Of a stretch of DNA of 64,000 nucleotides, positions 1 through 64,000 are shown one piece after another (position 1 is the stretch's first letter; the number at the start of each line of letters is the position of its first letter). The position numbers and the translations under genes were made by a program. This DNA comes from Hyphomicrobiales bacterium (GTDB lineage: Bacteria; Pseudomonadota; Alphaproteobacteria; Rhizobiales; Beijerinckiaceae): contig JAIXUP010000001.1 in the NCBI GenBank assembly GCA_027483505.1, positions 1 through 64,000 on the forward strand, written 5' to 3'. Below the pieces are notes generated by a model. The model searched no databases. It was not told the DNA's origin and was given only the letters and a program-made list of their open reading frames with translations.

Positions 1-975
1 CAAACGCATGGCCGCTGCGGCGTCGGCGAGGGATGGACCGCGCTGCATGCCGGTGCGGACCATCTGGACGAAATCACCGAGCAGCGCGTGGTAGCCCTTG
101 TGGTCCTCATTGGCGGCAACGGTCATGTTCGGCTCCCAGACAAGCGTGTCGACCGCATCATCCAGGATTGCATCCGCTCTGCTCACCTTGAACGGCGGAT
201 TGCGGAAGTACCTCACTTCGTGAACATTCCTGACCTCGACGCGGGTGTGGTCCGCCATCACCTGCCACCACTCCATGGGCGTGCCGCGCGACTGGTGCGT
301 GCCCATCACGAGGGTTCCGATCGCGCCGGACCGGAAGGCGAAATCGACATGCAGCAGGAGCTTGCCGGGCGCGAGATCGTGGCGACGCACACCGATCGAT
401 GCGACAGGCCCCATCAGATGCGGGACCAGGTCGAGGTAGTGGATGCAATGATGCAGGAAAAAGCCGTCTGCATCCGGATCACGCTCGAAATAGGTCGGCG
501 CCGTCATGTACTGGCCGAGAAAGCTGGCAGGCTGCCCGAACTCTTCCCGTGAGATCACGTTCGCCGCGATGCGGTTGGTCGTCGAGTACCGCTTCATGAA
601 ACCAACGATGACCGGCACATGGGCCGCCGCCGCAAGCGTTGCCAATTCCGCTGCTTCCGCGGCGGTCGGGGCTGGCGGCTTTTCCATGAAGAATGGCAGC
701 CGGCGTGCAATCACCGCCTTGCCGATATCGTGGTGTCCGGATGGTCCGGTTGACAGGCCGATGGCGTCGAGGTCGTCCCTGGCCAGCAAGGCCCGCCAAT
801 CGCGTGTCCGATCGACCACATCCACGCCATGGCGGCGGCCGATCAGGCTGAGCCGCTCCTCGCTGACATCGCAGATCGCGGCAACGACCACGTTGTGCCG
901 TGCCAGTTGCGGCAGGAGCATTTCGGCGGCGTGGGTGCCGCAGCCAATCCAGCCGATACGCAGGGGCTTGGTCAT
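1..975 (-). CDS. Gfo/Idh/MocA family oxidoreductase, 3' end beyond the window
   Basis: This frame stays open from the ATG at 975 to the window edge, giving 325 residues with no stop. The N-terminus carries the Rossmann dinucleotide motif GWIGCGTHA, followed by a strand ending AICDVS, as in NAD(P)-dependent sugar and inositol dehydrogenases. The stretch MEKPPAPT matches the conserved EKP motif that holds the catalytic or nicotinamide-contacting Lys in this family. The start overlaps the stop of the upstream TIM-barrel gene by one base, so it belongs to the same minus-strand operon as the ABC importer. It probably oxidises a sugar or polyol brought in by that importer; the substrate is not visible. 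The C-terminus lies outside the window. Confidence 0.85.
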   Translation of the reverse strand, partial: MTKPLRIGWIGCGTHAAEMLLPQLARHNVVVAAICDVSEERLSLIGRRHGVDVVDRTRDWRALLARDDLDAIGLSTGPSGHHDIGKAVIARRLPFFMEKPPAPTAAEAAELATLAAAAHVPVIVGFMKRYSTTNRIAANVISREEFGQPASFLGQYMTAPTYFERDPDADGFFLHHCIHYLDLVPHLMGPVASIGVRRHDLAPGKLLLHVDFAFRSGAIGTLVMGTHQSRGTPMEWWQVMADHTRVEVRNVHEVRYFRNPPFKVSRADAILDDAVDTLVWEPNMTVAANEDHKGYHALLGDFVQMVRTGMQRGPSLADAAAAMRL

Positions 976-1874
976 CACTGAACTCCCGAGGTCGAGCGGC
1001 GCCCGAGTGCGAGGACATTGCGCAGGTGTGCGGCGCTTGCCGCCAGGCGGCCGCTCTCGTCCTCGGTCGGCGCCCGCCATTGGGCGAGGCCGACTCCGAG
1101 CCTGTGTTCGTTGCGCCGGAACGGCTCCAGCGTGATCGGACCATCATACCCGACGTCGGCGAGCGCCCGCCCGATCTCGTTCCAGTCGAGATGTCCGGAG
1201 CCGATGAATCCGCGGTGGTTCTCGTTGGCCTGAAAATGCACAAGATGCCTGCCGGCCATCCGGATGGCGCCGGCCACCGAGTCATCCTCCATCGCCATGT
1301 GAAAGGTGTCGAGCATCACGCCGACGGACGGATGATCGACCTGCGCGACAAGATCGAGGCCGTTGCGCGTCGTCATGCAGAAATCTGTCTCGAAGCGGTT
1401 GAGTGGCTCGACGCACAGCAGGACGCCGTGATCAGCTGCGACCACCGCAGCCTTGCGCAGCCCGGCGACCACGCGGTCGACCCGTGCCCTGCGCACATCT
1501 TCCGAGACCGGCGTCGGCATCCGTCCGGCAAACACGAGGGGCGCTCCGTAGAGCGGCCCGCCGACTCGGCGTGCGCCAAGCGCTGCCGCGATCCGCACGC
1601 AGCCGCAGAGATACGCGATCCCCGCCTCGTGCGCTGCGGGATCGTCGCTGGCCAGATCCCGGGAAAGATTGACGCGTGCCGCCAGTTCGACGCCCAGCCC
1701 TGTCTCCGACAGGGCCATCCGCGTGGCAGCCAGGTCGAGTTCGCCCGGTTCAGGGACCAGCAGTTCGACGAAATCCATGCCTGCTTTCCGCATGGCCGTG
1801 AACAGCGGGAAATGCGCAGGCCCGAACGGCCGCGCATAGAACATCGAGATGACGCCGACAGGATTGACCGTCAT
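975..1874 (-). CDS. Sugar phosphate isomerase/epimerase (AP endonuclease 2 / xylose isomerase-like TIM barrel)
   Basis: The product has 299 residues. The start is the ATG at 1874, which overlaps the upstream permease stop as ATGA; longer open frames reach upstream to 2081 but would lie inside the permease gene. Features of the xylose-isomerase-like TIM barrel include LCVEPLNRFETDF with the metal-binding Glu, GVMLDTFHMAMED with Asp and His, HFQANENHRGFIGSGHLDW, and PITLEPF near the C-terminus. Enzymes of this family isomerise or epimerise keto-sugars or inosose. The gene lies between an ABC permease and a Gfo/Idh/MocA dehydrogenase, a usual arrangement in sugar and polyol catabolic operons. 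The exact substrate is unknown. Confidence 0.85.
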   Translation of the reverse strand: MTVNPVGVISMFYARPFGPAHFPLFTAMRKAGMDFVELLVPEPGELDLAATRMALSETGLGVELAARVNLSRDLASDDPAAHEAGIAYLCGCVRIAAALGARRVGGPLYGAPLVFAGRMPTPVSEDVRRARVDRVVAGLRKAAVVAADHGVLLCVEPLNRFETDFCMTTRNGLDLVAQVDHPSVGVMLDTFHMAMEDDSVAGAIRMAGRHLVHFQANENHRGFIGSGHLDWNEIGRALADVGYDGPITLEPFRRNEHRLGVGLAQWRAPTEDESGRLAASAAHLRNVLALGRRSTSGVQ

Positions 1875-2707
1875 GATTTTACGGCCCCCGCCGTCAGCCC
1901 GCCCGTGAGGCGCTTCTGGATGATGAGAAACAGGATTGTGGCAGGCAATGCGACAAGCGTGCCGCCCGCTGTCAGCAGCCCCCATTGGATCGAGAATTCG
2001 CCGATGAACAGTTGCAGCGCGACTGTGACGGTGCGCACGTCCTGACCGGCCAGCATCATGGCGAACAGATACTCGTTCCACGAGGTGATGAAGATATAGA
2101 TCGCCGTGGTGACGATGCCAGGCATGGCGACCGGCAGGATCACCAGCCGGATCGCCTGAAGCCGGCTTGCCCCATCGATCGTGGCGGCTTCGTCAAGCTC
2201 GATCGGAATGGCGGCAAAGTAGCTTGTCAGCATCCAGATCGAGAACGGAATGGCGAAGGTGGCATGGCCGGCGATCACGCCGACAAAGGTGTCAAGCAGT
2301 CCCAGCATCCGCATGAGAACGAAGATCGGCAGAATGAGCAGCACGATCGGAAACATGTTGGCGGTGAGGAAACCGACCAACAGGGCCCGGCGTCCCGGAA
2401 AACGGAAGCGCGAGAAGGCGTAGGCCGCCGGTATGGCGGCCGCGAGACCGACCAGCGTCGCGCCCACGGCCACAATCAGGCTGTTGCCCATGTTCGCGGC
2501 GAAGCTCGTCCGCGCCAGCAAGGTGACATAATGCTCGTGGGTCAACTGGCTCGGCCAGTAGCGCAGCGGCCATTGCAGGATGTCGGCATCCGGCTTCACG
2601 GAGGTCAGCACCATCCACAGATAGGGGAAAAGTGCGAAGGCCACGATCATGGCCAGCGGCACATGAAGCTCGAACGTCCGGCGCAAGGGGGTCCGGCGAT
2701 CGATCAT
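1871..2707 (-). CDS. Carbohydrate ABC transporter permease, MalG/UgpE type
   Basis: The product has 278 residues and about six membrane segments, beginning near residue 15. The cytoplasmic EAA loop is visible as DEAATIDGAS about 85 residues from the C-terminus; this loop contacts the ATPase subunit. The start WMVLTSVKPDADI after the first helix is typical of MalG-like subunits. Both ends overlap neighbouring genes by four bases (ATGA), so translation is coupled with the second permease upstream and the TIM-barrel gene downstream. No ATPase gene is seen in this operon within the window; it may lie beyond the left edge, or a shared MsmK-type ATPase may serve. Confidence 0.9.
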   Translation of the reverse strand: MIDRRTPLRRTFELHVPLAMIVAFALFPYLWMVLTSVKPDADILQWPLRYWPSQLTHEHYVTLLARTSFAANMGNSLIVAVGATLVGLAAAIPAAYAFSRFRFPGRRALLVGFLTANMFPIVLLILPIFVLMRMLGLLDTFVGVIAGHATFAIPFSIWMLTSYFAAIPIELDEAATIDGASRLQAIRLVILPVAMPGIVTTAIYIFITSWNEYLFAMMLAGQDVRTVTVALQLFIGEFSIQWGLLTAGGTLVALPATILFLIIQKRLTGGLTAGAVKS

Positions 2708-3600
2708 GTGGCGATCCCGCGCGAGGAGCGCCGCACATAGCCCATCACGACCGCCATCAGCAGCGCGGTGAGGATGACGGCCAGCGCCGCGCCATAGCCG
2801 TATTCCATTGCGCTGTAGGCTTTCTGGAAGGCGTACAGCGGCAACGTGTGCGTGGCATAGCCCGGCCCTCCCCCCGTCATCAACAGGATCACGTCGAGGG
2901 AGTTCGCCACCCAGATGATGCGCAGCAGGAGCGCCGTCATGATGATGTCGGCAAGGCCGGGAATGGTGACATGGCGCAGCCGCTGCCAGCGCGTGGCGCC
3001 ATCGATCTCGGCGGCTTCAAGCTGATCCGCCGGGATCGACTGCAGGCCGGCCAGGATGGTGACGGCGAAGAATGGAAACCCCTGCCAGACCAGGGTCAGC
3101 ACAACGCAATAGAAGGCAAGGTCGGGATCGGCGAGCCACGCGACGGGCCTTGCGATCAGTCCAAGCCGCAACAGCATGTCGTTCAGCACGCCGAGATTGA
3201 AGTCATACATCCAGGTCCACATCAGCCCGATGATCACACTGGGAAGGGCCCACGGAATGACGATCAGCGCGCGGGCGACCGAGCGCCACCAGAAGCTCTG
3301 GTTAAGCAGCAGGGCCGTGGCGAAGCCCAGAAGGAATTGCAGCCCGACCGCCAGAACGATCCACAGCAGCGACTGGCGCAGCGAGATCCAGAAGACCTCG
3401 TCACCGAAGGCCCTGACGAAGTTGCCCAGCCCGATGAACCGTGCGGCATCGGGGCGGTACAGGATCAGGTCCTGCAGGCTCATCCAGAACGTCCGCAACG
3501 CCGGAACCAGCACGACCAGCCCCGTGATGATCAGGGCTGGCGCGAGGAAGGCGTAGGGCGTCAACGCAACATTGTCGCGCCGGGAGGGATGCTGGCTCAT
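2704..3600 (-). CDS. Carbohydrate ABC transporter permease, MalF/UgpA type
   Basis: The product has 298 residues with about six transmembrane segments. The first helix follows a short hydrophilic N-terminus (PYAFLAPALIITGLVVL) and the EAA loop appears as EAAEIDGATRWQ near residue 200. This is the partner of the MalG-like permease, with which it overlaps by four bases. The binding-protein gene lies 16 bases upstream, giving the standard order binding protein, MalF-like, MalG-like. The substrate is inferred to be a sugar or polyol from the downstream isomerase and dehydrogenase genes. Confidence 0.9.
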   Translation of the reverse strand: MSQHPSRRDNVALTPYAFLAPALIITGLVVLVPALRTFWMSLQDLILYRPDAARFIGLGNFVRAFGDEVFWISLRQSLLWIVLAVGLQFLLGFATALLLNQSFWWRSVARALIVIPWALPSVIIGLMWTWMYDFNLGVLNDMLLRLGLIARPVAWLADPDLAFYCVVLTLVWQGFPFFAVTILAGLQSIPADQLEAAEIDGATRWQRLRHVTIPGLADIIMTALLLRIIWVANSLDVILLMTGGGPGYATHTLPLYAFQKAYSAMEYGYGAALAVILTALLMAVVMGYVRRSSRGIAT

Positions 3601-3616
3601 CGACCGGGTGTCACAA

Positions 3617-4861
3617 TCACCCGTTGAAGTGCTTTTCGATGGTCTGCATCATCTCGTCGGGCGAGATCTGGCCAAGCAGCGCCCGCTGCATGTTGGTCGG
3701 CCAGACGGTCCGGGTGAAATCCGGCGTCTGCGGCCTGTCCGGCAGCACGGTCGCGATCGGCAGCGACTGCGAGGTCGCATCGACGAAGCGCTGCGGGTGC
3801 AGATCCCAGGTGCGGGAGCCCGATGTCGTGATGGTGAGCTGGCCAGTCAGTTTGTTGAACGCCACGTTGTTCTCGGCCGTCGACAGGAAGGCGATCCAGC
3901 GGAACGCGGCCTCCTTGTTGCGCGAACTGGCGAAGATCGCGTTCGACTCGTCTCCGAACGAGGTCCACCCGGTGCCCTGCGGGCTGCGCGGCACCGGCAC
4001 CGCCGACACGCGGTCGCCCAACGCCTGCACCATCTCGTTCGCCGAGCCGATGTGATGGATGGTCATGGCGGTGCGGCCCGCCTTGAAGCCGTCGACGATC
4101 TGCCGGAAACCGTCAGTCGGCGCCGAGGGCGGAAGCACCTTGTGCTCGCGGTGCAGGTTGACGAACCAGCGGTTGGCCGCGAGCGCCTGTGCGTTGACCA
4201 TGCCGCCCTTGTCGAAGTTCGCTCCGGCGCCGAGCACGAACGAACCCCAGTGGTCATGCCCGCCTCCGCCTCCGCGCATGCCAAATCCGTAGACATCGCC
4301 CTTGGTCGTCGCCTTTGCGGCGGCCAGAAAGTCGTCGAACGTCCTGGGCGGCTGCAGGCCCGCCTGCTGCAGAAGGTCAGCGCGGTAGTACAGATACAGC
4401 ACGACATACTGGATCGGCAGGTAGTACTGCTTGCCGTCCGCGCCCCGGTTGACGCGCCAGACATCGTCGGCGATGTCGCTGCGCGCCGACCATCCACGCA
4501 CCATGTCGTCGATCGGGTGCAGCGCGCGCATCTCCAGCAACCGCGCCTGGTTGGAGATCTTGACCAGTGCGCAATCAGGCGCGTTGTTCGCGATCACGGC
4601 GGCGAACATGCGCGTGGCGTAGTCGTTGCCCCCGCCCCAGGGAATGCTCTCCGCCTGGACCTTGATGCCGGGGTGCTCTTTCTCGAATTTGGCGATCAGT
4701 TCGGCCGGGCTGTGCTGCGGATTGTCGAAATGATACCACCAGCGCACCGTGACGGCCTGCGCGATGGCGGGCCTGGCGAGTCCGGCCCCCAGTGCGGCCC
4801 CTGCGATGACCTTTGCGGCCTTGCGGCGGCTCATGCCTGCGTCTTGCATTGTGTTCGTCAT
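3617..4861 (-). CDS. Extracellular solute-binding protein of a sugar-type ABC importer (family 1)
   Basis: The product has 414 residues. The N-terminus has a twin-arginine-like motif SRRKAAK, a small hydrophobic stretch and a probable cleavage site ARPAIAQA, so Tat export to the periplasm is likely. The mature protein starts VTVRWWYHFDNPQHS and has family 1 features such as LIAKFEKEHPGIKVQ and the late sequence ASSRNKEAAFRWIAFL. An internal ATG ten residues in (MSRRKAAK) is an alternative start that keeps the signal. It is the first transport gene of the operon and should define import specificity, which cannot be read here. Confidence 0.9.
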   Translation of the reverse strand: MTNTMQDAGMSRRKAAKVIAGAALGAGLARPAIAQAVTVRWWYHFDNPQHSPAELIAKFEKEHPGIKVQAESIPWGGGNDYATRMFAAVIANNAPDCALVKISNQARLLEMRALHPIDDMVRGWSARSDIADDVWRVNRGADGKQYYLPIQYVVLYLYYRADLLQQAGLQPPRTFDDFLAAAKATTKGDVYGFGMRGGGGGHDHWGSFVLGAGANFDKGGMVNAQALAANRWFVNLHREHKVLPPSAPTDGFRQIVDGFKAGRTAMTIHHIGSANEMVQALGDRVSAVPVPRSPQGTGWTSFGDESNAIFASSRNKEAAFRWIAFLSTAENNVAFNKLTGQLTITTSGSRTWDLHPQRFVDATSQSLPIATVLPDRPQTPDFTRTVWPTNMQRALLGQISPDEMMQTIEKHFNG

Positions 4862-4912
4862 GTCATCCTCCCTGCGCTCTTCTGATGAGTGCGTCTGTTG
4901 TGGTCGTCCTGG

Positions 4913-5848
4913 CTATTTCAGCCACGTCTTCAGGGCTGCCGCCGCCCGTGCGATCGCTTGCCGGGCTGCGGGCAGTTCGCGCGACATCTGCATGAAGCCA
5001 TGCACAACGCCGGGCACGAGGTCGAGTTCGGCTGCAACGCCGCAATGGGCAAGGCGCCCTGCCAGAAGGATCGTGTCATCGAGCAGGGGGTCGAGCCCGG
5101 CCGCATTGAGGAACAGGGGCGGCAGGCCCGCGAGGTCCGCGTTCAACGGCGCGGCGATGTGGTCGTCGGCGGACCGGCCTCCGAGATGGTTGGCCCAGTA
5201 CCAGCGCATGCGCGCGGTCGACAGACCAAAGCTCCCGTCACCGAAGCGCTTGTTGCTCAGGGTTTCGAACAAGGGCGCGTAGCAGCCATAGAACAGGGCG
5301 GCGCCCGCGAGCGCCGGAAGCCCGGCGCGGTGCTGCACCAGCAAAGCTCCAAGCGCCAGGTTCGCGCCCGCCGAGTCGCCCGCAAGCGCCAGACGGGCCG
5401 GTGGGACAGGACGCCCAAGACCGCCCTTCAGCGCAAACGACACCGCTGCATTGATGTCCTCGACCCCTGCCGGAGAAGGATTGGCCGGGGCGAGGCGGTA
5501 GTCGATGGCAAGGACGGGAATGCCCGAATCGAGCGCCAGCAGGCGCGAAGCCCGGTCATGGCTCTCGATCGACCCGAAGGTCCAGCCGCCGCCATGGACA
5601 TGGATCACGAGGGATGCGGCGTCGGCACCGGCGGCGGCATAGAGCCGCGCCTTCATCCGGCCCGCACGTGTCGGCACCTCCAGATCCGTCACCGTGGCCA
5701 CTTCCGGGGCGCTGGCGTTCCAGAACGCTGCGGCGGTGTGAAACACCTCCTGGCCTGCCTTGTGGGACAAGGCGGCGTAGTCCACAGGCGTCGCGGCGCG
5801 CATTTGCGCCAGGATTGGAGCCATTGCAGGATCAACCCAGGTGCTCAC
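4913..5848 (-). CDS. Alpha/beta hydrolase, hormone-sensitive lipase (HSL) family
   Basis: The product has 311 residues. The oxyanion-hole motif HVHGGGWTFGS lies near residue 85 and the nucleophile elbow GDSAGANLALG near residue 155. The acid is probably in LDPLLDD and the His in VVHGFMQM near the C-terminus, completing a Ser-Asp-His triad. This is the carboxylesterase or lactonase branch with the HGGG motif. Its first codons overlap the end of the GntR gene by four bases and it precedes the ABC genes, so it probably hydrolyses an ester, lactone or acylated form of the imported compound. No signal peptide is seen, so it acts in the cytoplasm. Confidence 0.88.
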   Translation of the reverse strand: MSTWVDPAMAPILAQMRAATPVDYAALSHKAGQEVFHTAAAFWNASAPEVATVTDLEVPTRAGRMKARLYAAAGADAASLVIHVHGGGWTFGSIESHDRASRLLALDSGIPVLAIDYRLAPANPSPAGVEDINAAVSFALKGGLGRPVPPARLALAGDSAGANLALGALLVQHRAGLPALAGAALFYGCYAPLFETLSNKRFGDGSFGLSTARMRWYWANHLGGRSADDHIAAPLNADLAGLPPLFLNAAGLDPLLDDTILLAGRLAHCGVAAELDLVPGVVHGFMQMSRELPAARQAIARAAAALKTWLK

Positions 5849-6513
5849 GGTGTCTGTCTCGTGTCGACGATGGTGTCGATATGGTGGTCCAGCACCGCCG
5901 CAAGATACCTGCCGTCACGCGTGGCGAGAGCCGCCAGGATGTCCTCGTGCCGCCCTGCGGTCTCGAGCAGCGTCCGGTGGTTGCCGGGAGCCCACAGCTT
6001 CGAGCGATGGGAATGCAGGATGCAGCGGGTCAGGATGGGCTCAAGCGCCTGCAGGCCGCTGAGGCGGAAAACCGCGAGATGGAACTCCGTATCGAGTTCG
6101 ATCAGCCCGTATTCATCGCCCTGCCCTGCGATCCGGCGCATCGCGTCGACCTGGGCTGACAAGGCCGCCAGATCGCCCTCCGTAACGTGCGCAGCACCGC
6201 GTTCGGCGCCGCGCGTCTCGATGCGCCGCCGCAACACCAGAATTTCTGCCGCCTCGTCCGGCGCCAAAGGTGTCACGGTTGTGGCGCGGTTTGGCGTGCG
6301 GGTCACGAGGCCATCCTGCTGCAGCCTGAGCAGAGCCTCTCGGACCGGCCCCTGGCTGCAGTTGAGCCAATGGGCCAGCCCCAGTTCCGTGAGGGGCTCT
6401 TCCGGTCTGAGTTCGTTCAGGACGATCCTGCGCTTGATTGCTCGATAGGCCATCTCGTGCGGCCTGAGCATCCGCACCGTCTCTCCCCAAGCTTTCGCTC
6501 CAGCCGCCGCCAT
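5845..6513 (-). CDS. GntR-family transcriptional regulator with FCD domain
   Basis: The product has 222 residues. A winged helix occupies about residues 15-80, with GPVREALLRLQQDGLV in the recognition region. The C-terminal FCD ligand domain shows ELDTEFHLAVF, RCILHSHR and HHIDTI, which supply the Asp and His residues that commonly hold a metal in FCD proteins. The start at 6513 has the Shine-Dalgarno-like AAAGGAAA upstream. It is the first gene of the operon, overlapping the hydrolase by four bases, and is therefore likely an autoregulated repressor relieved by a pathway acid. A small palindrome upstream is listed separately as a possible operator. Confidence 0.88.
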   Translation of the reverse strand: MAAAGAKAWGETVRMLRPHEMAYRAIKRRIVLNELRPEEPLTELGLAHWLNCSQGPVREALLRLQQDGLVTRTPNRATTVTPLAPDEAAEILVLRRRIETRGAERGAAHVTEGDLAALSAQVDAMRRIAGQGDEYGLIELDTEFHLAVFRLSGLQALEPILTRCILHSHRSKLWAPGNHRTLLETAGRHEDILAALATRDGRYLAAVLDHHIDTIVDTRQTP

Positions 6514-6528
6514 CAGATTTCCTTTCAG

Positions 6529-6540
6529 GATTATTGATAA
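6529..6540. promoter_or_regulatory. Palindrome upstream of the GntR gene, candidate operator
   Basis: ATTAT-TG-ATAAT is a perfect 5-bp inverted repeat 15 bp upstream of the regulator start codon. It is AT-rich in a GC-rich surrounding. Its place between promoter and start suits an autoregulatory GntR operator, but so short a palindrome could be chance or part of a -10 region. Confidence 0.35.
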
Positions 6541-6758
6541 TGAAACACGAGCGCCGTCAAGGGTAAGATGTTTGCCGCGATGTGGTGATTCAGGCCCTCC
6601 AGCCGCTTGCGTTGCTGTAGCCGGACACTTGGCGCTGCGGAAAGCAGGGGCCGCGTCGTCAGATGACAGGACGGAGATTCGGGCGGGCTAACGACGCGGT
6701 TCTTCGCCATGCCGTCTGCGGCAGCCTCGCTCCGGACGTCAGGTCGAACCATGCCGGG

Positions 6759-6774
6759 GTTGACCGCGGTCAAC
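6759..6774. promoter_or_regulatory. parS centromere-like site 1 (repABC type), upstream of repA
   Basis: GTTGACCGCGGTCAAC is a perfect 16-bp palindrome. It fits the consensus GTTNNCNGCNGNNAAC described for RepB-binding parS sites of repABC replicons. An identical copy occurs at 8172-8187. RepB bound here should form the partition complex acted on by RepA. Confidence 0.88.
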
Positions 6775-6803
6775 ATGCACGGGGCTTTTCGGCCTGCCGG
6801 GCA

Positions 6804-6821
6804 GGTTAATGCCTGTTAACC
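6804..6821. promoter_or_regulatory. Inverted repeat in the repA leader, possible RepA operator
   Basis: GGTTAA and TTAACC flank a 6-bp spacer (TGCCTG). The sequence sits about 95 bp upstream of repA, near where the repABC promoter is expected. RepA-type proteins repress their own promoter through inverted repeats, so this is a candidate operator; the assignment is by position only. Confidence 0.4.
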
Positions 6822-6874
6822 CTTTTTCGGTTGTCAGAATCGCAGAATCGGGCAACTTAGACACGCTTGGGAGC

Positions 6875-6903
6875 CGTAGTTTCCAGGTTAAGCCGTAACT
6901 ACG
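6875..6903 (+). promoter_or_regulatory. Inverted repeat immediately before the repA start
   Basis: CGTAGTT (6875-6881) and AACTACG (6897-6903) form a 7-bp perfect inverted repeat with a 15-base loop, ending 10 bases before the repA start codon. In RNA it would place the purine-rich ribosome-binding stretch (GAAGGCAG) at the foot of the hairpin. It could be a protein operator or a translational control element. Confidence 0.4.
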
Positions 6904-6913
6904 AAGGCAGGCC

Positions 6914-8131
6914 GTGTCAGAACTCAGCGCCAACCCTTTGCAACGCGATGGACGATCCGCGATTCACGATCTGATCGCAAGCGATGCGCGTGAACTGTCG
7001 GCCAAGCTTCAAGCGCACCGCCACCGGCTGTTTCCACCGCAGGCGCGCAAGACCCTGCGCCGCTTCAGTTCCGGCGAGGCAGCAAAGCTGATAGGGGTGA
7101 ATGATGCCTATCTCCGGCAATTGTCGCTGGAGGGCAAAGGACCGCAGCCGGAGACCAATTCATCCGGCCGGCGCAGCTATTCCTTCGAGGACATCCAGGC
7201 CCTTCGCCTGTTCCTCGACGAAACGGCCAAGCCAGGCCGCCGCTATCGGCAGAACCGGCTGCCGGGCGAGCACCTGCAGGTGCTGTCGGTGGTCAATTTC
7301 AAGGGCGGCTCCGGCAAGACGACGACGGCGGCCCATCTGGCACAGTTTCTGGCGCTGAGGGGTTATCGTGTGCTTGCGGTCGATCTTGACCCCCAGGCTT
7401 CCCTTTCCGCCCTCCACGGCTATCAGCCGGAGTTCGACATCGGCGAGAACGAAACGCTCTACGGTGCGATCCGCTATGACCGCGCGCGCCGTCCCTTCGC
7501 GGATGTGATCAAGAAGACCTACTTTCCGAATCTCGATCTCGTCCCGGGCAACATCGAACTGATGGAGTTCGAACACGAAAGCCCGAAGGCGTTGGCTGAG
7601 AAGCGGTCAGGCGACGCGCTGTTCTTCGCCCGCGTCGCCGAAGTTCTCGGGTCGGTCGAGGCGAACTACGATGTGGTCGTGATCGATTGCCCTCCCCAGC
7701 TGGGCTTTCTCACCCTGTCGGCGCTGTGCGCAGCGACAGCGGTGCTGATCACCGTTCATCCGCAGATGCTCGATGTCATGTCGATGTGCCAGTTCCTGAT
7801 CATGACGTCCGATCTCCTGAGCGTCGTCGCCAAGGCGGGCGGCGATATGCAGTATGACTGGATGCGCTACATGGTGACGCGCCAGGAGCCGAGCGACGGG
7901 CCGCAGACGCAGATGGTGGCCTTCATGCGCTCGATGTTCGGCGAGCGCGTGCTTAACCACGCCATGCTGAAAAGCACGGCGATCTCCGATGCGGGCATCA
8001 CCAAGCAAACGCTTTATGAGGTCAGCCGCGAGCAGTTCACGCGCGCAACGTATGACCGTGCGCTGGAGGCCCTGGACGCGGTCAACGGCGAGATCGAAGG
8101 GCTGATCCGCGCCGCCTGGGGGAGAGTCTGA
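6914..8131 (+). CDS. repA: Plasmid partitioning ATPase RepA (ParA family)
   Basis: The product has 405 residues and starts at GTG with GAAGGCAG upstream. An N-terminal DNA-binding region (about 50-105) includes FSSGEAAKLIGVNDAYLRQL, a MerR-like helix-turn-helix. The deviant Walker A motif KGGSGKTT lies at residues 130-137, and Walker B VVVIDCPPQ near 250. RepA polymerises on DNA and interacts with RepB on parS to segregate the replicon, and it represses the operon. It is the first gene of repABC; its stop overlaps the repB start (TGATG). Length and gene order match repABC RepA proteins of Hyphomicrobiales and Rhodobacterales. Confidence 0.97.
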   Translation: MSELSANPLQRDGRSAIHDLIASDARELSAKLQAHRHRLFPPQARKTLRRFSSGEAAKLIGVNDAYLRQLSLEGKGPQPETNSSGRRSYSFEDIQALRLFLDETAKPGRRYRQNRLPGEHLQVLSVVNFKGGSGKTTTAAHLAQFLALRGYRVLAVDLDPQASLSALHGYQPEFDIGENETLYGAIRYDRARRPFADVIKKTYFPNLDLVPGNIELMEFEHESPKALAEKRSGDALFFARVAEVLGSVEANYDVVVIDCPPQLGFLTLSALCAATAVLITVHPQMLDVMSMCQFLIMTSDLLSVVAKAGGDMQYDWMRYMVTRQEPSDGPQTQMVAFMRSMFGERVLNHAMLKSTAISDAGITKQTLYEVSREQFTRATYDRALEALDAVNGEIEGLIRAAWGRV

Positions 8132-9132
8132 TGGCGCGCAAGAACTTGCTTGTGGATTTGATCGACGAGAAGTTGACCGCGGTCAACAGCGCCGAGCAGC
8201 AATCTGCAACGGCCCCACGCTTCAGCGGCCGAGGCGCGGTCGGCGCCATGAGCCGCTCGCTTGAACGGCTTTCCGCCGAGGTCGAGGCGGCGAAATCCAT
8301 TGGCGCAGCCTTGCAGGCCGGCAATGCGGTCGTCGACATCGACGCGAAGCTGATCGATGCTTCGTTCGTTGCCGACCGCTTTGCCGAAACCAAGGTCGAC
8401 GAGGCGCTGCTGCAATCCCTCAAGGAGCATGGCCAACAGGTTCCTGTCCTCCTGCGGCCGCATCCGGACCAGCCGGGCCGCTACCAGGTGGCCTATGGCC
8501 ATCGCCGGGTCCGCGCCCTGAGGCATCTCGGCCGATCGGTCAGGGCGATCGTCAAGGGTCTCAGCGACGACGAGTTGGTGATCGCCCAGGGCCAGGAGAA
8601 CAGCGTCCGCCGCGACCTGTCCTTTATCGAGAAGGCCAGCTTCGCCGTCGTGCTCGAAAGCCGCAGGTTCACGCGCGATGTCATCATGGCAGCGCTCGGG
8701 ATCGACAAGACGGAGCTCTCCCGGCTGATCTCCACCCGGCGCGCCGTGCCCGATCACCTTGTCCTTGCCATTGGCGCTGCGCCCGCAACAGGCCGTCGCA
8801 GATGGATGGATCTGGCTGACGCCCTGCAGCATCAGCCCCGAGCCTCCATCGTCGACGCGACCATCCAGTCTGCAGCCTTCGAGGAGGCGGACAGTGATGC
8901 ACGCTTCAACATGGTCATGGCCGCTGCGCAGCCGATTGTGGCGAAGTCAGAGCCTGTGATCTGGCGGACCGCTGCCGGCACGGACATCGCCGAGATCAAG
9001 ATGGGAGCAAGCCGTTCGGTCCTGACCATAGACGAGAAGGCCGCACCAGACTTCGCCGCCTTCATCGTGGCTGAAATGCCGTCCCTTTACGCGTCCTACC
9101 AGGCGCGCAAAACCTCGCGCAACATCAACTAG
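8131..9132 (+). CDS. repB: Plasmid partitioning protein RepB (ParB family)
   Basis: The product has 333 residues. The ParB/Srx core appears around residues 65-150, with VPVLLRPHPDQPGRYQ and the phosphate-binding box GHRRVRAL. A helix-turn-helix region follows (GIDKTELSRLISTRRAVP). RepB binds parS and, with RepA, forms the partition complex; it also contributes to operon repression. Its ATG shares one base with the repA stop. A complete parS lies inside its own coding sequence at codons 14-19 (KLTAVN), so the protein may bind within its gene. Confidence 0.97.
   Translation: MARKNLLVDLIDEKLTAVNSAEQQSATAPRFSGRGAVGAMSRSLERLSAEVEAAKSIGAALQAGNAVVDIDAKLIDASFVADRFAETKVDEALLQSLKEHGQQVPVLLRPHPDQPGRYQVAYGHRRVRALRHLGRSVRAIVKGLSDDELVIAQGQENSVRRDLSFIEKASFAVVLESRRFTRDVIMAALGIDKTELSRLISTRRAVPDHLVLAIGAAPATGRRRWMDLADALQHQPRASIVDATIQSAAFEEADSDARFNMVMAAAQPIVAKSEPVIWRTAAGTDIAEIKMGASRSVLTIDEKAAPDFAAFIVAEMPSLYASYQARKTSRNIN
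8172..8187. promoter_or_regulatory. parS centromere-like site 2, inside the 5' end of repB
   Basis: The 16-bp palindrome GTTGACCGCGGTCAAC is identical to the copy upstream of repA and fits the repABC parS consensus. It is embedded in the repB reading frame, where it encodes part of KLTAVN. Confidence 0.87.
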
Positions 9133-9150
9133 GGAGCATCGACCGCAAAA

Positions 9151-9184
9151 GAAAAAGGCCCCCTGACGTCTCCGTCTGGAAGCC
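9151..9184 (-). terminator. Rho-independent terminator of the counter-transcribed RNA
   Basis: Read on the minus strand, GGCTTCC pairs with GGGGGCC (two G-T wobbles). After an A-A mismatch GACG pairs with CGTC around a GAGA tetraloop, and the hairpin is followed by TTTTTC. This is a complete intrinsic terminator and also the main stem-loop of the RNA. Confidence 0.85.
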
Positions 9185-9204
9185 CTTCTCACTAAGTTTG
9201 GCGA
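9151..9204 (-). ncRNA. Counter-transcribed RNA of the repB-repC interval (incompatibility RNA)
   Basis: The 160-bp repB-repC gap carries signals for a short RNA antisense to the repC leader. On the minus strand TTGACA (9238-9233) is followed after 17 bases by TCTTCT (9215-9210), placing the RNA start near 9203. The RNA would end about 50 bases later at a strong hairpin followed by TTTTTC. A single trans-acting antisense RNA of 50-60 nt in this place is established for repABC plasmids, where it lowers RepC production and determines incompatibility. Ends are estimated from the promoter and terminator only. Confidence 0.82.
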
Positions 9205-9246
9205 CTGAGAGAAGACCACTTCCGCGAATCGCTGTCAAGAGTCGGA

Positions 9247-9274
9247 CGCCGTCACGGCGGGTGCGAATCTTTTG
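9247..9274 (+). promoter_or_regulatory. Hairpin plus U-run in the repC leader (S-element-like attenuator)
   Basis: CGCCG (9247-9251), loop TCA and CGGCG (9255-9259) form a short stable hairpin, followed by ATCTTTT ending about 20 bases before the repC ATG. In repABC plasmids, pairing of the antisense RNA with the leader favours a terminator-like element in front of repC that masks translation or stops transcription. Position and form fit; the alternative folding has not been computed. Confidence 0.55.
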
Positions 9275-9292
9275 CCTGATGAAGGCAACAGA

Positions 9293-10738
9293 ATGGACAC
9301 ACATGTTCCAACGACGTCCTTTGGGCGGCGGCCGGCTTCGCTTGGCCATTTGAAGCTCCAGCTTCAGGTCAGAAACGCGATCGAAGACACCGCCAAACCC
9401 GGCTCCAATGCGCCGGTTGCCGTGAACAAATGGCAGGTGTTTCGCGTGCTCACGGAGATCCGTCAGCGCCTTGGCGTTTCCGACCGGGCGCTTGGCGTCC
9501 TCAACGCCTTGCTGTCGTTCCACCCGGAGACGGCCCTGACGCTGCCCAAGCCGGCGGCAAGCGCCACCCGGACCAAACCCGCCGATCCAGCGGCGATGGA
9601 CGATCCGGTGCAAGCTGACGCCCCGCAATCGTGCGAACTGGTCGTCTTCCCGTCCAATCGTCAGCTGAGCCAGCGCGCGCATGGCATGGCGGAGAAAACC
9701 CTGCGGACCCATCTGGCCAGCCTCGTCGCGGCCGGCCTGATCATTCGGCGGGACAGCCCGAACGGCAAGCGCTACGCGCGCAAGGATGCCTCGGGCCAGG
9801 AGCGCTTTTCGGATGCCTTTGGCTTTGATCTCATTCCCCTGGTCATCCGCGTCGCCGAATTCGAAGCGCTGGCCGAGGAGGGCAGGCGGGAGCGCCGCGC
9901 CATGCAGCTTGTGCGGGAGCGCATCACGCTGTTTCGCCGAGACATCGCAAAACTCATCACGCTGGGACTCGACGACGGCGTCCCAGGACCCTGGGAGGGC
10001 TACAGGCTGTCATTCATGGCGCTTCTGGCGCCTCTGCGCAGCATCAGGAGCCCCTCGGAAATGACCTCGACGGAGGCAGCGCTCGCACAACTCCGCAACG
10101 AGATTGTGAAGACACTGGAAACATTCATCAATGAAGACAGAACAACCGGCAATGACGGCATTTTCAGCCATCACCAATCTAATTCAAATACCCAATCCGA
10201 TCAGAATCTTGAACCATCTTCCAAAAAAGAAGGGCCAGGGAGGGAGGCGCCCCTCAGCGACGCAGCAGCGTCGACTGAGCCAACGGATTATCCGCTCGGC
10301 ATGGTGATGGAGGCATGTCCGGACGTGAACCAGTTCAAGTTCTCTGGCGGGCGCGTGCGGAGCTGGCCGGAGTTCATCGATGCCGTTCGCACGATCCGCC
10401 CGATGCTCGGCATCAGCCCAAGTGCATGGGATGAGGCTCAGGAGGTGATGGGCGTGATGCAGGCGCATATCGCGCTGGCGACCATCCTGCAGCGCTCCGA
10501 GCATTCGTCGGAGGCGCGCATGGCGCCGGGTGAAGTCGCAGGCGCTGTGGCAGCCACGGTCAATGGATCACCGGCAATCAAGTCCGCAGGCGGGTATCTG
10601 CGGGCGCTGACGGAGAAGGCGAGGGCAGGGGAGTTTGCGCTCGGGCCGGTCCTGATGGCTCTGATCGGGCAAAGGCTCAAAGCGAAGCGGGCCGCACCGG
10701 AGCAGGCGCGGTCAGTCCCGGGATCGTTCGAAGATTGA
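9293..10738 (+). CDS. repC: Replication initiator RepC
   Basis: The product has 481 residues. The ATG at 9293 was chosen because the N-terminus MDTHVPTTSFGRRP is the conserved RepC start; an in-frame start seven codons upstream is less likely. Winged-helix features are seen in NKWQVFRVLTEIRQRLGVSD and in SQRAHGMAEKTLRTHLASL, which resembles the initiator's DNA-binding core. A low-complexity, Ser/Asn/Gln-rich linker near residues 285-320 separates the C-terminal domain. RepC is the essential initiator of repABC replicons, and the replication origin usually lies inside its own coding sequence. It is transcribed with repA and repB and converges on ccoS. Confidence 0.96.
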   Translation: MDTHVPTTSFGRRPASLGHLKLQLQVRNAIEDTAKPGSNAPVAVNKWQVFRVLTEIRQRLGVSDRALGVLNALLSFHPETALTLPKPAASATRTKPADPAAMDDPVQADAPQSCELVVFPSNRQLSQRAHGMAEKTLRTHLASLVAAGLIIRRDSPNGKRYARKDASGQERFSDAFGFDLIPLVIRVAEFEALAEEGRRERRAMQLVRERITLFRRDIAKLITLGLDDGVPGPWEGYRLSFMALLAPLRSIRSPSEMTSTEAALAQLRNEIVKTLETFINEDRTTGNDGIFSHHQSNSNTQSDQNLEPSSKKEGPGREAPLSDAAASTEPTDYPLGMVMEACPDVNQFKFSGGRVRSWPEFIDAVRTIRPMLGISPSAWDEAQEVMGVMQAHIALATILQRSEHSSEARMAPGEVAGAVAATVNGSPAIKSAGGYLRALTEKARAGEFALGPVLMALIGQRLKAKRAAPEQARSVPGSFED

Positions 10739-10757
10739 TGGCGGATGTTTGCGCGGC

Positions 10758-10916
10758 TCAGGTCTGATCGCGTTCGTCATCCGGATCGTGGATGCCGCGC
10801 CAGCCTGCGCCGTCGAGGTCTTCGAACTGCCCTGAACGCATGGCCCAGAGGAAGGCGGCGAGACCCAGTCCGCCGAGCCCGAGGGCAAGAGGCATCAGGT
10901 AGACAAGGACATTCAT
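10758..10916 (-). CDS. ccoS: cbb3 oxidase assembly protein CcoS
   Basis: This short gene encodes 52 residues with one membrane helix, starting MNVLVYLMPLALGLGG. The CcoS-type signature AFLWAMRSGQFEDLDG follows. The ATG at 10916 overlaps the ccoI stop by four bases. CcoS is needed for cofactor insertion into the cbb3-type cytochrome oxidase. It is the last gene of the operon and ends 20 bases from the convergent repC stop. Confidence 0.93.
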   Translation of the reverse strand: MNVLVYLMPLALGLGGLGLAAFLWAMRSGQFEDLDGAGWRGIHDPDDERDQT

Positions 10917-13123
10917 GATTTCTGTCCTGCCTGACGGGCCCGAAGGGCATTCAGCATGACGACCAGCGATGAGCCGGACATCGCGAGCGCCGCCACCAGC
11001 GGCGTCGCATGGCCTGAGATGGCGATCGGCACGGCGACAAGGTTGTAGATCACCGAGAACCAGAGATTCTGCATCATCAGCGACTTTGCCTTGGCTGCAA
11101 TCCGGATGGCCGAGGCGGCCGGGCTCAACCGTTGGCCAAGCAGCAGGAAATCGGCCTGGGCCTGCGCCAGATGGGTGGCCGATACTGGCGACATGGAGAC
11201 ATTCGCCGCGGCAAGCGCGGGCGCATCGTTGATGCCGTCGCCAATCATCAGAACATGACGGCCGCCCGACCTGAGCGCGTGAAGGCGCTCGACCTTGATG
11301 GAAGGGGTGGCGCCGGCCATCCAGCAAGCGACCCCGAGCCCATTGGCCACTGCTGCGACGGGCCGGCTGCGATCGCCCGAGACGATCTCGACAGCAATTC
11401 CCGCAGCTTTCAAGGATGCCACGGCCTCGGCTGCGTCCGGGCGCAGCGGTTGCCGGATCGCGAACACGATCCGTTCGTCCCCGACCGAGAAGCCCACCAT
11501 GGACGCTTCCGGATAGATTTCGGCCAGTCGGTCGGCTTCGGCCTCTGCACCGCAGAACGCAACGCTGCCGAGCTTCAGCACCTGCCCGTGGTCACAGGCG
11601 CGGATGCCCTCGCCGGGCGCTTCCCGCGCTGTCGGATACGGCGAGGCCGCTGGAGCGAGTGCGGCGATCGGGGCGGAAAGGGGGTGACGGCTCGCCAGAG
11701 CCAGCCGGGCGGCGCGTCCCACCAGGGTCGGCGGGAGAGCGGCGATATTGGCGATTTCGCTTGATGGGAGCGTCAATGTGCCTGTCTTGTCGAGGACGAC
11801 AGAGTCGGTCGCCGCAAGGCGCTCGAGCGCGTCGCCTGAATTTGTCAGGACCCCGATCCGGAACAGGGCGCCTGCCGCCACAACCTGAACCGCAGGGATG
11901 GCAAGGCCGAGCGCGCAGGGGCAGGTGATGATCAGCACCGTAATGGCGATCACCAGAGCCTGGGACCAAGGCAGCCCATAGGCCAGCCAACCGAGGAACG
12001 TCAGAAGGGCGGTTGCGTGGACAAACGGCACGTAAAGCTGTGCGGCCCTATCCGCCAGCTTGACATAGGCGCCGCGCGCCTCCGTGGCCTTGGCGAGTAG
12101 GCGCTCGACATCGGCCAGGAGGGTGCCGGAGTAGGGCTTGAGCACCCGCACGCGCAGGAGACCGCTGAGATTGAGCGTGCCTGCGTAAACCTTGTCGCCG
12201 GCGCGGACGGCCTGATGCGCCGTTTCCCCGGTCACCAGGCTCTGGTCGAGGTCCGACACGCCATGCTCGATGACGCCGTCAAGGCCCACTCGCATCCCCG
12301 GCTGGACGACGATGACGTCGCCGGGCTGGACCATGTCGACCGCCATGTCGCGCAGGCTGCCGTCGGGCAGGCACTTCGTCACGCTTTCGGCCCGCAGCGC
12401 GGCCAGGTTCGCCGCGACGGCGCGGGTGCGGCGCTGCATTGCCTGGTCGAGGGTTCGACCGATGAGCAGGAAGAAGATCAGCATCACGGCGCCATCGAAG
12501 TAGGCGTGCTCGCCGTGGTTGAGCGTTTCGATCACCGACATGCCGAGCGCCAGCATGATTCCGAGCGAGATCGGAACGTCCATGTTCGTCCGCCCCCGCT
12601 TCAGGACTGCAATGGCGCTGTCAAAGAAGATGCGGCCGGAGTAGGCGGCGGTCGGCAGGGCGATGAGGGCCGATACCCAGTGAAAGAAGTCCCGCGAAAC
12701 CGCGTCGAGCCCGGTGTCATGGCCTGCCCAGACCACCACGGACAGCAGCATGATGTTCATCGCTGCGAAACCGGCGACGCCGAGGGCGCGCAGCAGGCGG
12801 CGCTGCTCGACATCGGCCGCATCGTCCTTGCGGATGGGGGAGAACGGGTGGGCCGAAAAACCGAGATCCGACAGCCGCCCGATCAGCGCCGTCGGATTGG
12901 CGTCTGCCGTGCGGAACGCCACCCTCAGCCGCTTGTCTGTGAAGTTGAGGCGGGCCTGGACGACACCCGGAAACTCGCCCATCTCCCGCTCGATTGTCGC
13001 GATGCAGCCCGCGCAATGGATTCCGTCGACGGCCAGCTCGATTTCGGCGGTCGATGGATCAAGCGCCTTCAGGAAACCTTCCAGCCGGTCGGGACGGGCT
13101 GCAACCGCGACAGCGCTGTCCAT
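10913..13123 (-). CDS. ccoI: Copper-translocating P-type ATPase CcoI (FixI)
   Basis: The product has 736 residues. An N-terminal heavy-metal-associated domain has the copper ligands C37 and C40 in IHCAGC. Membrane helices follow, with the transport motif TCPCALGLAIPA near residue 400. The phosphorylation motif DKTGTLT is near 445 and the hinge motif GDGINDAPAL near 640. CcoI exports copper across the inner membrane for assembly of the binuclear centre of the cbb3 oxidase. The place between ccoH and ccoS separates it from general CopA copper-detoxification pumps. Confidence 0.95.
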   Translation of the reverse strand: MDSAVAVAARPDRLEGFLKALDPSTAEIELAVDGIHCAGCIATIEREMGEFPGVVQARLNFTDKRLRVAFRTADANPTALIGRLSDLGFSAHPFSPIRKDDAADVEQRRLLRALGVAGFAAMNIMLLSVVVWAGHDTGLDAVSRDFFHWVSALIALPTAAYSGRIFFDSAIAVLKRGRTNMDVPISLGIMLALGMSVIETLNHGEHAYFDGAVMLIFFLLIGRTLDQAMQRRTRAVAANLAALRAESVTKCLPDGSLRDMAVDMVQPGDVIVVQPGMRVGLDGVIEHGVSDLDQSLVTGETAHQAVRAGDKVYAGTLNLSGLLRVRVLKPYSGTLLADVERLLAKATEARGAYVKLADRAAQLYVPFVHATALLTFLGWLAYGLPWSQALVIAITVLIITCPCALGLAIPAVQVVAAGALFRIGVLTNSGDALERLAATDSVVLDKTGTLTLPSSEIANIAALPPTLVGRAARLALASRHPLSAPIAALAPAASPYPTAREAPGEGIRACDHGQVLKLGSVAFCGAEAEADRLAEIYPEASMVGFSVGDERIVFAIRQPLRPDAAEAVASLKAAGIAVEIVSGDRSRPVAAVANGLGVACWMAGATPSIKVERLHALRSGGRHVLMIGDGINDAPALAAANVSMSPVSATHLAQAQADFLLLGQRLSPAASAIRIAAKAKSLMMQNLWFSVIYNLVAVPIAISGHATPLVAALAMSGSSLVVMLNALRARQAGQKS

Positions 13124-13126
13124 GTC

Positions 13127-13648
13127 TCAGCGCTCCACCTGAATGCGGTTGCGAGAGACAAAGACGGGATGCTCCTGACCGGGCTGCTCGACCTTCAGCA
13201 CGAGGGTCCAGACGCCACCAGGCAGGCCGGGCGCCAGCGCTTCGTAGTGGCCCGGCGTCGTTTCCTTCAGCGCAAGGGCGCGGTCCATCTGCCGCGTGGC
13301 CGGGTGCTCAAGCGTGGCGCTGACGGTCATGCCGCCCAGCGGTGAAAGGTTCGGCGAGGCGAAAACCGCCGCAACCAAAGCCCCATACGCCCGTCTGTCG
13401 ACCTGCGCGGTGACCTGCCATCCGCGACCCTCTTGCGCTGTCGCCGCTTCGATCTCGGCATTGTAACGCTGGCTGACGTCATAACCGTTGCGTGCGTCGA
13501 GGCCCGGCATGCTGGAGATTGCCAGACGCATCATCAGCCCGTTCACGCTGGCGACCACGGCAAAGAACACCAAAAGCGTTATGAGGACATGCCGTCCACT
13601 CAGCGTGAAGGGCTTGCGGACTTGTGCAGGACCGTCTGGTCGACCCAT
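13127..13648 (-). CDS. ccoH: cbb3 oxidase assembly protein CcoH (FixH)
   Basis: With the ATG at 13648 the product has 173 residues. A single N-terminal membrane anchor follows KPFTLSGRHVLI, then comes the FixH region MPGLDARNGYDVSQRYN and a beta-rich periplasmic domain. The start is uncertain: an ATG at 13693 has GGAG eight bases upstream, and a GTG at 13717 would follow ccoG by two bases; both add a cysteine-rich extension (MCCCGTLM) unlike usual FixH N-termini. CcoH binds and stabilises the oxidase during assembly, working with CcoI. Confidence 0.88.
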   Translation of the reverse strand: MGRPDGPAQVRKPFTLSGRHVLITLLVFFAVVASVNGLMMRLAISSMPGLDARNGYDVSQRYNAEIEAATAQEGRGWQVTAQVDRRAYGALVAAVFASPNLSPLGGMTVSATLEHPATRQMDRALALKETTPGHYEALAPGLPGGVWTLVLKVEQPGQEHPVFVSRNRIQVER

Positions 13649-13719
13649 GGCGGCTGGCTCAACAGGCAACATGAGGGTTCCACAACAGCACATGGCTCGG
13701 ACTCCGACGATCGACACGG

Positions 13720-15192
13720 TCAGGGCGCAAAGAAGTTCTCGTTCACCGTGGCACTCTCCCCGAAGGCGAGGTCGGACGCCTTGATCTGGATCAGTTGCGA
13801 GGAACTGGTGGCGACGCCGCGCGGCATGGCGACGAACAGCCTGATCTCGATGGTCGAATCTGCCGGAACTGTCACGATCGGCCGCCAGTCAGCCGATGGT
13901 GAAGCACCCGAGATCTCGACGGTCGTGCCGGCAGGGCCGCCGACCGTGATCGCAAGCGGGCGCGCTTCGCTGCGCTTGTTGGCGATCCTGAGTGTGTAGC
14001 TGTTGCGGATCGAGCCATCGCGCAGCGTCGTGAACAAGGGCGTCCGCTCATGGTTGACCGCCAGGTCGAGCAAGGACCGGGTGGCGAGCTGATACAGCAT
14101 CGCGCCGCCCACCAAGACAATGATCGCCACATAGAGGATCGTGCGCGGACGGATCAGCCGGCGGGCCGGCGCGATGGTCTTCGCCGCGCGGGCGACGATG
14201 GCGGCCTCAGTGTCGTAGCCGATCAGCCCCGCCGGGCGCATGACCTTGCGCATGACGTCGTCGCAGGCGTCGATGCACAGCCCGCACTGGATGCAGCCAA
14301 GCTGCGCTCCGGCGCGGATGTCGACGCCGGTTGGGCAGACGGCCACGCACTGGTGGCAGTCGATGCAGTCGCCCGCCGGCTGTCCCGCCTCGCGCAGCTT
14401 CGCCGCCTGCTTGACGGACACGCGGGGTTCGCCGCGGTCGTATCGATAGGTGACGTTAAGGGCATCGGCATCGGTCAGGGCAGCCTGAATACGCGGCCAG
14501 GGGCACATGTAAAGGCATACCTGCTCGCGCATGTGGCCGGCCAAAACATAGGTCGTGAAGGTCAGGATGCCGATCCACAGATAGGCGGTCATTGGAGCCT
14601 GCAGGGTCGCAAACTGCATCACGAGCGTCGGCGCGTCGGCGAAGTAGAGGACCCAGGCACCGCCGGTCCACCAGGCGATCATCAGCCAGCTGACATGGGT
14701 CGCCGCCTTGCGCCAGATCTTGTCGAACGACCATGGGGCATCGTCGAGTTTGATGCGGTCGCGGCGGTCACCCTGAAAGAAGCGCTCGACCGACATGAAA
14801 AGGTCGGTCCAGACAGTCTGTGGGCACAGATAGCCGCACCAGATCCGCCCCGCGACGGCGTTCATCAGGAACAGGATGATCGCGGCGAGGATCAGCAGGC
14901 CGGTGAGATAGTACACCTCCTGCGGCCACAATTCGATGAAGAAGAAGTAGAAGCGCTTGCGCTCCAGATCGATCAGCACCGCCTGGTCCGGCAGACTGGC
15001 CCCCCGGTTCCAGCGCATGAACGGCACCAGGTAGTAGATGCCGAGGCAGACGATCAGCAGGCCCCACTTGATGCGGCGGAACCTGCCCTTGACGCTTTGC
15101 GGATAGACCTTCGGTGCCGGCGCATAGAGCGGGATGTCATCGCGCGGGTCGTAATCCGCGTTTGGCACCCCCGTCGCGTCGACCGTCGTCAC
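13720..15192 (-). CDS. ccoG: Cytochrome oxidase accessory protein CcoG (FixG), polyferredoxin-type
   Basis: The product has 490 residues. There are about five membrane segments in the first 350 residues, with the conserved CGYLCPQTVW in one of them. Two ferredoxin-like cluster motifs, CIDCHQCVAVCPTG and CIQCGLCIDACDD, lie near 285-320. A soluble immunoglobulin-like domain with PAGTTVEISG forms the C-terminus. CcoG is reported to act as a cupric reductase delivering Cu(I) for cbb3 oxidase assembly. Its start overlaps the ccoP stop by four bases, joining the assembly genes to the structural genes in one transcript. Confidence 0.95.
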   Translation of the reverse strand: MTTVDATGVPNADYDPRDDIPLYAPAPKVYPQSVKGRFRRIKWGLLIVCLGIYYLVPFMRWNRGASLPDQAVLIDLERKRFYFFFIELWPQEVYYLTGLLILAAIILFLMNAVAGRIWCGYLCPQTVWTDLFMSVERFFQGDRRDRIKLDDAPWSFDKIWRKAATHVSWLMIAWWTGGAWVLYFADAPTLVMQFATLQAPMTAYLWIGILTFTTYVLAGHMREQVCLYMCPWPRIQAALTDADALNVTYRYDRGEPRVSVKQAAKLREAGQPAGDCIDCHQCVAVCPTGVDIRAGAQLGCIQCGLCIDACDDVMRKVMRPAGLIGYDTEAAIVARAAKTIAPARRLIRPRTILYVAIIVLVGGAMLYQLATRSLLDLAVNHERTPLFTTLRDGSIRNSYTLRIANKRSEARPLAITVGGPAGTTVEISGASPSADWRPIVTVPADSTIEIRLFVAMPRGVATSSSQLIQIKASDLAFGESATVNENFFAP

Positions 15193-16073
15193 TGGCCGCC
15201 ACCGAGACCGTGCACATAGACCGTCAGGGCCTTGATCGTGACCGGGTCCAGCCGCGCGCTCCAGGCGGGCATGATGCCGCTGCGTCCGTTGATCAGCCCC
15301 TCCGTCATCGCCTGCCGCGAGGAGCCGTACAGCCAGATCGCGTCGGTCAGGTCCGGAGCGCCGAGTTCCGGGTTGCCCTTGCCGGCTTCGCCATGGCAGC
15401 TGGCGCAGTTGGCGGCGAAGACCTCCTTGCCCTTGGCGAGATCGAGGCCCTTGTCGACATCGAGGCCCGCAATCGAGCGCACATGCTCGACCGCCTGGGC
15501 GATCTCGTCGCGCTTGAGCATCCCGGTTCGTCCGAAAGCAGGCATGTTGCCCACCCGCGTCTCCGGGTTCTGCTCCCAGCGGATGCCGTGCAGGATGGTC
15601 TTCTGGATGTCATCAAGCTTGCCGCCCCAGATCCAGTCGTCGTCGATCAGGTTCGGATAGCCTGCGGCGCCGGTCGCAGCGCCGCCATGGCACGGCGCGC
15701 AATTGTCGCCGAAAGCAGCCTTGCCGCGCGCCAGCGCGATGCGCTGGAGGTCGGGACTAGCCTTGATCTCCGCCAGCGAGGCATTGGCCAGCCCGGCCGC
15801 CTGCGTGTTGCGCAGGGCCGCCAGTTTCGCCAGTTCCTGGCCGACCTCGGCGCGGCTGGAGTAGTTGACGATTCCCGTCGTGTGCGAACTGATCAGCGGC
15901 CAGGCGGGATAGACAATCCAGTAGCCGATCGACCAGATGATGGTCAGGTACAGGGTCCACAGCCACCAGCGCGGCAAAGGCGTGTTGAGTTCCTGAATGC
16001 CATCCCACTCGTGGCCGGTGGTGGGCGTTCCGGTGACCGCATCGACTGCAGGCTTCTCAGAATCTGACGCCAT
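15189..16073 (-). CDS. ccoP: cbb3-type cytochrome c oxidase subunit CcoP (dihaem c)
   Basis: The product has 294 residues. A membrane helix around 35-58 (WLWTLYLTIIWSIGYWIVY) anchors two cytochrome c domains. The haem motifs are CAPCH at C125-H129 and CASCH at C223-H227. NMPAFGRTGML and IMPAWSARL supply the Met axial ligands. CcoP feeds electrons from soluble cytochrome c towards CcoO and CcoN. It starts three bases after the ccoQ stop. Confidence 0.95.
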   Translation of the reverse strand: MASDSEKPAVDAVTGTPTTGHEWDGIQELNTPLPRWWLWTLYLTIIWSIGYWIVYPAWPLISSHTTGIVNYSSRAEVGQELAKLAALRNTQAAGLANASLAEIKASPDLQRIALARGKAAFGDNCAPCHGGAATGAAGYPNLIDDDWIWGGKLDDIQKTILHGIRWEQNPETRVGNMPAFGRTGMLKRDEIAQAVEHVRSIAGLDVDKGLDLAKGKEVFAANCASCHGEAGKGNPELGAPDLTDAIWLYGSSRQAMTEGLINGRSGIMPAWSARLDPVTIKALTVYVHGLGGGQ

Positions 16074-16076
16074 GGT

Positions 16077-16232
16077 TCAATCCTCATTCAGCGGCGTATG
16101 GGCGGCGCGTTCGAAACGGCTGCGGTTGCTCGGCCAGAGGGCATAGGCAACCACCAGGAGGAACATCGCGACGAAGTAGACGAGGCCGACGGACTGGGCG
16201 ATGCCGGCGAGATAGGCGTACATGCTGGCCAT
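16077..16232 (-). CDS. ccoQ: cbb3-type cytochrome oxidase subunit CcoQ
   Basis: A 51-codon gene lies in the gap between ccoO and ccoP. The product starts MASMYAYLAGIAQS, has one membrane helix (LVYFVAMFLLVVAYALWP) and a charged tail SNRSRFERAA. Size, topology and place are those of CcoQ/FixQ, the small subunit that stabilises the oxidase. The start at 16232 lies five bases after the ccoO stop. Confidence 0.92.
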   Translation of the reverse strand: MASMYAYLAGIAQSVGLVYFVAMFLLVVAYALWPSNRSRFERAAHTPLNED

Positions 16233-16237
16233 CTGGT

Positions 16238-17005
16238 TCACCGCAGGTTTGCTTTGTTGTCGTAGAGCTTGAAGTCCACCAGCGTCCCGAGCATCTGCAG
16301 ATAGGCGATCAGGGCGTCTGCCTCGGTGAGTTCCTTCGACGCGCCGTTGAACTTGCGACTCTCGGCTTTGGGATAGCGGGCTGCGAAGGCTGTCGCGGTC
16401 GAACTATCAGGATCGGTCTGCGTGCGCAGATCGCTCTCGGCATTGGCGATCATGTCGTCGCTGTAGGGCACGCCGGAGGCGCGGTTGACCCTCATTTCGG
16501 TGGCGATGTCCGCATAGCGCAACTCTGTGTGCGCAAGGAATGGATAGCCCGGCATGATCGACTGCGGCACAAGCGAACGTGGGTTGATCAGATGGCGCAA
16601 CTGCCATTCGTCCGAGTATTTGCCGCCGACACGGGCCAGATCGGGGCCGGTCCGCTTGGAGCCCCATTGGAAGGGCTTGTCGTACATGCTCTCTGCGGCC
16701 AGCGAGAAATGGCCATAGCGCTCGACCTCGTCGCGCAGCGGCCGGATCATCTGGCTGTGGCAGTTGTAGCAGCCCTCGCGGACATAAATCGCCCGGCCGG
16801 CCAGTTCGAGCGGGGTGTAGGGCCGCATGCCCGACACCTTCTCGATGGTTGACTGCAGGTAGAAGAGGGGTGCGATTTCGATCAGCCCGCCGATCGACAC
16901 GACGATCAGGATCCCCAGGATCAGGACGATCGAATGGGTTTCGAAGATCTTGTGGCGGGCCCAGAGCGACTTGCGCGGCTTGGCGGGAGTTGTGACGGCG
17001 GTCAT
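16238..17005 (-). CDS. ccoO: cbb3-type cytochrome c oxidase subunit CcoO (monohaem c)
   Basis: With the ATG at 17005 the product has 255 residues; a start nine codons upstream would overlap ccoN. The N-terminal anchor [18 protein letters not shown] is followed by the haem-binding [11 protein letters not shown] at residues 79-83. MPGYPFL supplies the Met ligand. CcoO passes electrons from CcoP to the catalytic subunit CcoN. Confidence 0.95.
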
Positions 17006-17015
17006 GAACGTCGCC

Positions 17016-18668
17016 TCATTCTGCGGGGACAATGGTGGGTGAGCCGGCAGGCAGCTCCTCGAGACGCTGGTGGCCGCGCACGGTCATCCAGAGGTTGAAC
17101 GCCATGATCAGCGCGCCGGCGAGGAAGAGGCTGCCGCCCATGGCTCGGATCACGTAGTAGGGATGCATCGCCGCCGTGGTTTCGACGAAGGAGTATTCGA
17201 GGAAGCCGAGCGAGGTGTAGGCGCGCCACATCAGGCCCTGCATGATGCCCGAAACCCACATCGCGCTGATGTAGAGCACGATGCCGATGGTCGAGACCCA
17301 GAAGTGCCACTCGACCATCTTGAGCGAGTAGAGCCGCTCCTTCTTCCAGAGCCATGGAACCAGGCAGTAGATTGCGCCGAAGGAGATGTAGCCGACCCAG
17401 CCGAGCGCGCCGGAATGCACGTGGCCGATGGTCCAGTCGGTGTAGTGGCTGAGCGAGTTGACCGCCCGGATCGACATGACCGGACCCTCGAAGGTGCTCA
17501 TGCCGTAGAAGGCGACGGCGGTGACCGAGAAGCGGAGCGAGGGGTCGGTGCGCAGCTTGTCCCAGGCGCCCGACAGCGTCATGATGCCGTTGATCATCCC
17601 GCCCCAGGAGGGCATCCACAGCATGATAGAGAAGGTCATGCCGAGCGTCTGGGCCCAATCAGGCAGCGCGGTGTAGTGCAGGTGGTGCGGACCTGCCCAG
17701 ATGTAGAGGAAGATCAGCGACCAGAAGTGCACAATGGAGAGGCGATAGGAGTATACCGGCCGCTCCGCTCGCTTCGGCACGAAGTAGTACATGATGGCGA
17801 GAAAGCCGGCTGTCAGGAAGAATCCGACCGCGTTGTGGCCATACCACCACTGGAACATGGCGTCCTGGACGCCGGACCAGACGATGTAGCTCTTCGGGCT
17901 CAGGATCGAGACAGGGATCGCGGCGTTGTTGCCGAGATGAAGCACGGCGATCGTGACGATGAAGCCGAGATAGAACCAGTTCGCGACGTAGATGTGCGGC
18001 TCCTTGCGCCGCCACAGCGTCGCGAGGAAAACAAGAAGGTACGTCACCCAGACGATCGTCAGGAACAGGTCCGCATACCATTCCGGTTCCGCATACTCCT
18101 TGCCCTGCGTGATGCCGAGCAGGTAGCCCGTGCCCGCAATGACGATGAAGAGGTTGTAGCCCAGCACCACGAACCAGGGCGAAAGATTGCCGGCGAGCCG
18201 CGCCCGGCTGGTCTTCTGCACGACGTAGAAGGACGTGGCGAGCAGCACGTTGCCGCCAAAGGCGAAGATCACCGCAGATGTGTGAAGCGGGCGCATCCGC
18301 CCGAAATTGGTCCAGGGCAGGTCGAGGTTGAACGCCGGGAAGGCCAGTTGCAGCGCGATCAGCAGCCCCACGGTGAAGCCGGCGATTCCCCAGAACATCG
18401 CCGCGACGGTCGCGAACTTGACAGGGGCCATGTTGTAGTTCGGCCTGCCGTCGATCTCGAGCGGCTCGATGCCGCCGATGCCGTCGAAGGCGCGGTTGAT
18501 GATCGTGAAGCAGCCCCAGGCGCCGGCTGCCGCAAAAACCAGCATGTGAAAGCTGTAGCCCGCATGGTGGGTCAGGCCCGCAATGATCACTGCCGCCAAT
18601 GCGAAAGCGCCGCACAGGATTGCTCCGGCCATTTCACCGAGTGTCATTGTCCGTTCCGTCGCTGCCAT
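17016..18668 (-). CDS. ccoN: cbb3-type cytochrome c oxidase catalytic subunit I, CcoN
   Basis: The product has 550 residues and about twelve membrane helices. Haem and copper ligands are visible in [37 protein letters not shown] and [13 protein letters not shown]. It reduces oxygen with very high affinity and contributes to the proton gradient under microoxic conditions. It is the first gene of ccoNOQPGHIS; an ATG seven codons in (MTLGEMAG) is an alternative start. A perfect FNR box lies upstream, so induction at low oxygen is expected. Confidence 0.96.
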
Positions 18669-18729
18669 CTGCCACGCTCCACTTGTGCGATTGCATCAGT
18701 GTGCTCGCACAAGCGCGGCGCCTGTGGCC

Positions 18730-18743
18730 TTGATCAGGATCAA
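18730..18743. promoter_or_regulatory. FNR box between ccoN and fnrN
   Basis: TTGATCAGGATCAA is a perfect TTGAT-N4-ATCAA FNR/FixK consensus. It lies 61 bp upstream of the ccoN start and about 114 bp upstream of the fnrN start chosen here. The neighbouring regulator has the ETVSR recognition-helix residues that read this sequence, so activation of cco and autoregulation of fnrN are both possible. Confidence 0.9.
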
Positions 18744-18857
18744 ACCGGCGTCTCAGCTTGCAGTTCGCTGTCCGCTCGCGTCGCCGGGCTGCAAAGCACC
18801 GGCGTCGAGCGCGCGATTGACGCCCGGTAAGCGCAGGCCTAAACGTTTTAGAGACGC

Positions 18858-19652
18858 ATGAGCCTCGCATGGAAGGGCATCATCTTGGTCAGTCTCACTG
18901 ATGGTTCCGGTCTGGGCGACGCATCGGTCAATTCCGTTGTTGCCGGGCTTTGCGCCAGTCCTCAGGGATGCAGTTCGGTCTGCGCCAGCTGCCGCGTCAG
19001 GCTCTATGCTGTTTGCTCGGCCATGTCCGAGGATGACATCGCCGATCTGGAGCGGCTTGCGGCGCATGTCGAATTGCCGACGCGAGCGCCCCTGTTTCAC
19101 GCGGGAGACCTTGCGCGTTTTGTCTACACCGTGACATCCGGCACGCTCAGGCTGCAGCGCGACCTTTCGGATGGGCGGCGGCAGGTGATCGGCTTTGCAA
19201 TTCCCGGGGACTTCATCGGCCTGTCGCTCGACGAAACCTATCGCTTTTCGGCGGACGCGCTGACGGCCGTCAGTCTATGCCGTTTTGACCGGAAGGACTT
19301 CACGTCCCTGTCGCACAGCCGGCAATCCCTGCTGGAGCGCCTGCATCTGGCGGCCACGCATGAATTGACAATCGCTCAGGATCATATGGTCGTCCTTGGA
19401 CGCAGGCGCGCCGAAGAACGGGTCGCGGCGTTCGTGCTGCGCTGGCGTGAACGGCTGGGGCGGATCAATGGCCGCTCCGCCACGGTTGGCCTGCCGATGA
19501 GCCGGCAGGACATGGCCGACCATCTCGGTCTCACCATCGAAACGGTCAGCCGGACCATGGCGCGCTGGATGCGCGACCGGATCATTCTCGATGTTCCGGG
19601 CGGAATTCGCGTTCTCGATCAACAGCGTCTGGCCGCGATCCTGCCCGACTGA
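18858..19652 (+). CDS. fnrN: Oxygen-sensing Crp/Fnr-family regulator, FnrN/FnrL type
   Basis: The product has 264 residues. Cysteines C42 and C45 in CASC and C53, spaced C-x2-C-x7-C, together with central C141 (LCRF), fit the four [4Fe-4S] ligands of alphaproteobacterial Fnr proteins. A cyclic-nucleotide-binding-like fold follows, and the C-terminal helix-turn-helix SRQDMADHLGLTIETVSR contains the ExxSR FNR-box readout. It should be active without oxygen. It is divergent from cco and converges on the integrase with ten bases between stops. The first 40 residues are longer than usual, so the true start may lie downstream. Confidence 0.9.
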   Translation: MSLAWKGIILVSLTDGSGLGDASVNSVVAGLCASPQGCSSVCASCRVRLYAVCSAMSEDDIADLERLAAHVELPTRAPLFHAGDLARFVYTVTSGTLRLQRDLSDGRRQVIGFAIPGDFIGLSLDETYRFSADALTAVSLCRFDRKDFTSLSHSRQSLLERLHLAATHELTIAQDHMVVLGRRRAEERVAAFVLRWRERLGRINGRSATVGLPMSRQDMADHLGLTIETVSRTMARWMRDRIILDVPGGIRVLDQQRLAAILPD

Positions 19653-19661
19653 CGCCAGCGT

Positions 19662-20768
19662 TCAGAGCCCTGCAGCCTGTGTGAGGTTGATCCGGAACCG
19701 GTCACGTCTGCGTTGATACCGGCGGGTCATTTCGGCGGAGGCGTGACCCAGCTGGCGCTGGACGTCCGTTTCATCCACGCCAGCGGACGAGGCTAGGCCG
19801 GCGCGCAGGCTGTGGCCCGCGAAGAGGGCCTTGCGTTGCCGCTCTGGCAGATCAGCGCGCACCGCCGCCTTGAGAGCGGTCGATTGCACCAGGCGGGCAA
19901 CATGCTTGTCGTCGAGCCGGTCCGGCCCGACGCCGGAGTTTTTCCGCAGCACGCGCCGGAACACAGGGCCATGGCTGATCCGGCCAAGTTTGAGCCAGGT
20001 TTCCAGTGCGTGGACCGGGCAAGAGCGCTCCGACGAGCCCCGGCCGATTTCGACCTGCCGCCAGCCGGTCTTGCCGCGGATCGTCAGAAGCGCGCCCTCC
20101 GTCAGGATCTCGATCCAGCCGCCGCTGTCCTGCGTCTGGCCTTCGCTGCAGTCGAGCCCTGTGATCTCGGAACGGCGCAGGCCGCCGGCAAAACCAAGGA
20201 GCAGTATCGCCCGGTCTCGGAAGCCGCGCAGGTCGCTCGGCAAGGTCGCGCACATGGCGAGGATGTCTTCGGCGAACAGAGCTTCCTTCTGACGAGGCGG
20301 GCGGGCATGGGTGCGCCTGATGCCGGCCATCACGTCGAGGATGTGGCGGTCCTGCCGGGAGAGCGGTGAGCCGAGGGAACGGTATGTGGTGGTGATCGCG
20401 GCAAGGCGGCGCTCGAGGGTGGAGACGGCGGCCTTTGCGATGCCGTCGCCCGATGCGGCCGCTGCAAGATAGAGCCCGACCACCTCAGCATTCGGTTCGC
20501 GGACATCGAGGCCCTTGCGGCGGCACCAGCGCGCAAACTGTGCCCAATCGGAAGCATAGGCCTTGCGCGTGTTGGCGCTGGAGCGGGCTTCTGCGTAACC
20601 GCGCGCCGTGTCGGCAAGGCGAGACAACGCGGGCAACGGCTGCGATGGCGATTTGTCAACGAGAGCCGACATCTCTTCGCTCGCCGGCGCCGCTGCGGAA
20701 ACGTCACGGTGGCCCTCCGGTCGATGAGAGCGGACGTTACCGGGCAGTTCGGACAAGGAAATCGGCAT
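19662..20768 (-). CDS. Tyrosine recombinase/integrase
   Basis: The product has 368 residues. A SAM-like core-binding domain covers about residues 45-155 (SSANTRKAYASDWAQFARWC). The catalytic domain shows R198 (or R199) in GGLRRSEI, K233 in RGKTGW, H319-x-x-R322 in GHSLRAGL, H342 in LGHAS and Y351 in TRRYQRR, so all catalytic residues are present. Recombinases of this kind on repABC replicons are candidates for multimer resolution. A dif-like palindrome lies 19 bp upstream of its start. No prophage or integron genes are beside it, which argues against a phage integrase. Confidence 0.92.
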   Translation of the reverse strand: MPISLSELPGNVRSHRPEGHRDVSAAAPASEEMSALVDKSPSQPLPALSRLADTARGYAEARSSANTRKAYASDWAQFARWCRRKGLDVREPNAEVVGLYLAAAASGDGIAKAAVSTLERRLAAITTTYRSLGSPLSRQDRHILDVMAGIRRTHARPPRQKEALFAEDILAMCATLPSDLRGFRDRAILLLGFAGGLRRSEITGLDCSEGQTQDSGGWIEILTEGALLTIRGKTGWRQVEIGRGSSERSCPVHALETWLKLGRISHGPVFRRVLRKNSGVGPDRLDDKHVARLVQSTALKAAVRADLPERQRKALFAGHSLRAGLASSAGVDETDVQRQLGHASAEMTRRYQRRRDRFRINLTQAAGL

Positions 20769-20978
20769 CTGCGGAGGCTATCAGAACATGTCCGATAAGG
20801 CAAACTTATTGGACATGAAAGCGGACTGACCAACGCGGCGCTTTGATTGAAATTCTGGCTGATTTCCGCCGTTATTGCATCTGGCGCGGTGCATCCCCGG
20901 TCTGTCGATAGGATGAAGGGTCGGGTCAGCCCTCGCCCGTATGGAAAGCGACATCAGCATTGTCCAGCCGCAGTCCGG
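20769..20978. other. Intergenic region upstream of the recombinase
   Basis: Besides the palindrome at 20787-20817 I see no gene or clear promoter here. A plus-strand frame from 20847 is open, but its composition looks like the antisense of the small gene at 20979-21191. Confidence 0.5.
20787..20817. repeat. 31-bp dif-like inverted repeat, candidate recombination core site
   Basis: CATGTCCGATAAG (20787-20799) and CTTATTGGACATG (20805-20817) are inverted repeats matching at 12 of 13 positions around the 5-bp centre GCAAA. The inner ends, ATAA and TTAT flanking seven bases, resemble the XerC and XerD arm ends of dif sites. It sits just upstream of the tyrosine recombinase gene. It may be the recombinase's crossover site, or an operator for that gene. 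Confidence 0.65.
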
Positions 20979-21191
20979 TCAGGTCAGGTCACGCGCCCCG
21001 ACCCGATCAGCGAGGCGGACAAGCCAGATCAGCACGTCACGTTCTTCGGGCGTGAGATGGTCGTCTTCAGCCAGGGAGAGGACGACGGGCCTGAACTCCG
21101 TCCAGCGCAGATGGAAGTCGGCTACATCCCGCACTGGTCGTGAGGGTGTGTCCACCATGGTTGTCGGCATGCGTTTCTTGCCCCTTGCCAT
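20979..21191 (-). CDS. Small hypothetical protein (70 aa)
   Basis: The predicted product has 70 residues: a basic N-terminus (MARGKKRMP), then a stretch resembling a folded helical domain with LTPEERDVLIWLVRLADRVG. The amphipathic pattern and the EER/LADRVG wording look like a real conserved small protein rather than a shadow frame. I cannot name its family. The ribosome-binding site is weak. It lies alone between the recombinase and the BTAD regulator, on the opposite strand to the latter. Confidence 0.5.
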   Translation of the reverse strand: MARGKKRMPTTMVDTPSRPVRDVADFHLRWTEFRPVVLSLAEDDHLTPEERDVLIWLVRLADRVGARDLT

Positions 21192-21341
21192 GTTCGCAAG
21201 GATACGCGCTGCGTTGTCTGGGCGCCCGTGAGAAAAGCGTGAAACGCATTGGCGTCATGGCAGGAATGGGACTACCTTACTCTCCGTCAAATCTGGACTG
21301 CTGGCCAAGAGCGCTCCGGGGGTCTGGTGAGGGTCGGCTGG

Positions 21342-22985
21342 ATGGAGACCAAGCTTCTCGACATCAATCTGTTCGGCGCGTGCTCGGTTCGCTCGAGCGC
21401 GGCGGGCGGGTTCGAAATCACCGGCGCGAAGCAGAAGGCGCTGTTCGCCTTGCTGGCGACCGCTCCGTTTGGCCGGCGGACCCGTTCCTTCCTGCAGGAG
21501 ACCCTGTGGGGCGTCGCCTGCTACGACACCGGTCGGCAGAGCCTCAGGCGTGCCCTCGCCGACATCAAGCTCGTGATGGGTGACAGTTTCGCGGAACTGA
21601 TCACGAGCACCAATTCCGAAGTCTCGCTCGATCTGGCGCGGGTCGATTTCGCCGGCCATCCCAAGCTGGGACCGTTTCTCGAAGGGCTCGACATCCGGGA
21701 GACCGGATTTGTCCAGTGGGCGTCGGCCATCCGCCAGAACCCGTCGCAGCTCGATGCCCTCTACAGCCTGTCCTTGCGCGGTGGCCCCGCAATCCTTCCG
21801 CTCGTCGCGGTCCTGCCGTTCAGGGCCGTGAGCAACGATCTGGCGGAGGTGACGTTTGGCGACTGGCTGGCGGAGGAAATGTGCCGATCGCTCAGCCGCT
21901 CACGCCTTCTCGGCGTGATTTCGCATCTGTCCTGCCGGGAGATCGCCCAGCAGGGCGTCATCGACATTCGCCAGGTGCGCGATCGGCTGCAGCCGGATTA
22001 CTGCGTCGTGGGCAGCCTGAGGCGCAGCGGCGCGGACCTGGTGATCGACGCCGACTTTCTTGACGTGCGGACCGGGCGCATCCTGTGGACGCGGCAATTC
22101 TCCGCCTCGGCCGCCACGTTCCTCGAATCAGCGCAGGATGGCATCGCCACGCTGGTCGGCGCTGTCGGCGCCGCCATAGCCGATGAGGCGCTGCAGCATG
22201 TGGCGAGCCGCGCCGTCGGAGAGATCGAGGATCACCGCCTCGTGGTCGCCGGCGTGAAGCTGATGAGCCGGTCGACGCTGCGGGATCTTGCGCGTTCGCG
22301 CGAGCTTCTCGAGGAGGCCGCGCGCCGCGCGCCACACGCGCCGGAGGTCTACGCATGGCTCGCCAAGTGGTATACCTTGAGCGTCTTCAATGGCTGGAGC
22401 ATCGACATCGAGGCTGACACACGCCGCGGCATCGACAACGCCGCGCATGCGCTCGATCTGGCTCCCGACAACACGCTGTGCCTGTCCATTGACGGACTGG
22501 CCCAGAACAATCTGATCAAGGATCTGGAGACGGCGGAACGGCGCTTCAGCGCGGCCCTGCAAATCAATCCGAATGAATCGCTTTCGCTCATTCTGCGCGG
22601 AACGCTGCACGCCTTCCGGGATCAGGGCGCGCTGGCGGTGCAGGATACCGAACGAGCCCGCCGGCTCTCGCCGGTCGATCCCTTCCGGTACTATTATGAG
22701 TCACTCAGCGCGACGGCCTATATCGCCAACGATGATTATGTGAATGCGCTGGCGTTTGCGGAAAGTTCGCTCCATCTGAATGATCGGCATACATCGTCCC
22801 TGCGCAGCAAGATCGTGGCGCTGCATCATCTTGATCGCGGTGACGAGCTTCGCGCCGCCGGAGCCAGGCTCCTCAAAGGCAATCCCGAGTTCACGGTCGA
22901 GCGCTACCTGAGCACCCATCCAGCCGGAAACTACCGGTTTGGCCACAAGGCAGCCGCAGCGTTCCGCGCTGCCGGGATTCCATGA
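21342..22985 (+). CDS. BTAD/SARP-like transcriptional regulator with TolB-like domain and TPR repeats
   Basis: With the ATG at 21342 the product has 547 residues. The N-terminus (about 1-100) is an OmpR/BTAD-type winged helix: AKQKALFALLATAPFGRRTR, then LWGVACYDTGRQSLRRALAD. The middle (about 155-290) resembles the TolB/FlgO-like module of adenylate-cyclase-associated regulators, with VAVLPFRAVSNDL and YCVVGSLRRSG. TPR-like helices follow to the end, for example HAPEVYAWLAKWYT and NPNESLSLILRG. No cyclase catalytic domain is present. It is the first gene of a plus-strand set and ends 15 bases before the PAP2-fold gene, so it probably controls that cluster; the signal is unknown. In-frame starts at 21249 and at a GTG near 21327 are less likely. 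Confidence 0.8.
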   Translation: METKLLDINLFGACSVRSSAAGGFEITGAKQKALFALLATAPFGRRTRSFLQETLWGVACYDTGRQSLRRALADIKLVMGDSFAELITSTNSEVSLDLARVDFAGHPKLGPFLEGLDIRETGFVQWASAIRQNPSQLDALYSLSLRGGPAILPLVAVLPFRAVSNDLAEVTFGDWLAEEMCRSLSRSRLLGVISHLSCREIAQQGVIDIRQVRDRLQPDYCVVGSLRRSGADLVIDADFLDVRTGRILWTRQFSASAATFLESAQDGIATLVGAVGAAIADEALQHVASRAVGEIEDHRLVVAGVKLMSRSTLRDLARSRELLEEAARRAPHAPEVYAWLAKWYTLSVFNGWSIDIEADTRRGIDNAAHALDLAPDNTLCLSIDGLAQNNLIKDLETAERRFSAALQINPNESLSLILRGTLHAFRDQGALAVQDTERARRLSPVDPFRYYYESLSATAYIANDDYVNALAFAESSLHLNDRHTSSLRSKIVALHHLDRGDELRAAGARLLKGNPEFTVERYLSTHPAGNYRFGHKAAAAFRAAGIP

Positions 22986-23000
22986 CGTGACGGAGGACAG

Positions 23001-24137
23001 ATGTCGAGTTTGAGCGGTACAAGCGGAACGTCAGGAACCAGCGGGACATCCGGCACAAGCGGCACCTCGGGCACGAGCGGAACATCCGGCACCGGGGTTG
23101 CGCCGTTCATTCCGGGTGGCGGCGTCAATCCGCTGCTGGCCGGCGGGTTGATCGTTTCCGGTATGTCGATCCGGCACATTGCCGATCCGGACGATGTCCA
23201 GGCCGCCACTGTCTTCCCCTACAATGATATGCCCTTAGGTCCAGCCGCCAATCTGGCGCAATGGGCGCCGTGGGTCAGGGCGTCGCTCTATCTCACAGAC
23301 ACCATCAAGAGCCTCGATTGGCGCGCCAGCCTGCCGTCCGGCGGCACGGGCTTCGCGTTGAGCTATCGCCGGAAGGTCCTTGTCACGCTCAAGAGGCCAA
23401 GCCCGGACCTGTTCCGCCTGCAACTGAAGCATTTGCGCTCCTACAGTGATCAGCGCGCTGATCGTGCGGCCGAGGTCCTGACCCAGGTCGGCTTTCCGAC
23501 GGACTATTTCGCGGGCATCATCGGCCTGAACGGCGATGCCAACCCCCGCACTTTCGAGTTGATCGCCATCACCCAGGTGATCGCCTCGCATGTTGTGCTG
23601 GTGGCCAAGAACCATCTGCCGGCGCTCAGGCCCGACAAGCGCGGCGCCAGCGTGTTGCCGATGATTCCGACGCCGGCGCACAGTTCGTTCCCGAGTGGAC
23701 ACGCGACCGAAGCTTTCGCCGTCGCGACAGTCCTGTCGGGGCTCCTGGAGCACCTTGATGCCTTGCCACCGGCAAGGCGGCGCTTCCCGGTCAAGGACAA
23801 GCTCGTGAAGCTGCTCTACAAGCAGGCAGAGCGCATCGCGGTGAACCGCACCGTCGCAGGCGTGCATTTCCCGATCGACACCTGGGCCGGCGCTGCGCTC
23901 GGCGAGGCGGTCGGCCAACTGGTGCTGGCGCGCTGCCGGGGCGGTCCCGTTGTGCCGCGCGACTACGATCCCAGGGACAGCGATTTCCAGCTGACCCAGT
24001 TCATCCCCTCGGTGACGGGTGGCGCCGGCAATCCGGCCAACCATGGGCTGACCCGCGCCGCGACGGGTGTCGCTGTGCCGTCCGGCCCGCTGTTCGCCTG
24101 GCTCTGGCGCAAGGTCGTCGAAGAGCACGCTTTGTGA
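23001..24137 (+). CDS. PAP2 / vanadium-haloperoxidase-fold protein with N-terminal Ser-Gly-Thr repeat
   Basis: The product has 378 residues, with GGAGGAC upstream as ribosome-binding site. Residues 5-31 are nine Ser-Gly-Thr units. The metal- or phosphate-binding signature of the superfamily is complete: K203-x6-R210-P211 (AKNHLPALRP), S232-G-H234 (FPSGHATEA) and R283-x5-H289-x3-D293 (NRTVAGVHFPID). The family includes vanadium-dependent haloperoxidases and soluble acid phosphatases, and the residues cannot tell these apart. There is no signal peptide and no clear transmembrane pattern, so it looks soluble. It is followed 38 bp later by a subtilisin-like protease. Confidence 0.85.
   Translation: MSSLSGTSGTSGTSGTSGTSGTSGTSGTSGTGVAPFIPGGGVNPLLAGGLIVSGMSIRHIADPDDVQAATVFPYNDMPLGPAANLAQWAPWVRASLYLTDTIKSLDWRASLPSGGTGFALSYRRKVLVTLKRPSPDLFRLQLKHLRSYSDQRADRAAEVLTQVGFPTDYFAGIIGLNGDANPRTFELIAITQVIASHVVLVAKNHLPALRPDKRGASVLPMIPTPAHSSFPSGHATEAFAVATVLSGLLEHLDALPPARRRFPVKDKLVKLLYKQAERIAVNRTVAGVHFPIDTWAGAALGEAVGQLVLARCRGGPVVPRDYDPRDSDFQLTQFIPSVTGGAGNPANHGLTRAATGVAVPSGPLFAWLWRKVVEEHAL
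23013..23093 (+). repeat. Nine tandem 9-bp units encoding Ser-Gly-Thr
   Basis: The units encode SGT nine times in the N-terminus of the PAP2-fold protein. All nine DNA units differ from one another by synonymous changes (for example agcggtaca, tcaggaacc, tcgggcacg), so the repeat is old and kept at the protein level. It is likely a flexible, hydroxyl-rich linker or a target for modification. Confidence 0.9.
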
Positions 24138-24175
24138 CCTGCGGCGCCTGTCACTGACGGAAGGAGCATCCGGCG

Positions 24176-26269
24176 ATGATCACCGATGGAGTCAACGACT
24201 CTGGAGGCGGCAGCGGGGAACCGCGGTTGACCGGAGCCTACGAGACCTGGACCTACGGGCGCGGCAGCGCCTATGCGGCGTTGGCCGTTCCGCTCGCTGA
24301 GGCCCGTTTCGTCCCGGCGGTCATGACATTGCCGCCAGGCGCCGCGCCCGAAGACCTTGCCGATCAGCCAACTGATGGTGAGACGGGCCGCGTCTTGCTG
24401 CCCGTGCTCTGGAAGGGTCTGGCGCGTCGCGCGCAGACCGCTGTCCCCTGGCCGGTGCTGCTTGATTTCGGCGAGCCGCAGAGGCGGGGTCCGCTGGATG
24501 CGGGCATCGTAAACCGTCAGCTTGCCATCCTGACGGGGCCGATCCTTGCCTCGACCAACCGGACGCAGCCGAACTTTGCGTTGAATGCGCCGCTGGTGAC
24601 CGGCACGGTTTCGCCCGCCGTGCGTGGCTCAACCGCGATCGCGCCCGATCCGCGCGTGCTTGCCAAGGTCAACCGGACGGGCGCCCGGCTCACGGTCATG
24701 GCGGTGATCGATGATGGCATTCCCTTTGCCCACCGCAATCTGTTGAACGAGGCAGGCGACAGCACGCGCGTCGAGTTCTGCTGGCTGCAATCCGCGACCA
24801 CGAATGGGAACCTGCTGTTCGGCAAGGAGTTCACGCGGACGGACATCGACGCGCTGCGGACGACGCACGGACCTGACGAGGATGCGATCTACCACCAGGC
24901 CGGCGCGCTCGAAGAGACGGACGGCGCCTCGGCAACGCTCGGCCATTTCGCCTCGCACGGCGCACATGTGCTCGACGCCGCGGCCGGCTGGCGCAATGAT
25001 GGCGCTGATCTCGATCCGCTGCGCGTCATCGCCGTGCAGTTGCCGCCGTCGGTCACAATCGACACCGCCGGCTACCGCAAGGACGGCGCGGTGCTGGCGG
25101 CCCTGCACTACATCTTCGCGCGCGCCGATGAGGTCGCGCTTGCCTATCTTGGCGACGCCGACGCCAACCTTCCGCTGGTGATCAATTTCAGCTACGGCTT
25201 CAGCGGCGGTCCCCATGACGGGTCCGATCCACTGGAAGTCGCGATCGCCCAGATGGTCGCGGCGCGGAAGGCGCAGAACAAGCCGACGACGCTGGTCATG
25301 CCCGCGGGAAACAGTTGGGCCGACGCCATGCTGGGGCAGATCGCGCCGTCGGAGCTGGTGGTCGGGCGGCCGTTCCATGTGCCGTGGCGGCTCCAGCCGA
25401 ACGATGCCACGTCGAGCTATCTCGAGATATGGGCGCCGGCCACCGGCGCCCCAGGCACCTACAGCCTGGCTTTGGCCGATCCGCAGGGCCGTGCGGTCGC
25501 AACGGGCGCGAACCTCGTGTTCACGACAGGTCCGGGCGGCGCACCTGTGAAAGCCGACCTGTCGATGTCCGGCGCGGTGGTCGGGCAGGTCGACATTGCA
25601 CCCTTCAACGCCGCCTGGACGCGTGCGCGCATCGCGCTGGCGGCGACCGAGCCACGCGACCCGACATTGCCGGCTGCGCCTTCCGGCCAGTGGTCAGTGT
25701 CGCTGACGCGGACGGGAGGCGCTGCGCCGACTGGTCCGGTCTCTTGCCGCATCCAGCGTGACAACGACCCGTATGGCTATGTGCGTGGCGGCAAGCAGAG
25801 CTATTTCGACGTCCCGGACGACGAGCGCCATACGCCGGATGGTGCGCCGACGCGCATCGAGAACCCGCCTCGCACATTTGTCCGCCGCTTCGGCAGCGTG
25901 AACGGCCTCGCCACGCACGATCAGGTCACGGTCGTATCGTCACACTATGCCGATACGGGCCGCGCGACGGAGTACGCCTCGGCTGGACCGCTCAGCCCGG
26001 TTCCCGGTGCTCCCGGCGCCGTCAGCGTCTCGATGCCCGCTGATGCCTCCACGGCCTTGCGCGGCTCGCTTGCGGCTGGCACGCGCAGCGGCTCGGCAAT
26101 CCGCCTCTCCGGCACAAGCATGGCTGCGCCGCTTTACGCCAGGCGGGTCGCGCTTGCGCATCTGGACAGCGCGATTCCATTGCCACAGGTTCAGCCGCTC
26201 AAGGCGCCGGTGAGCCAGGCCGAGGATGCCGAGCGCCCCTTGCGCCTGGGACAGGCTCTCGCCGGCTGA
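24176..26269 (+). CDS. S8 family (subtilisin-like) serine protease
   Basis: The product has 697 residues. The triad is visible: Asp in VMAVIDDGIPFAHR (D179), His in ASHGAHVLDAA (H261) and Ser in LSGTSMAAPLYAR near residue 640. The oxyanion-hole Asn is in MPAGNSWAD near 383. Large inserts separate the His and Ser regions, including an apparent beta-rich domain at about 395-500. The N-terminus (MITDGVNDSGGG) is not a signal peptide, which is unusual for a subtilase, so it either works in the cytoplasm or leaves by a non-Sec route. It belongs with the PAP2-fold protein and the peptidoglycan-binding protein. Confidence 0.88.
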   Translation: MITDGVNDSGGGSGEPRLTGAYETWTYGRGSAYAALAVPLAEARFVPAVMTLPPGAAPEDLADQPTDGETGRVLLPVLWKGLARRAQTAVPWPVLLDFGEPQRRGPLDAGIVNRQLAILTGPILASTNRTQPNFALNAPLVTGTVSPAVRGSTAIAPDPRVLAKVNRTGARLTVMAVIDDGIPFAHRNLLNEAGDSTRVEFCWLQSATTNGNLLFGKEFTRTDIDALRTTHGPDEDAIYHQAGALEETDGASATLGHFASHGAHVLDAAAGWRNDGADLDPLRVIAVQLPPSVTIDTAGYRKDGAVLAALHYIFARADEVALAYLGDADANLPLVINFSYGFSGGPHDGSDPLEVAIAQMVAARKAQNKPTTLVMPAGNSWADAMLGQIAPSELVVGRPFHVPWRLQPNDATSSYLEIWAPATGAPGTYSLALADPQGRAVATGANLVFTTGPGGAPVKADLSMSGAVVGQVDIAPFNAAWTRARIALAATEPRDPTLPAAPSGQWSVSLTRTGGAAPTGPVSCRIQRDNDPYGYVRGGKQSYFDVPDDERHTPDGAPTRIENPPRTFVRRFGSVNGLATHDQVTVVSSHYADTGRATEYASAGPLSPVPGAPGAVSVSMPADASTALRGSLAAGTRSGSAIRLSGTSMAAPLYARRVALAHLDSAIPLPQVQPLKAPVSQAEDAERPLRLGQALAG

Positions 26270-26564
26270 TCGCGGCGTCCCGATCCTGACGTAGCGGCAT
26301 TACCACAATTGCCTCACGCGCATCGCGCGGCGGGAGAACCGGCCTGCCGGAGACGCGGGCCCGCCGGTGTTCCCGCCAGCTACGGAGCGCGCGCCATGTG
26401 CGATGCCACGGTCGCTCCCGGCTCTGACGGGCGCTTCACGGTTTCCTCACGCGCATTGGCACGGCGGGCCGGATATTCTGCAAAGGCCATGCAAGAGCGC
26501 AACCTCCGTGGTTGGCGGCCCCATTACGGCTTCATGCGCATGCCCTGGACGAGGAGTTTGACAG
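26270..26564 (+). repeat. 295-bp intergenic region with an imperfect direct repeat
   Basis: CCTCACGCGCAT occurs at 26312-26323 and 26445-26456, each followed after four or five bases by CGGCGGG. Open frames cross the region but start weakly and look non-coding. The repeats may be regulatory or a remnant of duplication. The next gene has a clear ribosome-binding site (GAGGAG) at the end of this region. Confidence 0.4.
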
Positions 26565-27404
26565 ATGTTGACCCCCACCATGTCTGCAATGCCGAGAGTA
26601 CGTGTCGCCGCGTCCGCAATTCTGAAGGCTGGCATGTCGGGCGATGCGGTGCGCAGGCTTGCCCTTGACCTGGCCACGCTCGGCTATCTGCCATCCAATC
26701 CTCCGTACGGAATGTTCGACCGCGAGATGGAAGCGGCCGTGCGCCGTTTCCAGGTCAAGGGGATCGGGGGCGACGGCAGGCCGCTCAAGGTTGATGGCGT
26801 GGTTGGCCCCAAAACCCGATTCGGGCTGGGGCTTGCTCTCGGGGACAAGCTGGAAGCCCCCAACACCTGTCTGCCGCCGCCACCCGCTGCGCTCGGCACG
26901 TTGCCGCCCGGGGTTGGCGCGGCGGGCTGGCGAGCCCTTCAGGCCGCGCTTGCCGAAATCGAGGACGGCGCCCAGGAGATCGGAGCGCCCGGTTGCGGGC
27001 CTTATTGCGCGCGTTATCTGGCCGCGGCAGGACGGTCCCAACCTCAGGACTGGAGCACGGCTTTCGTGGCCTGGTGTCTGGGCGAGTCGGGGATTGCGGA
27101 CGCGTCCACGCTGGTTGAGAAGGCGTGTTGGCTCGGCTGGGAATCGCCGGAGACAACTCCGGTCCCCGGCGACGTGCTGATCTGGACCAGCGAACTCGGT
27201 GACGGCTTTTGCGGCCATGCCGCGATCGTGGCATGGTTCGCGGATGAGCTGGTTCACACCGTGGAGGGTGGCCGCACGCCCTTTGTGGAATTCTTCCACT
27301 ACGACTGGTCCATGCTGTCGCGGATTGTCACGGTGGTGCGGCCGAAGACGCGGAGCGGCGAGGCCTTGGAGCATTTGCGCAGCATGCCTGCCGGCACGCT
27401 CTGA
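26565..27404 (+). CDS. Peptidoglycan-binding domain protein with CHAP-like domain lacking the expected Cys
   Basis: The product has 279 residues; GAGGAG lies eight bases before the ATG. Residues 15-95 form a PG_binding_1 domain (MSGDAVRRLALDLATLGYL, then VDGVVGPKTRFGLG). The C-terminal half resembles CHAP/NlpC-like amidase domains: DWSTAFVAWCLGESGI, VPGDVLIWTS and FCGHAAIVAWF. In this family the residue after Trp is normally the catalytic Cys; here it is Ser164 (codon AGC at 27054-27056), while the probable His218 is kept. It may be an inactive binding protein, may use Ser, or may use another Cys such as C171. No signal peptide is seen. It closes the plus-strand hydrolase cluster. Confidence 0.72.
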   Translation: MLTPTMSAMPRVRVAASAILKAGMSGDAVRRLALDLATLGYLPSNPPYGMFDREMEAAVRRFQVKGIGGDGRPLKVDGVVGPKTRFGLGLALGDKLEAPNTCLPPPPAALGTLPPGVGAAGWRALQAALAEIEDGAQEIGAPGCGPYCARYLAAAGRSQPQDWSTAFVAWCLGESGIADASTLVEKACWLGWESPETTPVPGDVLIWTSELGDGFCGHAAIVAWFADELVHTVEGGRTPFVEFFHYDWSMLSRIVTVVRPKTRSGEALEHLRSMPAGTL

Positions 27405-27559
27405 GGACTGTCGCGGCGAGGGTTGCCTCGCCACCAGCCGCATCATCGGCGCCGTCATTCGTATCGGTTCGCATGGTGGTTCGCCTGTGGCTCCCATCGT
27501 CGGCGCGTCGCTTGATTCTCCGTGACGCCACGTGGATCGGGACGGTTTATGCTTTCGGT

Positions 27560-28582
27560 ATGAGCCGATTCGATCAGCGATCTCCACATCCGCCTGCGCC
27601 GCAACCGGTGAAACGCCGCCGTGCGGCACCCCGGATGCTGGACGCCGACGCCGCGATCGGTCCACTGCCGGGCTGGCTGGTGCCTGCTGGACTGTCAGGG
27701 GCATCGCACCTTTCAGGCGCGCTCAACGCTGGCGGCGCTCTCGCCTTCGTTCATCAGCTTGTCTCGGCGGAACATGCCTGGGCGGGCACCCTGCGCCAGC
27801 GGCAGGCGCTGCGCTGTGCTGCCTGGTGTGCAAAGATCGCGCGCATTCCGGGCGACGAGGCGGCGTTGCGCGACGCCCACCACCTGACACGTCCGGGCGA
27901 TGATCCTGGACCGGCCGGCCGGCTCTATCGGGGCTGGCGCGATCTGGCGGCACGGCCGGCGCGACTCGATGCGCCATCGCTGAAGCGGCTTGCCGGCGGG
28001 TTGGGCCTGATGGTCGACGAAGCCGAGGCCGGGGCGGTGATCGCCGCCATCGGTGGGCCGAGCCCGATCGCCGCGGCGGCCTCCGCTGCCGCTGCCGTCA
28101 CCGCGCTGTGGGATAGCAGACTGACGCCGAAGGAGCCGCTGGCGGAAGTTCTCGCCTGGATGATGGCCGACGCAGCGCTTGCGGCGGCCTGCGGCTGGAG
28201 ACAGGCGACCCCAATGCTGGCCTGCGCCATCGGCCTGCCTGCGTTCCGGCAAGGCCTTGCGGGCCGGCGGCCCTGGCCGGGCGATCCGGACTGGCCGGCC
28301 ATCGCCCATGCCGTCTACGCGGTGACACTTGCCGATGTGTATGCACAGGCGGCCGATCTGGCGCGCCGTCATGAAAGACTGCGTCAGGCATTCGCGCGGG
28401 TGCGCAGCAGGGGCGGGGAGGCGGCGCTGGCGCATGTGCTCGATGATGATGGCGTCATGGCGACCAGCTTGACAGGGCTCGGTTCGGACCGCGCGGCGCG
28501 CCGCTTTCTTGAACGGCTGCATCAGCTTGGCGGGCTGCGCCTGCTGACCGAACGCGCGACCTTCCGGATTTACGGGCTCTGA
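27560..28582 (+). CDS. DUF1403 family protein
   Basis: With the ATG at 27560 the product has 340 residues; a longer frame from 27473 lacks support. The N-terminus is basic and Pro-rich (HPPAPQPVKRRRAAPRM). The rest is Ala-rich and helical, with the phrase GGALAFVHQLVSAEHAWAGT and a C-terminal region GLGSDRAARRFLERLHQLGG. I recognise it as DUF1403, which has no known function and which I recall as occurring on alphaproteobacterial plasmids next to ScpB-like genes. The ScpB-like gene follows 64 bp downstream here, suggesting a shared role in replicon maintenance. Confidence 0.72.
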   Translation: MSRFDQRSPHPPAPQPVKRRRAAPRMLDADAAIGPLPGWLVPAGLSGASHLSGALNAGGALAFVHQLVSAEHAWAGTLRQRQALRCAAWCAKIARIPGDEAALRDAHHLTRPGDDPGPAGRLYRGWRDLAARPARLDAPSLKRLAGGLGLMVDEAEAGAVIAAIGGPSPIAAAASAAAAVTALWDSRLTPKEPLAEVLAWMMADAALAAACGWRQATPMLACAIGLPAFRQGLAGRRPWPGDPDWPAIAHAVYAVTLADVYAQAADLARRHERLRQAFARVRSRGGEAALAHVLDDDGVMATSLTGLGSDRAARRFLERLHQLGGLRLLTERATFRIYGL

Positions 28583-28646
28583 GCTTGCTCGTCCCCGCAC
28601 ACTGCGCTCTTGCGCCCTTGCAAGCGATCAGGACACAGTCTGAGCG

Positions 28647-29333
28647 ATGAGCCGCCGCGACACCCTGCGCAAACCCGCCCCCGACTTGTTTGATCCGGAG
28701 CTTGCCGATCTGCCGCCGGATGCGCGCTGGCGTGAATGGATGGGCCGTGTCGAGGCGGCGATCTTCGCCAGTCCCGACCCTGTGCCGCGCGCCAGGCTCG
28801 CTGCGCTGGTCGGGACTGCCTGCGTGCTCGACGACCTGATCGCGGACATCAGGGACGAACTGAAGGGCAGGCCCTATGATCTTGTCGCGGTTGAGGGCGG
28901 CTGGCAGCACCGGACCCGCCCCCGCTTCTCCGCCGCTATCCGGCAGGCGCGCGGCGAGGTCCTGAGGCCGCCGGCGCTGAGCCAGACTGAGACCCTTATC
29001 CTGACCGCCATCGCCTACCTCCAGCCTGTCACCCGGGCGCAGCTCTCCGCCAGCCTCGGCCGGGAAATCAGCCGGGACACCATGGCGCTGCTCAAGCGCC
29101 ATGGCCTGATCGCGGCGGGCCCGCGCGTGGCGCAGTTGGGGGCGCCGCTGACCTATGTCACGATGCCGGCCTTTCTCAGCCTGTTCGGGCTCGGGTCGCT
29201 GCGTGATTTGCCGGATATCGAAAATCTTGGCGTGGGCCCCACTCTCGGTAGGGATGGCGACCGCGCCGCTGATGACGGCATTCCGCTGGGCTTGGGCGAA
29301 GGAATGGAAGCGGATGCCGACGACGAGCCTTGA
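28647..29333 (+). CDS. ScpB-like segregation and condensation protein
   Basis: The product has 228 residues. It has the ScpB double winged-helix arrangement: an N-terminal part with RVEAAIFASPDPVPRARLAA and a second part with ILTAIAYLQPVTRAQLSASLG, LLKRHGLIAAGPR, and the ending FLSLFGLGSLRDLPD typical of ScpB. Chromosomal ScpB works with ScpA and SMC in chromosome condensation. No scpA or smc gene is present here, so this copy may be recruited to the host complex or may have its own plasmid function with DUF1403. The C-terminal tail is acidic. Confidence 0.82.
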   Translation: MSRRDTLRKPAPDLFDPELADLPPDARWREWMGRVEAAIFASPDPVPRARLAALVGTACVLDDLIADIRDELKGRPYDLVAVEGGWQHRTRPRFSAAIRQARGEVLRPPALSQTETLILTAIAYLQPVTRAQLSASLGREISRDTMALLKRHGLIAAGPRVAQLGAPLTYVTMPAFLSLFGLGSLRDLPDIENLGVGPTLGRDGDRAADDGIPLGLGEGMEADADDEP

Positions 29334-29475
29334 GGGCCAGACAAACACCATCTTGTGTTGCAGATTTCACTGTGTTTGCCGCATGTGACGTGCCAAACTC
29401 GCTGAGATCGATGACCATGTCCGTCGCTGTCCTGTCATGGTGGAGACTGCTCTGATGCGGGTCAGCCGCTGAACC

Positions 29476-30411
29476 ATGACCTTGTTTTCGGAAGCCTTCG
29501 AGCAGACGCGCGGGCGGTTCAATGACCTCCCGCGGAATTTGCGGGCTTCGGTGCTGGTCATCGTCGCTTTCCTCACCTTCGCCGCGATGGCGGTGATGCT
29601 GCGGGCCCTCAATGGTGCCATTCCGATCATCGAGATCATCTTTGTCCGGCAGTTCGCCGCGCTGGTGATGATGGCGCCGTTCTATGCCCGGCTCTGGCCC
29701 GAGGTCAGGAAACCCCAGCGCCTGCCGCTCCATCTGATGCGCGGGGTGACGGCAATCGGTTCGATGTTCTTCGGCCTGTCGGCCGTCATCATGATTCCGC
29801 TTGCGGATGTCACCGCCATCCAGATGACCGAGGTCCTGTTCTCGACCGCCTTTGCCGCTGTACTGCTGCGCGAACGGGTTTCGCGCGTGCAGTGGATCGC
29901 GGCGCTGGTCGGCTTCGCCGGCGTGTTGATCATGATGCGCCCCTTTGCGGGCGGTCTGGCGCTGGGGTCTGTGCTGGCCTTGAGCGGAGCCATGTGCGGC
30001 GCCTTGTCGATGGTCGCCATCAGGCTTGGCGCCCATCATGACCGGGTCGAGACCGTGACATTCTGGCAGGGCCTGGTCGTGATGGCGATCGTGACGCCCA
30101 TGGCCGTGCTGTGGTGGGTGCCGCCGACGATGGAGCAATGGCTCCTGCTGGCGCTGATGAGCCTGGCCTTCGCGGTTGGTCAATGGTTGTTCACGGCGGG
30201 GCTGAGGATGGGCGACGCGGCCTCGATCGCGCCGCTGGGCTATCTCCGGCTGATCCTGATGACCGTGATCGGCTGGCTGCTCTATGCCGAGATTCCGACC
30301 CTCGCCACGGCGATCGGCGCGGTGCTGGTGATCAGTTCGGCCATCTACACGATCCGCAACAATGCCAGGCGCAGGGGCGACGCGCTCGCGTCGCCGGAAG
30401 CCCAGTCATGA
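29476..30411 (+). CDS. DMT-superfamily transporter with two EamA domains
   Basis: The product has 311 residues with about ten hydrophobic helices in two EamA halves. GVTAIGSMFFGLSAVIMIPLADVTAI and LFSTAFAAVLLRERVSRVQW mark the first half, and SIAPLGYLRLILMTVIGWLLY the second. Proteins of this family export or import small metabolites such as amino acids. It lies 147 bp upstream of a hydratase-aldolase gene on the same strand and may move a related compound. The start is the ATG at 29476. Confidence 0.85.
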   Translation: MTLFSEAFEQTRGRFNDLPRNLRASVLVIVAFLTFAAMAVMLRALNGAIPIIEIIFVRQFAALVMMAPFYARLWPEVRKPQRLPLHLMRGVTAIGSMFFGLSAVIMIPLADVTAIQMTEVLFSTAFAAVLLRERVSRVQWIAALVGFAGVLIMMRPFAGGLALGSVLALSGAMCGALSMVAIRLGAHHDRVETVTFWQGLVVMAIVTPMAVLWWVPPTMEQWLLLALMSLAFAVGQWLFTAGLRMGDAASIAPLGYLRLILMTVIGWLLYAEIPTLATAIGAVLVISSAIYTIRNNARRRGDALASPEAQS

Positions 30412-30558
30412 CGCGCCCGTGGCTCCAGGCGGCGCAGACATGGCGCCGATGCATCTTCGCGAATGGTTCCGTCCGCGTTTCATGCGATTGAATTGGGCCT
30501 CTCCACGCTGTCCGCCTGGCGCTGCGGGTCCTGAAACACAGAACTGCCGGAGTTCCCG

Positions 30559-31536
30559 ATGACCCTTGCCATGCCCGGTATTCAGCCATCCGACCTCGTC
30601 GGCGTCCTTGGCATGGTGCCGACACCCTCGACTCCGGACGCGGATCACTGGTCGTGCCAGAACTCCGTCGATCTCGACCAGACCGCCGTCATGGCCAAGA
30701 TGGTCGTCGATGGCGGCGTGCGCATCCTTCTGACCAATGGCAGCCTTGGCGAGGGCGCCAGTCTTCTCCTGCATGAACAGCAGGACTTCACGTGCTGTAT
30801 CGCCGACACGATCAAGGGCAAGGGCCTGCTCTTCGCCGGTGTCACGACGCTGAACACCCGCGAAAGCATCGCGCGGGCGCGCGCAGTGATGGACGCTGGC
30901 GCCGATGGGCTGTTTCTCGGCCGCCCGATGTGGATGTCGCTCGATCCTGCCGCCATCATCCGCTACTACGCCGATCTGGCGGAAGCCCTGCCCGGCGTCC
31001 CGTTCATCCTTTACGACAACCAGTTCGCCTTCAAGGCCAAGATCGACACGCCGACCTATGCCGCGCTCAGCCGCAACCCGTCCATTATCGGGTCCAAGCA
31101 CATCGGCGGCCCGGCGATTGGCGACGATCTTGCAGCGGTCGAGGGCCGGATGCGGATCCTGCCCCTCGACACCCAATGGTCGGCGCTGGCGCAGCGCTTT
31201 CCGGGCGAGGCGGTCGCCTGCTGGTCCGGCAATGCAGCGGACGGACCGGAGCCGCTTGTGGCGCTGCACCGTGCCGTTGCGGCGCGGGACTGGCCGCGGG
31301 CCGACGCCATCTCGGCGCGGATGGCCTGGGCGCAGGCCCCGATGTTCCCGGGCGGCAAGCTGGAGAACTTCATCGACTACAACATTCCCATCGCCCATGC
31401 CCGCATCGAGGGTTCGGGGCTGGTGAAGTCGGGGCCGCCGAGGCCGCCCTACATCATCGCGCCGGAAGGTCATCTCGAAGGCGGCCGGGAAACGGGGCGC
31501 CGATGGGAAAGCCTGCGCCGCGAGTTTGTCGGCTAG
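30559..31536 (+). CDS. DHDPS-family aldolase, NahE-type hydratase-aldolase
   Basis: The product has 325 residues. The Schiff-base Lys is K180 in IIGSKHIGG and the conserved Tyr is Y152 in LYDNQ. Family-wide features of aryl hydratase-aldolases (NahE and relatives) are MVPTPSTPDADHW, NSVDLDQTA, GVTTLNTRESIARARA, FLGRPMWMSLDPAA and the C-terminal GPPRPPYIIAPEGHL. These enzymes cleave aryl-substituted benzylidene-pyruvates to an aromatic aldehyde and pyruvate. The resemblance is to that branch rather than to lysine-pathway DapA. It is convergent with the peptide-type ABC genes, with 27 bases between stops. Confidence 0.8.
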   Translation: MTLAMPGIQPSDLVGVLGMVPTPSTPDADHWSCQNSVDLDQTAVMAKMVVDGGVRILLTNGSLGEGASLLLHEQQDFTCCIADTIKGKGLLFAGVTTLNTRESIARARAVMDAGADGLFLGRPMWMSLDPAAIIRYYADLAEALPGVPFILYDNQFAFKAKIDTPTYAALSRNPSIIGSKHIGGPAIGDDLAAVEGRMRILPLDTQWSALAQRFPGEAVACWSGNAADGPEPLVALHRAVAARDWPRADAISARMAWAQAPMFPGGKLENFIDYNIPIAHARIEGSGLVKSGPPRPPYIIAPEGHLEGGRETGRRWESLRREFVG

Positions 31537-31563
31537 CAAGGCGCGCCGAGGATCGTCCCGGCT

Positions 31564-33441
31564 TCACGCCGTCGCGTCCAATGTCTCCTGCACGGGAGCA
31601 GGCGGCCATGGGCTGTCAAGCTCGTCGGGAGGCGCCGCAGCCAGCAGCGCGCGCGTGTAGGGGTGCTGCGGGCGGGCGAAAATGGCGTCGGTTTCGCCCT
31701 CCTCGACCACCACTCCCTGATGCATCACCAGCATCCGCGTGCACAGGTAGCGCACGACGGCGAGATCATGGGAAATGAACACCAGCCCGATCCCGCGCTC
31801 CGTGCGCAGGTCGAGCAGCAGATTGAGAATCTGGGCCTGGACGGAGACATCGAGTCCCGAGACGATCTCGTCCGCCACCAGCAGGCGTGGCGTCACGCAC
31901 AGGGCGCGCGCGATGTTGACGCGCTGCTTCTGGCCGCCCGACAATTGCGCGGGATAGCGGTTGATCAGTTCCGGCGGAAGGCCGGTTTCGGCCAGCAGTG
32001 CCGTCGCCCGCGCCAGCCGCTCGGCGTCGCTCGCGCCCGATCTGGCTGCTTCCATCGTCTGGGTGACGAGCCGCTCGACCGGGCGGCGCGGGTTGAGCGC
32101 CGATTGCGGATCCTGGAACACCATCTGCAGCGTGCCAAGCCGGATGCTGCGCGTGGCGGAGCTTGGCGCCGTCACATCATGGCCATCGATCAGGATGCGG
32201 CCGGCAGTTGGCGCCTCAAGCCCCATGATGAGCTTGGCCAGCGTCGACTTGCCTGAGCCGGACTCGCCGACGATTCCGACGAACTCGCCGGGCCGCACGC
32301 TGAGGCTGGCCGCCTTGACCGCATCGACACCCTGACCACGGCGACCCATCCAGTCGCGCTTGCCCGGATAGTGTTTCGCCACCGTGTCCACGACCAGAAT
32401 GGGTTCGCTGCCGGATGCCTCCGCGCTTCTGCGCGTGATCGGGGGCACTGCCGGCCTGGAGCCTGAGCAGGCGGGTGCGCAGCAGACCCAGTGGCCGGGC
32501 GCCACCAGCCTGAGCTCCGGCGAAGCCGTCTCGCAGGATGCATCGCGCGTCGGGCAGCGCGGTGCGAACCGGCATCCTTGCAGGCTGGCAAGGGCCGAGA
32601 GGCCGGGCATCTGGTCCGGCAGGGTGACGAGGCGGGTGAGCGGGCCGCGCAAGGGCGGATTGGCGGCCTGCAAGGCCCGTGTATAGGGGTGCTGCGGATC
32701 CTGCGAGATGATCCGGGCCGGACCGCGTTCAACCACTTCGCCCGCATACAGCACGGCGATCTCGTCGCAGACGCGGGCCGCCAGCCTCAGGTCATGGGTG
32801 ATGAACAACATCGCCGTGGCATGGTCGCGCTGGAGCCCGCGCATGATCTGGACGATCGTCGCCTGGGTCGAGACGTCCAGCGCTGTCGTCGGCTCGTCGG
32901 CCACGACAAGAGCGGGATTGCTGGCGAAGGCCATGGCGATAAGGACCCGCTGGCACATGCCGCCGGAGAGCTGGAAGGGGTAGCGCTCAACGAGCGATTG
33001 CGGCGCCGACAGGCGGACCTGCGTCAGGGCATCGATCATTCGGGCAATCCGGTCGCCCGCCGGGACGCCGAGCCGGGCAAGGTGTTCGTCAAACTGGGCG
33101 CGGACGGTCAACAGCGGGTTGAGGGCCGTCAGCGGCTCCTGCGGAATGAAGGCGATCCGGTCACCGAGCAGGCGGGCGAGATCGGCGCCGTCCATGGCGA
33201 CCAGATCACGGACCTTGCCATCTGCGGCGCTGAAAGCCAGCGAGCCACCGCTCACCACAAAGCCAGATGGCAGCGAACGGGCCAGGACACGTCCGATCAT
33301 GCTCTTGCCAGCACCAGACTCGCCGACAAGCCCGAGGATCTTGCCGGGTTCGATCGCAAAATCGAGGTCACGCAGCACCGTCACGGTCTGACCCGCCAGC
33401 CGGGCCGAGACGGACAGGCCCTTTGCCACCAGCGTCATCAT
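31564..33441 (-). CDS. Fused dipeptide/oligopeptide ABC transporter ATPase (two ATP-binding domains)
   Basis: The product has 625 residues holding two complete ATPase domains. The first has Walker A GESGAGKS and signature LSGGMCQRV; the second has GESGSGKS, signature LSGGQKQRV and Walker B LLVADEIVSGLDVS. An oligopeptide/dipeptide C-terminal segment with a Cys cluster (CRFAPRCPTRDASC) joins them, as in DppD. The arrangement is a DppD-DppF fusion like GsiA, serving the permease pair upstream. Its start overlaps the permease stop by four bases. Transport of a peptide-like or other small organic substrate is inferred. Confidence 0.92.
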   Translation of the reverse strand: MMTLVAKGLSVSARLAGQTVTVLRDLDFAIEPGKILGLVGESGAGKSMIGRVLARSLPSGFVVSGGSLAFSAADGKVRDLVAMDGADLARLLGDRIAFIPQEPLTALNPLLTVRAQFDEHLARLGVPAGDRIARMIDALTQVRLSAPQSLVERYPFQLSGGMCQRVLIAMAFASNPALVVADEPTTALDVSTQATIVQIMRGLQRDHATAMLFITHDLRLAARVCDEIAVLYAGEVVERGPARIISQDPQHPYTRALQAANPPLRGPLTRLVTLPDQMPGLSALASLQGCRFAPRCPTRDASCETASPELRLVAPGHWVCCAPACSGSRPAVPPITRRSAEASGSEPILVVDTVAKHYPGKRDWMGRRGQGVDAVKAASLSVRPGEFVGIVGESGSGKSTLAKLIMGLEAPTAGRILIDGHDVTAPSSATRSIRLGTLQMVFQDPQSALNPRRPVERLVTQTMEAARSGASDAERLARATALLAETGLPPELINRYPAQLSGGQKQRVNIARALCVTPRLLVADEIVSGLDVSVQAQILNLLLDLRTERGIGLVFISHDLAVVRYLCTRMLVMHQGVVVEEGETDAIFARPQHPYTRALLAAAPPDELDSPWPPAPVQETLDATA

Positions 33442-34322
33442 GCGGCTTCGGCCCGGCCAAGCACAAGCCGCGTGTCGAGTGCGCGGCGCAACCCGTCGCC
33501 AAGCAGGTTGAACGCGAGCACGGCCAGAAAGATGGCGCCGACCGGCAGGACCACGCCCCAGGGTGCCTGATGCATGGTCTGCCGCGCGTCGGCAATCATC
33601 ACGCCCCAGGCGGGCACATCCGGTTCCACGGAGAGCCCGACGAAGGACATGATCGCCTCAACGATGACCGCGATGCCCATTTCAATCGACATCATGGTGA
33701 TGACCAGCGGCAGGACGGCGGGCAACATCTCCTTCAGCATGATCTGGCGATGGCTGAACCCTGCGAGCTTTGCCGCTGCGATGTAGTCGCGCACCATGAC
33801 CACCAGCGCCTCGGAACGGATCACACGGCAAAAACGGGTCCAGTCGATCACAATGATCGCCAGAATCACCTTGTTGACGCCAGCGCCCATGCCGACCAGC
33901 AGGATGAGGGCCAGCACAACGGGCGGAAACGCCATCCAGACCTCGATGGCGCGGCTGATCAGCCAGTCGACCCAGCCGCCGAAATAGGCGGCGACGATGG
34001 CCAGCAGCGTTCCCAGGATCATCGCACCAGTCGCGGCGACCACGGCGACATACAGCGCGATGCGCGCCCCATACATGAGGCGCGAGGCGATGCAGCGTCC
34101 GAGTGTGTCGGTGCCGAACGGGAAGCGGGCCTCGCCTCCGGCCAACCACATCGGCGGCAGGAGAGTGGCCAGCAGGTCCTGTTCCTGTGGATCGTGCGGG
34201 GCGAGCCAGGGGGCGAGCACGGCCACGACGGCCATCAGCCCAATGATGACGCCACCCGTCACCACCCGCGGATTGGTCAGGCAGCGCCGCCAGGCTGCCT
34301 TTGCGCGGGGTGACAGCCTCAT
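33438..34322 (-). CDS. ABC transporter permease, DppC type
   Basis: The product has 294 residues with an N-terminal helix (VVTGGVIIGLMAVVAVLAPW) and the family motif FGTDTLGRCIASRLMYGARI. The EAA-like loop includes SEALVVMVRDYIAAAKLAGFS. It forms the membrane pore with the DppB-type subunit. It overlaps both neighbours by four bases. Confidence 0.92.
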   Translation of the reverse strand: MRLSPRAKAAWRRCLTNPRVVTGGVIIGLMAVVAVLAPWLAPHDPQEQDLLATLLPPMWLAGGEARFPFGTDTLGRCIASRLMYGARIALYVAVVAATGAMILGTLLAIVAAYFGGWVDWLISRAIEVWMAFPPVVLALILLVGMGAGVNKVILAIIVIDWTRFCRVIRSEALVVMVRDYIAAAKLAGFSHRQIMLKEMLPAVLPLVITMMSIEMGIAVIVEAIMSFVGLSVEPDVPAWGVMIADARQTMHQAPWGVVLPVGAIFLAVLAFNLLGDGLRRALDTRLVLGRAEAA

Positions 34323-35347
34323 CGCGAACCGGCCAGTCGGAGGCGCGGGTTTACGGCCATGTAGGCCACATCGACCACCGCATTGATGCCCAGCACGAGC
34401 ACGCAGTAGACCAATGCGACCGCCTGGATTACCGGCAGGTCATGGTTTCGGACAGCGTCGACCATCAGATTGCCGATGCCCGGATAGGCAAAGATCATCT
34501 CGACCAGAACCGTGCCGCCGAACATGAAGCCGCCCTGCACGCCGATCAGGCTGATCGCCGGCAGCGCGGCGTTGGGTAGCGCGTGGCGGAGCAGGATGCG
34601 GCGCTCGGAAACGCCGCGCAACCGGGCCTGGGTGATGTAGTCATCCTGCACGGTTTCCAGCAGCGACGAGCGCAAGACCCGCATCACCAGCGGGGCGAGG
34701 CCGATGGCGAGGGCCGTTGCCGGCAGGACCAGGTGCAGCAGCGCGCTGCGCAGGCTGTCCCAGCGGCCGGTGAGGACGCTGTCGACCAGCAGGAATCCGG
34801 TGACCGGAGGCGGCAGCTGGATTCCAGGTCCCAGCCGCCCGATGAAGGGCAGCAACTGGAGGCTGACCCCGACGAACAGGATCAGCAGGATAGCCCAGAG
34901 AAACTCCGGGATCGCCATCATGATCGTTGTCGCGCCGTCGAGCGCGTGTTCCCCGGCCCCGCCGCGCATGGCGAACATGCCAAGCCCGCCTGCACCGCCA
35001 ACGATGACGCCCAGCGCGAAGCCCGCCGAGACCAGCTCCAGCGTCGCCGGCAGGGCCTTGGCGATCAGTTCGGTCACAGGCCGTCGGAAGAAAATCGAAC
35101 CTCCCATGTCTCCGCTCAGCAGCTTGCCCAGCCAGATCAGGTATTGCTCGAACAGGGGGCGGTCGAGGCCGAACGCCTGCTTCAGCTTTTCGTAGTCAGC
35201 CGCCGTCGCGCCGGGCGGCAGCGACATGCCGACCGGATCGGCCGGCAGCAGTCTCAGGATGCCGAACACCAGCGCCGACACGCACAGCAGGATCGGAATC
35301 GCCAGAACAAGACGCCGGAACAGCAGCTGGAGCGTGAGAAAGGCCAT
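34319..35347 (-). CDS. ABC transporter permease, DppB type
   Basis: The product has 342 residues from the ATG at 35347. The first helix (LVLAIPILLCVSALVFGIL) is followed by the periplasmic region LPADPVGMSLPPGATAADYE that is typical of DppB. About six membrane segments are present, and the cytoplasmic loop ETVQDDYITQARLRGVSERR corresponds to the EAA motif. It partners with the DppC-type permease and overlaps it by four bases. A longer frame from 35380 lacks a good start. Confidence 0.92.
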   Translation of the reverse strand: MAFLTLQLLFRRLVLAIPILLCVSALVFGILRLLPADPVGMSLPPGATAADYEKLKQAFGLDRPLFEQYLIWLGKLLSGDMGGSIFFRRPVTELIAKALPATLELVSAGFALGVIVGGAGGLGMFAMRGGAGEHALDGATTIMMAIPEFLWAILLILFVGVSLQLLPFIGRLGPGIQLPPPVTGFLLVDSVLTGRWDSLRSALLHLVLPATALAIGLAPLVMRVLRSSLLETVQDDYITQARLRGVSERRILLRHALPNAALPAISLIGVQGGFMFGGTVLVEMIFAYPGIGNLMVDAVRNHDLPVIQAVALVYCVLVLGINAVVDVAYMAVNPRLRLAGSR

Positions 35348-35426
35348 GGGCTTCCAATGATGGGGGAAGGGGCCGCGCAATCGGTGCGATCACGCGGCCC
35401 GCGTCCTGATAAACAGTCCGGATGCG

Positions 35427-36977
35427 CTAGGACTTGAACGAATAGGTGTTCGGCAGCACCCAGCCATTGTCATATTTGGTGATGGTCACCTCGTTGCGGT
35501 GAACGATGGTCTTCACCGTCTGCAAGAGCGGAATGGTGAAGCCGCGCTCGGCAGCGAAGCGGTGGGCGTCGCGATAGCCCTGGATGCGCTTGGCCTCGTC
35601 CGTTTCCGTGAGCAGGGGCTGGATCCGCGGTGCAAGCTCCTCGGTCTTGAAGGCCGAGAAGATCGACTTCGGGTCAAGCAGGTAGCCGCCATACATTTCA
35701 GGATCGCCGACCGCGTTGCCCCATGAAAACAGGGTCGCCTCGGGCAGCGTACCGGCCCGCAGCCGCTCCTGGTAGACCGACAGTTCGATCGGCTCGAGAT
35801 CGGCATTGATGCCGACACGCCGCCACATCTGCACGATGGCGCGGGCCATTTCGAAATCGTTCGGGAAGGCGCCGTTCGATGAGGCGAACTTGATGTTGAG
35901 CGGATTCTGGGCGCTGTGGCCGAGGTCGCGCAACAGCGCCTGCGCGCGTTCGGTGCTGAACTGGAACTCGAAATCCGGCGGATAGCCCGGCGTCCCCTTC
36001 GCGGCAGGCACCGAGATCGGCGTCGCGGCGCCCCCGAACAATGCACGGGAGATCGCCACCTTGTCGATGGCGTGATGGGCGGCGAGGCGGGCACGATCAT
36101 CGGCAAAGCCGCCATTTCTGGTGATCTGCAGCAGCATGATGTCTGCGATCGGATCGAGCCGCGCCGTCACGCCCGGCTGGGTTCCGAGGCGCTGTGCTTC
36201 GCGGATCGGCACGTCGATGGCCACGTCCGCGCGGCGGCTTTCGAAGGCGGCGACCCGTGCGGTCGGATCACGCACGATCTCGATGGTGACCTTCGGGATC
36301 GCCGGCTTGCCTCCCCAGTAGCGGTCATTGGCTTCAAGAACGATGCGCGCGCCCTGCTGGTACTCGACCAGCCTGTACGGGCCGCTGCCGACGGGCTTGG
36401 CGGTGAACTCCGCCAGCCCGACACGCTCGACATAGGCCTTCGGCACCACGAAGCTGCACAGGAAGGCGAGCCACGCGATTGCGGAGGGCATCGGCTCGGA
36501 AAACTTCATCACGGCCTTCGTCGGGCTCTGCACCTCGATGTCCGTCACCTTTCGCCAGATGAACGCCGTGTCGAGACGGCGGCCGCCTTCGGGGACGGGC
36601 AGCTTCGCACGCTCAAAGAAGGAGAAGCGGAAATCGGCGGCCGTCATCGGGGTGCCATCGTGAAACACCACATCCGGGCGGAACTCGAGCGACAGGGTCG
36701 TGGGATTGTCGAAGGCCCATTTGGTGATCAGCGCCGGCTTGATGCTGACATCGGGGTTCTGGGTCAGCGGCTGGTCGAAAACCAGCTTGTAGAGCGACTG
36801 CACCGCGGCGAGGGTGCGCGCGTTGGGGTCCCAGGTCGGCACGTCGGCGGGAAAGGCGAGCGTCAGCTGGCCCTGTGCGGCGGCCTGGGCCAGAACCGCG
36901 CGCGGCACGCCGAGCGCCATCAGGGCGCTGGCGCCTGCGCCGAGCTTGATCAGATTGCGTCGATCGATCGTTGTCAT
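35427..36977 (-). CDS. ABC transporter substrate-binding protein, family 5 (peptide/nickel type)
   Basis: The product has 516 residues. The N-terminus has an RRN twin-arginine-like motif (TIDRRNLIKLGAGAS) and ends its signal near RAVLAQAAA, so Tat export is likely. Family 5 features include FDQPLTQNPDVSIKPALITKW, VFHDGTPMTAADFRFSF and AKPVGSGPYRLVEY. It supplies substrate to the DppB/C-type permeases, its stop lying 79 bases before theirs begins. The substrate is unknown; the catabolic neighbours suggest an aromatic or conjugated compound. Confidence 0.92.
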   Translation of the reverse strand: MTTIDRRNLIKLGAGASALMALGVPRAVLAQAAAQGQLTLAFPADVPTWDPNARTLAAVQSLYKLVFDQPLTQNPDVSIKPALITKWAFDNPTTLSLEFRPDVVFHDGTPMTAADFRFSFFERAKLPVPEGGRRLDTAFIWRKVTDIEVQSPTKAVMKFSEPMPSAIAWLAFLCSFVVPKAYVERVGLAEFTAKPVGSGPYRLVEYQQGARIVLEANDRYWGGKPAIPKVTIEIVRDPTARVAAFESRRADVAIDVPIREAQRLGTQPGVTARLDPIADIMLLQITRNGGFADDRARLAAHHAIDKVAISRALFGGAATPISVPAAKGTPGYPPDFEFQFSTERAQALLRDLGHSAQNPLNIKFASSNGAFPNDFEMARAIVQMWRRVGINADLEPIELSVYQERLRAGTLPEATLFSWGNAVGDPEMYGGYLLDPKSIFSAFKTEELAPRIQPLLTETDEAKRIQGYRDAHRFAAERGFTIPLLQTVKTIVHRNEVTITKYDNGWVLPNTYSFKS

Positions 36978-37004
36978 CTTCGTCGTGCTCCCTCTTTGTT
37001 GCAG

Positions 37005-38549
37005 TTATGATTGAGTTCTGGACAGGCGTTGCGCGATGGCGGCTCCGAGGCGGGCGCCTGTGTCATCGGCCAGCGCCAGCTTCCGGTAGCTGGCAAGCTC
37101 GGTCGCTGCGGCGGGGCCCTTCAAATCCGGTATGATCGCCATGATGGCCGCATAATTGGCCGCTCCGCGGGCGTGGGTGTCGCCATAGCCCTTCACCAGA
37201 TTGCGCAGTTCGGCGACCTCTGTCGCCAGGGCGCAGTCGCGCGCTGCCGTTTCGGCCACCACTGCGAGCCAGCCAGACAGATCAGCCTGTTCTGTCTGGA
37301 AACGCATGGACCGGCGGCGCCACGGCTTCATACCGGCGACTGCGTAAAGCAGCAGAAAGCCACGGATGGAGGTGGTTTCGACAATCCGCCCCGAGCTTGT
37401 GAGGTTCTGGACGAAGGTGCGCGCCAACTTGTTCCTGAGCAGGAACCGTCCGAGCGCAGCGGGAACTGTTTCTGCGATCTCCTGCAGGCGCGGATGCATG
37501 TATTCGCGGATCTGCAGGATCTGGTCATCCCTTGCGCTGACCTCCGCCGCGACGCGTTCGAACCGTGCGCTGCGGATCTTGAGGTCCGCCACGCGGATCG
37601 GATCCTCGAAGGTCATGCCCAGGGCCAGATAGCGGGCCGTCTCCGTCAGGACCTTCGCTGAACCATCGCCGTAGAGCCGCTCCACTTCCGCGATCGGCTT
37701 CAGGCGCTCTACATAGAGTGCCGCATAGTCCAGATCCTGAAAATCAAGGCAGCGGGTGATGCCCGCCGTGATCACCGGAAGGGCGGCGGGCGCGAACAGG
37801 CGGGCCGCCTCCCGGGCCAGTCCCGCCTCGTCGGCCGGTTTGGGCAAGGGAACATCGACGGGCACCGGCTCGATCGCCGGTTGCCGGCCGCTGGCCGTTT
37901 CATAGCCGGCGGCGAAGGCGCGTTTCGAAGCCGCAACGCCTATACCGCCAGTTTCGATGGTGGTCTCGAAGGCGGCCCGATCGAAGGGCAGCGCGCCGGA
38001 AGCGGCCAGGGCCCCGAACAGGACCGCAGAGATCACGCTGCCGGTCTTCTCCGCAACCGCCTGCATGTCGAAGCTGACCAGCCGGGCGGCGGCCGAGCGG
38101 GCCGCGTCGATCAGGGCGGCCTCGTCGACCCGGCCATCCGCGAGCGCGATCTTCTCGGCAATCGCAAAGACGCGATGGGTCGAGGCGATGAGCACGGTGC
38201 GGTCGGGTGTGACGATGCCGCGCTGGATGGCCCGGCCGGCTTCCATCAACTCGGAGGCGATGACGATGTCGACATCGCCCGGCACCGGCATGAGCGCCAG
38301 AACCGGCTCGCGCCCGTTGAGGGCGGCTTCCGGAAACATCTCGACATAGTAGATCGTCGCGCCGGTGCGCTGGGCGACGCCGGGAACCGAAGTCATCTGC
38401 GCCAGATGCCCGTTGGCCTCGGCGAGTTCGACCAGCCAGTTCGCCAGCACACCGCCGCCTTCGCCGCCCATGGCCAGAACCGCGATGCGGATGGCCCGGA
38501 CGCCTGCCGTGCCGGGGGAGCTGGCATGCTGTGGCGCCCGGATGTTCAT
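37005..38549 (-). CDS. iorB: Indolepyruvate oxidoreductase subunit beta-type protein (IorB with C-terminal extension)
   Basis: The product has 514 residues. The first 200 residues form the pyruvate:ferredoxin oxidoreductase gamma-type domain: RIAVLAMGGEGGGVLANWL, SVPGVAQRTGATIYY and ETGGIGVAASKRAFAAGYE. The C-terminal 300 residues are a helical extension common in alphaproteobacterial IorB homologues. With IorA it should oxidatively decarboxylate aryl-pyruvates or other 2-oxoacids to acyl-CoA. It starts seven bases after iorA. Confidence 0.88.
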   Translation of the reverse strand: MNIRAPQHASSPGTAGVRAIRIAVLAMGGEGGGVLANWLVELAEANGHLAQMTSVPGVAQRTGATIYYVEMFPEAALNGREPVLALMPVPGDVDIVIASELMEAGRAIQRGIVTPDRTVLIASTHRVFAIAEKIALADGRVDEAALIDAARSAAARLVSFDMQAVAEKTGSVISAVLFGALAASGALPFDRAAFETTIETGGIGVAASKRAFAAGYETASGRQPAIEPVPVDVPLPKPADEAGLAREAARLFAPAALPVITAGITRCLDFQDLDYAALYVERLKPIAEVERLYGDGSAKVLTETARYLALGMTFEDPIRVADLKIRSARFERVAAEVSARDDQILQIREYMHPRLQEIAETVPAALGRFLLRNKLARTFVQNLTSSGRIVETTSIRGFLLLYAVAGMKPWRRRSMRFQTEQADLSGWLAVVAETAARDCALATEVAELRNLVKGYGDTHARGAANYAAIMAIIPDLKGPAAATELASYRKLALADDTGARLGAAIAQRLSRTQS

Positions 38550-38556
38550 GTGCGGC

Positions 38557-40719
38557 TCACGCGGCGGCCTGAAGCGGCGCGCGCCGCTCGAGGCGCCGCT
38601 GCAGGAAGCCGATCACCGTGCGCCGGATATCGGCCTTCATCAGGTCCCAGCGTGTCGGATTGTTGATGATCGAGGCCCGGTAGAAGGACGGGCACAGGAT
38701 CGCCGCGTGGGCGACTTCGCCGCACAGGCCGCAGCCGACACAGGAGTTGATCACCTTGGTTACTGGGTCCTTGCGCAGCGGATCGGGATTGGGGGCCAGA
38801 GTCAGCGAGGGGCAGCCCGAGAGCCGGATGCAGGAGTGATCGCCTGTGCAGGTGTCGGCATCGACGCCGTAGCGCTCGCGCACCACGCGTTTGCCGTCGC
38901 CGATAGCCTTCTGCACGAGCGGCTTTTCGCGGCGTTGCCGGTTCAGCATGCATTCCGATTGGGCGACAATCACCTTCGGGCCCTCTGCCGGGGTGGTCAG
39001 TGCCTCGCGAAGCGTGCCCATCATCGTCTTGAGGTCGTAGGTGTTGGGCAATGTCCTGGCCCAGGTCACGCCGATGCCACGCACGGCGGTTTCGATCGAG
39101 TGCTGCGTCGCGCGCCGGTCGCTGGCATGGTGGGATGACAGGATGTCCTGCCCTCCGGTCGCTGCGGAATAGCCGTTGTCGACGACAATGATCACGCCGT
39201 CGGACTTGTTGAACACCGCGTTGCCGACCGAGGAGACAAGGCCGTTATGCCAGAAGCCGCCATCACCCATGATGGCGATCGACCGCTTCGAGGGCTTGTC
39301 AGGTCCCTTGACGTTGAAGGCGGCCGCTCCGGCCCCGCCGAGCCCGTAGCCCATGGTGGTTGCGCCGATGTTGAACGGCGGCAGGATCGAGAACAGGTGG
39401 CAGCCGATGTCGCAGGAGACATGGTGCTGGCCGAGTTCGCGCTCCACAAGCTTCATGGCGGTGAAGATCGGGCGTTCCGGGCACCCCGTGCAGAAGGAGG
39501 GCGGGCGGCCATGGACATTACCATCCAGCGAGGCCAGCGCCGCCTTGAGCCGGTTGTCGCCGGGGTTGGCCACGGACCCGGCAGCCAGCGAGGGATGGTA
39601 GCTCCTGACAAACTTGCCGAAGCCGTCCTTCATCACCTGCCCGGTGTACTCGCCGGCCATTGGCAGCAGGTCCTTGCCATGCACCTTCGTCTGCAGATCG
39701 GCGCGGCGCAGGATGGTGCTGATCGCCTGTTCGATGAATTCGGGTTGGCCCTCCTCGACGATCAGGATGGCGCGCTTGCCCGTGGCGAAGCGGATGACCT
39801 CCGCATCAACCAGCGGATAGGTCACGTTGAGCACATACACGGGCACGCGCGACTGGCCATAGGCGTCGGCCAGCCCCATCAGCTCAAGCGCCCGCATGCC
39901 GGTGTTGTACATGCCGCCCTGCATGACGACGCCAATGTCCGAGACGTCGCCGTCGAAGACTTCGTTGAGGCCGTGCTCCTGAACGAACTTCACGGCCGCC
40001 GGCCAGCGGACTTCGATCTTCTCCTTCTCGTGCAGATAGCTCGCGGGTGGCAGCACGATCCGGTTGACGTCGCGCACCGGGTTTTCGAGCGCATCCTTCA
40101 GCGTGAAACCCGGCCGGACATTGTCCTTCGTCTTGAATCGGCCGGTGACGTGGCAGGTCCGGATGCGGACCTCGAGCATCACCGGCGTGTTGGTGGCTTC
40201 CGAGAGTTCGAAACCCTTCTCGACGCATTCCACGATCTTCGGGAGGTTCGGGCGCGGGTCGAGCAGCCAGATCTGGCTCTTCATCGCGAAGGCATGGCTG
40301 CGCTCCTGCATGATCGAGGAGCCCTCGCCATAGTCCTCGCCGACGATGATCATCGCGCCGCCCTTGACCCCGCCCGAGGCGAGGTTGGCAAGGGCGTCGG
40401 AGGCGACATTGGTGCCGACAGTTGACTTGAACGTCACCGCCCCGCGCAAGGGATAGTGCACGGAGGCCGCCAGCATCGCGGCAGCCGTGGCTTCGCTGGC
40501 GCTCGATTCGAAGTGAATGCCCAGTTCCGCCATGATGTCCTCGGCGTCCGCGAGCACATCCATCAGGTGGGAGATCGGCGCGCCCTGATAGCCGCCGACG
40601 TAGGAGACGCCGCTTTCCAGCAGGGCCTTGGTGATCGCCAGAATGCCCTCGCCACGGAATTCATCGCCGGCGCCGAGCTTGAGCGACTGCACCTCTTCCT
40701 TGAAGGACCGTTCGGCCAT
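38557..40719 (-). CDS. iorA: Indolepyruvate ferredoxin oxidoreductase subunit alpha-type protein (IorA)
   Basis: The product has 720 residues. The N-terminal domain shows GEGILAITKALLESGVSYVGG and SSASEATAAAMLAASVH, and the central part the TPP-binding motif GDGGFWHNGLVSSVGNAVF. Cys-rich clusters near 655-700 (HSCIRLSGCPSL and CVGCGLCGEVAHAAIL) indicate Fe-S centres. It uses TPP and CoA to convert an aryl 2-oxoacid. With iorB it lies between a cyclase-family hydrolase and a complete ABC importer, so it is probably the central oxidation step of the catabolic unit. Confidence 0.9.
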   Translation of the reverse strand: MAERSFKEEVQSLKLGAGDEFRGEGILAITKALLESGVSYVGGYQGAPISHLMDVLADAEDIMAELGIHFESSASEATAAAMLAASVHYPLRGAVTFKSTVGTNVASDALANLASGGVKGGAMIIVGEDYGEGSSIMQERSHAFAMKSQIWLLDPRPNLPKIVECVEKGFELSEATNTPVMLEVRIRTCHVTGRFKTKDNVRPGFTLKDALENPVRDVNRIVLPPASYLHEKEKIEVRWPAAVKFVQEHGLNEVFDGDVSDIGVVMQGGMYNTGMRALELMGLADAYGQSRVPVYVLNVTYPLVDAEVIRFATGKRAILIVEEGQPEFIEQAISTILRRADLQTKVHGKDLLPMAGEYTGQVMKDGFGKFVRSYHPSLAAGSVANPGDNRLKAALASLDGNVHGRPPSFCTGCPERPIFTAMKLVERELGQHHVSCDIGCHLFSILPPFNIGATTMGYGLGGAGAAAFNVKGPDKPSKRSIAIMGDGGFWHNGLVSSVGNAVFNKSDGVIIVVDNGYSAATGGQDILSSHHASDRRATQHSIETAVRGIGVTWARTLPNTYDLKTMMGTLREALTTPAEGPKVIVAQSECMLNRQRREKPLVQKAIGDGKRVVRERYGVDADTCTGDHSCIRLSGCPSLTLAPNPDPLRKDPVTKVINSCVGCGLCGEVAHAAILCPSFYRASIINNPTRWDLMKADIRRTVIGFLQRRLERRAPLQAAA

Positions 40720-40757
40720 CCTGGCCTCCCTGGGGTTGTGGTCAGGTTCCTGCCTTT

Positions 40758-41549
40758 TCAGTCATCGCTGTCAGAGACGAGAGCCAGCACCCTGAGCGGG
40801 CTGCCCGATCCGCCCGCGATCTTGAGCGGCGCCGCGATCAGGACGGCGCCCGTCGCCGGCAGCTGGTCGAGATTGCACAGGCTCGCCAGCCCGAACTTGT
40901 TGGCGCCGTGCATGAGCGCGTGCGCCGGAAAGGCGGGCTCGAACGAGAAGGCCTGGCCGGCATCTGTCCCGACCGCTTCGACGCCCCAGCCGTTGACATC
41001 GCGTTCCTCGACGAGGAAGCGGACGGCGTCGGCATTCGGGCCTGGCACATGCGGGCCATCTTCCTTCATGTTGAGGAACAGGGCCGGGTCGGTGCGCTTG
41101 GACCAGTCGGAGCGCATCAGGACCCATGCTCCCTTCGGGATTTTGCCATGCTCCTTTTCCCAGGCGAGGATGCGCTTGGGCGTGAGCAGGAACTTCTCGT
41201 CCTTCGCGCAGTCCTTCGACACGTCGATCACGCAGGCAGGCGCGATGAATCGCTGCGGATCGACGGTGTCGGTGGCCCCGTCCTCGAGATCCTTGCCGGT
41301 GACCCAGTGCACCGGCGCGTCGAAATGGGTTCCGGTGTGTTCCCCGCAGGCGAAATTGTTCCAGTACCAGGCCGGCCCCTTGTCGTCATAGCGCGAGATC
41401 AGGCTGCTCTCGAACGGCTTGGTGGGCGCAAAGGGCGGCGGCAGCTGGATCACGGGCGTGGAGGGCTGCAGCCGCTGGGTCAGGTCGATCACCTTGATCT
41501 TGTGCTTGACGATTGCCTTCGCCAGCTTTGCGAGCGTGTCCTTGGCCAT
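40758..41549 (-). CDS. Cyclase-family metal hydrolase (kynurenine formamidase-like)
   Basis: The product has 263 residues. The metal-binding motif HTGTHFDAPVHW is complete, and DLTQRLQPSTPVIQLPPP precedes it near the N-terminus. Members hydrolyse formyl-kynurenine, isatin or cyclic amides. Together with the indolepyruvate-type oxidoreductase it suggests an indole- or kynurenine-related branch, but the family is too broad to assign a substrate. It is 38 bases downstream of iorA in the operon order seen from the promoter side. Confidence 0.85.
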   Translation of the reverse strand: MAKDTLAKLAKAIVKHKIKVIDLTQRLQPSTPVIQLPPPFAPTKPFESSLISRYDDKGPAWYWNNFACGEHTGTHFDAPVHWVTGKDLEDGATDTVDPQRFIAPACVIDVSKDCAKDEKFLLTPKRILAWEKEHGKIPKGAWVLMRSDWSKRTDPALFLNMKEDGPHVPGPNADAVRFLVEERDVNGWGVEAVGTDAGQAFSFEPAFPAHALMHGANKFGLASLCNLDQLPATGAVLIAAPLKIAGGSGSPLRVLALVSDSDD

Positions 41550-41581
41550 GATGTCCTCCGTCTTCGCGTTGCCGGCCGTGT

Positions 41582-42976
41582 TCAGAAAACGCGGCCTGGA
41601 TTGAGAATGCCTGCCGGATCGAGCGCCGCCTTGATCGTCCGCATCAGCTCCAGTTCCGGGGCGCTGCGGGTCAGCGGCAGATAGGATTTCTTGGCGCGCC
41701 CGATGCCATGTTCAGCGGAAACCGAGCCATTGAAGCGCGCCACGTGGTTGTAGACAAGCTCTTCGACTGCGTACTTCGTCGCGGCGTCCATCCCCGGACG
41801 CGATGCGATCAGGTGCAGGTTTGAATCGGCCAGATGTCCGAAGAAAACATGCACCATGTCGGGCCAGCGGGCGGAGATGTCCGCCTTGATGGCGGTGACG
41901 GCCTGATCGATCTTGCCGATCGGGAAGGAGATGTCGAAGTTCCCCCCGGGCGGCAGGATCCGGGCGTATTCATACGGGCTTTCCCGGTAGGACCAGAAGC
42001 GGGCCCGGTCCTGGCCGGACTGCGCGACGATCGCATCGGACGCGACGTTGGCCTCGATCTGGTCCGCCAGGAAGGTCTCGAACGCATCCTGCCCTGCCGC
42101 TGTTCCATCGGTTGGCGTTTCGAGCAGGACCAGGAGGGGATGGGCCGTCTCGAAAGGCTTTGGCAATCCGAAGCGGTCGACGGCAACCTGAATGAAGTCG
42201 GCCCACATGGCCTCGAACACCAGAAGGCCGCCGGGCAGGTCACGGCCGGCGGCGCGCAACAGCCTGATCGCACCGTCCACCGACGCCACGGCGACGATGG
42301 CCGAGGCGATCGCGGCTGGCTTCGGATGCAGGCCGATGACGACGCGGGTGACCACGCCAAGCGTGCCCTCCGAACCGATGAAGAGTTGGGTCCAGTCATA
42401 GCCCGCATTGTTCTTCAGCATCTTGTTGAGCGACCGGACGATCTGGCCATTCGGCAGGACGACTTCAAGGCCCAGCACATTGCGGCGCGTCATGCCATAG
42501 CGGATGACCTGATTGCCGCCGGCATTGGTGGCGACATTGCCGCCGATGGTGCACGAGCCGCGCGCGCCGAGGTCGATGCCGCACTGGAAGCCCGCATCCT
42601 CGGCTGCGTTCTGGATGAGCAGCAGGGGCGTGCCGGCCAAGGCGGTCAGGGTGCCGGCGTCGACGTCGATCTCTTCGATGCCGCTCATGCGCTCCAGCGA
42701 GAGGGCGATTTCGCCCTGGCCTGGATGGGCGCCACCGGCGAGGCCCGTCATGCCGCCCTGAGGGGCAACCGGCTGGCCGTGGGCATGGCAGATGCGGATC
42801 GCGGCGGACACCTGTTCGGTGTTGCGCGGCAGCACAAGCGCCAAGGGCCTCGTGGCCGCGACCTTGGTGGCGTCCTGCTGATTGCGCTCTGGAATGTGCG
42901 CACCGATCTTGACGCCATCCGGGCCGAGTTCTGCGAGCAGCGCCGCGACCACACCACCTGCGGGATTGCCAGTCAT
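41582..42976 (-). CDS. FAD-binding oxidase, GlcD/D-lactate dehydrogenase type
   Basis: The product has 464 residues from the ATG at 42976, which overlaps the V4R gene as ATGA. The FAD-binding PCMH region includes PVAPQGGMTGLAGGAHP and GARGSCTIGGNVATNAGG. The C-terminal part has FFGHLADSNLHL and SVSAEHGIGRAKKSYL, which supply the conserved His and Glu of the 2-hydroxyacid branch. It should oxidise a D-2-hydroxyacid to the 2-oxoacid, a plausible step before the IorAB decarboxylase. It is cytoplasmic or membrane-associated. Confidence 0.88.
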   Translation of the reverse strand: MTGNPAGGVVAALLAELGPDGVKIGAHIPERNQQDATKVAATRPLALVLPRNTEQVSAAIRICHAHGQPVAPQGGMTGLAGGAHPGQGEIALSLERMSGIEEIDVDAGTLTALAGTPLLLIQNAAEDAGFQCGIDLGARGSCTIGGNVATNAGGNQVIRYGMTRRNVLGLEVVLPNGQIVRSLNKMLKNNAGYDWTQLFIGSEGTLGVVTRVVIGLHPKPAAIASAIVAVASVDGAIRLLRAAGRDLPGGLLVFEAMWADFIQVAVDRFGLPKPFETAHPLLVLLETPTDGTAAGQDAFETFLADQIEANVASDAIVAQSGQDRARFWSYRESPYEYARILPPGGNFDISFPIGKIDQAVTAIKADISARWPDMVHVFFGHLADSNLHLIASRPGMDAATKYAVEELVYNHVARFNGSVSAEHGIGRAKKSYLPLTRSAPELELMRTIKAALDPAGILNPGRVF

Positions 42977-43479
42977 GATTGCATCTCCTGCGGCTGCGCC
43001 TCGAAGCGGCAATGCTCCGCTCCCATCGCGGCGCACCCGACCTCACGGGCCTGGCAGGGCGCATCGAACACCAGGGTCGCCACGGCGCGCACCATGCCGG
43101 TGATCGCCGCGCAGACCGGTGTCGCGGATGCGCCATAGCCTGCCGCGAAGGGACTGTTGCGGACGTTTAGGGCCAGCATGGTTCCCTGTCGTGTGAACTC
43201 CCACCGGCCCCAGCCCAGCTGCGGCGCGGACTGGGCAATGACGGTCAGCAGGGCATCCCCGGTTCCGCCCATGGCGCGATAGGCCCGCGCCGAGTCCGAT
43301 CCCTGCTCGAAGATCGAATCCTCGAGCGCGGCCAGCGCCAGCGCGCGGGGAGCCGGATCAAGCCGCCGGAAAACCCCCATCAGGGCTTCGGGCCGGATCA
43401 GCATGTAGCGGCGCGTCTGGTCGAACCAGGCGCCAGCCGCCTCATCCAGTTCCAGCCGGTCGCGAAAGCCCTGCGCCAC
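42973..43479 (-). CDS. 4-vinyl reductase (V4R) domain protein
   Basis: The product has 168 residues. The last 70 residues match the V4R domain: TPVCAAITGMVRAVATLVF, followed by AREVGCAAMGAEHCRFEA with the conserved Cys pattern that binds a metal. V4R domains occur as ligand sensors in XylR/DmpR-type regulators and as parts of tetrapyrrole and methane-metabolism enzymes. A stand-alone V4R between an aldolase gene and an FAD oxidase gene is unusual and may bind or reduce a pathway intermediate. It overlaps the FAD oxidase gene by four bases. Confidence 0.8.
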   Translation of the reverse strand: MAQGFRDRLELDEAAGAWFDQTRRYMLIRPEALMGVFRRLDPAPRALALAALEDSIFEQGSDSARAYRAMGGTGDALLTVIAQSAPQLGWGRWEFTRQGTMLALNVRNSPFAAGYGASATPVCAAITGMVRAVATLVFDAPCQAREVGCAAMGAEHCRFEAQPQEMQS

Positions 43480-43482
43480 CGG

Positions 43483-44289
43483 TCAGCTCCCGATCCGCGT
43501 ACGCGCGGGAGCGGGCGCGATCTCGACGCTCGGGGAAGGCGCGGCGGCGAAGCCGGTGCTGGCCTGATTGAAGCCGCGTGAGACCACATCCATGTCGCTG
43601 CCGGTCACCACCATGCGGTAGCCCTGCGCTCGGCGCATCTTCGCCATGTCGAGGTTCGGCGTGAACACGCCGCACGGCGTCCAGGCCGCCTTGCAGGCCT
43701 GATGAACCTGGGCGCAGGCCACCGAATGGTCATGATGCATGGCTGGAAAGGTGCCGATCGACAAAGCGAGGTCGCCGGTGCCGATGAACACCATGTCGAC
43801 ACCGTCCACCGCCGCAATCTCGGCGGCGTTGGCGACGCCCTTCGCGGTCTCGATCATCACCATGACGACGATCTTGTCCGAGCCGGCGACATAGCCGGCG
43901 AAATCCGCCAGCGGCCTCAGCCCGCCGCCAGAGCGCTCGCCATGGGGCGGGTACTTGGCGAAGGCCACGGCCTTCCTGGCCTGCTTGGCGGTCTCGACCA
44001 GGGGCACGATCACGCCTTCGGCACCGGCGTCGAGCGCTGTCCCGATGGCGAAGGCCGTGTTCTCGGCTGTGCGGACCAGAACCGGAATTTCGGGAGGCAC
44101 CAGACCGATCGCAGCTTCAAGCTCGCGGCGATCCCACAACCCGTGTTGCAGGTCCAGCACGATCGCGTCCGGGCGGGACCGCGCCACGATCTCCACCATG
44201 GCGACCGACCCCATGGCGAGCCAGGCCACGCCGAGGCAGCGGCCCGAGGCGATTCCGTAACGCAGATTGGCCCTGTGCGGATCGAACAT
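43483..44289 (-). CDS. HpcH/HpaI family aldolase
   Basis: The product has 268 residues. It has the TIM-barrel features of class II pyruvate aldolases: PDAIVLDLQHGLWDRREL near residue 45, GAEGVIVPLVETAKQARKAV near 90, VMVMIETAKGVANAAEI and MVFIGTGDLALSIG. These enzymes make or cleave 4-hydroxy-2-oxoacids with pyruvate, with the metal held by Glu and Asp of the barrel. It lies in the operon three bases from the V4R and flavin reductase genes, so a retro-aldol step in the catabolic route is likely. Confidence 0.88.
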   Translation of the reverse strand: MFDPHRANLRYGIASGRCLGVAWLAMGSVAMVEIVARSRPDAIVLDLQHGLWDRRELEAAIGLVPPEIPVLVRTAENTAFAIGTALDAGAEGVIVPLVETAKQARKAVAFAKYPPHGERSGGGLRPLADFAGYVAGSDKIVVMVMIETAKGVANAAEIAAVDGVDMVFIGTGDLALSIGTFPAMHHDHSVACAQVHQACKAAWTPCGVFTPNLDMAKMRRAQGYRMVVTGSDMDVVSRGFNQASTGFAAAPSPSVEIAPAPARTRIGS

Positions 44290-44292
44290 ACT

Positions 44293-44817
44293 CTAGCCCA
44301 CTGCCCTGTAATGGCCGTCGTGATAGATCAGGGCCTGCTGTTGCGGATCGGCCAAATGCACGTCTGCGACCTCGCCAATGACGATGTGATGCGTGGCCCA
44401 GTCGCTGACCTGCGCCACCGTGCATTCGAAGGAGACGTTGGCGCCCGACAGCAGCAAGGCCTCGCTGCCCGTGCGCACCCAGCCGCCGAAAGCAAAGCGG
44501 GCAACGCCCTTGGCCACGCGCTGGCCACCAAAGGCCTGGGCCACGTCCTGCTGGCTGGCTGCCAGGACATTGACCGTGAAGCGCGCGCCTTCGGTCAACG
44601 CCGCCGCGATCGACGCCGAGCGGTTTACGCAGACCAGCAGCGACGGCGGATCGGCCGACAGCGAGGTCACGGCGGTCGCGGTCAGGCCCAGCGGCGCCCC
44701 GTCCGGGCCATCGGTGACGACGACGCAGACGGCGCCGGCGAGGGCGCGCATACCCTGCTTGAAGGCCACGGTGGAGGCGGGCCGCCGCATCGCGAGGGCA
44801 GGGCGCGCGGCCGTCAT
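44293..44817 (-). CDS. Flavin reductase (FMN-binding split barrel)
   Basis: The product has 174 residues. GAVCVVVTDGPDGAPLG, LTATAVTSLSADPPSLLVCV and ARFTVNVLAASQQDVAQAF are typical of NAD(P)H:flavin oxidoreductases that supply reduced FMN to two-component monooxygenases. It overlaps the monooxygenase gene by four bases and most likely forms the partner of that enzyme. Confidence 0.9.
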   Translation of the reverse strand: MTAARPALAMRRPASTVAFKQGMRALAGAVCVVVTDGPDGAPLGLTATAVTSLSADPPSLLVCVNRSASIAAALTEGARFTVNVLAASQQDVAQAFGGQRVAKGVARFAFGGWVRTGSEALLLSGANVSFECTVAQVSDWATHHIVIGEVADVHLADPQQQALIYHDGHYRAVG

Positions 44818-45914
44818 GTCAGCCTCAATCCGGCCTGCTTCATCAGCGGCAGGACCCGGTCGCAGAAGAAGGGCAGTTCATAGGTATAGTTGACGAAGGT
44901 CAGCGCCGCGCCGGCATAGCCCTGCGCAGAGATCGCCGCCATGGTCTCGACGATCTTCTCGGGCGTTCCGACCAGCGGGAAGGTCCCGGCCCCGCCGGCG
45001 AAGCGCTTGCGATAGCTGTCGAAGACACGCTTGTCATGCGAGTTGGCGAACTCCTTCTTCGACGCCATGTGGTAATCGACCGCGGCGTGGTCCGCATCCG
45101 TCACCGCGTACTTGTGGTAGTAATCCTCCGCCTCGGCCTGCGTTTCGCGGCAGACCACGTGGCAGACCGTGTAGATGCCGACTTCGCGGCCCACCTTGGC
45201 CGAGCGCTCCTTGATGTCGGCCACGTGCTTGTGGCCATCCTCGAGTTCGCTGAAGGTCGAGAACAGGAAGTCGCAGTTCTGCGCCGCGAAGTCGCGTCCG
45301 GGCGGGCCGAAAGCGGCGTTCATGGTGACCGGGCGCGGCGCCTGCACGCTGGCGGGACGGCTGACCACGCCCTTCAGGTTGTAGTAGACGCCCTCGAAGT
45401 CGAAGGGCTGGCGCGTGCCGTAGCAGCGGTCGACGATGTCGATCCATTCACGGGCCTGACCATAGGCATCGTCGCCGAGCTTGACGCCGAACATGGCGAA
45501 CTCGTCGGGATTCCAGCCGCACACGATGTTCAGGCCGGCACGCCCGCCAGAGATGTGGTCGACTGTAGCCAGCGCTTTCGCGGCGTAGAGCGGGTGAACA
45601 AGCGGCACATGGACCGTCATGAACAGGCCGATGTTACGGGTCGCGCTGGCCAGCCCCGCAGCCCAGGTGAAGGTCTCGAAGGAGTGCTCGCGCACGCGGT
45701 TCTTGCCGCCGAAGCCGCGCCAGCGGGCGATGGGCAGCAGGAACTCCAGACCCGCGCGGTCGGCGATCCCGGCGGCGTTGAGATTGTCGTCCCAGCTGGC
45801 GCGCCACCGTTCGGGAACGTCTGTGATCGCCAGCCCGCCATCGGCATTGGCTGAGAACACGCCCAGCTTGAAGCGGTTGGGACCCTTCAGCGGATGGGCT
45901 CTGCCGGAGATCAT
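44814..45914 (-). CDS. LLM-class flavin-dependent monooxygenase
   Basis: The product has 366 residues. Bacterial luciferase-like barrel features include FLLPIARWRGFGG, SATRNIGLFMTVHVPLVHP and GRAGLNIVCGWNPDEFAMFG, and the C-terminal VGTPEKIVETMAAI. It resembles the RutA/SfnG branch that works with a separate flavin reductase. Reduced FMN would come from the adjacent reductase. The substrate may be a heterocycle or sulfonated compound; the sequence cannot decide. It overlaps the GntR gene by four bases. Confidence 0.88.
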   Translation of the reverse strand: MISGRAHPLKGPNRFKLGVFSANADGGLAITDVPERWRASWDDNLNAAGIADRAGLEFLLPIARWRGFGGKNRVREHSFETFTWAAGLASATRNIGLFMTVHVPLVHPLYAAKALATVDHISGGRAGLNIVCGWNPDEFAMFGVKLGDDAYGQAREWIDIVDRCYGTRQPFDFEGVYYNLKGVVSRPASVQAPRPVTMNAAFGPPGRDFAAQNCDFLFSTFSELEDGHKHVADIKERSAKVGREVGIYTVCHVVCRETQAEAEDYYHKYAVTDADHAAVDYHMASKKEFANSHDKRVFDSYRKRFAGGAGTFPLVGTPEKIVETMAAISAQGYAGAALTFVNYTYELPFFCDRVLPLMKQAGLRLT

Positions 45915-46681
45915 GCTCTGCCTGCCGATCCGGCCTGCCGGGATCTGGTCAGGCCTTCGTCCGTGCTCATCGCCGCCTGGATTTCGTGGGACCGCACGGC
46001 AAAGAAGGCCCGCTCCGCAGCCTTGAGGAAGTTCGTCATGCTGGTGGCCGCCGCCGCCGCGTCGCGCTGGCGGAACGCCCCGTGGAGCGCCTCAAGACCT
46101 TGGCAGACAACGCCGCGCGTGGCGTGGTCGGCCAGGGTGCTGAGGCGCACGGTCTGCACATGGTCGACGAAGCGGGCGATCGTGTTGGCCAGCCGCTCGT
46201 TCCTGACCGCCGAAAGCCAGGCTGTCCGGAAATTGATGTTGGCGAGAATCAGCCGTTCCACGTCATCATCCGCGACGGCCTTGCGCGCCTGCTCAATGGC
46301 TGCGGTCAGTAAGGCCTCATCGGTGGCCGACATGTCTCGCGCCGCATTGGCTGCGGCGAGCGGCTCGAGCAGGTGCCGGATCTCGAAAATGTCCCTGATA
46401 TCGGCGAGGCTGAGCTTTGGCGTCACGAAGCCGCGCGTGGTGCCGACAAGGTATCCCTCGTTCGTCAGCCGGAGCAGGGCCTCGCGCGCAGGCATCCGCG
46501 AGGTGCCATAGGCGGCGGCGACCTCAAGGTCGACCAGACGCTGATCATGGCCGATGGCGCAACGCTGCAGCCTGCCCCTGAGGTCGAGATAGATCCGCTC
46601 GCTCAGATTGTCGCGCCGCAGCAGGCGACGCACCTCGGCAGTCGCGTCGATCCGCTCCCCGGAGCTGTCGTTCGTCGGCAT
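45911..46681 (-). CDS. GntR-family transcriptional regulator with FCD domain
   Basis: The product has 256 residues from the ATG at 46681. The winged helix lies near residues 35-90 with TSRMPAREALLRLTNEGYL. The FCD domain includes NINFRTAWLSAVRNERL and RLSTLADHATRGVV. It heads the catabolic gene train and overlaps its first enzyme gene by four bases. An operator-like inverted repeat at 46678-46697 overlaps its start, which implies autorepression. A start seven codons upstream at 46702 is possible. Confidence 0.88.
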   Translation of the reverse strand: MPTNDSSGERIDATAEVRRLLRRDNLSERIYLDLRGRLQRCAIGHDQRLVDLEVAAAYGTSRMPAREALLRLTNEGYLVGTTRGFVTPKLSLADIRDIFEIRHLLEPLAAANAARDMSATDEALLTAAIEQARKAVADDDVERLILANINFRTAWLSAVRNERLANTIARFVDHVQTVRLSTLADHATRGVVCQGLEALHGAFRQRDAAAAATSMTNFLKAAERAFFAVRSHEIQAAMSTDEGLTRSRQAGSAGRA

Positions 46682-46697
46682 ACTGAATACGGTATGC
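46678..46697. promoter_or_regulatory. Palindromic operator at the GntR start
   Basis: GCATAC (46678-46683) and GTATGC (46692-46697) form a 6-bp inverted repeat with an 8-bp spacer that itself contains ATAC-G-GTAT symmetry. It covers the start codon of the GntR gene. The half-site GTATGCA recurs in the palindrome at 63844-63864. Confidence 0.5.
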
Positions 46698-46828
46698 AGC
46701 AATCAACCGCCCGTCAACCTGCAGGACAAGGGGTCCTCCCCCCGGCCTGATCAATGCTCCGGAACAAGCAGCCCGCGCCCCGATTCGTCCACCGGAGCGC
46801 GGAACCCGTCATCATCTGTGTCGCCACA

Positions 46829-48025
46829 TCAGGGGCAGGGGTCTGCCGGATGCTGATCGAACAGGTTCCATTGCAGGTTGTTGATCTCGATGACGAAGCC
46901 GGGAAGCTGCGCGTCACGCGCCGCATTGAAACAGGTCCCGTCGCCGGTCACGCCGGTGAAACGGATGCCCTTCATGGCCTCGCGGACAGCGGTCCTTTCC
47001 TCGGCGCGCTTGGCCGGGTCGCCGGTGACGCCCGCCTTCTCCATCGCCTGCTTGAGCAGGAAGACGATGTCATAGGCCTGTGCGTCGGTGTGGTGCGGCA
47101 CCTTCTTGGTGGTGAGGCCGCGCCTGGCGTTCTCCTCGGCAAACCGCTTGGTGAAGCTGCGGGTGGCGTCGTTGCGCTCGGCCCAGAACCCGGCGACGAT
47201 CAGGAGCCCGTCAGCATCGCGGCCGAACAGTTCCAGCGCATTCGGGTCGGCGAAAATCTGCGAACCGATTACCCGTCCGGTAAAGCCCTGGCGGCGCAAT
47301 TCCTTGATGACCTTGCCGGCGCTGTCGGGCGTGGCGGCCAGCGCCACGACATCCGGCTTGCGCTCGATGATCTGGGCGATCTGCGGCGCCACGTCGAAGC
47401 TGCGGTACTGGAACGCGACCGGCTCGCCGAAGGTGATCCCGGACGCCCTGAAGATGGCCGGGTAAAACTGCGTGCCCGAGATGTTTGAAACCCGCTCGTC
47501 CGAGAGATACATGATCTCGGCCCTGTCGGTCTTGATGTTCTTGGCGCGCAGGGTGGCGATCAGCCGTCCGAACTGCTTGCCTTCATCGGCCGTCAGGCGC
47601 CAGGCATAGGAGAAATTGCCCGTCAGGCCCGGTTGTGAGGCCGCGTTGGGCATCTGGATGATGCCAAGGCGCTCACCGACCGGGAAGGCGACGGCGGCCT
47701 CGCCCGAGGAGAAGGGCCCGATGATGGCCAGCGCACCGTCATCCTGCGCCAGTTTCTGGGTCGCCGTGGCGGCCTGGCGTGGATCCGAGCCGGTGTCGAA
47801 CTTGATCAGCCGGATCTTCCGGCCGTTGATCCCGCCCTTGGCATTGATCTCCTCGACCGCGAGATCAACCGAGGTCTCGGTGGCTTCGCCAACCGTTTTC
47901 AGCGGCCCGGATTTGACCATGCTGAGACCCAGGACGATCTCCTGCGCGCTGGCCGCGTGGGTGGTCGCGCCGAGCATGGCCAATGCCAGGGCCCCGGTCC
48001 TGAAGCGGTTCTGTGTCATGCGCAT
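46829..48025 (-). CDS. Branched-chain amino acid-type ABC substrate-binding protein
   Basis: The product has 398 residues with a Sec-type signal sequence ending near ATTHAASAQE. The mature part has VLGLSMVKSGPLKTVGEATE, EEINAKGGINGRKIRLI and GPFSSGEAAVAFPVGER, as in LivK-like proteins. Such proteins bind amino acids, amides or aromatic acids. It is encoded last in a unit with ATPases and permeases of the same type. The ligand is not visible. Confidence 0.92.
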   Translation of the reverse strand: MRMTQNRFRTGALALAMLGATTHAASAQEIVLGLSMVKSGPLKTVGEATETSVDLAVEEINAKGGINGRKIRLIKFDTGSDPRQAATATQKLAQDDGALAIIGPFSSGEAAVAFPVGERLGIIQMPNAASQPGLTGNFSYAWRLTADEGKQFGRLIATLRAKNIKTDRAEIMYLSDERVSNISGTQFYPAIFRASGITFGEPVAFQYRSFDVAPQIAQIIERKPDVVALAATPDSAGKVIKELRRQGFTGRVIGSQIFADPNALELFGRDADGLLIVAGFWAERNDATRSFTKRFAEENARRGLTTKKVPHHTDAQAYDIVFLLKQAMEKAGVTGDPAKRAEERTAVREAMKGIRFTGVTGDGTCFNAARDAQLPGFVIEINNLQWNLFDQHPADPCP

Positions 48026-48069
48026 CCGTGTCTCCCGTTGTGGTTGTTATCCCGTGACAATCCGATGGG

Positions 48070-48804
48070 TCAGCCCGCGTGCTGCGCGGCGTGGCCGAAA
48101 TAGGCTGCAGCAAGACGGTCATTGCTGGCAAGGGCCTCCGAGGGGCCTTCGAGAACCACCTTGCCGAGTTCCATCACGAGGCCCCGCGAGGCGATCTCCA
48201 GTGCCATCTGCGTGTTCTGTTCGACCAGCAGGATGGCCAGCCCGTCGGCCCGCAGGTTGCGCAGCAGGTCGAAGAGGCGTTCCACCAGCAAGGGCGATAG
48301 CCCCAGCGAGGGCTCATCAAGCATCATCAGGCGCGGCCGCGCCAGAAGCGCCCGGCTGATCGCCAGCATCTGCTGTTCGCCGCCGGAGAGGACCGAGGCC
48401 GGCATGTCGCGCCGGGCGGCGAGGTTGGGAAAGCGGTCATAGACGCCTTCGACATCGCGCCGGACGTCGGAGTCTGAACGACAATAGGCTCCCATCAGCA
48501 GGTTCTCGTGCACCGTCAGGCTGATTACGATCTGCCGGCCCTCCGGAACGAGCGCCAGCCGCTGTCGCAGCCGCTCGGGCGGCGACATGCGCGTAATGTC
48601 CACGCCGCCGAAGCGGATGCGCCCTGCTGATGCCGGCACAAGCCCCTGCAGTGCCCGGAGCAAGGAGGTCTTCCCGGCGCCATTGGCCCCGAGGACGGTC
48701 ACGAGTTCATCATCCGCGACCTGGAGCGACAGGGCCTTGACGGCATGCGTCCGGCCATAGCGGACATCGAGCCCCTCGACCTCAAGCAGCACGGTCGCCT
48801 CCAT
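48070..48804 (-). CDS. livF: Branched-chain amino acid-type ABC transporter ATPase LivF
   Basis: The product has 244 residues from the ATG at 48804, overlapping livG by 23 bases. Walker A is GANGAGKT, the signature LSGGEQQML and Walker B RLMMLDEPSLGLSP. The ending LVEQNTQMALEIASRGLVM is typical of LivF. It energises the importer. Confidence 0.92.
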   Translation of the reverse strand: MEATVLLEVEGLDVRYGRTHAVKALSLQVADDELVTVLGANGAGKTSLLRALQGLVPASAGRIRFGGVDITRMSPPERLRQRLALVPEGRQIVISLTVHENLLMGAYCRSDSDVRRDVEGVYDRFPNLAARRDMPASVLSGGEQQMLAISRALLARPRLMMLDEPSLGLSPLLVERLFDLLRNLRADGLAILLVEQNTQMALEIASRGLVMELGKVVLEGPSEALASNDRLAAAYFGHAAQHAG

Positions 48805-49573
48805 CGCCGGCAACCCGGCGGCTTCCGAGATAGGCCTCCCGCACCGCAGCGTCGTCCTGCACCGAGCGGGTCGCACCATTGTAGATCAGCCTGCCGAAGT
48901 TGAGCACAACGGTCCGCTCGCACAGGTCGTGGACGAAGGACATGTCGTGCTCAACCACGAGCAGGGTGACCCCATCGGCGGCCACATCTTTCAGGAAGGC
49001 CGACAATTCGGCGGTTTCGCGAGGGTTTAGGCCCGCGGCCGGCTCGTCGAGCATCAGCAGACTGGGGCTGCTCATCAGCGCCCGCACGACCTCGATCTTC
49101 TTGCGCACGCCATAGGGCAGGCTCGAGACCTCCGCGTCCGGATGGACGTCGATCCCGGCGGCCTCAAGGCGCTCGATGGCCATCTGGCGCCAGCGGCCGG
49201 CGCGCTGCCACAGGATCGGCGTCATCAGGTCGCCGAGCCCGCTGGCCTTGGCATGCTGGCCGAGCATGACGTTCTCGATCACCGAAAGGTGCGGCATCAG
49301 CCGGATGTTCTGGAAGGAGCGTGAGAGGCCCGCGCCGATCCGCTGGCGCGATGGCAACCCGTCGATCTGCCGACCCTCGAGCCAGATGCTGCCGCCATCG
49401 AGCGGGTAGACACCCGACATCAGGTTGAACAAGGTGGTCTTGCCCGCACCGTTCGGCCCAATCAGCGCCATGCGCGAACCTTGCGGGACATCGAAGCTGA
49501 CCTGGTCGGCCACGGTCAGGCCGCCGAAGCGCTTGGTCACCTGCTTCAGCGACAGGATCGGTTCAACCGGCAT
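48782..49573 (-). CDS. livG: Branched-chain amino acid-type ABC transporter ATPase LivG
   Basis: The product has 263 residues. Walker A is GPNGAGKT, the LivG-type insert GLSRSFQNIRLMPHLSVIEN is present, and Walker B is LLMLDEPAAGLNPRE. The His switch is in LVVEHDMSFVHDL. It pairs with LivF in the importer; its start overlaps the livM end by 11 bases. Confidence 0.92.
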   Translation of the reverse strand: MPVEPILSLKQVTKRFGGLTVADQVSFDVPQGSRMALIGPNGAGKTTLFNLMSGVYPLDGGSIWLEGRQIDGLPSRQRIGAGLSRSFQNIRLMPHLSVIENVMLGQHAKASGLGDLMTPILWQRAGRWRQMAIERLEAAGIDVHPDAEVSSLPYGVRKKIEVVRALMSSPSLLMLDEPAAGLNPRETAELSAFLKDVAADGVTLLVVEHDMSFVHDLCERTVVLNFGRLIYNGATRSVQDDAAVREAYLGSRRVAGDGGDRAA

Positions 49574-50438
49574 CGGACACCCGCGTGGCGGCTCTGGACG
49601 ATGCAGGCCACCAATTGCGCGGCGAAAGCCGCGCGACCAGGGCCCGTGTCACGATGCCCTGCGGCCTCAGCACCATCATCAGCACGATGACGACGCCGAA
49701 GACCACATAGCGCCACGAGCCGCCGACACGCATCAACTCCGGCAGCAGCGTGAAGAACAGGCTTCCGACCAGCGGTCCCCAGGCGGTCTGGGTTCCGCCG
49801 ATCAGGACGAAGAGCAGGACGTAGATCGACAGCAGCGAGTTGAAATACTGCGCTTCGACAAAGCTGAAGTGATGGGCGTAGAGCGCGCCCGAAAGCCCGG
49901 CGAGCGCGCCGCCGAGCGTGAACATGGCGACCTGAACGGCGCGGACATTCACGCCCATGATGGTCGACACGAGTTCGTCGTCATGGATGCTGCGGATGGC
50001 GAGCCCAAGCCGGCTCGCCATCAGGAAGAAGACCAGGAGCGTGGTAACCACGGCGCAGATGACCAGCGCGCCGACGCCGATATAGTCCGCCACGACCATG
50101 CCGATGGCGCCGCCGAATGTTGGCGAGCGCAGCAGGAATCCCGACACGAACTGACCGAAGGCGAAGGTCGCGAGCACCATGTAGACGCCCCGTGTCCTGA
50201 GCACGGGGAACGAGATCACAAAGCCCACCAGGGCCGAAGCCAGAATGGCCAGCGGGATGGTGACGTTGGCCGGCATGTGGGCGCTGCTCGACAGCCAGGC
50301 TGCTGCATAGGCGCCGATGGCCTGAAATCCGGCGCCGCCGAGGTTGAGCTGCCCTGCCGCTGCGGTGACGAAGATCGCGTAGGCGAAGATCAGGTTGATG
50401 CACAGGATGGCGACGATGCCGCTGGCGTAGCCGCTCAT
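49563..50438 (-). CDS. livM: Branched-chain amino acid-type ABC transporter permease LivM
   Basis: The product has 291 residues and about eight membrane segments. The N-terminus LCINLIFAYAIFVTAAAGQLNLG and the loop ASRLGLAIRSIHDDELVSTI, with its helix-turn recognising the ATPase, mark the LivM family. It forms the pore with LivH. Confidence 0.92.
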   Translation of the reverse strand: MSGYASGIVAILCINLIFAYAIFVTAAAGQLNLGGAGFQAIGAYAAAWLSSSAHMPANVTIPLAILASALVGFVISFPVLRTRGVYMVLATFAFGQFVSGFLLRSPTFGGAIGMVVADYIGVGALVICAVVTTLLVFFLMASRLGLAIRSIHDDELVSTIMGVNVRAVQVAMFTLGGALAGLSGALYAHHFSFVEAQYFNSLLSIYVLLFVLIGGTQTAWGPLVGSLFFTLLPELMRVGGSWRYVVFGVVIVLMMVLRPQGIVTRALVARLSPRNWWPASSRAATRVSDAG

Positions 50439-50463
50439 GACAGGGACCTCGACGCACGGGCCA

Positions 50464-51483
50464 TCACAGCTTCGCCTTGCCGATGGCGGAGGCGCCGAAC
50501 AGGCCCTGAGGCCTGAGAATGATCACGACGAGGAGCAGTCCCCAGACCACCATCTGCACGGAATCGCCGCCGAGGAAATGGATCGACAGCGTCTCGGCCA
50601 GACCGACCAGAAGGCCTCCCGCCACCGCGCCCCAGACTGAACCAAGGCCGCCGAGCACCATCGCTGCAATCGCCTTGGTGCCGATATGCTCGCCCATGAA
50701 TGGCGAGACGTCGCCGTAGTTCACCGTGAACAGGGCGGCGGCGACGCCGGACAGCAGGCCTGTGAGGATGAACACCACCGGCACGATGCGCGCGACATCG
50801 ACGCCCAGCAGCGAGGCCGTGTCGGGGCTCTCTGCAATGGTCCGCAAGGCGCGTCCCATCCGCGTGCGCTTCAGCACATAGGTCAGCGTCGCCACGATCC
50901 CGAGCGCAAGCAGGAGGCTCGCAAGCTGCGGCAGGCCGATCACCAGACCGAAAGCATAGAGGTCCGCCTTGAACGGCACCGGGAACCTCTGCGCCTCGGA
51001 GCCGAGCGCAATCAGCACGAGGTGTTCGAAGATCAGCAGGAAGCCGAGCGACGACACGAGCGGTATGGCATGTTCGGTCGCGTCGCCATGCCGCGTCTTG
51101 AGATAGCGGAAGGTGAACCGCTCCACGATCAGCGAGGCGACCACGGCCACGGCGATGCCGATCAGCAGCGCCAGAAGCCAGCCCCAGCCGCCGGCCACAG
51201 AAAGGTAGCCGCGCGACAGGACACCCCAGGCCACCATGCCGGTGAGCATGAACAAGGTCGGGATGGTGAAGTTCAGGAAGTTCAGGACGCCGATGGTCAG
51301 GGTGAAGGCGACCGCCACCGTCATATAGATCGAGCCCAGCATCAGGCCCGAGACCATCTGCTGCGCAATGACCTTGCCCCCGGCGAAAATGGCGACCGCG
51401 ATGGCCACCAGCACCGCGATCGCCAGCAGGATCGGGCGGACGGGAAGACTTCGGAAAGAGGCCGTTGCACTAGCCTCGCTCAC
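50464..51483 (-). CDS. livH: Branched-chain amino acid-type ABC transporter permease LivH
   Basis: The product has 339 residues. The start is a GTG at 51483 that overlaps the stop of the upstream deacetylase-family gene (GTGA), better supported than the longer frame to 51555. LNFLNFTIPTLFMLTGMVAWG and the cytoplasmic loop TRMGRALRTIAESPDTASL define the LivH family. Translational coupling ties transport to the upstream hydrolase. Confidence 0.9.
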   Translation of the reverse strand: MSEASATASFRSLPVRPILLAIAVLVAIAVAIFAGGKVIAQQMVSGLMLGSIYMTVAVAFTLTIGVLNFLNFTIPTLFMLTGMVAWGVLSRGYLSVAGGWGWLLALLIGIAVAVVASLIVERFTFRYLKTRHGDATEHAIPLVSSLGFLLIFEHLVLIALGSEAQRFPVPFKADLYAFGLVIGLPQLASLLLALGIVATLTYVLKRTRMGRALRTIAESPDTASLLGVDVARIVPVVFILTGLLSGVAAALFTVNYGDVSPFMGEHIGTKAIAAMVLGGLGSVWGAVAGGLLVGLAETLSIHFLGGDSVQMVVWGLLLVVIILRPQGLFGASAIGKAKL

Positions 51484-52394
51484 GCTGTGGCTCCCGCAAT
51501 GTGGCCCGTGTGTTGCGCCCGGTAGGCCTCTGCAACCTGTTCGCGCGTTGCCCACCAGACGCCGTCAAATGAAGCGGCATAGGCCAGGAAGCGCCGGAGC
51601 AGGCTGACCCGGTGCGGCACGCCGATGACATGGGGATGCAGGCCGACATTCATCATCATGCCTGTCGTTGCGCCTTCGGCATAGAGCACGTCAAACTGTT
51701 CCTTCATGCAGTCGAATGCGGCATCATTGGTCAGGCCGCGCCTCTGCAGGAGCGTGAAGTCATTGATCTCGATCGAGTAGGGCACAGCAACAATCGGGCC
51801 AGCATCGGTTGCGACTATGTAGGGCTGGTCGTCATTCATCAGGTCGCACCAGAAGGTGAGACCATTCTCGGCCAGGATCGACGGCGTGTTGGTGGTCCCG
51901 CGCAGCGACGACGACAGCCAGCCTTTCGGCTGCCGGCCCGTCGCCCTGCGGTAGACGTCGAGGGTCTCGGCGATGACCTTGCGCTCCTGATCGGGGGCAT
52001 GCTGCAGGTGGCACAGCAGCTCGCCCTGCTCGTAATTGTGCGGAATCAGCTCGTGTCCATGCTTGAGCGCCGCCTCGATGATGGCAGGGCGCTCAAGCGC
52101 CAGCTTGGCGTTCATCGTGCAGCTTGCCGGGACGCCGGCCGCCGTGAAAATGTCGAACAGGCGCCAGACGCCGACGCGTTGGCCGTATTCGCGCCAGGAG
52201 AAGTTGGGAAAGTCAGGGATGTTGCCGGGCAGTGCATCGGGCAGGATCGACGGCCCGCCGGCATAGTAGGTGGCGCTCGTCGGCTTCAGCAGGTCCCAGA
52301 ATTCGAGGTTGATCGTGACGATCAGGGCCAGTCGTTTGTCGCCGGGCCAGCGCAACTGGCCTCTCGATGGAAAGGGCGCAAACGGATAGTGCAT
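51480..52394 (-). CDS. Polysaccharide deacetylase-family hydrolase (PuuE-like)
   Basis: The product has 304 residues from the ATG at 52394. NodB-fold features are RLALIVTINLEFWDLLKP, ELIPHNYEQGELLCHL with metal-binding His residues, and MNVGLHPHVIGVPHRVSLL. The family includes chitin deacetylases, but also PuuE-type allantoinases and cyclic imidases. No signal peptide is present, so a cytoplasmic amide or imide hydrolase is more likely than a cell-wall enzyme. It is the first gene of the LivH-LivM-LivG-LivF importer operon, coupled by GTGA overlap. Confidence 0.85.
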   Translation of the reverse strand: MHYPFAPFPSRGQLRWPGDKRLALIVTINLEFWDLLKPTSATYYAGGPSILPDALPGNIPDFPNFSWREYGQRVGVWRLFDIFTAAGVPASCTMNAKLALERPAIIEAALKHGHELIPHNYEQGELLCHLQHAPDQERKVIAETLDVYRRATGRQPKGWLSSSLRGTTNTPSILAENGLTFWCDLMNDDQPYIVATDAGPIVAVPYSIEINDFTLLQRRGLTNDAAFDCMKEQFDVLYAEGATTGMMMNVGLHPHVIGVPHRVSLLRRFLAYAASFDGVWWATREQVAEAYRAQHTGHIAGATA

Positions 52395-52467
52395 CGGTGG
52401 TTCGCATCCTCGGCTTGGTGGCGGCGACAAGATGGACACTTGCCCGGTCATCCGCACAGCGACATAC

Positions 52468-52479
52468 TTGTCCGGACAA
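52468..52479. promoter_or_regulatory. Perfect 12-bp palindrome between divergent genes
   Basis: TTGTCCGGACAA is a perfect palindrome in the 133-bp gap between the deacetylase-family gene and the FAD monooxygenase. Its form fits an operator for a GntR- or TetR-type regulator able to control both directions. The regulator is not identified. Confidence 0.5.
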
Positions 52480-52527
52480 TTGCATGATGACTGCCTCGCG
52501 CGGGCTGTCAAGGAAGGTCCCGTCACA

Positions 52528-53727
52528 ATGAGCGTCACCAACAGGATCCTGATCATCGGGGCCGGGCCGGTTGGCTTGGTGGCGGCCAATCTGCTGGTGG
52601 ACGAGGGCCTTGCGGTGACGCTGATCGAGGCGTCCGCAGACCTGCCGCGCGACTTGAGGGCCTCGACCTTCCATCCGCCCACGCTCGACATGCTCGAGCG
52701 CTTTGGCGTTACGGACAGCATGATCGCGCAGGGCCTGATCTGTCCGACATGGCAATTCCGCGACCGTAACGAGGGCGCGGTGGCCACCTTCGAACTGGCC
52801 CGCCTCGGCGAAGAAACGCGCCATCCGTATCGGCTGCAATGCGAGCAGTGGCGGCTCGGAGAGATGCTGCACGCACGGCTCATGCGCCATCCGCTCGCAA
52901 CGCTCCACTTCGGGTGCAAGGCGCTTGGCGCCCGCCAGAACGGCAGCGGCGTCGAGGTCGAACTGCTCGACAGCGACGGTGTGAAACAGACCCTGTCGGG
53001 AGCTTTCGTGATCGGATCGGACGGCATCGGCAGCGTCGTGCGCAAGGCCATGGGCGCTGAATTCGAAGGTCAGACGATTCCCGAAATCTTCCTGACGATC
53101 TCCACGACGTTCGACTTCAGCAGCGCCATTCCCGACATCGCCAACATCTCCTACATCTCCGACCCGGAGGAATGGTTCGTGTTGATCCGTACGGCCAGCG
53201 TCTGGCGGGCCCTGTTTCCGGTCGATTCAAGCCTGACCGATCAGGAGGTCACCGCGCCCGACCGGATCGAGCGTCTGCTGCAGGGCGCCGTCGCGCGGCC
53301 CGAGCCCTACGAGGTCAGGCACCGGACCGCTTACCGCGTCCACGAGCGGGTTGCGTCGCGCTATGTTTCCGGACGGATGCTGATTGCCGGAGACGCTGCG
53401 CACGTGAACAATCCGCTCGGCGGCATGGGCCTGAACGGCGGCATCCATGATGCGTTCAACCTGGCGGAGAAACTCACCGCCGTGATGCGTGGAGCGCCAC
53501 TGGACTCGCTGGGCGCCTATGAGCGCCAGCGCCGCAAGGTGGCCCTCGACGTGGTGCAGCAGACCACGCTGCGCAACCGTGCCATGCTCAACACCCGCGA
53601 GCCGGCAGCGCGGGCGGACTACTATGCCGACCTGCGCCGGACGGTGGCTGATCCGCAGGCCCACAAGGCCTATCTGATGCGCACGTCGATGATTCAGTCG
53701 CTGCGGGACGTCGCCAGCATTCCCTGA
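52528..53727 (+). CDS. FAD-dependent aromatic monooxygenase
   Basis: The product has 399 residues from the ATG at 52528, with AAGGAAGG upstream. The FAD-binding motif IIGAGPVGLVAA is at the N-terminus, GSDGIGSVVRKAMG carries the DG motif, and the third motif GDAAHVNNPLGGMGLNGG lies near residue 285. Such enzymes hydroxylate aromatic rings using NAD(P)H and oxygen. It diverges from the importer operon and probably acts on the imported compound or a product. Confidence 0.88.
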   Translation: MSVTNRILIIGAGPVGLVAANLLVDEGLAVTLIEASADLPRDLRASTFHPPTLDMLERFGVTDSMIAQGLICPTWQFRDRNEGAVATFELARLGEETRHPYRLQCEQWRLGEMLHARLMRHPLATLHFGCKALGARQNGSGVEVELLDSDGVKQTLSGAFVIGSDGIGSVVRKAMGAEFEGQTIPEIFLTISTTFDFSSAIPDIANISYISDPEEWFVLIRTASVWRALFPVDSSLTDQEVTAPDRIERLLQGAVARPEPYEVRHRTAYRVHERVASRYVSGRMLIAGDAAHVNNPLGGMGLNGGIHDAFNLAEKLTAVMRGAPLDSLGAYERQRRKVALDVVQQTTLRNRAMLNTREPAARADYYADLRRTVADPQAHKAYLMRTSMIQSLRDVASIP

Positions 53728-53735
53728 CCGGTCGT

Positions 53736-54620
53736 TCAGTGGCCGTCGCAACGGCAGTACACCGGCATGAAGCCCGACCCGCGCCGCCGGATACGCATGG
53801 CGTCGCCGCGCAGATGGGCGGGTACCAGAACGGTGTCCGTTTCGGCTGCCTCGGCCAGAAACCGGCGGCGGGTCACGGCTGCCTCAGCCGGATCGGCGCA
53901 GAACGCGCTTGACCAGTCGGGGTTGAAGACCTGCGCCGGACTGTGCATCGCGTCGCCGATGAAGAGCAGCGCAGGCTGGCCCGCAAGGCCGATTCTCAGA
54001 CCCATATGGCCCGGCGTATGGCCCGGCAGCGGCACGATGCTGGCGCCGGCGGCCACATTATGCCCGTCCGTCACGGCGACGGCCTGCCCGGCTTCGAGCA
54101 CTGGCAGCACGCTGTCGTCATGGGAGCCGTGATTGACCGGGTGTTCCGATGGTTTGCCGGCAAGATCGGCCCAATGGGCAAGCTCGGTCCGGCCCATCAG
54201 GTAACGGGCATTCGGAAAGGTCGGAACCCAGCGGCCATTGTCGAGCCGCGTGTTCCAGCCGACATGGTCTGCGTGCAGATGGGTGCAGACCACGATGTCG
54301 ATGTCCTCCGGCGCACAGCCGGCGGTGGCCAGCCGCTTGATGAATCCCGAACCGCGCCGCTGATGCCAATCGGGGCGGCGGGGGCGCTCTTTGTCTTCTC
54401 CAACGCAGGCATCGACGAGAATGTTGGTTGAGCCGAGTCGGACGAGGTGGCTCTGGACGGCCAGTTGGACCATGCCGGCTTCATAGTCGAAATGGTCGCC
54501 GTCGAGACTGTCCCGGAAGGGCTCGAGCGCCGCCATGTCCGCGACCGGGAACAACGTGCCAAGCGGCAGGCGGAATGGGTCGAGATCAATGATTCGCTGA
54601 ACGTCGGCCGTCCTGGTCAT
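53736..54620 (-). CDS. MBL-fold metallo-hydrolase
   Basis: The product has 294 residues from the ATG at 54620, which has AGGAG nine bases upstream. The metal-binding motif THLHADHVGWN, PLPGHTPGHMGL, and the Asp of FIGDAMHS indicate a metallo-beta-lactamase-fold hydrolase with two metals. The ending TVLVPAHLRG provides the last His. The family includes lactonases and quorum-quenching enzymes. It converges on the FAD monooxygenase with eight bases between stops; a ring-opened product or lactone may be its substrate. Confidence 0.88.
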   Translation of the reverse strand: MTRTADVQRIIDLDPFRLPLGTLFPVADMAALEPFRDSLDGDHFDYEAGMVQLAVQSHLVRLGSTNILVDACVGEDKERPRRPDWHQRRGSGFIKRLATAGCAPEDIDIVVCTHLHADHVGWNTRLDNGRWVPTFPNARYLMGRTELAHWADLAGKPSEHPVNHGSHDDSVLPVLEAGQAVAVTDGHNVAAGASIVPLPGHTPGHMGLRIGLAGQPALLFIGDAMHSPAQVFNPDWSSAFCADPAEAAVTRRRFLAEAAETDTVLVPAHLRGDAMRIRRRGSGFMPVYCRCDGH

Positions 54621-54747
54621 CCGCATGGTCTCCTTGCCGCAGCTGCCGATCCGGCTTCGCTCTTGCACCGGTGAAGGGTGGCACAGGACACCGGGCCGGA
54701 CAAATCAGGCGGTCGGGCGCGACGGAACCCGGCCGCGCGCCGTGCAT

Positions 54748-55638
54748 CTAGCGCAGGTCGAGCCCCGGTGCGTCGGCCTGCAACAAGGTTCTCAACAGCG
54801 GATTCGGGAACCGTCGCTCGACCGTGACCGCGTAGAAGGTCTCTGCGATATCGGGCAGGCGGTCGATCTCGACCAGCAGCCCGGTGGAGAGCTCATCCTT
54901 CACGACGATGGGCGGAAGGACCGCCAGTCCGAGACCCTCGCGCGCCAGAAGGCGCATCATCGCCATGTCGTCGACCTCGGCCACGATCTGCGGCCGGATG
55001 CCGAGACGGTCCATCAGCGCGTCGAATCCGGTGCGGACGCTGCTGTCGGACGTTGGCAGGATGACAGGGTGCGCCGCCAGCAGTTCGGGCAGGTCATGCG
55101 CGCCGCCGGTTCGTCCCGGCACGCCGACAAGGCTCACGCGCTGCTCCGCAAGCCGGTACGAAACGAAGGGCGTCACCGCGTCGCGCGGCGGCGACTGGTT
55201 GACCAGCACCACATCGAGGCTGAGCGCGGCGAGCGCCCGGAGCAGTTCGGCCGTTCCGGCAGAGCGCAGGATCAGCTCGACATCGGTGCGGCCCATGACG
55301 GGCCTGAGGAAGCCGAGCTGGAAGTTGCGCGACAGGGTGGCCTGTGCGCCGACGCGCAAGGCCTGCCGCGCCCGCCCGGTTTGCCTGAGCGTGCCGAGCA
55401 GATCCTCGCCCATGGCGAAGATCGAATCGGCATGGTCGAGGGCGATGCGGCCGGCCTCCGTGAGGTGCAGCTGGCGGCCGCGCCGTTCGAACAGCGCGTG
55501 GCCCATGCGCTCTTCCAGCTTGCGGATCTGAACCGACAGCGCCGACTGCGACAGATTGAGTCTTGCTGCCGTGCGCGTGAGATTCCCGTCATGGGCGACG
55601 GCCCAGAAGTAGCGCAGATGGTTGTAGTTCAGATCCAT
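54748..55638 (-). CDS. LysR-family transcriptional regulator
   Basis: The product has 296 residues from the ATG at 55638; the frame extends upstream to 55662, but MDLNYNHLRYFWAVAHDG is the usual LysR-type start. The helix-turn-helix NLTRTAARLNLSQSALSVQI is at about 18-40. The effector domain follows (LLAHPVILPTSDSSVRTG). It is divergent from dabB by 104 bases, so it probably controls the inorganic-carbon uptake genes in response to CO2 or bicarbonate supply. Confidence 0.9.
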   Translation of the reverse strand: MDLNYNHLRYFWAVAHDGNLTRTAARLNLSQSALSVQIRKLEERMGHALFERRGRQLHLTEAGRIALDHADSIFAMGEDLLGTLRQTGRARQALRVGAQATLSRNFQLGFLRPVMGRTDVELILRSAGTAELLRALAALSLDVVLVNQSPPRDAVTPFVSYRLAEQRVSLVGVPGRTGGAHDLPELLAAHPVILPTSDSSVRTGFDALMDRLGIRPQIVAEVDDMAMMRLLAREGLGLAVLPPIVVKDELSTGLLVEIDRLPDIAETFYAVTVERRFPNPLLRTLLQADAPGLDLR

Positions 55639-55640
55639 TA

Positions 55641-55659
55641 TTCGTTCTATTTTAACGAA
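55641..55659. promoter_or_regulatory. LysR-type operator upstream of dabB and the LysR gene
   Basis: TTCGTT-CTATTTT-AACGAA is a 19-bp interrupted palindrome with the T-N11-A form of LysR sites. It begins three bases upstream of the LysR start and lies about 85 bp upstream of dabB. Confidence 0.6.
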
Positions 55660-55742
55660 CATTTCAGACGAAACAATGAATTTTTATCATGTCAAATCCC
55701 ATCGTATGCAGCGCGGCAGACCGCGACACGATGGAGATACGC

Positions 55743-57314
55743 ATGTCCCTTCAGTTCCTGCCCCTGGCGGCTCCGGCTGCCCTGCTTGTCGCAGCGGCCT
55801 TCGCCGCCCGCTCGCCGGGATTCAGGCCGCTCGCCGCGATCAGGGCTTCCGGCCTGGCTGCGGTGGCGGCGCTGCTGGCCGCAGCCCTGAGCCTGGCGCT
55901 GCTGATGGTCCACGGGGCGGGAACAAGCCCGCTCCTCGGCGTGGGGGGCATCGGCCTCTCGGTGAGGCTGGATCCGGTCAGCGCGGTGATGGCCTTGCTT
56001 GTTTCGTTCGTCGGCTGGGTCGTGCTGCGCTATGCGGCGCGTTATCTGGACGGCGAGCAGCGGCAGGGTCCGTTCACGGCCTGGCTGCTGATGACGCTCG
56101 CGGCGGTTCTGATGCTGGTGCTGGCGGGCAATCTCTGGCAACTGGTCGCCGCCTGGATCGCCACCAGCCTGAGCCTGCACCGCCTGCTGCTGTTCTATCC
56201 CGAACGCATCGCGGCGCAGCGCGCAGCACGCAAGAAGTTCGTGACCGCAAGGCTGGGTGACGCCGCCCTGATCGCGGCAGCCGTTCTCCTCGCTGTCGGC
56301 TATGGCACGAGCGACATCGCGACCATTCTGGCTGCGGCGCGGGCTGGCGCTGCGCCGTCATCGGCGACCTGGGCGGCCGGATTGCTCGCGCTCGCCGCCA
56401 TCCTCAAATCCGCACAGTTTCCCCTGCATGGCTGGCTGACCGAGGTTATGGAGACGCCGACGCCGGTGTCGGCCCTGCTGCATGCGGGGGTAATCAACGC
56501 TGGCGGTTTCGTCCTGATCCGTTTTGCCGATGTGATGCTGCTGGCTCCGGGCGTCCTTGCGGCGCTGGTCATGCTGGGCGGCTTCACGGCCTTGTTCGGG
56601 GGCCTTGTGATGCTGACGCAGCCGGCCGTGAAGACATCCCTGGCCTGGTCGACCGTGGCGCAGATGGGCTTCATGATGCTGCAATGCGGGCTGTCGCTGT
56701 TCCCGCTCGCCCTGCTCCACATCGTCGCGCACTCGCTCTACAAGGCCCATTCCTTCCTCGCCTCCGGCGGCGCCGTTGAGCGGGTCGCGGCCAACCGGAG
56801 GCCTGGAGCGGTCGCCATCCCTGGCGCCGGCGCCGTGTTGCGGGCCTTCCTGATCGCACTGGCGATCTACGGGTTGGTGGGCGTGGTCTTCGGCTTCGCC
56901 CAGAAGTCGCCGCAGGCCATCGCGCTGGGTGCGATCCTGATTTTCGGCGTCGCCTATCTGCTGGCCCAGGGTCTGGCGGAGGCCGCCCCCCGTGCCCTGA
57001 CGCAGCGAACGGCGCTTTACGCCGTGGCTGCGGCGACCGGCTACTTTGCTCTCCAGACTGCGGCGGAGTGGCTGCTGACCGGATCGGCGACTGCCACGTT
57101 GCCGGCCACGCCGCCGCCCGGGCCTCTGGAATGGACGCTGATCGTGCTCGCGGTCCTCAGCTTCGGCTTTGTCGCCGTGATCCAGTCGCTCTTCCCGCTC
57201 TGGGCCTACCACCCCGCTGCGGCCGGGTTGCGGGTCCATCTCGCGAACGGGCTTTACGCCAACGCCGTCCTTGACAGGGTTCTGGGCGGCTGGACCGCAC
57301 GCAAACCCAACTGA
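55743..57314 (+). CDS. dabB: Inorganic carbon transporter subunit DabB (NuoL-like proton channel)
   Basis: The product has 523 residues from the ATG at 55743, with GGAGA upstream. It is highly hydrophobic, with about a dozen membrane helices. It resembles NADH dehydrogenase subunit NuoL/antiporter proteins: [20 protein letters not shown] contains the conserved Glu and the channel motif, and [14 protein letters not shown] the conserved His and Lys. In DAB systems it couples the proton gradient to DabA, which converts CO2 into bicarbonate in the cytoplasm. The dabA gene follows 34 bp downstream. Confidence 0.9.
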
Positions 57315-57348
57315 GCCCCATCACGGCCCGAATGAAGGAGCCTTCATC

Positions 57349-59769
57349 ATGACCATCCAGCCGCCCATGCCGTCCTTTGACCTGTCGCTCGTCGCCGTCG
57401 CTGCGAACCAGGCGGCCCGCGCCATTCCGCCGGCCTGGCCGCTGGCGTCGAGCGTCGCGGTGAACCCCTATCTCGGGCAGGCGCGCGCCAGCCTGGCGGA
57501 CACCGGCGCGAGGCTTGCCCGTGTGGCTGGCCTGCCTGTGACCCTGCCGCGCGCCCACTATGCCGCACGGATCGCTTCGGGTGCGATCAGCGAGGCCGAT
57601 CTGGCCGGCGCGCTCGCGGCGGCCCCGGCGGCCATGCGTCCCGCAAGCGTCGCGTCCCTCATCGCTCTGGCCAACCAGCCGGCCAAGGCGGTTCAAGCCC
57701 TGCCGACCGTCGCTGACCTTGCCGCCGATGCCTCCGGCATCGACTGGCCTGCGATCATAGCCGAACGCTTCGGAGCCTGGGCGGCGAGCCATTTCGATGA
57801 GGGCCAGGCACTCTGGTCCGCGCCGAAGGGCAAATCGTGCTATGCCGCCTGGCGGGCCGCCGCGATCCATGACCTGACGCCGGAGGTGCTGGGGCTGCGC
57901 GGCTTCGCGGCCCATGTGGCCGAGACCCCGGACGACGCCATGGATGCGATCGGGCGGGCGGTCGAGCGGCTCGGGATCCAGCCCGGCGGCTTCGACACCT
58001 GTTTCCACCAGCTCCTCATGACACTGGGCGGCTGGCCGCAATATGCCCGCTATCGCCTCTGGCAGGCCGAACTGGACGGCCTGACGGACAGCGCGGTCAC
58101 GGACATGCTCGCGATCCGGCTGGTCTGGGAAGAGGCCCTGTTCGGGCTTTATGGCCAGCGCATCGCTGGCGCTTGGCAGGCTGCCTGTGCCGCTCATGCC
58201 CTGCCCGTCGCAGCCTGTCCCGCCATGGCCGCCGATGAAATCCTGCAGGAGGCGGCGGAGCGGGCAGCCCAGCGGTCCCTTGCCGCGACATTGGCCGGTC
58301 CGGCTGCTGGGGACCGGCATGGCCGGCCCTCGCTTCAGGCCGCCTTCTGCATCGATGTCCGCTCCGAGGTGTTCCGCCGCGCGCTGGAGGCAGTCGATCC
58401 ATCGATCCGGACCCTGGGATTTGCGGGGTTCTTCGGTATCACGGCCGCGCACCGGCGCCATGCCTCGGACACGGCCGAATTGCGCCTGCCCGTGCTGCTC
58501 AAGCCCAGTGTCTTCACCTGTTCCGGCGGGCCAGAGGACGCGCCAAAGGATCAGGCTGCCCGTCTGACCGCGCGCGCCAAGCGGGCCTGGGGACGCTTCA
58601 AGCTGGCGGCGGTGTCATCATTCGCCTTTGTCGAGGCCACCGGTCCGGTCTATGCCGCAAAGCTGGTCAGGGACACGCTCGGGCTGACGTCGAATGCCGT
58701 GCCCGACGATCCTGCCCCGCGCCTCAACCCGGCGCTGGATCTGGAGACGCGCACGGCGGCGGCCGAGACCGTGCTGCGGGCCATGTCGCTGACCGAGGGC
58801 TTTGCCCGGTTGGTCATCCTGGCCGGCCACGGCGCGAATGTCGTCAACAACCCCCATGCCAGCGCGCTGCATTGCGGCGCCTGCGGCGGCCATTCGGGCG
58901 AAGTGAACGCGCGGCTGCTGGCATCCTTGCTGAATGATGGTGAGGTCCGGGCCGGACTTGCGTCCAAGGGAATCGCCATCCCCGAGGACACGCTGTTTGT
59001 CGGCGCCCTGCATGACACGACGACCGATCATGTCACGCTCTATGCCGCCGATCATGCCGCCGACGGGCACGTCGAGGACCTGCGGCAGGCGCGCGACTGG
59101 CTGGCCAGGGCCGGAACCCTGACTCGGGCTGAACGGGCGCTGAGGTTACCAGGGGCGAGCAGCGAAGCTGGGGTCGCCCCGCGCAGCCGTGACTGGGCGG
59201 AAACACGCCCGGAATGGGCGTTGGCAGGCTGCAAGGCCTTCATTGCCGCGCCACGACAGCGCACCGCCGGCAGGAGCCTCGCCGGCCAGGCCTTCCTGCA
59301 TGATTATGACTGGGCAAAAGACAAGGGCTTCGGCGTGCTCGAGTTGATCATGACGGCGCCTGTGGTGGTCGCCAGCTGGATCAGCCTGCAATACTACGGC
59401 TCGACGGTCGCGCCCGGCTTCTTCGGGGCGGGCAACAAGCTGCTGCACAATGTCGTCGGGGGCATCGGCGTGGTCGAAGGCAACGGCGGGTCCCTGCGCA
59501 CCGGCCTGCCGTGGCAGTCTGTGCATGATGGTGAGGCCTCCGCGCACGAGCCCCTGCGCCTGACGGTCTGCATCGAAGCGCCCGTCGAGGCGATGACGGA
59601 CATCCTGCGGCGTCACGACGGCGTGAGGGCCCTGTTTGACAATCGCTGGCTGCATCTGTTCGCGCTTGATGAGGCCGGGCAGATGGCGATGCGCTATGCA
59701 GGCAACCTCACGTGGGAACGCAATGAATCGCCGGTGGTGCCCACCCAGGGCGGCGCAGCCCTCTTGTGA
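57349..59769 (+). CDS. dabA: Inorganic carbon transporter subunit DabA (DUF2309 / UPF0753)
   Basis: The product has 806 residues; GAAGGAG precedes the ATG. The carbonic-anhydrase-like metal site of the family is visible: C334 and D336 in FCIDVRSE, H494 in [10 protein letters not shown] and C509 in HCGACGG, with the H-to-C spacing of 15 as in the characterised Dab[12 protein letters not shown] near residue 30 and [19 protein letters not shown] near 705 are also family-typical. With DabB it forms an energy-coupled vectorial CO2-hydrating complex at the inner membrane. Carbon fixation genes are not in this window, so it may instead feed anaplerotic carboxylases. Confidence 0.93.
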
Positions 59770-59771
59770 AA

Positions 59772-59804
59772 TGTCCTGATCTGGACTATGTATCGATCAG
59801 GACA
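59772..59804. promoter_or_regulatory. Perfect inverted repeat in the Xre/RES promoter region
   Basis: TGTCCTGATC (59772-59781) and GATCAGGACA (59795-59804) form a perfect 10-bp inverted repeat with a 13-bp spacer just after the dabA stop. It ends 12 bases before the antitoxin start, the place where Xre antitoxins repress their own operon. Confidence 0.75.
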
Positions 59805-59816
59805 AGGAGCGCCACG

Positions 59817-60335
59817 ATGCCCGCCATTGCCCGCCGCGCCATCGATCCCGGCGCGACCCGCCTTGACGCCAACGCTTTCAGCGCCGCGAACCGCCGCCGG
59901 CTGAGCGCGCCGGCGCTGCGCACCTTTCTCGCCATCGCGGATCTCTGGGGCCTGACCGAGGAGCAGCGCCGGCTGTTGCTGGGCCTGCCGTCGCGCTCGA
60001 CCTACCATGCCTGGGCGCGGGCGGCGCGCGAGCATCGTGATATCAGCCTCGATCTGGACGTTCTGATGCGCCTGTCTGCCGTGCTTGGCATCCATCAGGG
60101 CTTGCAGATCCTGCATGAGCGGGAGGCGGATGGCGTCGCCTGGCTCAAGGGGCCGCACCAGGCGCCGGTCTTCGGCGGCCAGTCGCCGCTCGGCGTTATG
60201 ACCGCCGGTTCGCAAGACGCCATCCTGACGGTGCGGCGCTTTCTCGACGCGGCGCGCGGCGGCCTTTACGCTGCGCCGAACGCGGTCGATGAAGGCTTCG
60301 CCCCCTATGCCGGTGACGAGATCCGCTTCTCGTGA
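59817..60335 (+). CDS. Xre/MbcA/ParS-type antitoxin
   Basis: The product has 172 residues from the ATG at 59817, with AAGGAG upstream. An N-terminal helix-turn-helix-like part (LRTFLAIADLWGLTEEQRRL) is followed by the MbcA/ParS toxin-binding domain with LLGLPSRSTYHAW and GSQDAILTVRRFLDAARGG. It should bind and neutralise the RES toxin encoded next, and it should repress the operon at the inverted repeat upstream. Its stop overlaps the toxin start by four bases (GTGA). Confidence 0.9.
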   Translation: MPAIARRAIDPGATRLDANAFSAANRRRLSAPALRTFLAIADLWGLTEEQRRLLLGLPSRSTYHAWARAAREHRDISLDLDVLMRLSAVLGIHQGLQILHEREADGVAWLKGPHQAPVFGGQSPLGVMTAGSQDAILTVRRFLDAARGGLYAAPNAVDEGFAPYAGDEIRFS

Positions 60336-61015
60336 CCGTCCTGCGCGGGCCTGCGCCGCAGCCGGCGCATCGGCTGATCCCCTCACGGTTTCCCCCCATC
60401 GGGCTGTTCGACACGGTGGCGACGCCCGCCGATCTTGCCGCCGTGATGGAGCTTGCCGGCTGGACGAATGACCGGCTTGTCGCCCATCGGATCGCGCGTC
60501 TGCCACCATCGGAATGGGTCTATGGCCGCCCCAACGCCAGCATCGTCATGGCGGCCTTCCTGCATGTCGCGCCGGGCGGATCGCGCTTCAACGGGCCGGA
60601 CCTCGGCGCATGGTATGCGGCTGCGGACATCAGAACCGCCGCTGCCGAGGTCGCCCACCATCTCAGGCGCGAGGCGTTCGACACCGGCATGGCGGCTCTC
60701 GAACGGACCTATCGCGCCTACACCTGCCGGTTGGAGGGTGACTTTGTCGACATCCGCGGACGCCGCAGCGTCGATGACGCGGTCTTCGCGTCCGCAGACT
60801 ACACCGCCTCACAGGCCTTCGGCGAGCGCCTGCGCGCGGAAGGCGAGGCCGGAATTGTCTATGACAGCCCCCGCCTTGCCGGGGGGACCAACGTTGTCGG
60901 CTTCCGCCCGCGCTTGGTTCTCGCTGTGGTGCAGGCGGATCATTTCCGGATCGCCGTCCGCGCTGGCGAGCGGCGCATCGACGTCGTCAGGTTGGCTGGC
61001 ATAGAGGCGGGCTGA
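60332..61015 (+). CDS. RES-domain toxin
   Basis: The product has 227 residues and starts at GTG. The RES core shows PGGSRFNGPDLGAWYAA with the active Arg and Tyr, TAAAEVAHHLR with the Glu, and EAGIVYDSPRLAGGTNVVGF with the late Ser and Asn region. RES toxins degrade NAD+ and stop growth. As the second gene of an antitoxin-toxin pair on a repABC replicon it probably acts as a post-segregational killing or stress module. Confidence 0.9.
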   Translation: MTVLRGPAPQPAHRLIPSRFPPIGLFDTVATPADLAAVMELAGWTNDRLVAHRIARLPPSEWVYGRPNASIVMAAFLHVAPGGSRFNGPDLGAWYAAADIRTAAAEVAHHLRREAFDTGMAALERTYRAYTCRLEGDFVDIRGRRSVDDAVFASADYTASQAFGERLRAEGEAGIVYDSPRLAGGTNVVGFRPRLVLAVVQADHFRIAVRAGERRIDVVRLAGIEAG

Positions 61016-61032
61016 CCGCCCGCGCTGGCGGC

Positions 61033-62019
61033 TCAGGTCCGTTGCCATGCGTTACGCCAGGCGGCCGCCGTCAGGGCGCTCAGGGACTGCAGCATCGGCG
61101 TCGGCACGCCCGTCCGTTGCCCCAGTTCGCAGACCGCGTCGACGAGCGCACCCAGTTCAAGCGGGCGGCCCGCTTCGCGATCCTGCAACATCGAGGTCTT
61201 GACGCCGGTCATCGCGGGATGGACGGCCAGCCTCGCCTCGACATCGGGCAGATGGTTGATGCCGACCGAGCGGGCCACGGCGACGCATTCGAGCATGACC
61301 TTTCGCAGCACCTCCCTGAGCGCCGGGTCGGCAGCCATGGCGTCGATGGTCGCGCCCGTCAGCGCGGAGACCGGGTTGAAGCAGGCGTTGCCCAGCAGCT
61401 TGTGCCAGATCTCGGCGCGGATGTCGGAGGTGGCCTCCGCATCGATGCCACCTTGCCGCAGCAGCTGCACCGTGGCCTCAAGGCGGGGCGAAGCAGGACC
61501 CGAGGGTTCTCCGAGCACCAGCCGCTTGCGTCCGTTCCATCCAAGGGAGTCCGCCGCTGTCCTGTTCGCCCCGATGTAGACGACGCAGCCAAGCACCTGT
61601 GCGGTATCAACCGCCTGGCGGATGCGGCCCGCAGGGTCGACGGTCGCGAGCCGCTCGTCGCCGTGCCGTCCGCCAAGGCCTTCAAGATACCACCACGGTA
61701 TGCCGTTGAGCATGGGAACGATGATCGTCGACGCCCCTATAAGGGGCGTCACCAACGCGAGCCCGGCCTCCCAATCGTGCGCCTTGAAGCCGACGAGGAC
61801 GAGGTCCTGAACGCCCGCGGATTGTGGATCATCGGAGACGCGGATCGGCACTGTTCGCGATGACGCCGGCCCCATCAGCGTCATACCGCGCGCTTTGAGG
61901 ATTGCCGCGGTCTGCGGTCTGGCCAAGACCAGCGGATCGCACCCTGCTTCGGCAAGATGCCACGCCACGACGCCGCCAACCGCGCCTGCGCCAACGATGG
62001 CGATCCGTTCAATGGCCAT
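61033..62019 (-). CDS. 2-dehydropantoate 2-reductase family (ketopantoate reductase-like) enzyme
   Basis: The product has 328 residues. An N-terminal Rossmann motif IAIVGAGAVGGVVAWHL binds NADP; GNACFNPVSALTGATID and REAGRPLELGALVDAVCELG match the C-terminal ApbA domain. Members reduce ketopantoate or related oxoacids. It overlaps the DUF6282-like gene by 11 bases; a catabolic role in this operon is more likely than CoA biosynthesis. Confidence 0.88.
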   Translation of the reverse strand: MAIERIAIVGAGAVGGVVAWHLAEAGCDPLVLARPQTAAILKARGMTLMGPASSRTVPIRVSDDPQSAGVQDLVLVGFKAHDWEAGLALVTPLIGASTIIVPMLNGIPWWYLEGLGGRHGDERLATVDPAGRIRQAVDTAQVLGCVVYIGANRTAADSLGWNGRKRLVLGEPSGPASPRLEATVQLLRQGGIDAEATSDIRAEIWHKLLGNACFNPVSALTGATIDAMAADPALREVLRKVMLECVAVARSVGINHLPDVEARLAVHPAMTGVKTSMLQDREAGRPLELGALVDAVCELGQRTGVPTPMLQSLSALTAAAWRNAWQRT

Positions 62020-62947
62020 CGTCCGATGTCCTTCCTGGTGTGGGCTGTGCTGCGCCGATCCTGAACAGGGCGGCAGGGTTGTGGGTGTTCATGCGCCGGA
62101 TCGCTGCATCATCGAAACCCTCTGATTCCAGCAGGAGCATGAACTGGCGGAAGCTTTCGACGGGCGGCGCGAGCAGGACGACGCCGGCATCGCTCGAGAC
62201 GATCGCGCGGTCGCCTGCAGCGCGGATGCGGGGCGCCAGATCCTGGATGGTCTGATTGGCAATGCGGTGCTTTTCCGGATCGGCATGGGTCAGTCCGACC
62301 TGCGTGGCGTGGGTGAGCGCGAAGAACGAGAATTCGCAATAGCCGCCCAGAGCTGAAATCTCGGCAATGGTCGCGGCGTCGTAGCCACCGCAATGGGTTC
62401 GCAGCCGGGTCACGCCCCGGCGTCCGGCTTCCAGCGCCAGCGCGACGGCCTCCTCGCCGGCGACATGGCCGCAGTCGAAAACAATGTCGCGCTCGGCGCA
62501 CAGTTCCATGATCGCGGGCACGGGCTCGGGAATCCTGCCGTTTGCCGGCACCCAGAAGGTGGTTTCGAGATAGGCCGGGCTACGCTGTTCGCGGAGGGCG
62601 ACGGCACGGGTGTGATGCGTCGGCAGCGACAGGAAGCGTGCGCCCGTGCCCGGGCCGTAGCCATAGTCCAAGGCGTTGCGCGCTGCTTCATAGCTGATGC
62701 CGCTCGCTGTCGGCTGCATGATCAGGCCGCCGAAGACCTCGACACCGAGATGTCCCAGTTCCGCCATGGCCAGCGCAGCGTAGCCGGAAGAGTTCTGGAA
62801 ATTGTCCATCAGCCCGATCGCGCGCATGCCGGCGGAAGCGGCCTGACGGACCGACTCAAACAGGTTGATGCGGCGGCCATTGATGTGGGGGCACGTGTGG
62901 ACGTGGACGTCGATAGCACCCTTCAGATGCCGCATGCCATCGGTCAT
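62009..62947 (-). CDS. Putative metal-dependent hydrolase (DUF6282-like)
   Basis: The product has 312 residues. The N-terminus GAIDVHVHTCPHINGRR has the His-x-His metal motif of amidohydrolase-like barrels, and further ligands may lie in VFDCGHVAGEEA and AIVSSDAGVVLL. The family is not functionally defined. It sits 15 bases downstream of the ABC ATPase gene and overlaps the reductase gene, so it may hydrolyse the substrate of that transporter. Confidence 0.7.
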   Translation of the reverse strand: MTDGMRHLKGAIDVHVHTCPHINGRRINLFESVRQAASAGMRAIGLMDNFQNSSGYAALAMAELGHLGVEVFGGLIMQPTASGISYEAARNALDYGYGPGTGARFLSLPTHHTRAVALREQRSPAYLETTFWVPANGRIPEPVPAIMELCAERDIVFDCGHVAGEEAVALALEAGRRGVTRLRTHCGGYDAATIAEISALGGYCEFSFFALTHATQVGLTHADPEKHRIANQTIQDLAPRIRAAGDRAIVSSDAGVVLLAPPVESFRQFMLLLESEGFDDAAIRRMNTHNPAALFRIGAAQPTPGRTSDDGH

Positions 62948-62962
62948 GACCTCGCTCCGGGC

Positions 62963-63700
62963 TCAATGCCGTAGAATGCGGCGCACGAATTCCGCGCAGC
63001 GGGCCGTCTGCGGCGCATCGAAAATCTGCGCTGGCGGGCCGACCTCGACCACCCGTCCGTCGGCCATGAAGACCACCTTGCTGGCGACCTCGCGCACAAA
63101 GCCCATCTCATGGCTGACGATCAGCATTGTCATTCCGTCGCTCGCCAGCAGGCGAATGGTGTCGAGGACTTCCGCGACCAGTTCGGGGTCGAGCGCCGAG
63201 GTGACTTCATCGAGCAACAGGATGTCCGGCTTGAGCGCCAGCGCCCGCGCGATCGCGACGCGCTGCTGCTGCCCGCCCGACATTTCGTCCGGGTAGGCGT
63301 CTATCCGGTGCGCCAATCCGACCTTGGTCAGCAAGGCCATCGCCTCGCGCTCGACCTCGGCAGCGGGGCGCTTCTTCACGATGGTCGGCGCAATCGTGAC
63401 GTTGCGCAGCGCGGTCATGTTCTGGAACAGGTTGTATTGCTGGAAGACGATGGCGAAGCGGTCGCGCACCCGGCGCAGCGCTGCGGCGCTGCCATAATCC
63501 ACAATGTCGCCAGCCACTGCGACAGTGCCCGCGCGCGGCTTCAGCAATCCGGTCAGCACCCTGAGCAGGGTGCTCTTGCCGGAACCCGAAGGCCCGATCA
63601 CGGCGACGATCTCGCCGCGTTCGACCACGAGGTCGACATCCTGCAGCACGGGGGTCGACCCATAGTCGGCGCTGAGGCGCGTGATCGCGAGATGAGGCAA
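62963..63700 (-). CDS. Polar amino acid-type ABC transporter ATPase (GlnQ-like)
   Basis: The product has 245 residues if it starts at the TTG at 63700, which has GGAG eight bases upstream; no ATG gives a sensible N-terminus. Walker A is GPSGSGKST, the Q-loop [11 protein letters not shown], the signature [14 protein letters not shown], Walker [14 protein letters not shown] and the switch His VSHEMGF. This is the GlnQ/HisP class. No permease or binding-protein genes are next to it within the window, so it may work with subunits encoded beyond the right edge or elsewhere. Confidence 0.88.
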
Positions 63701-63843
63701 AACATGTCTCCGGACGGGCTTCCGGCGGATGGCCGGTCGGCAAGGATCAGAATCGAAGGGACAGAATGCCAAACTCCCGGTCGAGCCGACAACCCATCCC
63801 GCCCGCCGGAAGCGTCGGGGCAGGTGACGAGCCCGCTTGCCTT

Positions 63844-63864
63844 TTGTATACGTGCCGTATGCAA
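63844..63864. promoter_or_regulatory. GntR-like palindrome upstream of the GlnQ-like gene
   Basis: TTGTATACG (63844-63852) and CGTATGCAA (63856-63864) form an inverted repeat around TGC with one mismatch in nine. It is 144 bp upstream of the TTG start. The right half-site resembles that at the GntR start near 46692. Confidence 0.55.
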
Positions 63865-63970
63865 GCCAAGCATTGCCCCGTGGCGATGTCAATTCGTCAG
63901 GACCGGCTCGGCACGGCATTTGAGCCGGACGGTCATTCCGGGCGCAGCACCGAGGATGAGACAAACCCCG

Positions 63971-64000
63971 ATGATGTTCCTGTCGGACCAGGATGTCGAT
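63971..64000 (+). CDS. Possible start of a gene truncated by the window edge
   Basis: Only ten codons are visible (MMFLSDQDVD), preceded by GAGGATGAG. The wording looks protein-like and the frame is open to the edge, but this is too little to recognise a family. Confidence 0.25.
   Translation, partial: MMFLSDQDVD

Follow-up and report, generated by a model that had tools for sequence, protein, structure and literature searches.

Csp proteases mature a peptidoglycan-lytic zymogen, proteins with peptidoglycan-binding and CHAP domains usually act outside the cytoplasm, and PGRS regions are Gly-rich repeats. Bromoperoxidases characteristically carry a further His, seven positions ahead of the one in the active site. 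SARP regulators target direct repeats 11 bp apart, in the case of PimR in the regulator intergenic region, according to the available sections of two reports (PMC3367932, PMC4393881); by the SARP rule given in the available part of one of them, the 5' repeat overlaps the -35 region and the 3' repeat lies 8 bp before the -10 (PMC4393881). Homotypic amyloid signalling motifs are described for NLR/effector pairs in the accessible portions of PMC8086366 and PMC9815663.

We analysed a 64,000-nucleotide window of DNA from a Hyphomicrobiales bacterium, in which four plus-strand genes in a row had been predicted to encode a BTAD/TPR regulator (REG), a PAP2-fold protein, a subtilase (S8) and a CHAP-like protein. 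All four open reading frames are present in that order and on that strand (Table 1), and Pfam matches to PAP2, Peptidase_S8, PG_binding_1 and CHAP confirm the identities given to the last three. The composition of the cluster needs revision: REG, PAP2 and S8 stand, but the CHAP gene is not conserved, and a small divergent gene (SM) and a repetitive tail on PAP2 had been overlooked.

Table 1 Features of the locus, in window coordinates.
Feature	Position	Strand	Remark
Small divergent gene SM, about 70 aa	20979-21191	-	HMM; start codon picked by hand
SARP-like operator, CGTGAGAAAAGCGTGAAACGC	21227-21247	+	Two GTGA repeats whose starts are 11 bp apart; spacing recurs
Candidate promoter	21249-21278	+	TTGGCG 21249-21254, TACCTT 21273-21278, 18 bp apart; consensus match only
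REG	21342-22985	+	Open reading frame at the position and strand originally predicted
PAP2-fold enzyme	23001-24137	+	Pfam PAP2 2e-11
(Ser-Gly-Thr)9 tail of PAP2	23013-23093	+	9 units
S8, Csp-like subtilase	24176-26269	+	Pfam Peptidase_S8 2.1e-6
Second operator-like site, CGTGAGGAAACCGTGAAGCGC	26431-26451	-	113 bp before CHAP start; oriented away from CHAP
PG_binding_1 + CHAP protein, possible lineage-specific member	26565-27404	+	Pfam PG_binding_1 3.7e-9, CHAP 7.6e-7

A conserved module and its operator-like site

The claim that the genes belong together holds for three of them. Across 101 loci picked by similarity to PAP2 or S8, the REG, PAP2 and S8 genes are mutually adjacent in every case and lie in the order REG>PAP2>S8 on a single strand in 97; this synteny rules out coincidental neighbours and, at the level of sequence, establishes the trio as one conserved module. 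Among relatives, S8 matches were found in 12 of 101 genomes, the bacterium's own counted in, and a PAP2 match adjoins S8 in all 12. Searches of 385 genomes of the class, with scoring confined to the top few candidates per genome, placed PAP2 beside 8 of 10 strong S8 places (E<1e-40) and the trio in 7 of the genomes sampled, a patchy spread. The module occurs in many alphaproteobacteria and some other bacteria, with plasmid-borne copies in several genera and flanking gene clusters common to groups of loci; one locus, L164, was left out (4050-aa ORF). Members of a second PAP2 subfamily have REG and the tail, S8 being absent from the sequence stretches examined. Three REG-PAP2 pairs of this subfamily are without the tail, which is therefore dispensable for the pair.

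The description of REG as a BTAD/TPR regulator is partly upheld. Its winged-helix N-terminus is BTAD/SARP-like and is followed by a region we take to be TolB-like and a TPR region; however, neither the window REG, searched at E 1, nor any of 27 REG proteins, searched at E 0.001, has a Pfam match to BTAD, and the window TPR matches are under the Pfam cut-off. The 27 proteins contain the domains Guanylate_cyc (8), Trans_reg_C (1), TPR_2 (20) and FlgO (4), and the sole NCBIfam match of the window REG is of HilA/EilA type (6.6e-10, 38 bits vs a cut-off of 589). Since a profile of the N-terminus finds DNA-binding domains of winged-helix type among PDB entries (ToxR 4.6e-4; AfsR 0.089 and EmbR 0.14, neither significant alone), an OmpR/SARP-type DNA-binding regulator is a fair reading of the REG sequence.

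Upstream of REG and divergent from it lies SM, whose motif is approximately DLxDFYxRWPELR...LxWMIxxxDRVGPxDL. An HMM built on 19 of the same loci matched 72 of the 101, and these are 72 of the 82 loci with a BTAD-like REG vs 0 of the 19 others. The window copy has no Pfam or PHROG match.

The spacing of the operator-like repeats recurs before REG in 69 of 82 BTAD-type loci (L067, L087 and L099 among the 69 may be off target; near variants or elsewhere-placed sites in L103, L105, L108, L111 and L132 are excluded) and in 0 of 19 others, with block shuffles expecting 0.48. This distribution is in step with the DNA-binding REG N-terminus; loci without the BTAD-like N-terminus are also without the operator and must therefore be controlled in another way. 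A pattern fitted to the window sites at 21227 and 26431 returned just those two from the whole genome at up to two mismatches. Six of seven Bosea genomes have one operator-like site each; the seventh has two, the second of which sits at a partial copy of REG and the small gene. The candidate promoter lies just downstream of the window operator and its -10 fits 3 of 6 consensus positions. A TTG -35-like triplet occurs within 3 bp of the equivalent position in 53 of the 69 operator loci, where the repeats precede this triplet and thus depart from the overlap of the SARP rule. Comparison across loci therefore gives most BTAD-type copies a dedicated operator-like site and a small divergent gene, and we regard module and operator as well supported.

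The CHAP gene is a different matter. It lies near the trio only in the window and in L061, 2 of 101 loci, so that the predicted co-occurrence of four families holds for REG, PAP2 and S8 but not for CHAP, which we reject as a universal fourth member. The L061 protein is 88% identical and equivalently placed, homology between the two loci spanning 20983-27404, from the end of the small gene to the CHAP stop; the peptidoglycan-binding part matches an endolysin-like PHROG (5.8e-10). Because a weaker second operator-like site lies upstream of CHAP, the gene may join the regulon here, and on balance we lean towards its membership in this genome. This site is the second best on the repeat part in the window, after the REG site, and is also kept in L061. 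The converse reading, in which CHAP is a passenger and only REG-PAP2-S8 and the small gene matter, has an appreciable chance of being correct, if one we place below even. It draws on the two-locus distribution, on a plasmid search that gave two distant relatives only, one of them beside repABC, and on the orientation and strength of the site, which points away from CHAP, has no TTG after it and scores 19.5 with the matrix, under the cut of 23.8 and lower than 65 of 68 REG sites.

The tandem-repeat tail of PAP2

A scripted search detected a perfect period-3 or period-4 tandem peptide at the PAP2 N-terminus in 98 of 101 loci, vs 4 of 6098 background ORFs. The nine units of the window tail are written in nine different DNA versions and encode a single peptide. 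Over 99 arrays the pN/pS between adjacent units is 0.053, nonsynonymous change being about 5% of synonymous; neighbouring units disagree at 73% of third positions, and each of 98 arrays contains units that differ in DNA. On these values slippage is rejected as the sole cause of the tail. At 85-95% core identity just 27 of 58 pairs have the same unit and at 65-75% 46 of 72 do, so that unit sharing does not fall steadily with distance (L103, with no in-frame repeat, was left out of this comparison, and L066, with an imperfect GGVGPM, and L119, with SGGV read by eye, were set by hand). Because the units range from GGF to GTS, NAE and DAR, their chemistry is not conserved. Comparison across loci thus shows a tail whose exact repetition is preserved although the unit itself is replaced.

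The arrays of L107, L136, L030 and L124 look recently expanded, and this may explain unit turnover. Tail-only matches in other proteins (L165-L169) had an ordinary low-complexity look and were left out, and collagen-like repeat models match the tail weakly.

The AlphaFold monomer of PAP2 (pLDDT 87) shows the tail as disordered, with residues 1-34 below 50, a result that is neutral with respect to assembly. Recognition of the unit by S8 or REG found no support: the residual differences are -0.0031 (shuffle sd 0.0026) and -0.0034 (sd 0.0063), giving no residual link of unit identity to the divergence of either protein, as expected if the tail binds itself. This absence of a coevolving partner hints, weakly, at self-association. 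A search for a second protein with (SGT)3 in the genome found none outside PAP2, though diverged copies could remain. To our knowledge there is no other example of an exact short tandem peptide with a species-varying unit on an enzyme. A speculative reading, which we think unlikely, makes the tail a tag for self-recognition, a peptide polymer that would work with any unit provided that the repetition is exact. Each lineage would then have its own homotypic 'barcode', which would assemble the enzyme in active or stored form and not mix with those of other lineages, all under the control of a dedicated autoregulatory circuit of SARP type with a matched intracellular protease.

Enzymes, location and neighbours

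Both enzymes retain their active-site residues in the aligned sequences. In PAP2, K203, R210, S232, H234, R283 and H289 are invariant in 80 of 80 sequences and the superfamily motifs KX6RP, PSGH and RX5HX3D are present. In S8, whose Pfam match is above cut-off, the triad and oxyanion Asn (D179, H261, N379, S648) are invariant in 59 of 59. The best 11 PDB matches of S8 by Foldseek are CspA, CspB and CspC (E 5e-22 to 1e-19), and the nearest subtilases by profile are 9sj6 (4.2e-24) and CspB 4i0w (1.8e-16), but the scores of 22.3 and 21.5 stay below the curated Csp cut-offs of 1250 and 675: S8 is Csp-like, not a Csp. In the S8 relative of L015, Glu replaces the catalytic Asp.

As had been predicted, PAP2, S8 and CHAP have no obvious export signal, here in the sense of a strongly hydrophobic N-terminus assessed by hydropathy rather than by a signal-peptide predictor. 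The best 15-residue Kyte-Doolittle means in the first 60 residues are 1.37 for PAP2, 1.39 for S8 and 1.03 for CHAP; none of 80 PAP2 or 59 S8 relatives reaches 2.0 within the first 70 residues. A 19-residue stretch of at least 1.6 occurs anywhere in 8 of the 80 PAP2 proteins (the window PAP2 included, at residue 184) and in 3 of the 59 S8 proteins.

The suggested role in defence or programmed lysis found no clear support here. PADLOC has no model match for the four window genes (best E: REG 0.033, S8 0.053, CHAP 0.02, PAP2 none), which argues against a known defence system. Among 112 neighbouring ORFs (111 from 44 loci and one from the window), scanned without a control set, PADLOC matches are scattered (mad3 3, PycC 2, PycTIR 2, others 1 each), and the neighbour families are mostly unrelated, with no clear defence enrichment. 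We found no description of the module in titles or abstract openings of the open-licence literature, in agreement with the original prediction, which knew of no named system with this composition.

Interpretation and comparison with known systems

The reading we prefer, with slightly less than even confidence, is a mobile, autoregulated intracellular effector cassette in which the tail of PAP2 serves to assemble or tether the enzyme. REG would bind the GTGA-N7-GTGA site in the interval that separates it from the small gene and, once its TolB-like/TPR part receives a signal, would drive REG-PAP2-S8 in a feedback loop; the CHAP gene may be a further target in this genome. PAP2 and S8 probably work in the cytosol. 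What counts in the tail would be regular repetition and not chemistry; most likely it self-associates and in this way concentrates or tethers the enzyme. S8, like the Csp proteases, may trim or activate a partner, either PAP2 or an accessory hydrolase (candidates are CHAP here and a haem peroxidase or an LCAT-trypsin protein elsewhere). The outcome of the cassette, which we infer and which is the weakest step, would most likely be that stress or an invader sets off damage to phosphorylated envelope or lipid substrates of the cell itself.

PAP2 could instead be vanadium haloperoxidase-like and not a phosphatase, carrying out intracellular reactive halogen or peroxide chemistry that haem peroxidases join in some loci. 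H227, seven residues ahead of the active-site H234, is invariant in 80 of 80 PAP2 proteins; vanadium bromoperoxidase 1qi9 (SPTHPSYPSGH) has a His at the aligned position and acid phosphatase 7f17 does not. This residue alone hints at haloperoxidase activity. In 13 of 101 loci (two being genomes counted twice) a member of one ORF cluster with animal haem peroxidase matches lies no more than 8 kb away, and all five members put to Pfam matched, but none was found in the other 88 loci. Profile E-values (acid phosphatase 2.9e-13 vs bromoperoxidase 2.5e-8) and Foldseek, where class A acid phosphatases are best and the first haloperoxidase is at rank 25, favour a phosphatase, and we hold such an oxidative module to be possible but doubtful. 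A phosphatase might also serve envelope or lipid housekeeping under stress, REG inducing soluble PAP2 to recycle a phosphorylated precursor and S8 acting as quality-control protease, with no attack on self or invader. The undecaprenyl-diphosphatase SepP model matches 49 of 80 PAP2 proteins at E up to 0.001 (best 2.4e-8; the window PAP2 has 18.5 bits vs a cut-off of 250), and the shared flanking clusters are as expected of long-kept chromosomal copies. The patchy spread, the plasmid copies and the hypervariable tail speak against this reading, which we rate as unlikely. More improbable is non-classical export of the proteins to a site of action beyond the cell, with the tail as an export or anchoring signal: the usual location of peptidoglycan-binding and CHAP domains and a TssH gene near one copy (P. 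zhejiangensis) would fit, but secretion families are not prominent among those recurrent neighbours that were inspected, nor among the 25 Pfam families found most often in the 112 neighbours, and the tail units have no common chemistry.

This is a widespread module of apparently dedicated parts, for which the open-licence literature yielded no name or function. In its tail, selection for repetition as such takes an extreme form: the unit is swapped wholesale between close relatives, yet almost all copies in an array remain the same peptide as the codons drift. If true, the action of exact short peptide repeats in cells would be testable in small bacterial enzymes with natural variants, and the operator would widen SARP-style control to include a proteobacterial circuit with an intracellular protease.

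REG shares with the SARP regulators AfsR, PimR and OtcR an N-terminal winged helix, the TPR of the large members and, at its putative site, direct repeats 11 bp apart in the target promoter. It differs in having no BTAD model match, an N-terminus that is sometimes a cyclase, a GTGA-centred operator with both repeats upstream of the TTG -35 rather than overlapping it, and a putative enzyme/protease operon as target instead of antibiotic biosynthesis. The Csp germination proteases CspB, CspA and CspC are nearest to S8 by profile and fold and share a strand-rich stretch before the catalytic Ser, whereas S8 hosts are not spore formers, its partner is a PAP2 enzyme and its scores are far below the Csp models. 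Class A acid phosphatases and vanadium bromoperoxidase have the same KX6RP, PSGH-type and RX5HX3D active site and a similar core fold; PAP2 differs from both in its lack of a hydropathy export signal and in its extra N-terminal region with the tandem-repeat tail. With amyloid signalling motifs, as far as the accessible parts of the reports describe them, the tail shares a short variable effector segment and the idea that like binds like, but no same-unit partner was found in the genome and the tail repeats a unit of 3 or 4 residues exactly and in tandem. PGRS and collagen-like repeats also have period 3 and are often Gly-rich, whereas this tail is short, sits on an enzyme and exists with the Gly-less units NSF, TAM, HAS, TAQ, NAE, NAD and DAR.

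Conservation of the module across loci

The original prediction grouped four genes: a BTAD/TPR regulator (REG), a PAP2-fold protein (PAP2), a subtilase (S8) and a CHAP-like protein (CHAP). On analysis, REG has a BTAD/SARP-like winged-helix N-terminus, S8 is Csp-like and CHAP joins PG_binding_1 and CHAP domains. All four ORFs were found where predicted, in a 3.9-Mb source genome of 87 contigs. The intergenic spacing is 15 bp between REG and PAP2, 38 bp between PAP2 and S8, and 295 bp between S8 and CHAP; the single ORF checked in this last gap had no Pfam match.

Features of the window and of comparison loci (L-numbers)
Feature	Locus	Position	Strand	Remarks
Tyrosine recombinase gene	window	19662-20768	minus	adjoins small gene
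Small gene	window	20979-21191	minus	divergent from REG
Operator site	window	21227-21247		before REG; pattern search of window genome
REG	window	21342-22985	plus
PAP2	window	23001-24137	plus
S8	window	24176-26269	plus
Imperfect duplicate of part of operator region	window	26309-26470		between S8 and CHAP
Operator-like site	window	26431-26451		upstream of CHAP; pattern search of window genome
CHAP	window	26565-27404	plus
DUF1403 gene	window	27473-28582		downstream of cassette
ScpB gene	window	28647-29333		downstream of cassette
Partial second REG/small-gene copy	L025	5367-6051		own operator; near complete module
Partial second REG/small-gene copy	L063	9388-10072		own operator; near complete module
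Haem peroxidase and LCAT+Trypsin_2 genes	L079	11097-15594		after S8, same strand
Qat defence gene	L018	20501-21542		Roseibium plasmid
Distant CHAP relative	L034	10007-10795		Ochrobactrum plasmid

Genome contigs scanned with a PAP2 alignment yielded at least 498 confirmed relatives, and the 80 best were retained. HMMs derived from earlier loci (S8 and PAP2 from 21 sequences each, REG from fewer) placed REG and S8 beside PAP2 in all 80. Once 20 other loci and the window are added, a set used in part to train the HMMs, the three genes occur together in 101 of 101 loci, a figure that applies to the closest PAP2 relatives and not to PAP2 relatives at large, and that counts two genomes twice (L024/L062 and L025/L063, the latter from the Bosea group). 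The order REG, PAP2, S8 on one strand is kept in 97 of the 101, with no gap above 600 bp. The grouping was thus borne out for REG, PAP2 and S8 and not for CHAP, of which a close copy near the trio was found outside the window only in L061. Searches from the S8 side gave a PAP2 neighbour in all 12 genomes with an S8 match among 101 (own genome included). In 385 genomes of the class, with few candidates scored per genome, PAP2 adjoins 8 of 10 strong S8 places (9 genomes); the two exceptions lie in genomes G195 and G284. PAP2 and S8 searches also found the pair on plasmids of Bosea, Terrarubrum, Microvirga, Phaeobacter, Paracoccus and Roseibium. One record labelled Oceanobacillus sp. HTM 045 (L132) carries a trio resembling alphaproteobacterial ones, possibly through contamination or mislabelling.

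On Paracoccus zhejiangensis plasmid pPZ01 (L020), too, the trio has genes annotated as ScpB and DUF1403 nearby; the L061 stretch examined has neither. Beyond the tyrosine recombinase gene of the window, away from the small gene, lies an FNR/FixK-like regulator. The recombinase may be linked to the arrival of the cassette.

The divergent small gene, the operator and CHAP

Neighbour clustering revealed a small gene of about 70 residues divergent from REG, with an HMM match in 72 of the 101 loci. These 72 fall entirely within the 82 loci with a REG N-terminus called BTAD-like by HMM, and the other 19 gave no match; a Pfam scan of 27 REG proteins, including 10 of these 19, returned eight cyclase matches and one Trans_reg_C. 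Upstream of REG, 69 of the 82 BTAD-type loci have a pair of GTGA repeats spaced by exactly 11 bp, and the remaining 19 loci have no such pair; the expectation from block-shuffled sequence is 0.48 loci, and the next most frequent spacings occur in 5 loci. Downstream of the repeats, a TTG -35-like triplet falls within 3 bp of a constant place in 53 of the 69. A weight matrix trained on 68 sites and scanned over 1.75 Mb of loci returned 80 sites, of which 65 belong to the training set, about 8 are further sites at REG, 2 lie at a partial second REG copy and 5 fall elsewhere. The window genome, searched with a pattern fitted to both window sites and allowing up to two mismatches, contains only those two. 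Seven Bosea genomes have one site apiece, but one of them has a second at the partial REG/small-gene copy; the window-fitted pattern was not found in two other trio-bearing genomes. We regard it as nearly certain that the REG-PAP2-S8 module and its operator are real features.

The PAP2 of L061 is 97% identical to that of the window, and nucleotide homology between the two loci covers 20983-26335 and 26320-27404, running between the end of the small gene and the stop codon of CHAP. Because the site upstream of CHAP points away from that gene and has a low matrix score (19.5, under the cut of 23.8 and under 65 of the 68 REG sites), though its repeat-part score is matched elsewhere in the window only by the REG site, CHAP is somewhat likely to be a member of the regulon. 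The S8-CHAP interval of L061 is about 740 bp longer and contains a third operator-like site; two of the sites flank this extra stretch, which apparently holds two small ORFs. Recombination between operator-region copies may thus have removed these ORFs from the window. The distant CHAP relative of L034 adjoins repABC, and a BREX system follows after a few kb.

The repeat tail of PAP2

A perfect tandem peptide of at least 12 residues, located a few residues past the start Met, was detected by script in 98 of the 101 PAP2 ORFs; its period is 3 in 90 and 4 in 8. By eye, the remaining three comprise an SGGV repeat (L119), an imperfect one (L066) and one with none in frame (L103). Such runs occur in 4 of 6098 background ORFs, drawn stop to stop from the same loci with a minimum length of 100 aa and including spurious ones. 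Units include GTS, GGI, GGF, GGL, GGV, GGT, NSF, TAM, HAS, NGA, QGL and SGGY, with NAE and NAD in further genomes of the class.

None of the 98 arrays has all units identical at the DNA level, and 73% of third codon positions differ between neighbouring units. When near-matching units are allowed to extend the arrays, giving 99 arrays with 931 units (55 of them imperfect), pS is 0.829 and pN 0.044. The same unit is shared by 11 of 11 pairs above 95% PAP2 core identity, 27 of 58 at 85-95%, 11 of 31 at 75-85%, 46 of 72 at 65-75% and 72 of 425 at 55-65%, an uneven fall because related loci supply many pairs. L115 and L124 differ by only 0.10 at core fourfold sites, yet have SGGL and SGGI, respectively, in every copy. 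Such switches between near relatives, with the low pN, suggest replacement of arrays that selection on the peptide afterwards keeps homogeneous. Neither S8 nor REG showed residual similarity tracking the unit, and self-association of the tail is a tentative proposal.

Tails, mostly GNT, also occur in a distant PAP2 subfamily, whose members have a REG homologue immediately upstream; no S8 was detected nearby in the stretches examined. The repeat is present in 18 of 21 such pairs (L149-L163, L172-L177), short and imperfect in L154 and missing from L161-L163. REG with a tailed PAP2 may be the older core, and S8, the small gene and the operator may belong to one branch.

Role of the cassette and comparison with known systems

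The findings support an autoregulated cassette whose enzymes lack export signals; any purpose beyond that we infer. A defence role is possible but tentative: PADLOC models gave no match to the cassette genes, and the neighbours scanned, without a control set, were of mixed families with scattered defence-like matches. A self-damaging or defensive outcome is proposed with low confidence. In L018 the Qat gene and the trio are separated by about 9 kb. In some loci the module is accompanied by an animal haem peroxidase (an ORF cluster represented in 13 loci, of which five were tested) or by an LCAT-trypsin protein; both follow S8 in L079, an alphaproteobacterial MAG, and several Marivita loci have related ORFs downstream.

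The PAP2 active-site residues are kept in 80 of 80 sequences, and the predicted model is confident except mainly at residues 1-34. By fold and profile its nearest relative is class A acid phosphatase, whereas an invariant His seven residues ahead of the one in the active site is matched in alignment by vanadium bromoperoxidase (1qi9) but not by acid phosphatase (7f17); the predicted chemistry could therefore be that of a phosphatase or a peroxidase. The S8 triad and oxyanion Asn are kept in 59 of 59 sequences, although L015 has Glu in place of the catalytic Asp. The nearest solved structures to the S8 model (pLDDT 90.8) are Csp germination proteases, although S8 scores far under the cut-offs of the Csp models. 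The operator resembles those of SARP regulators (PMC3367932, PMC4393881) in having the same repeat spacing, and differs from the usual SARP rule in that its repeats precede the -35 element.
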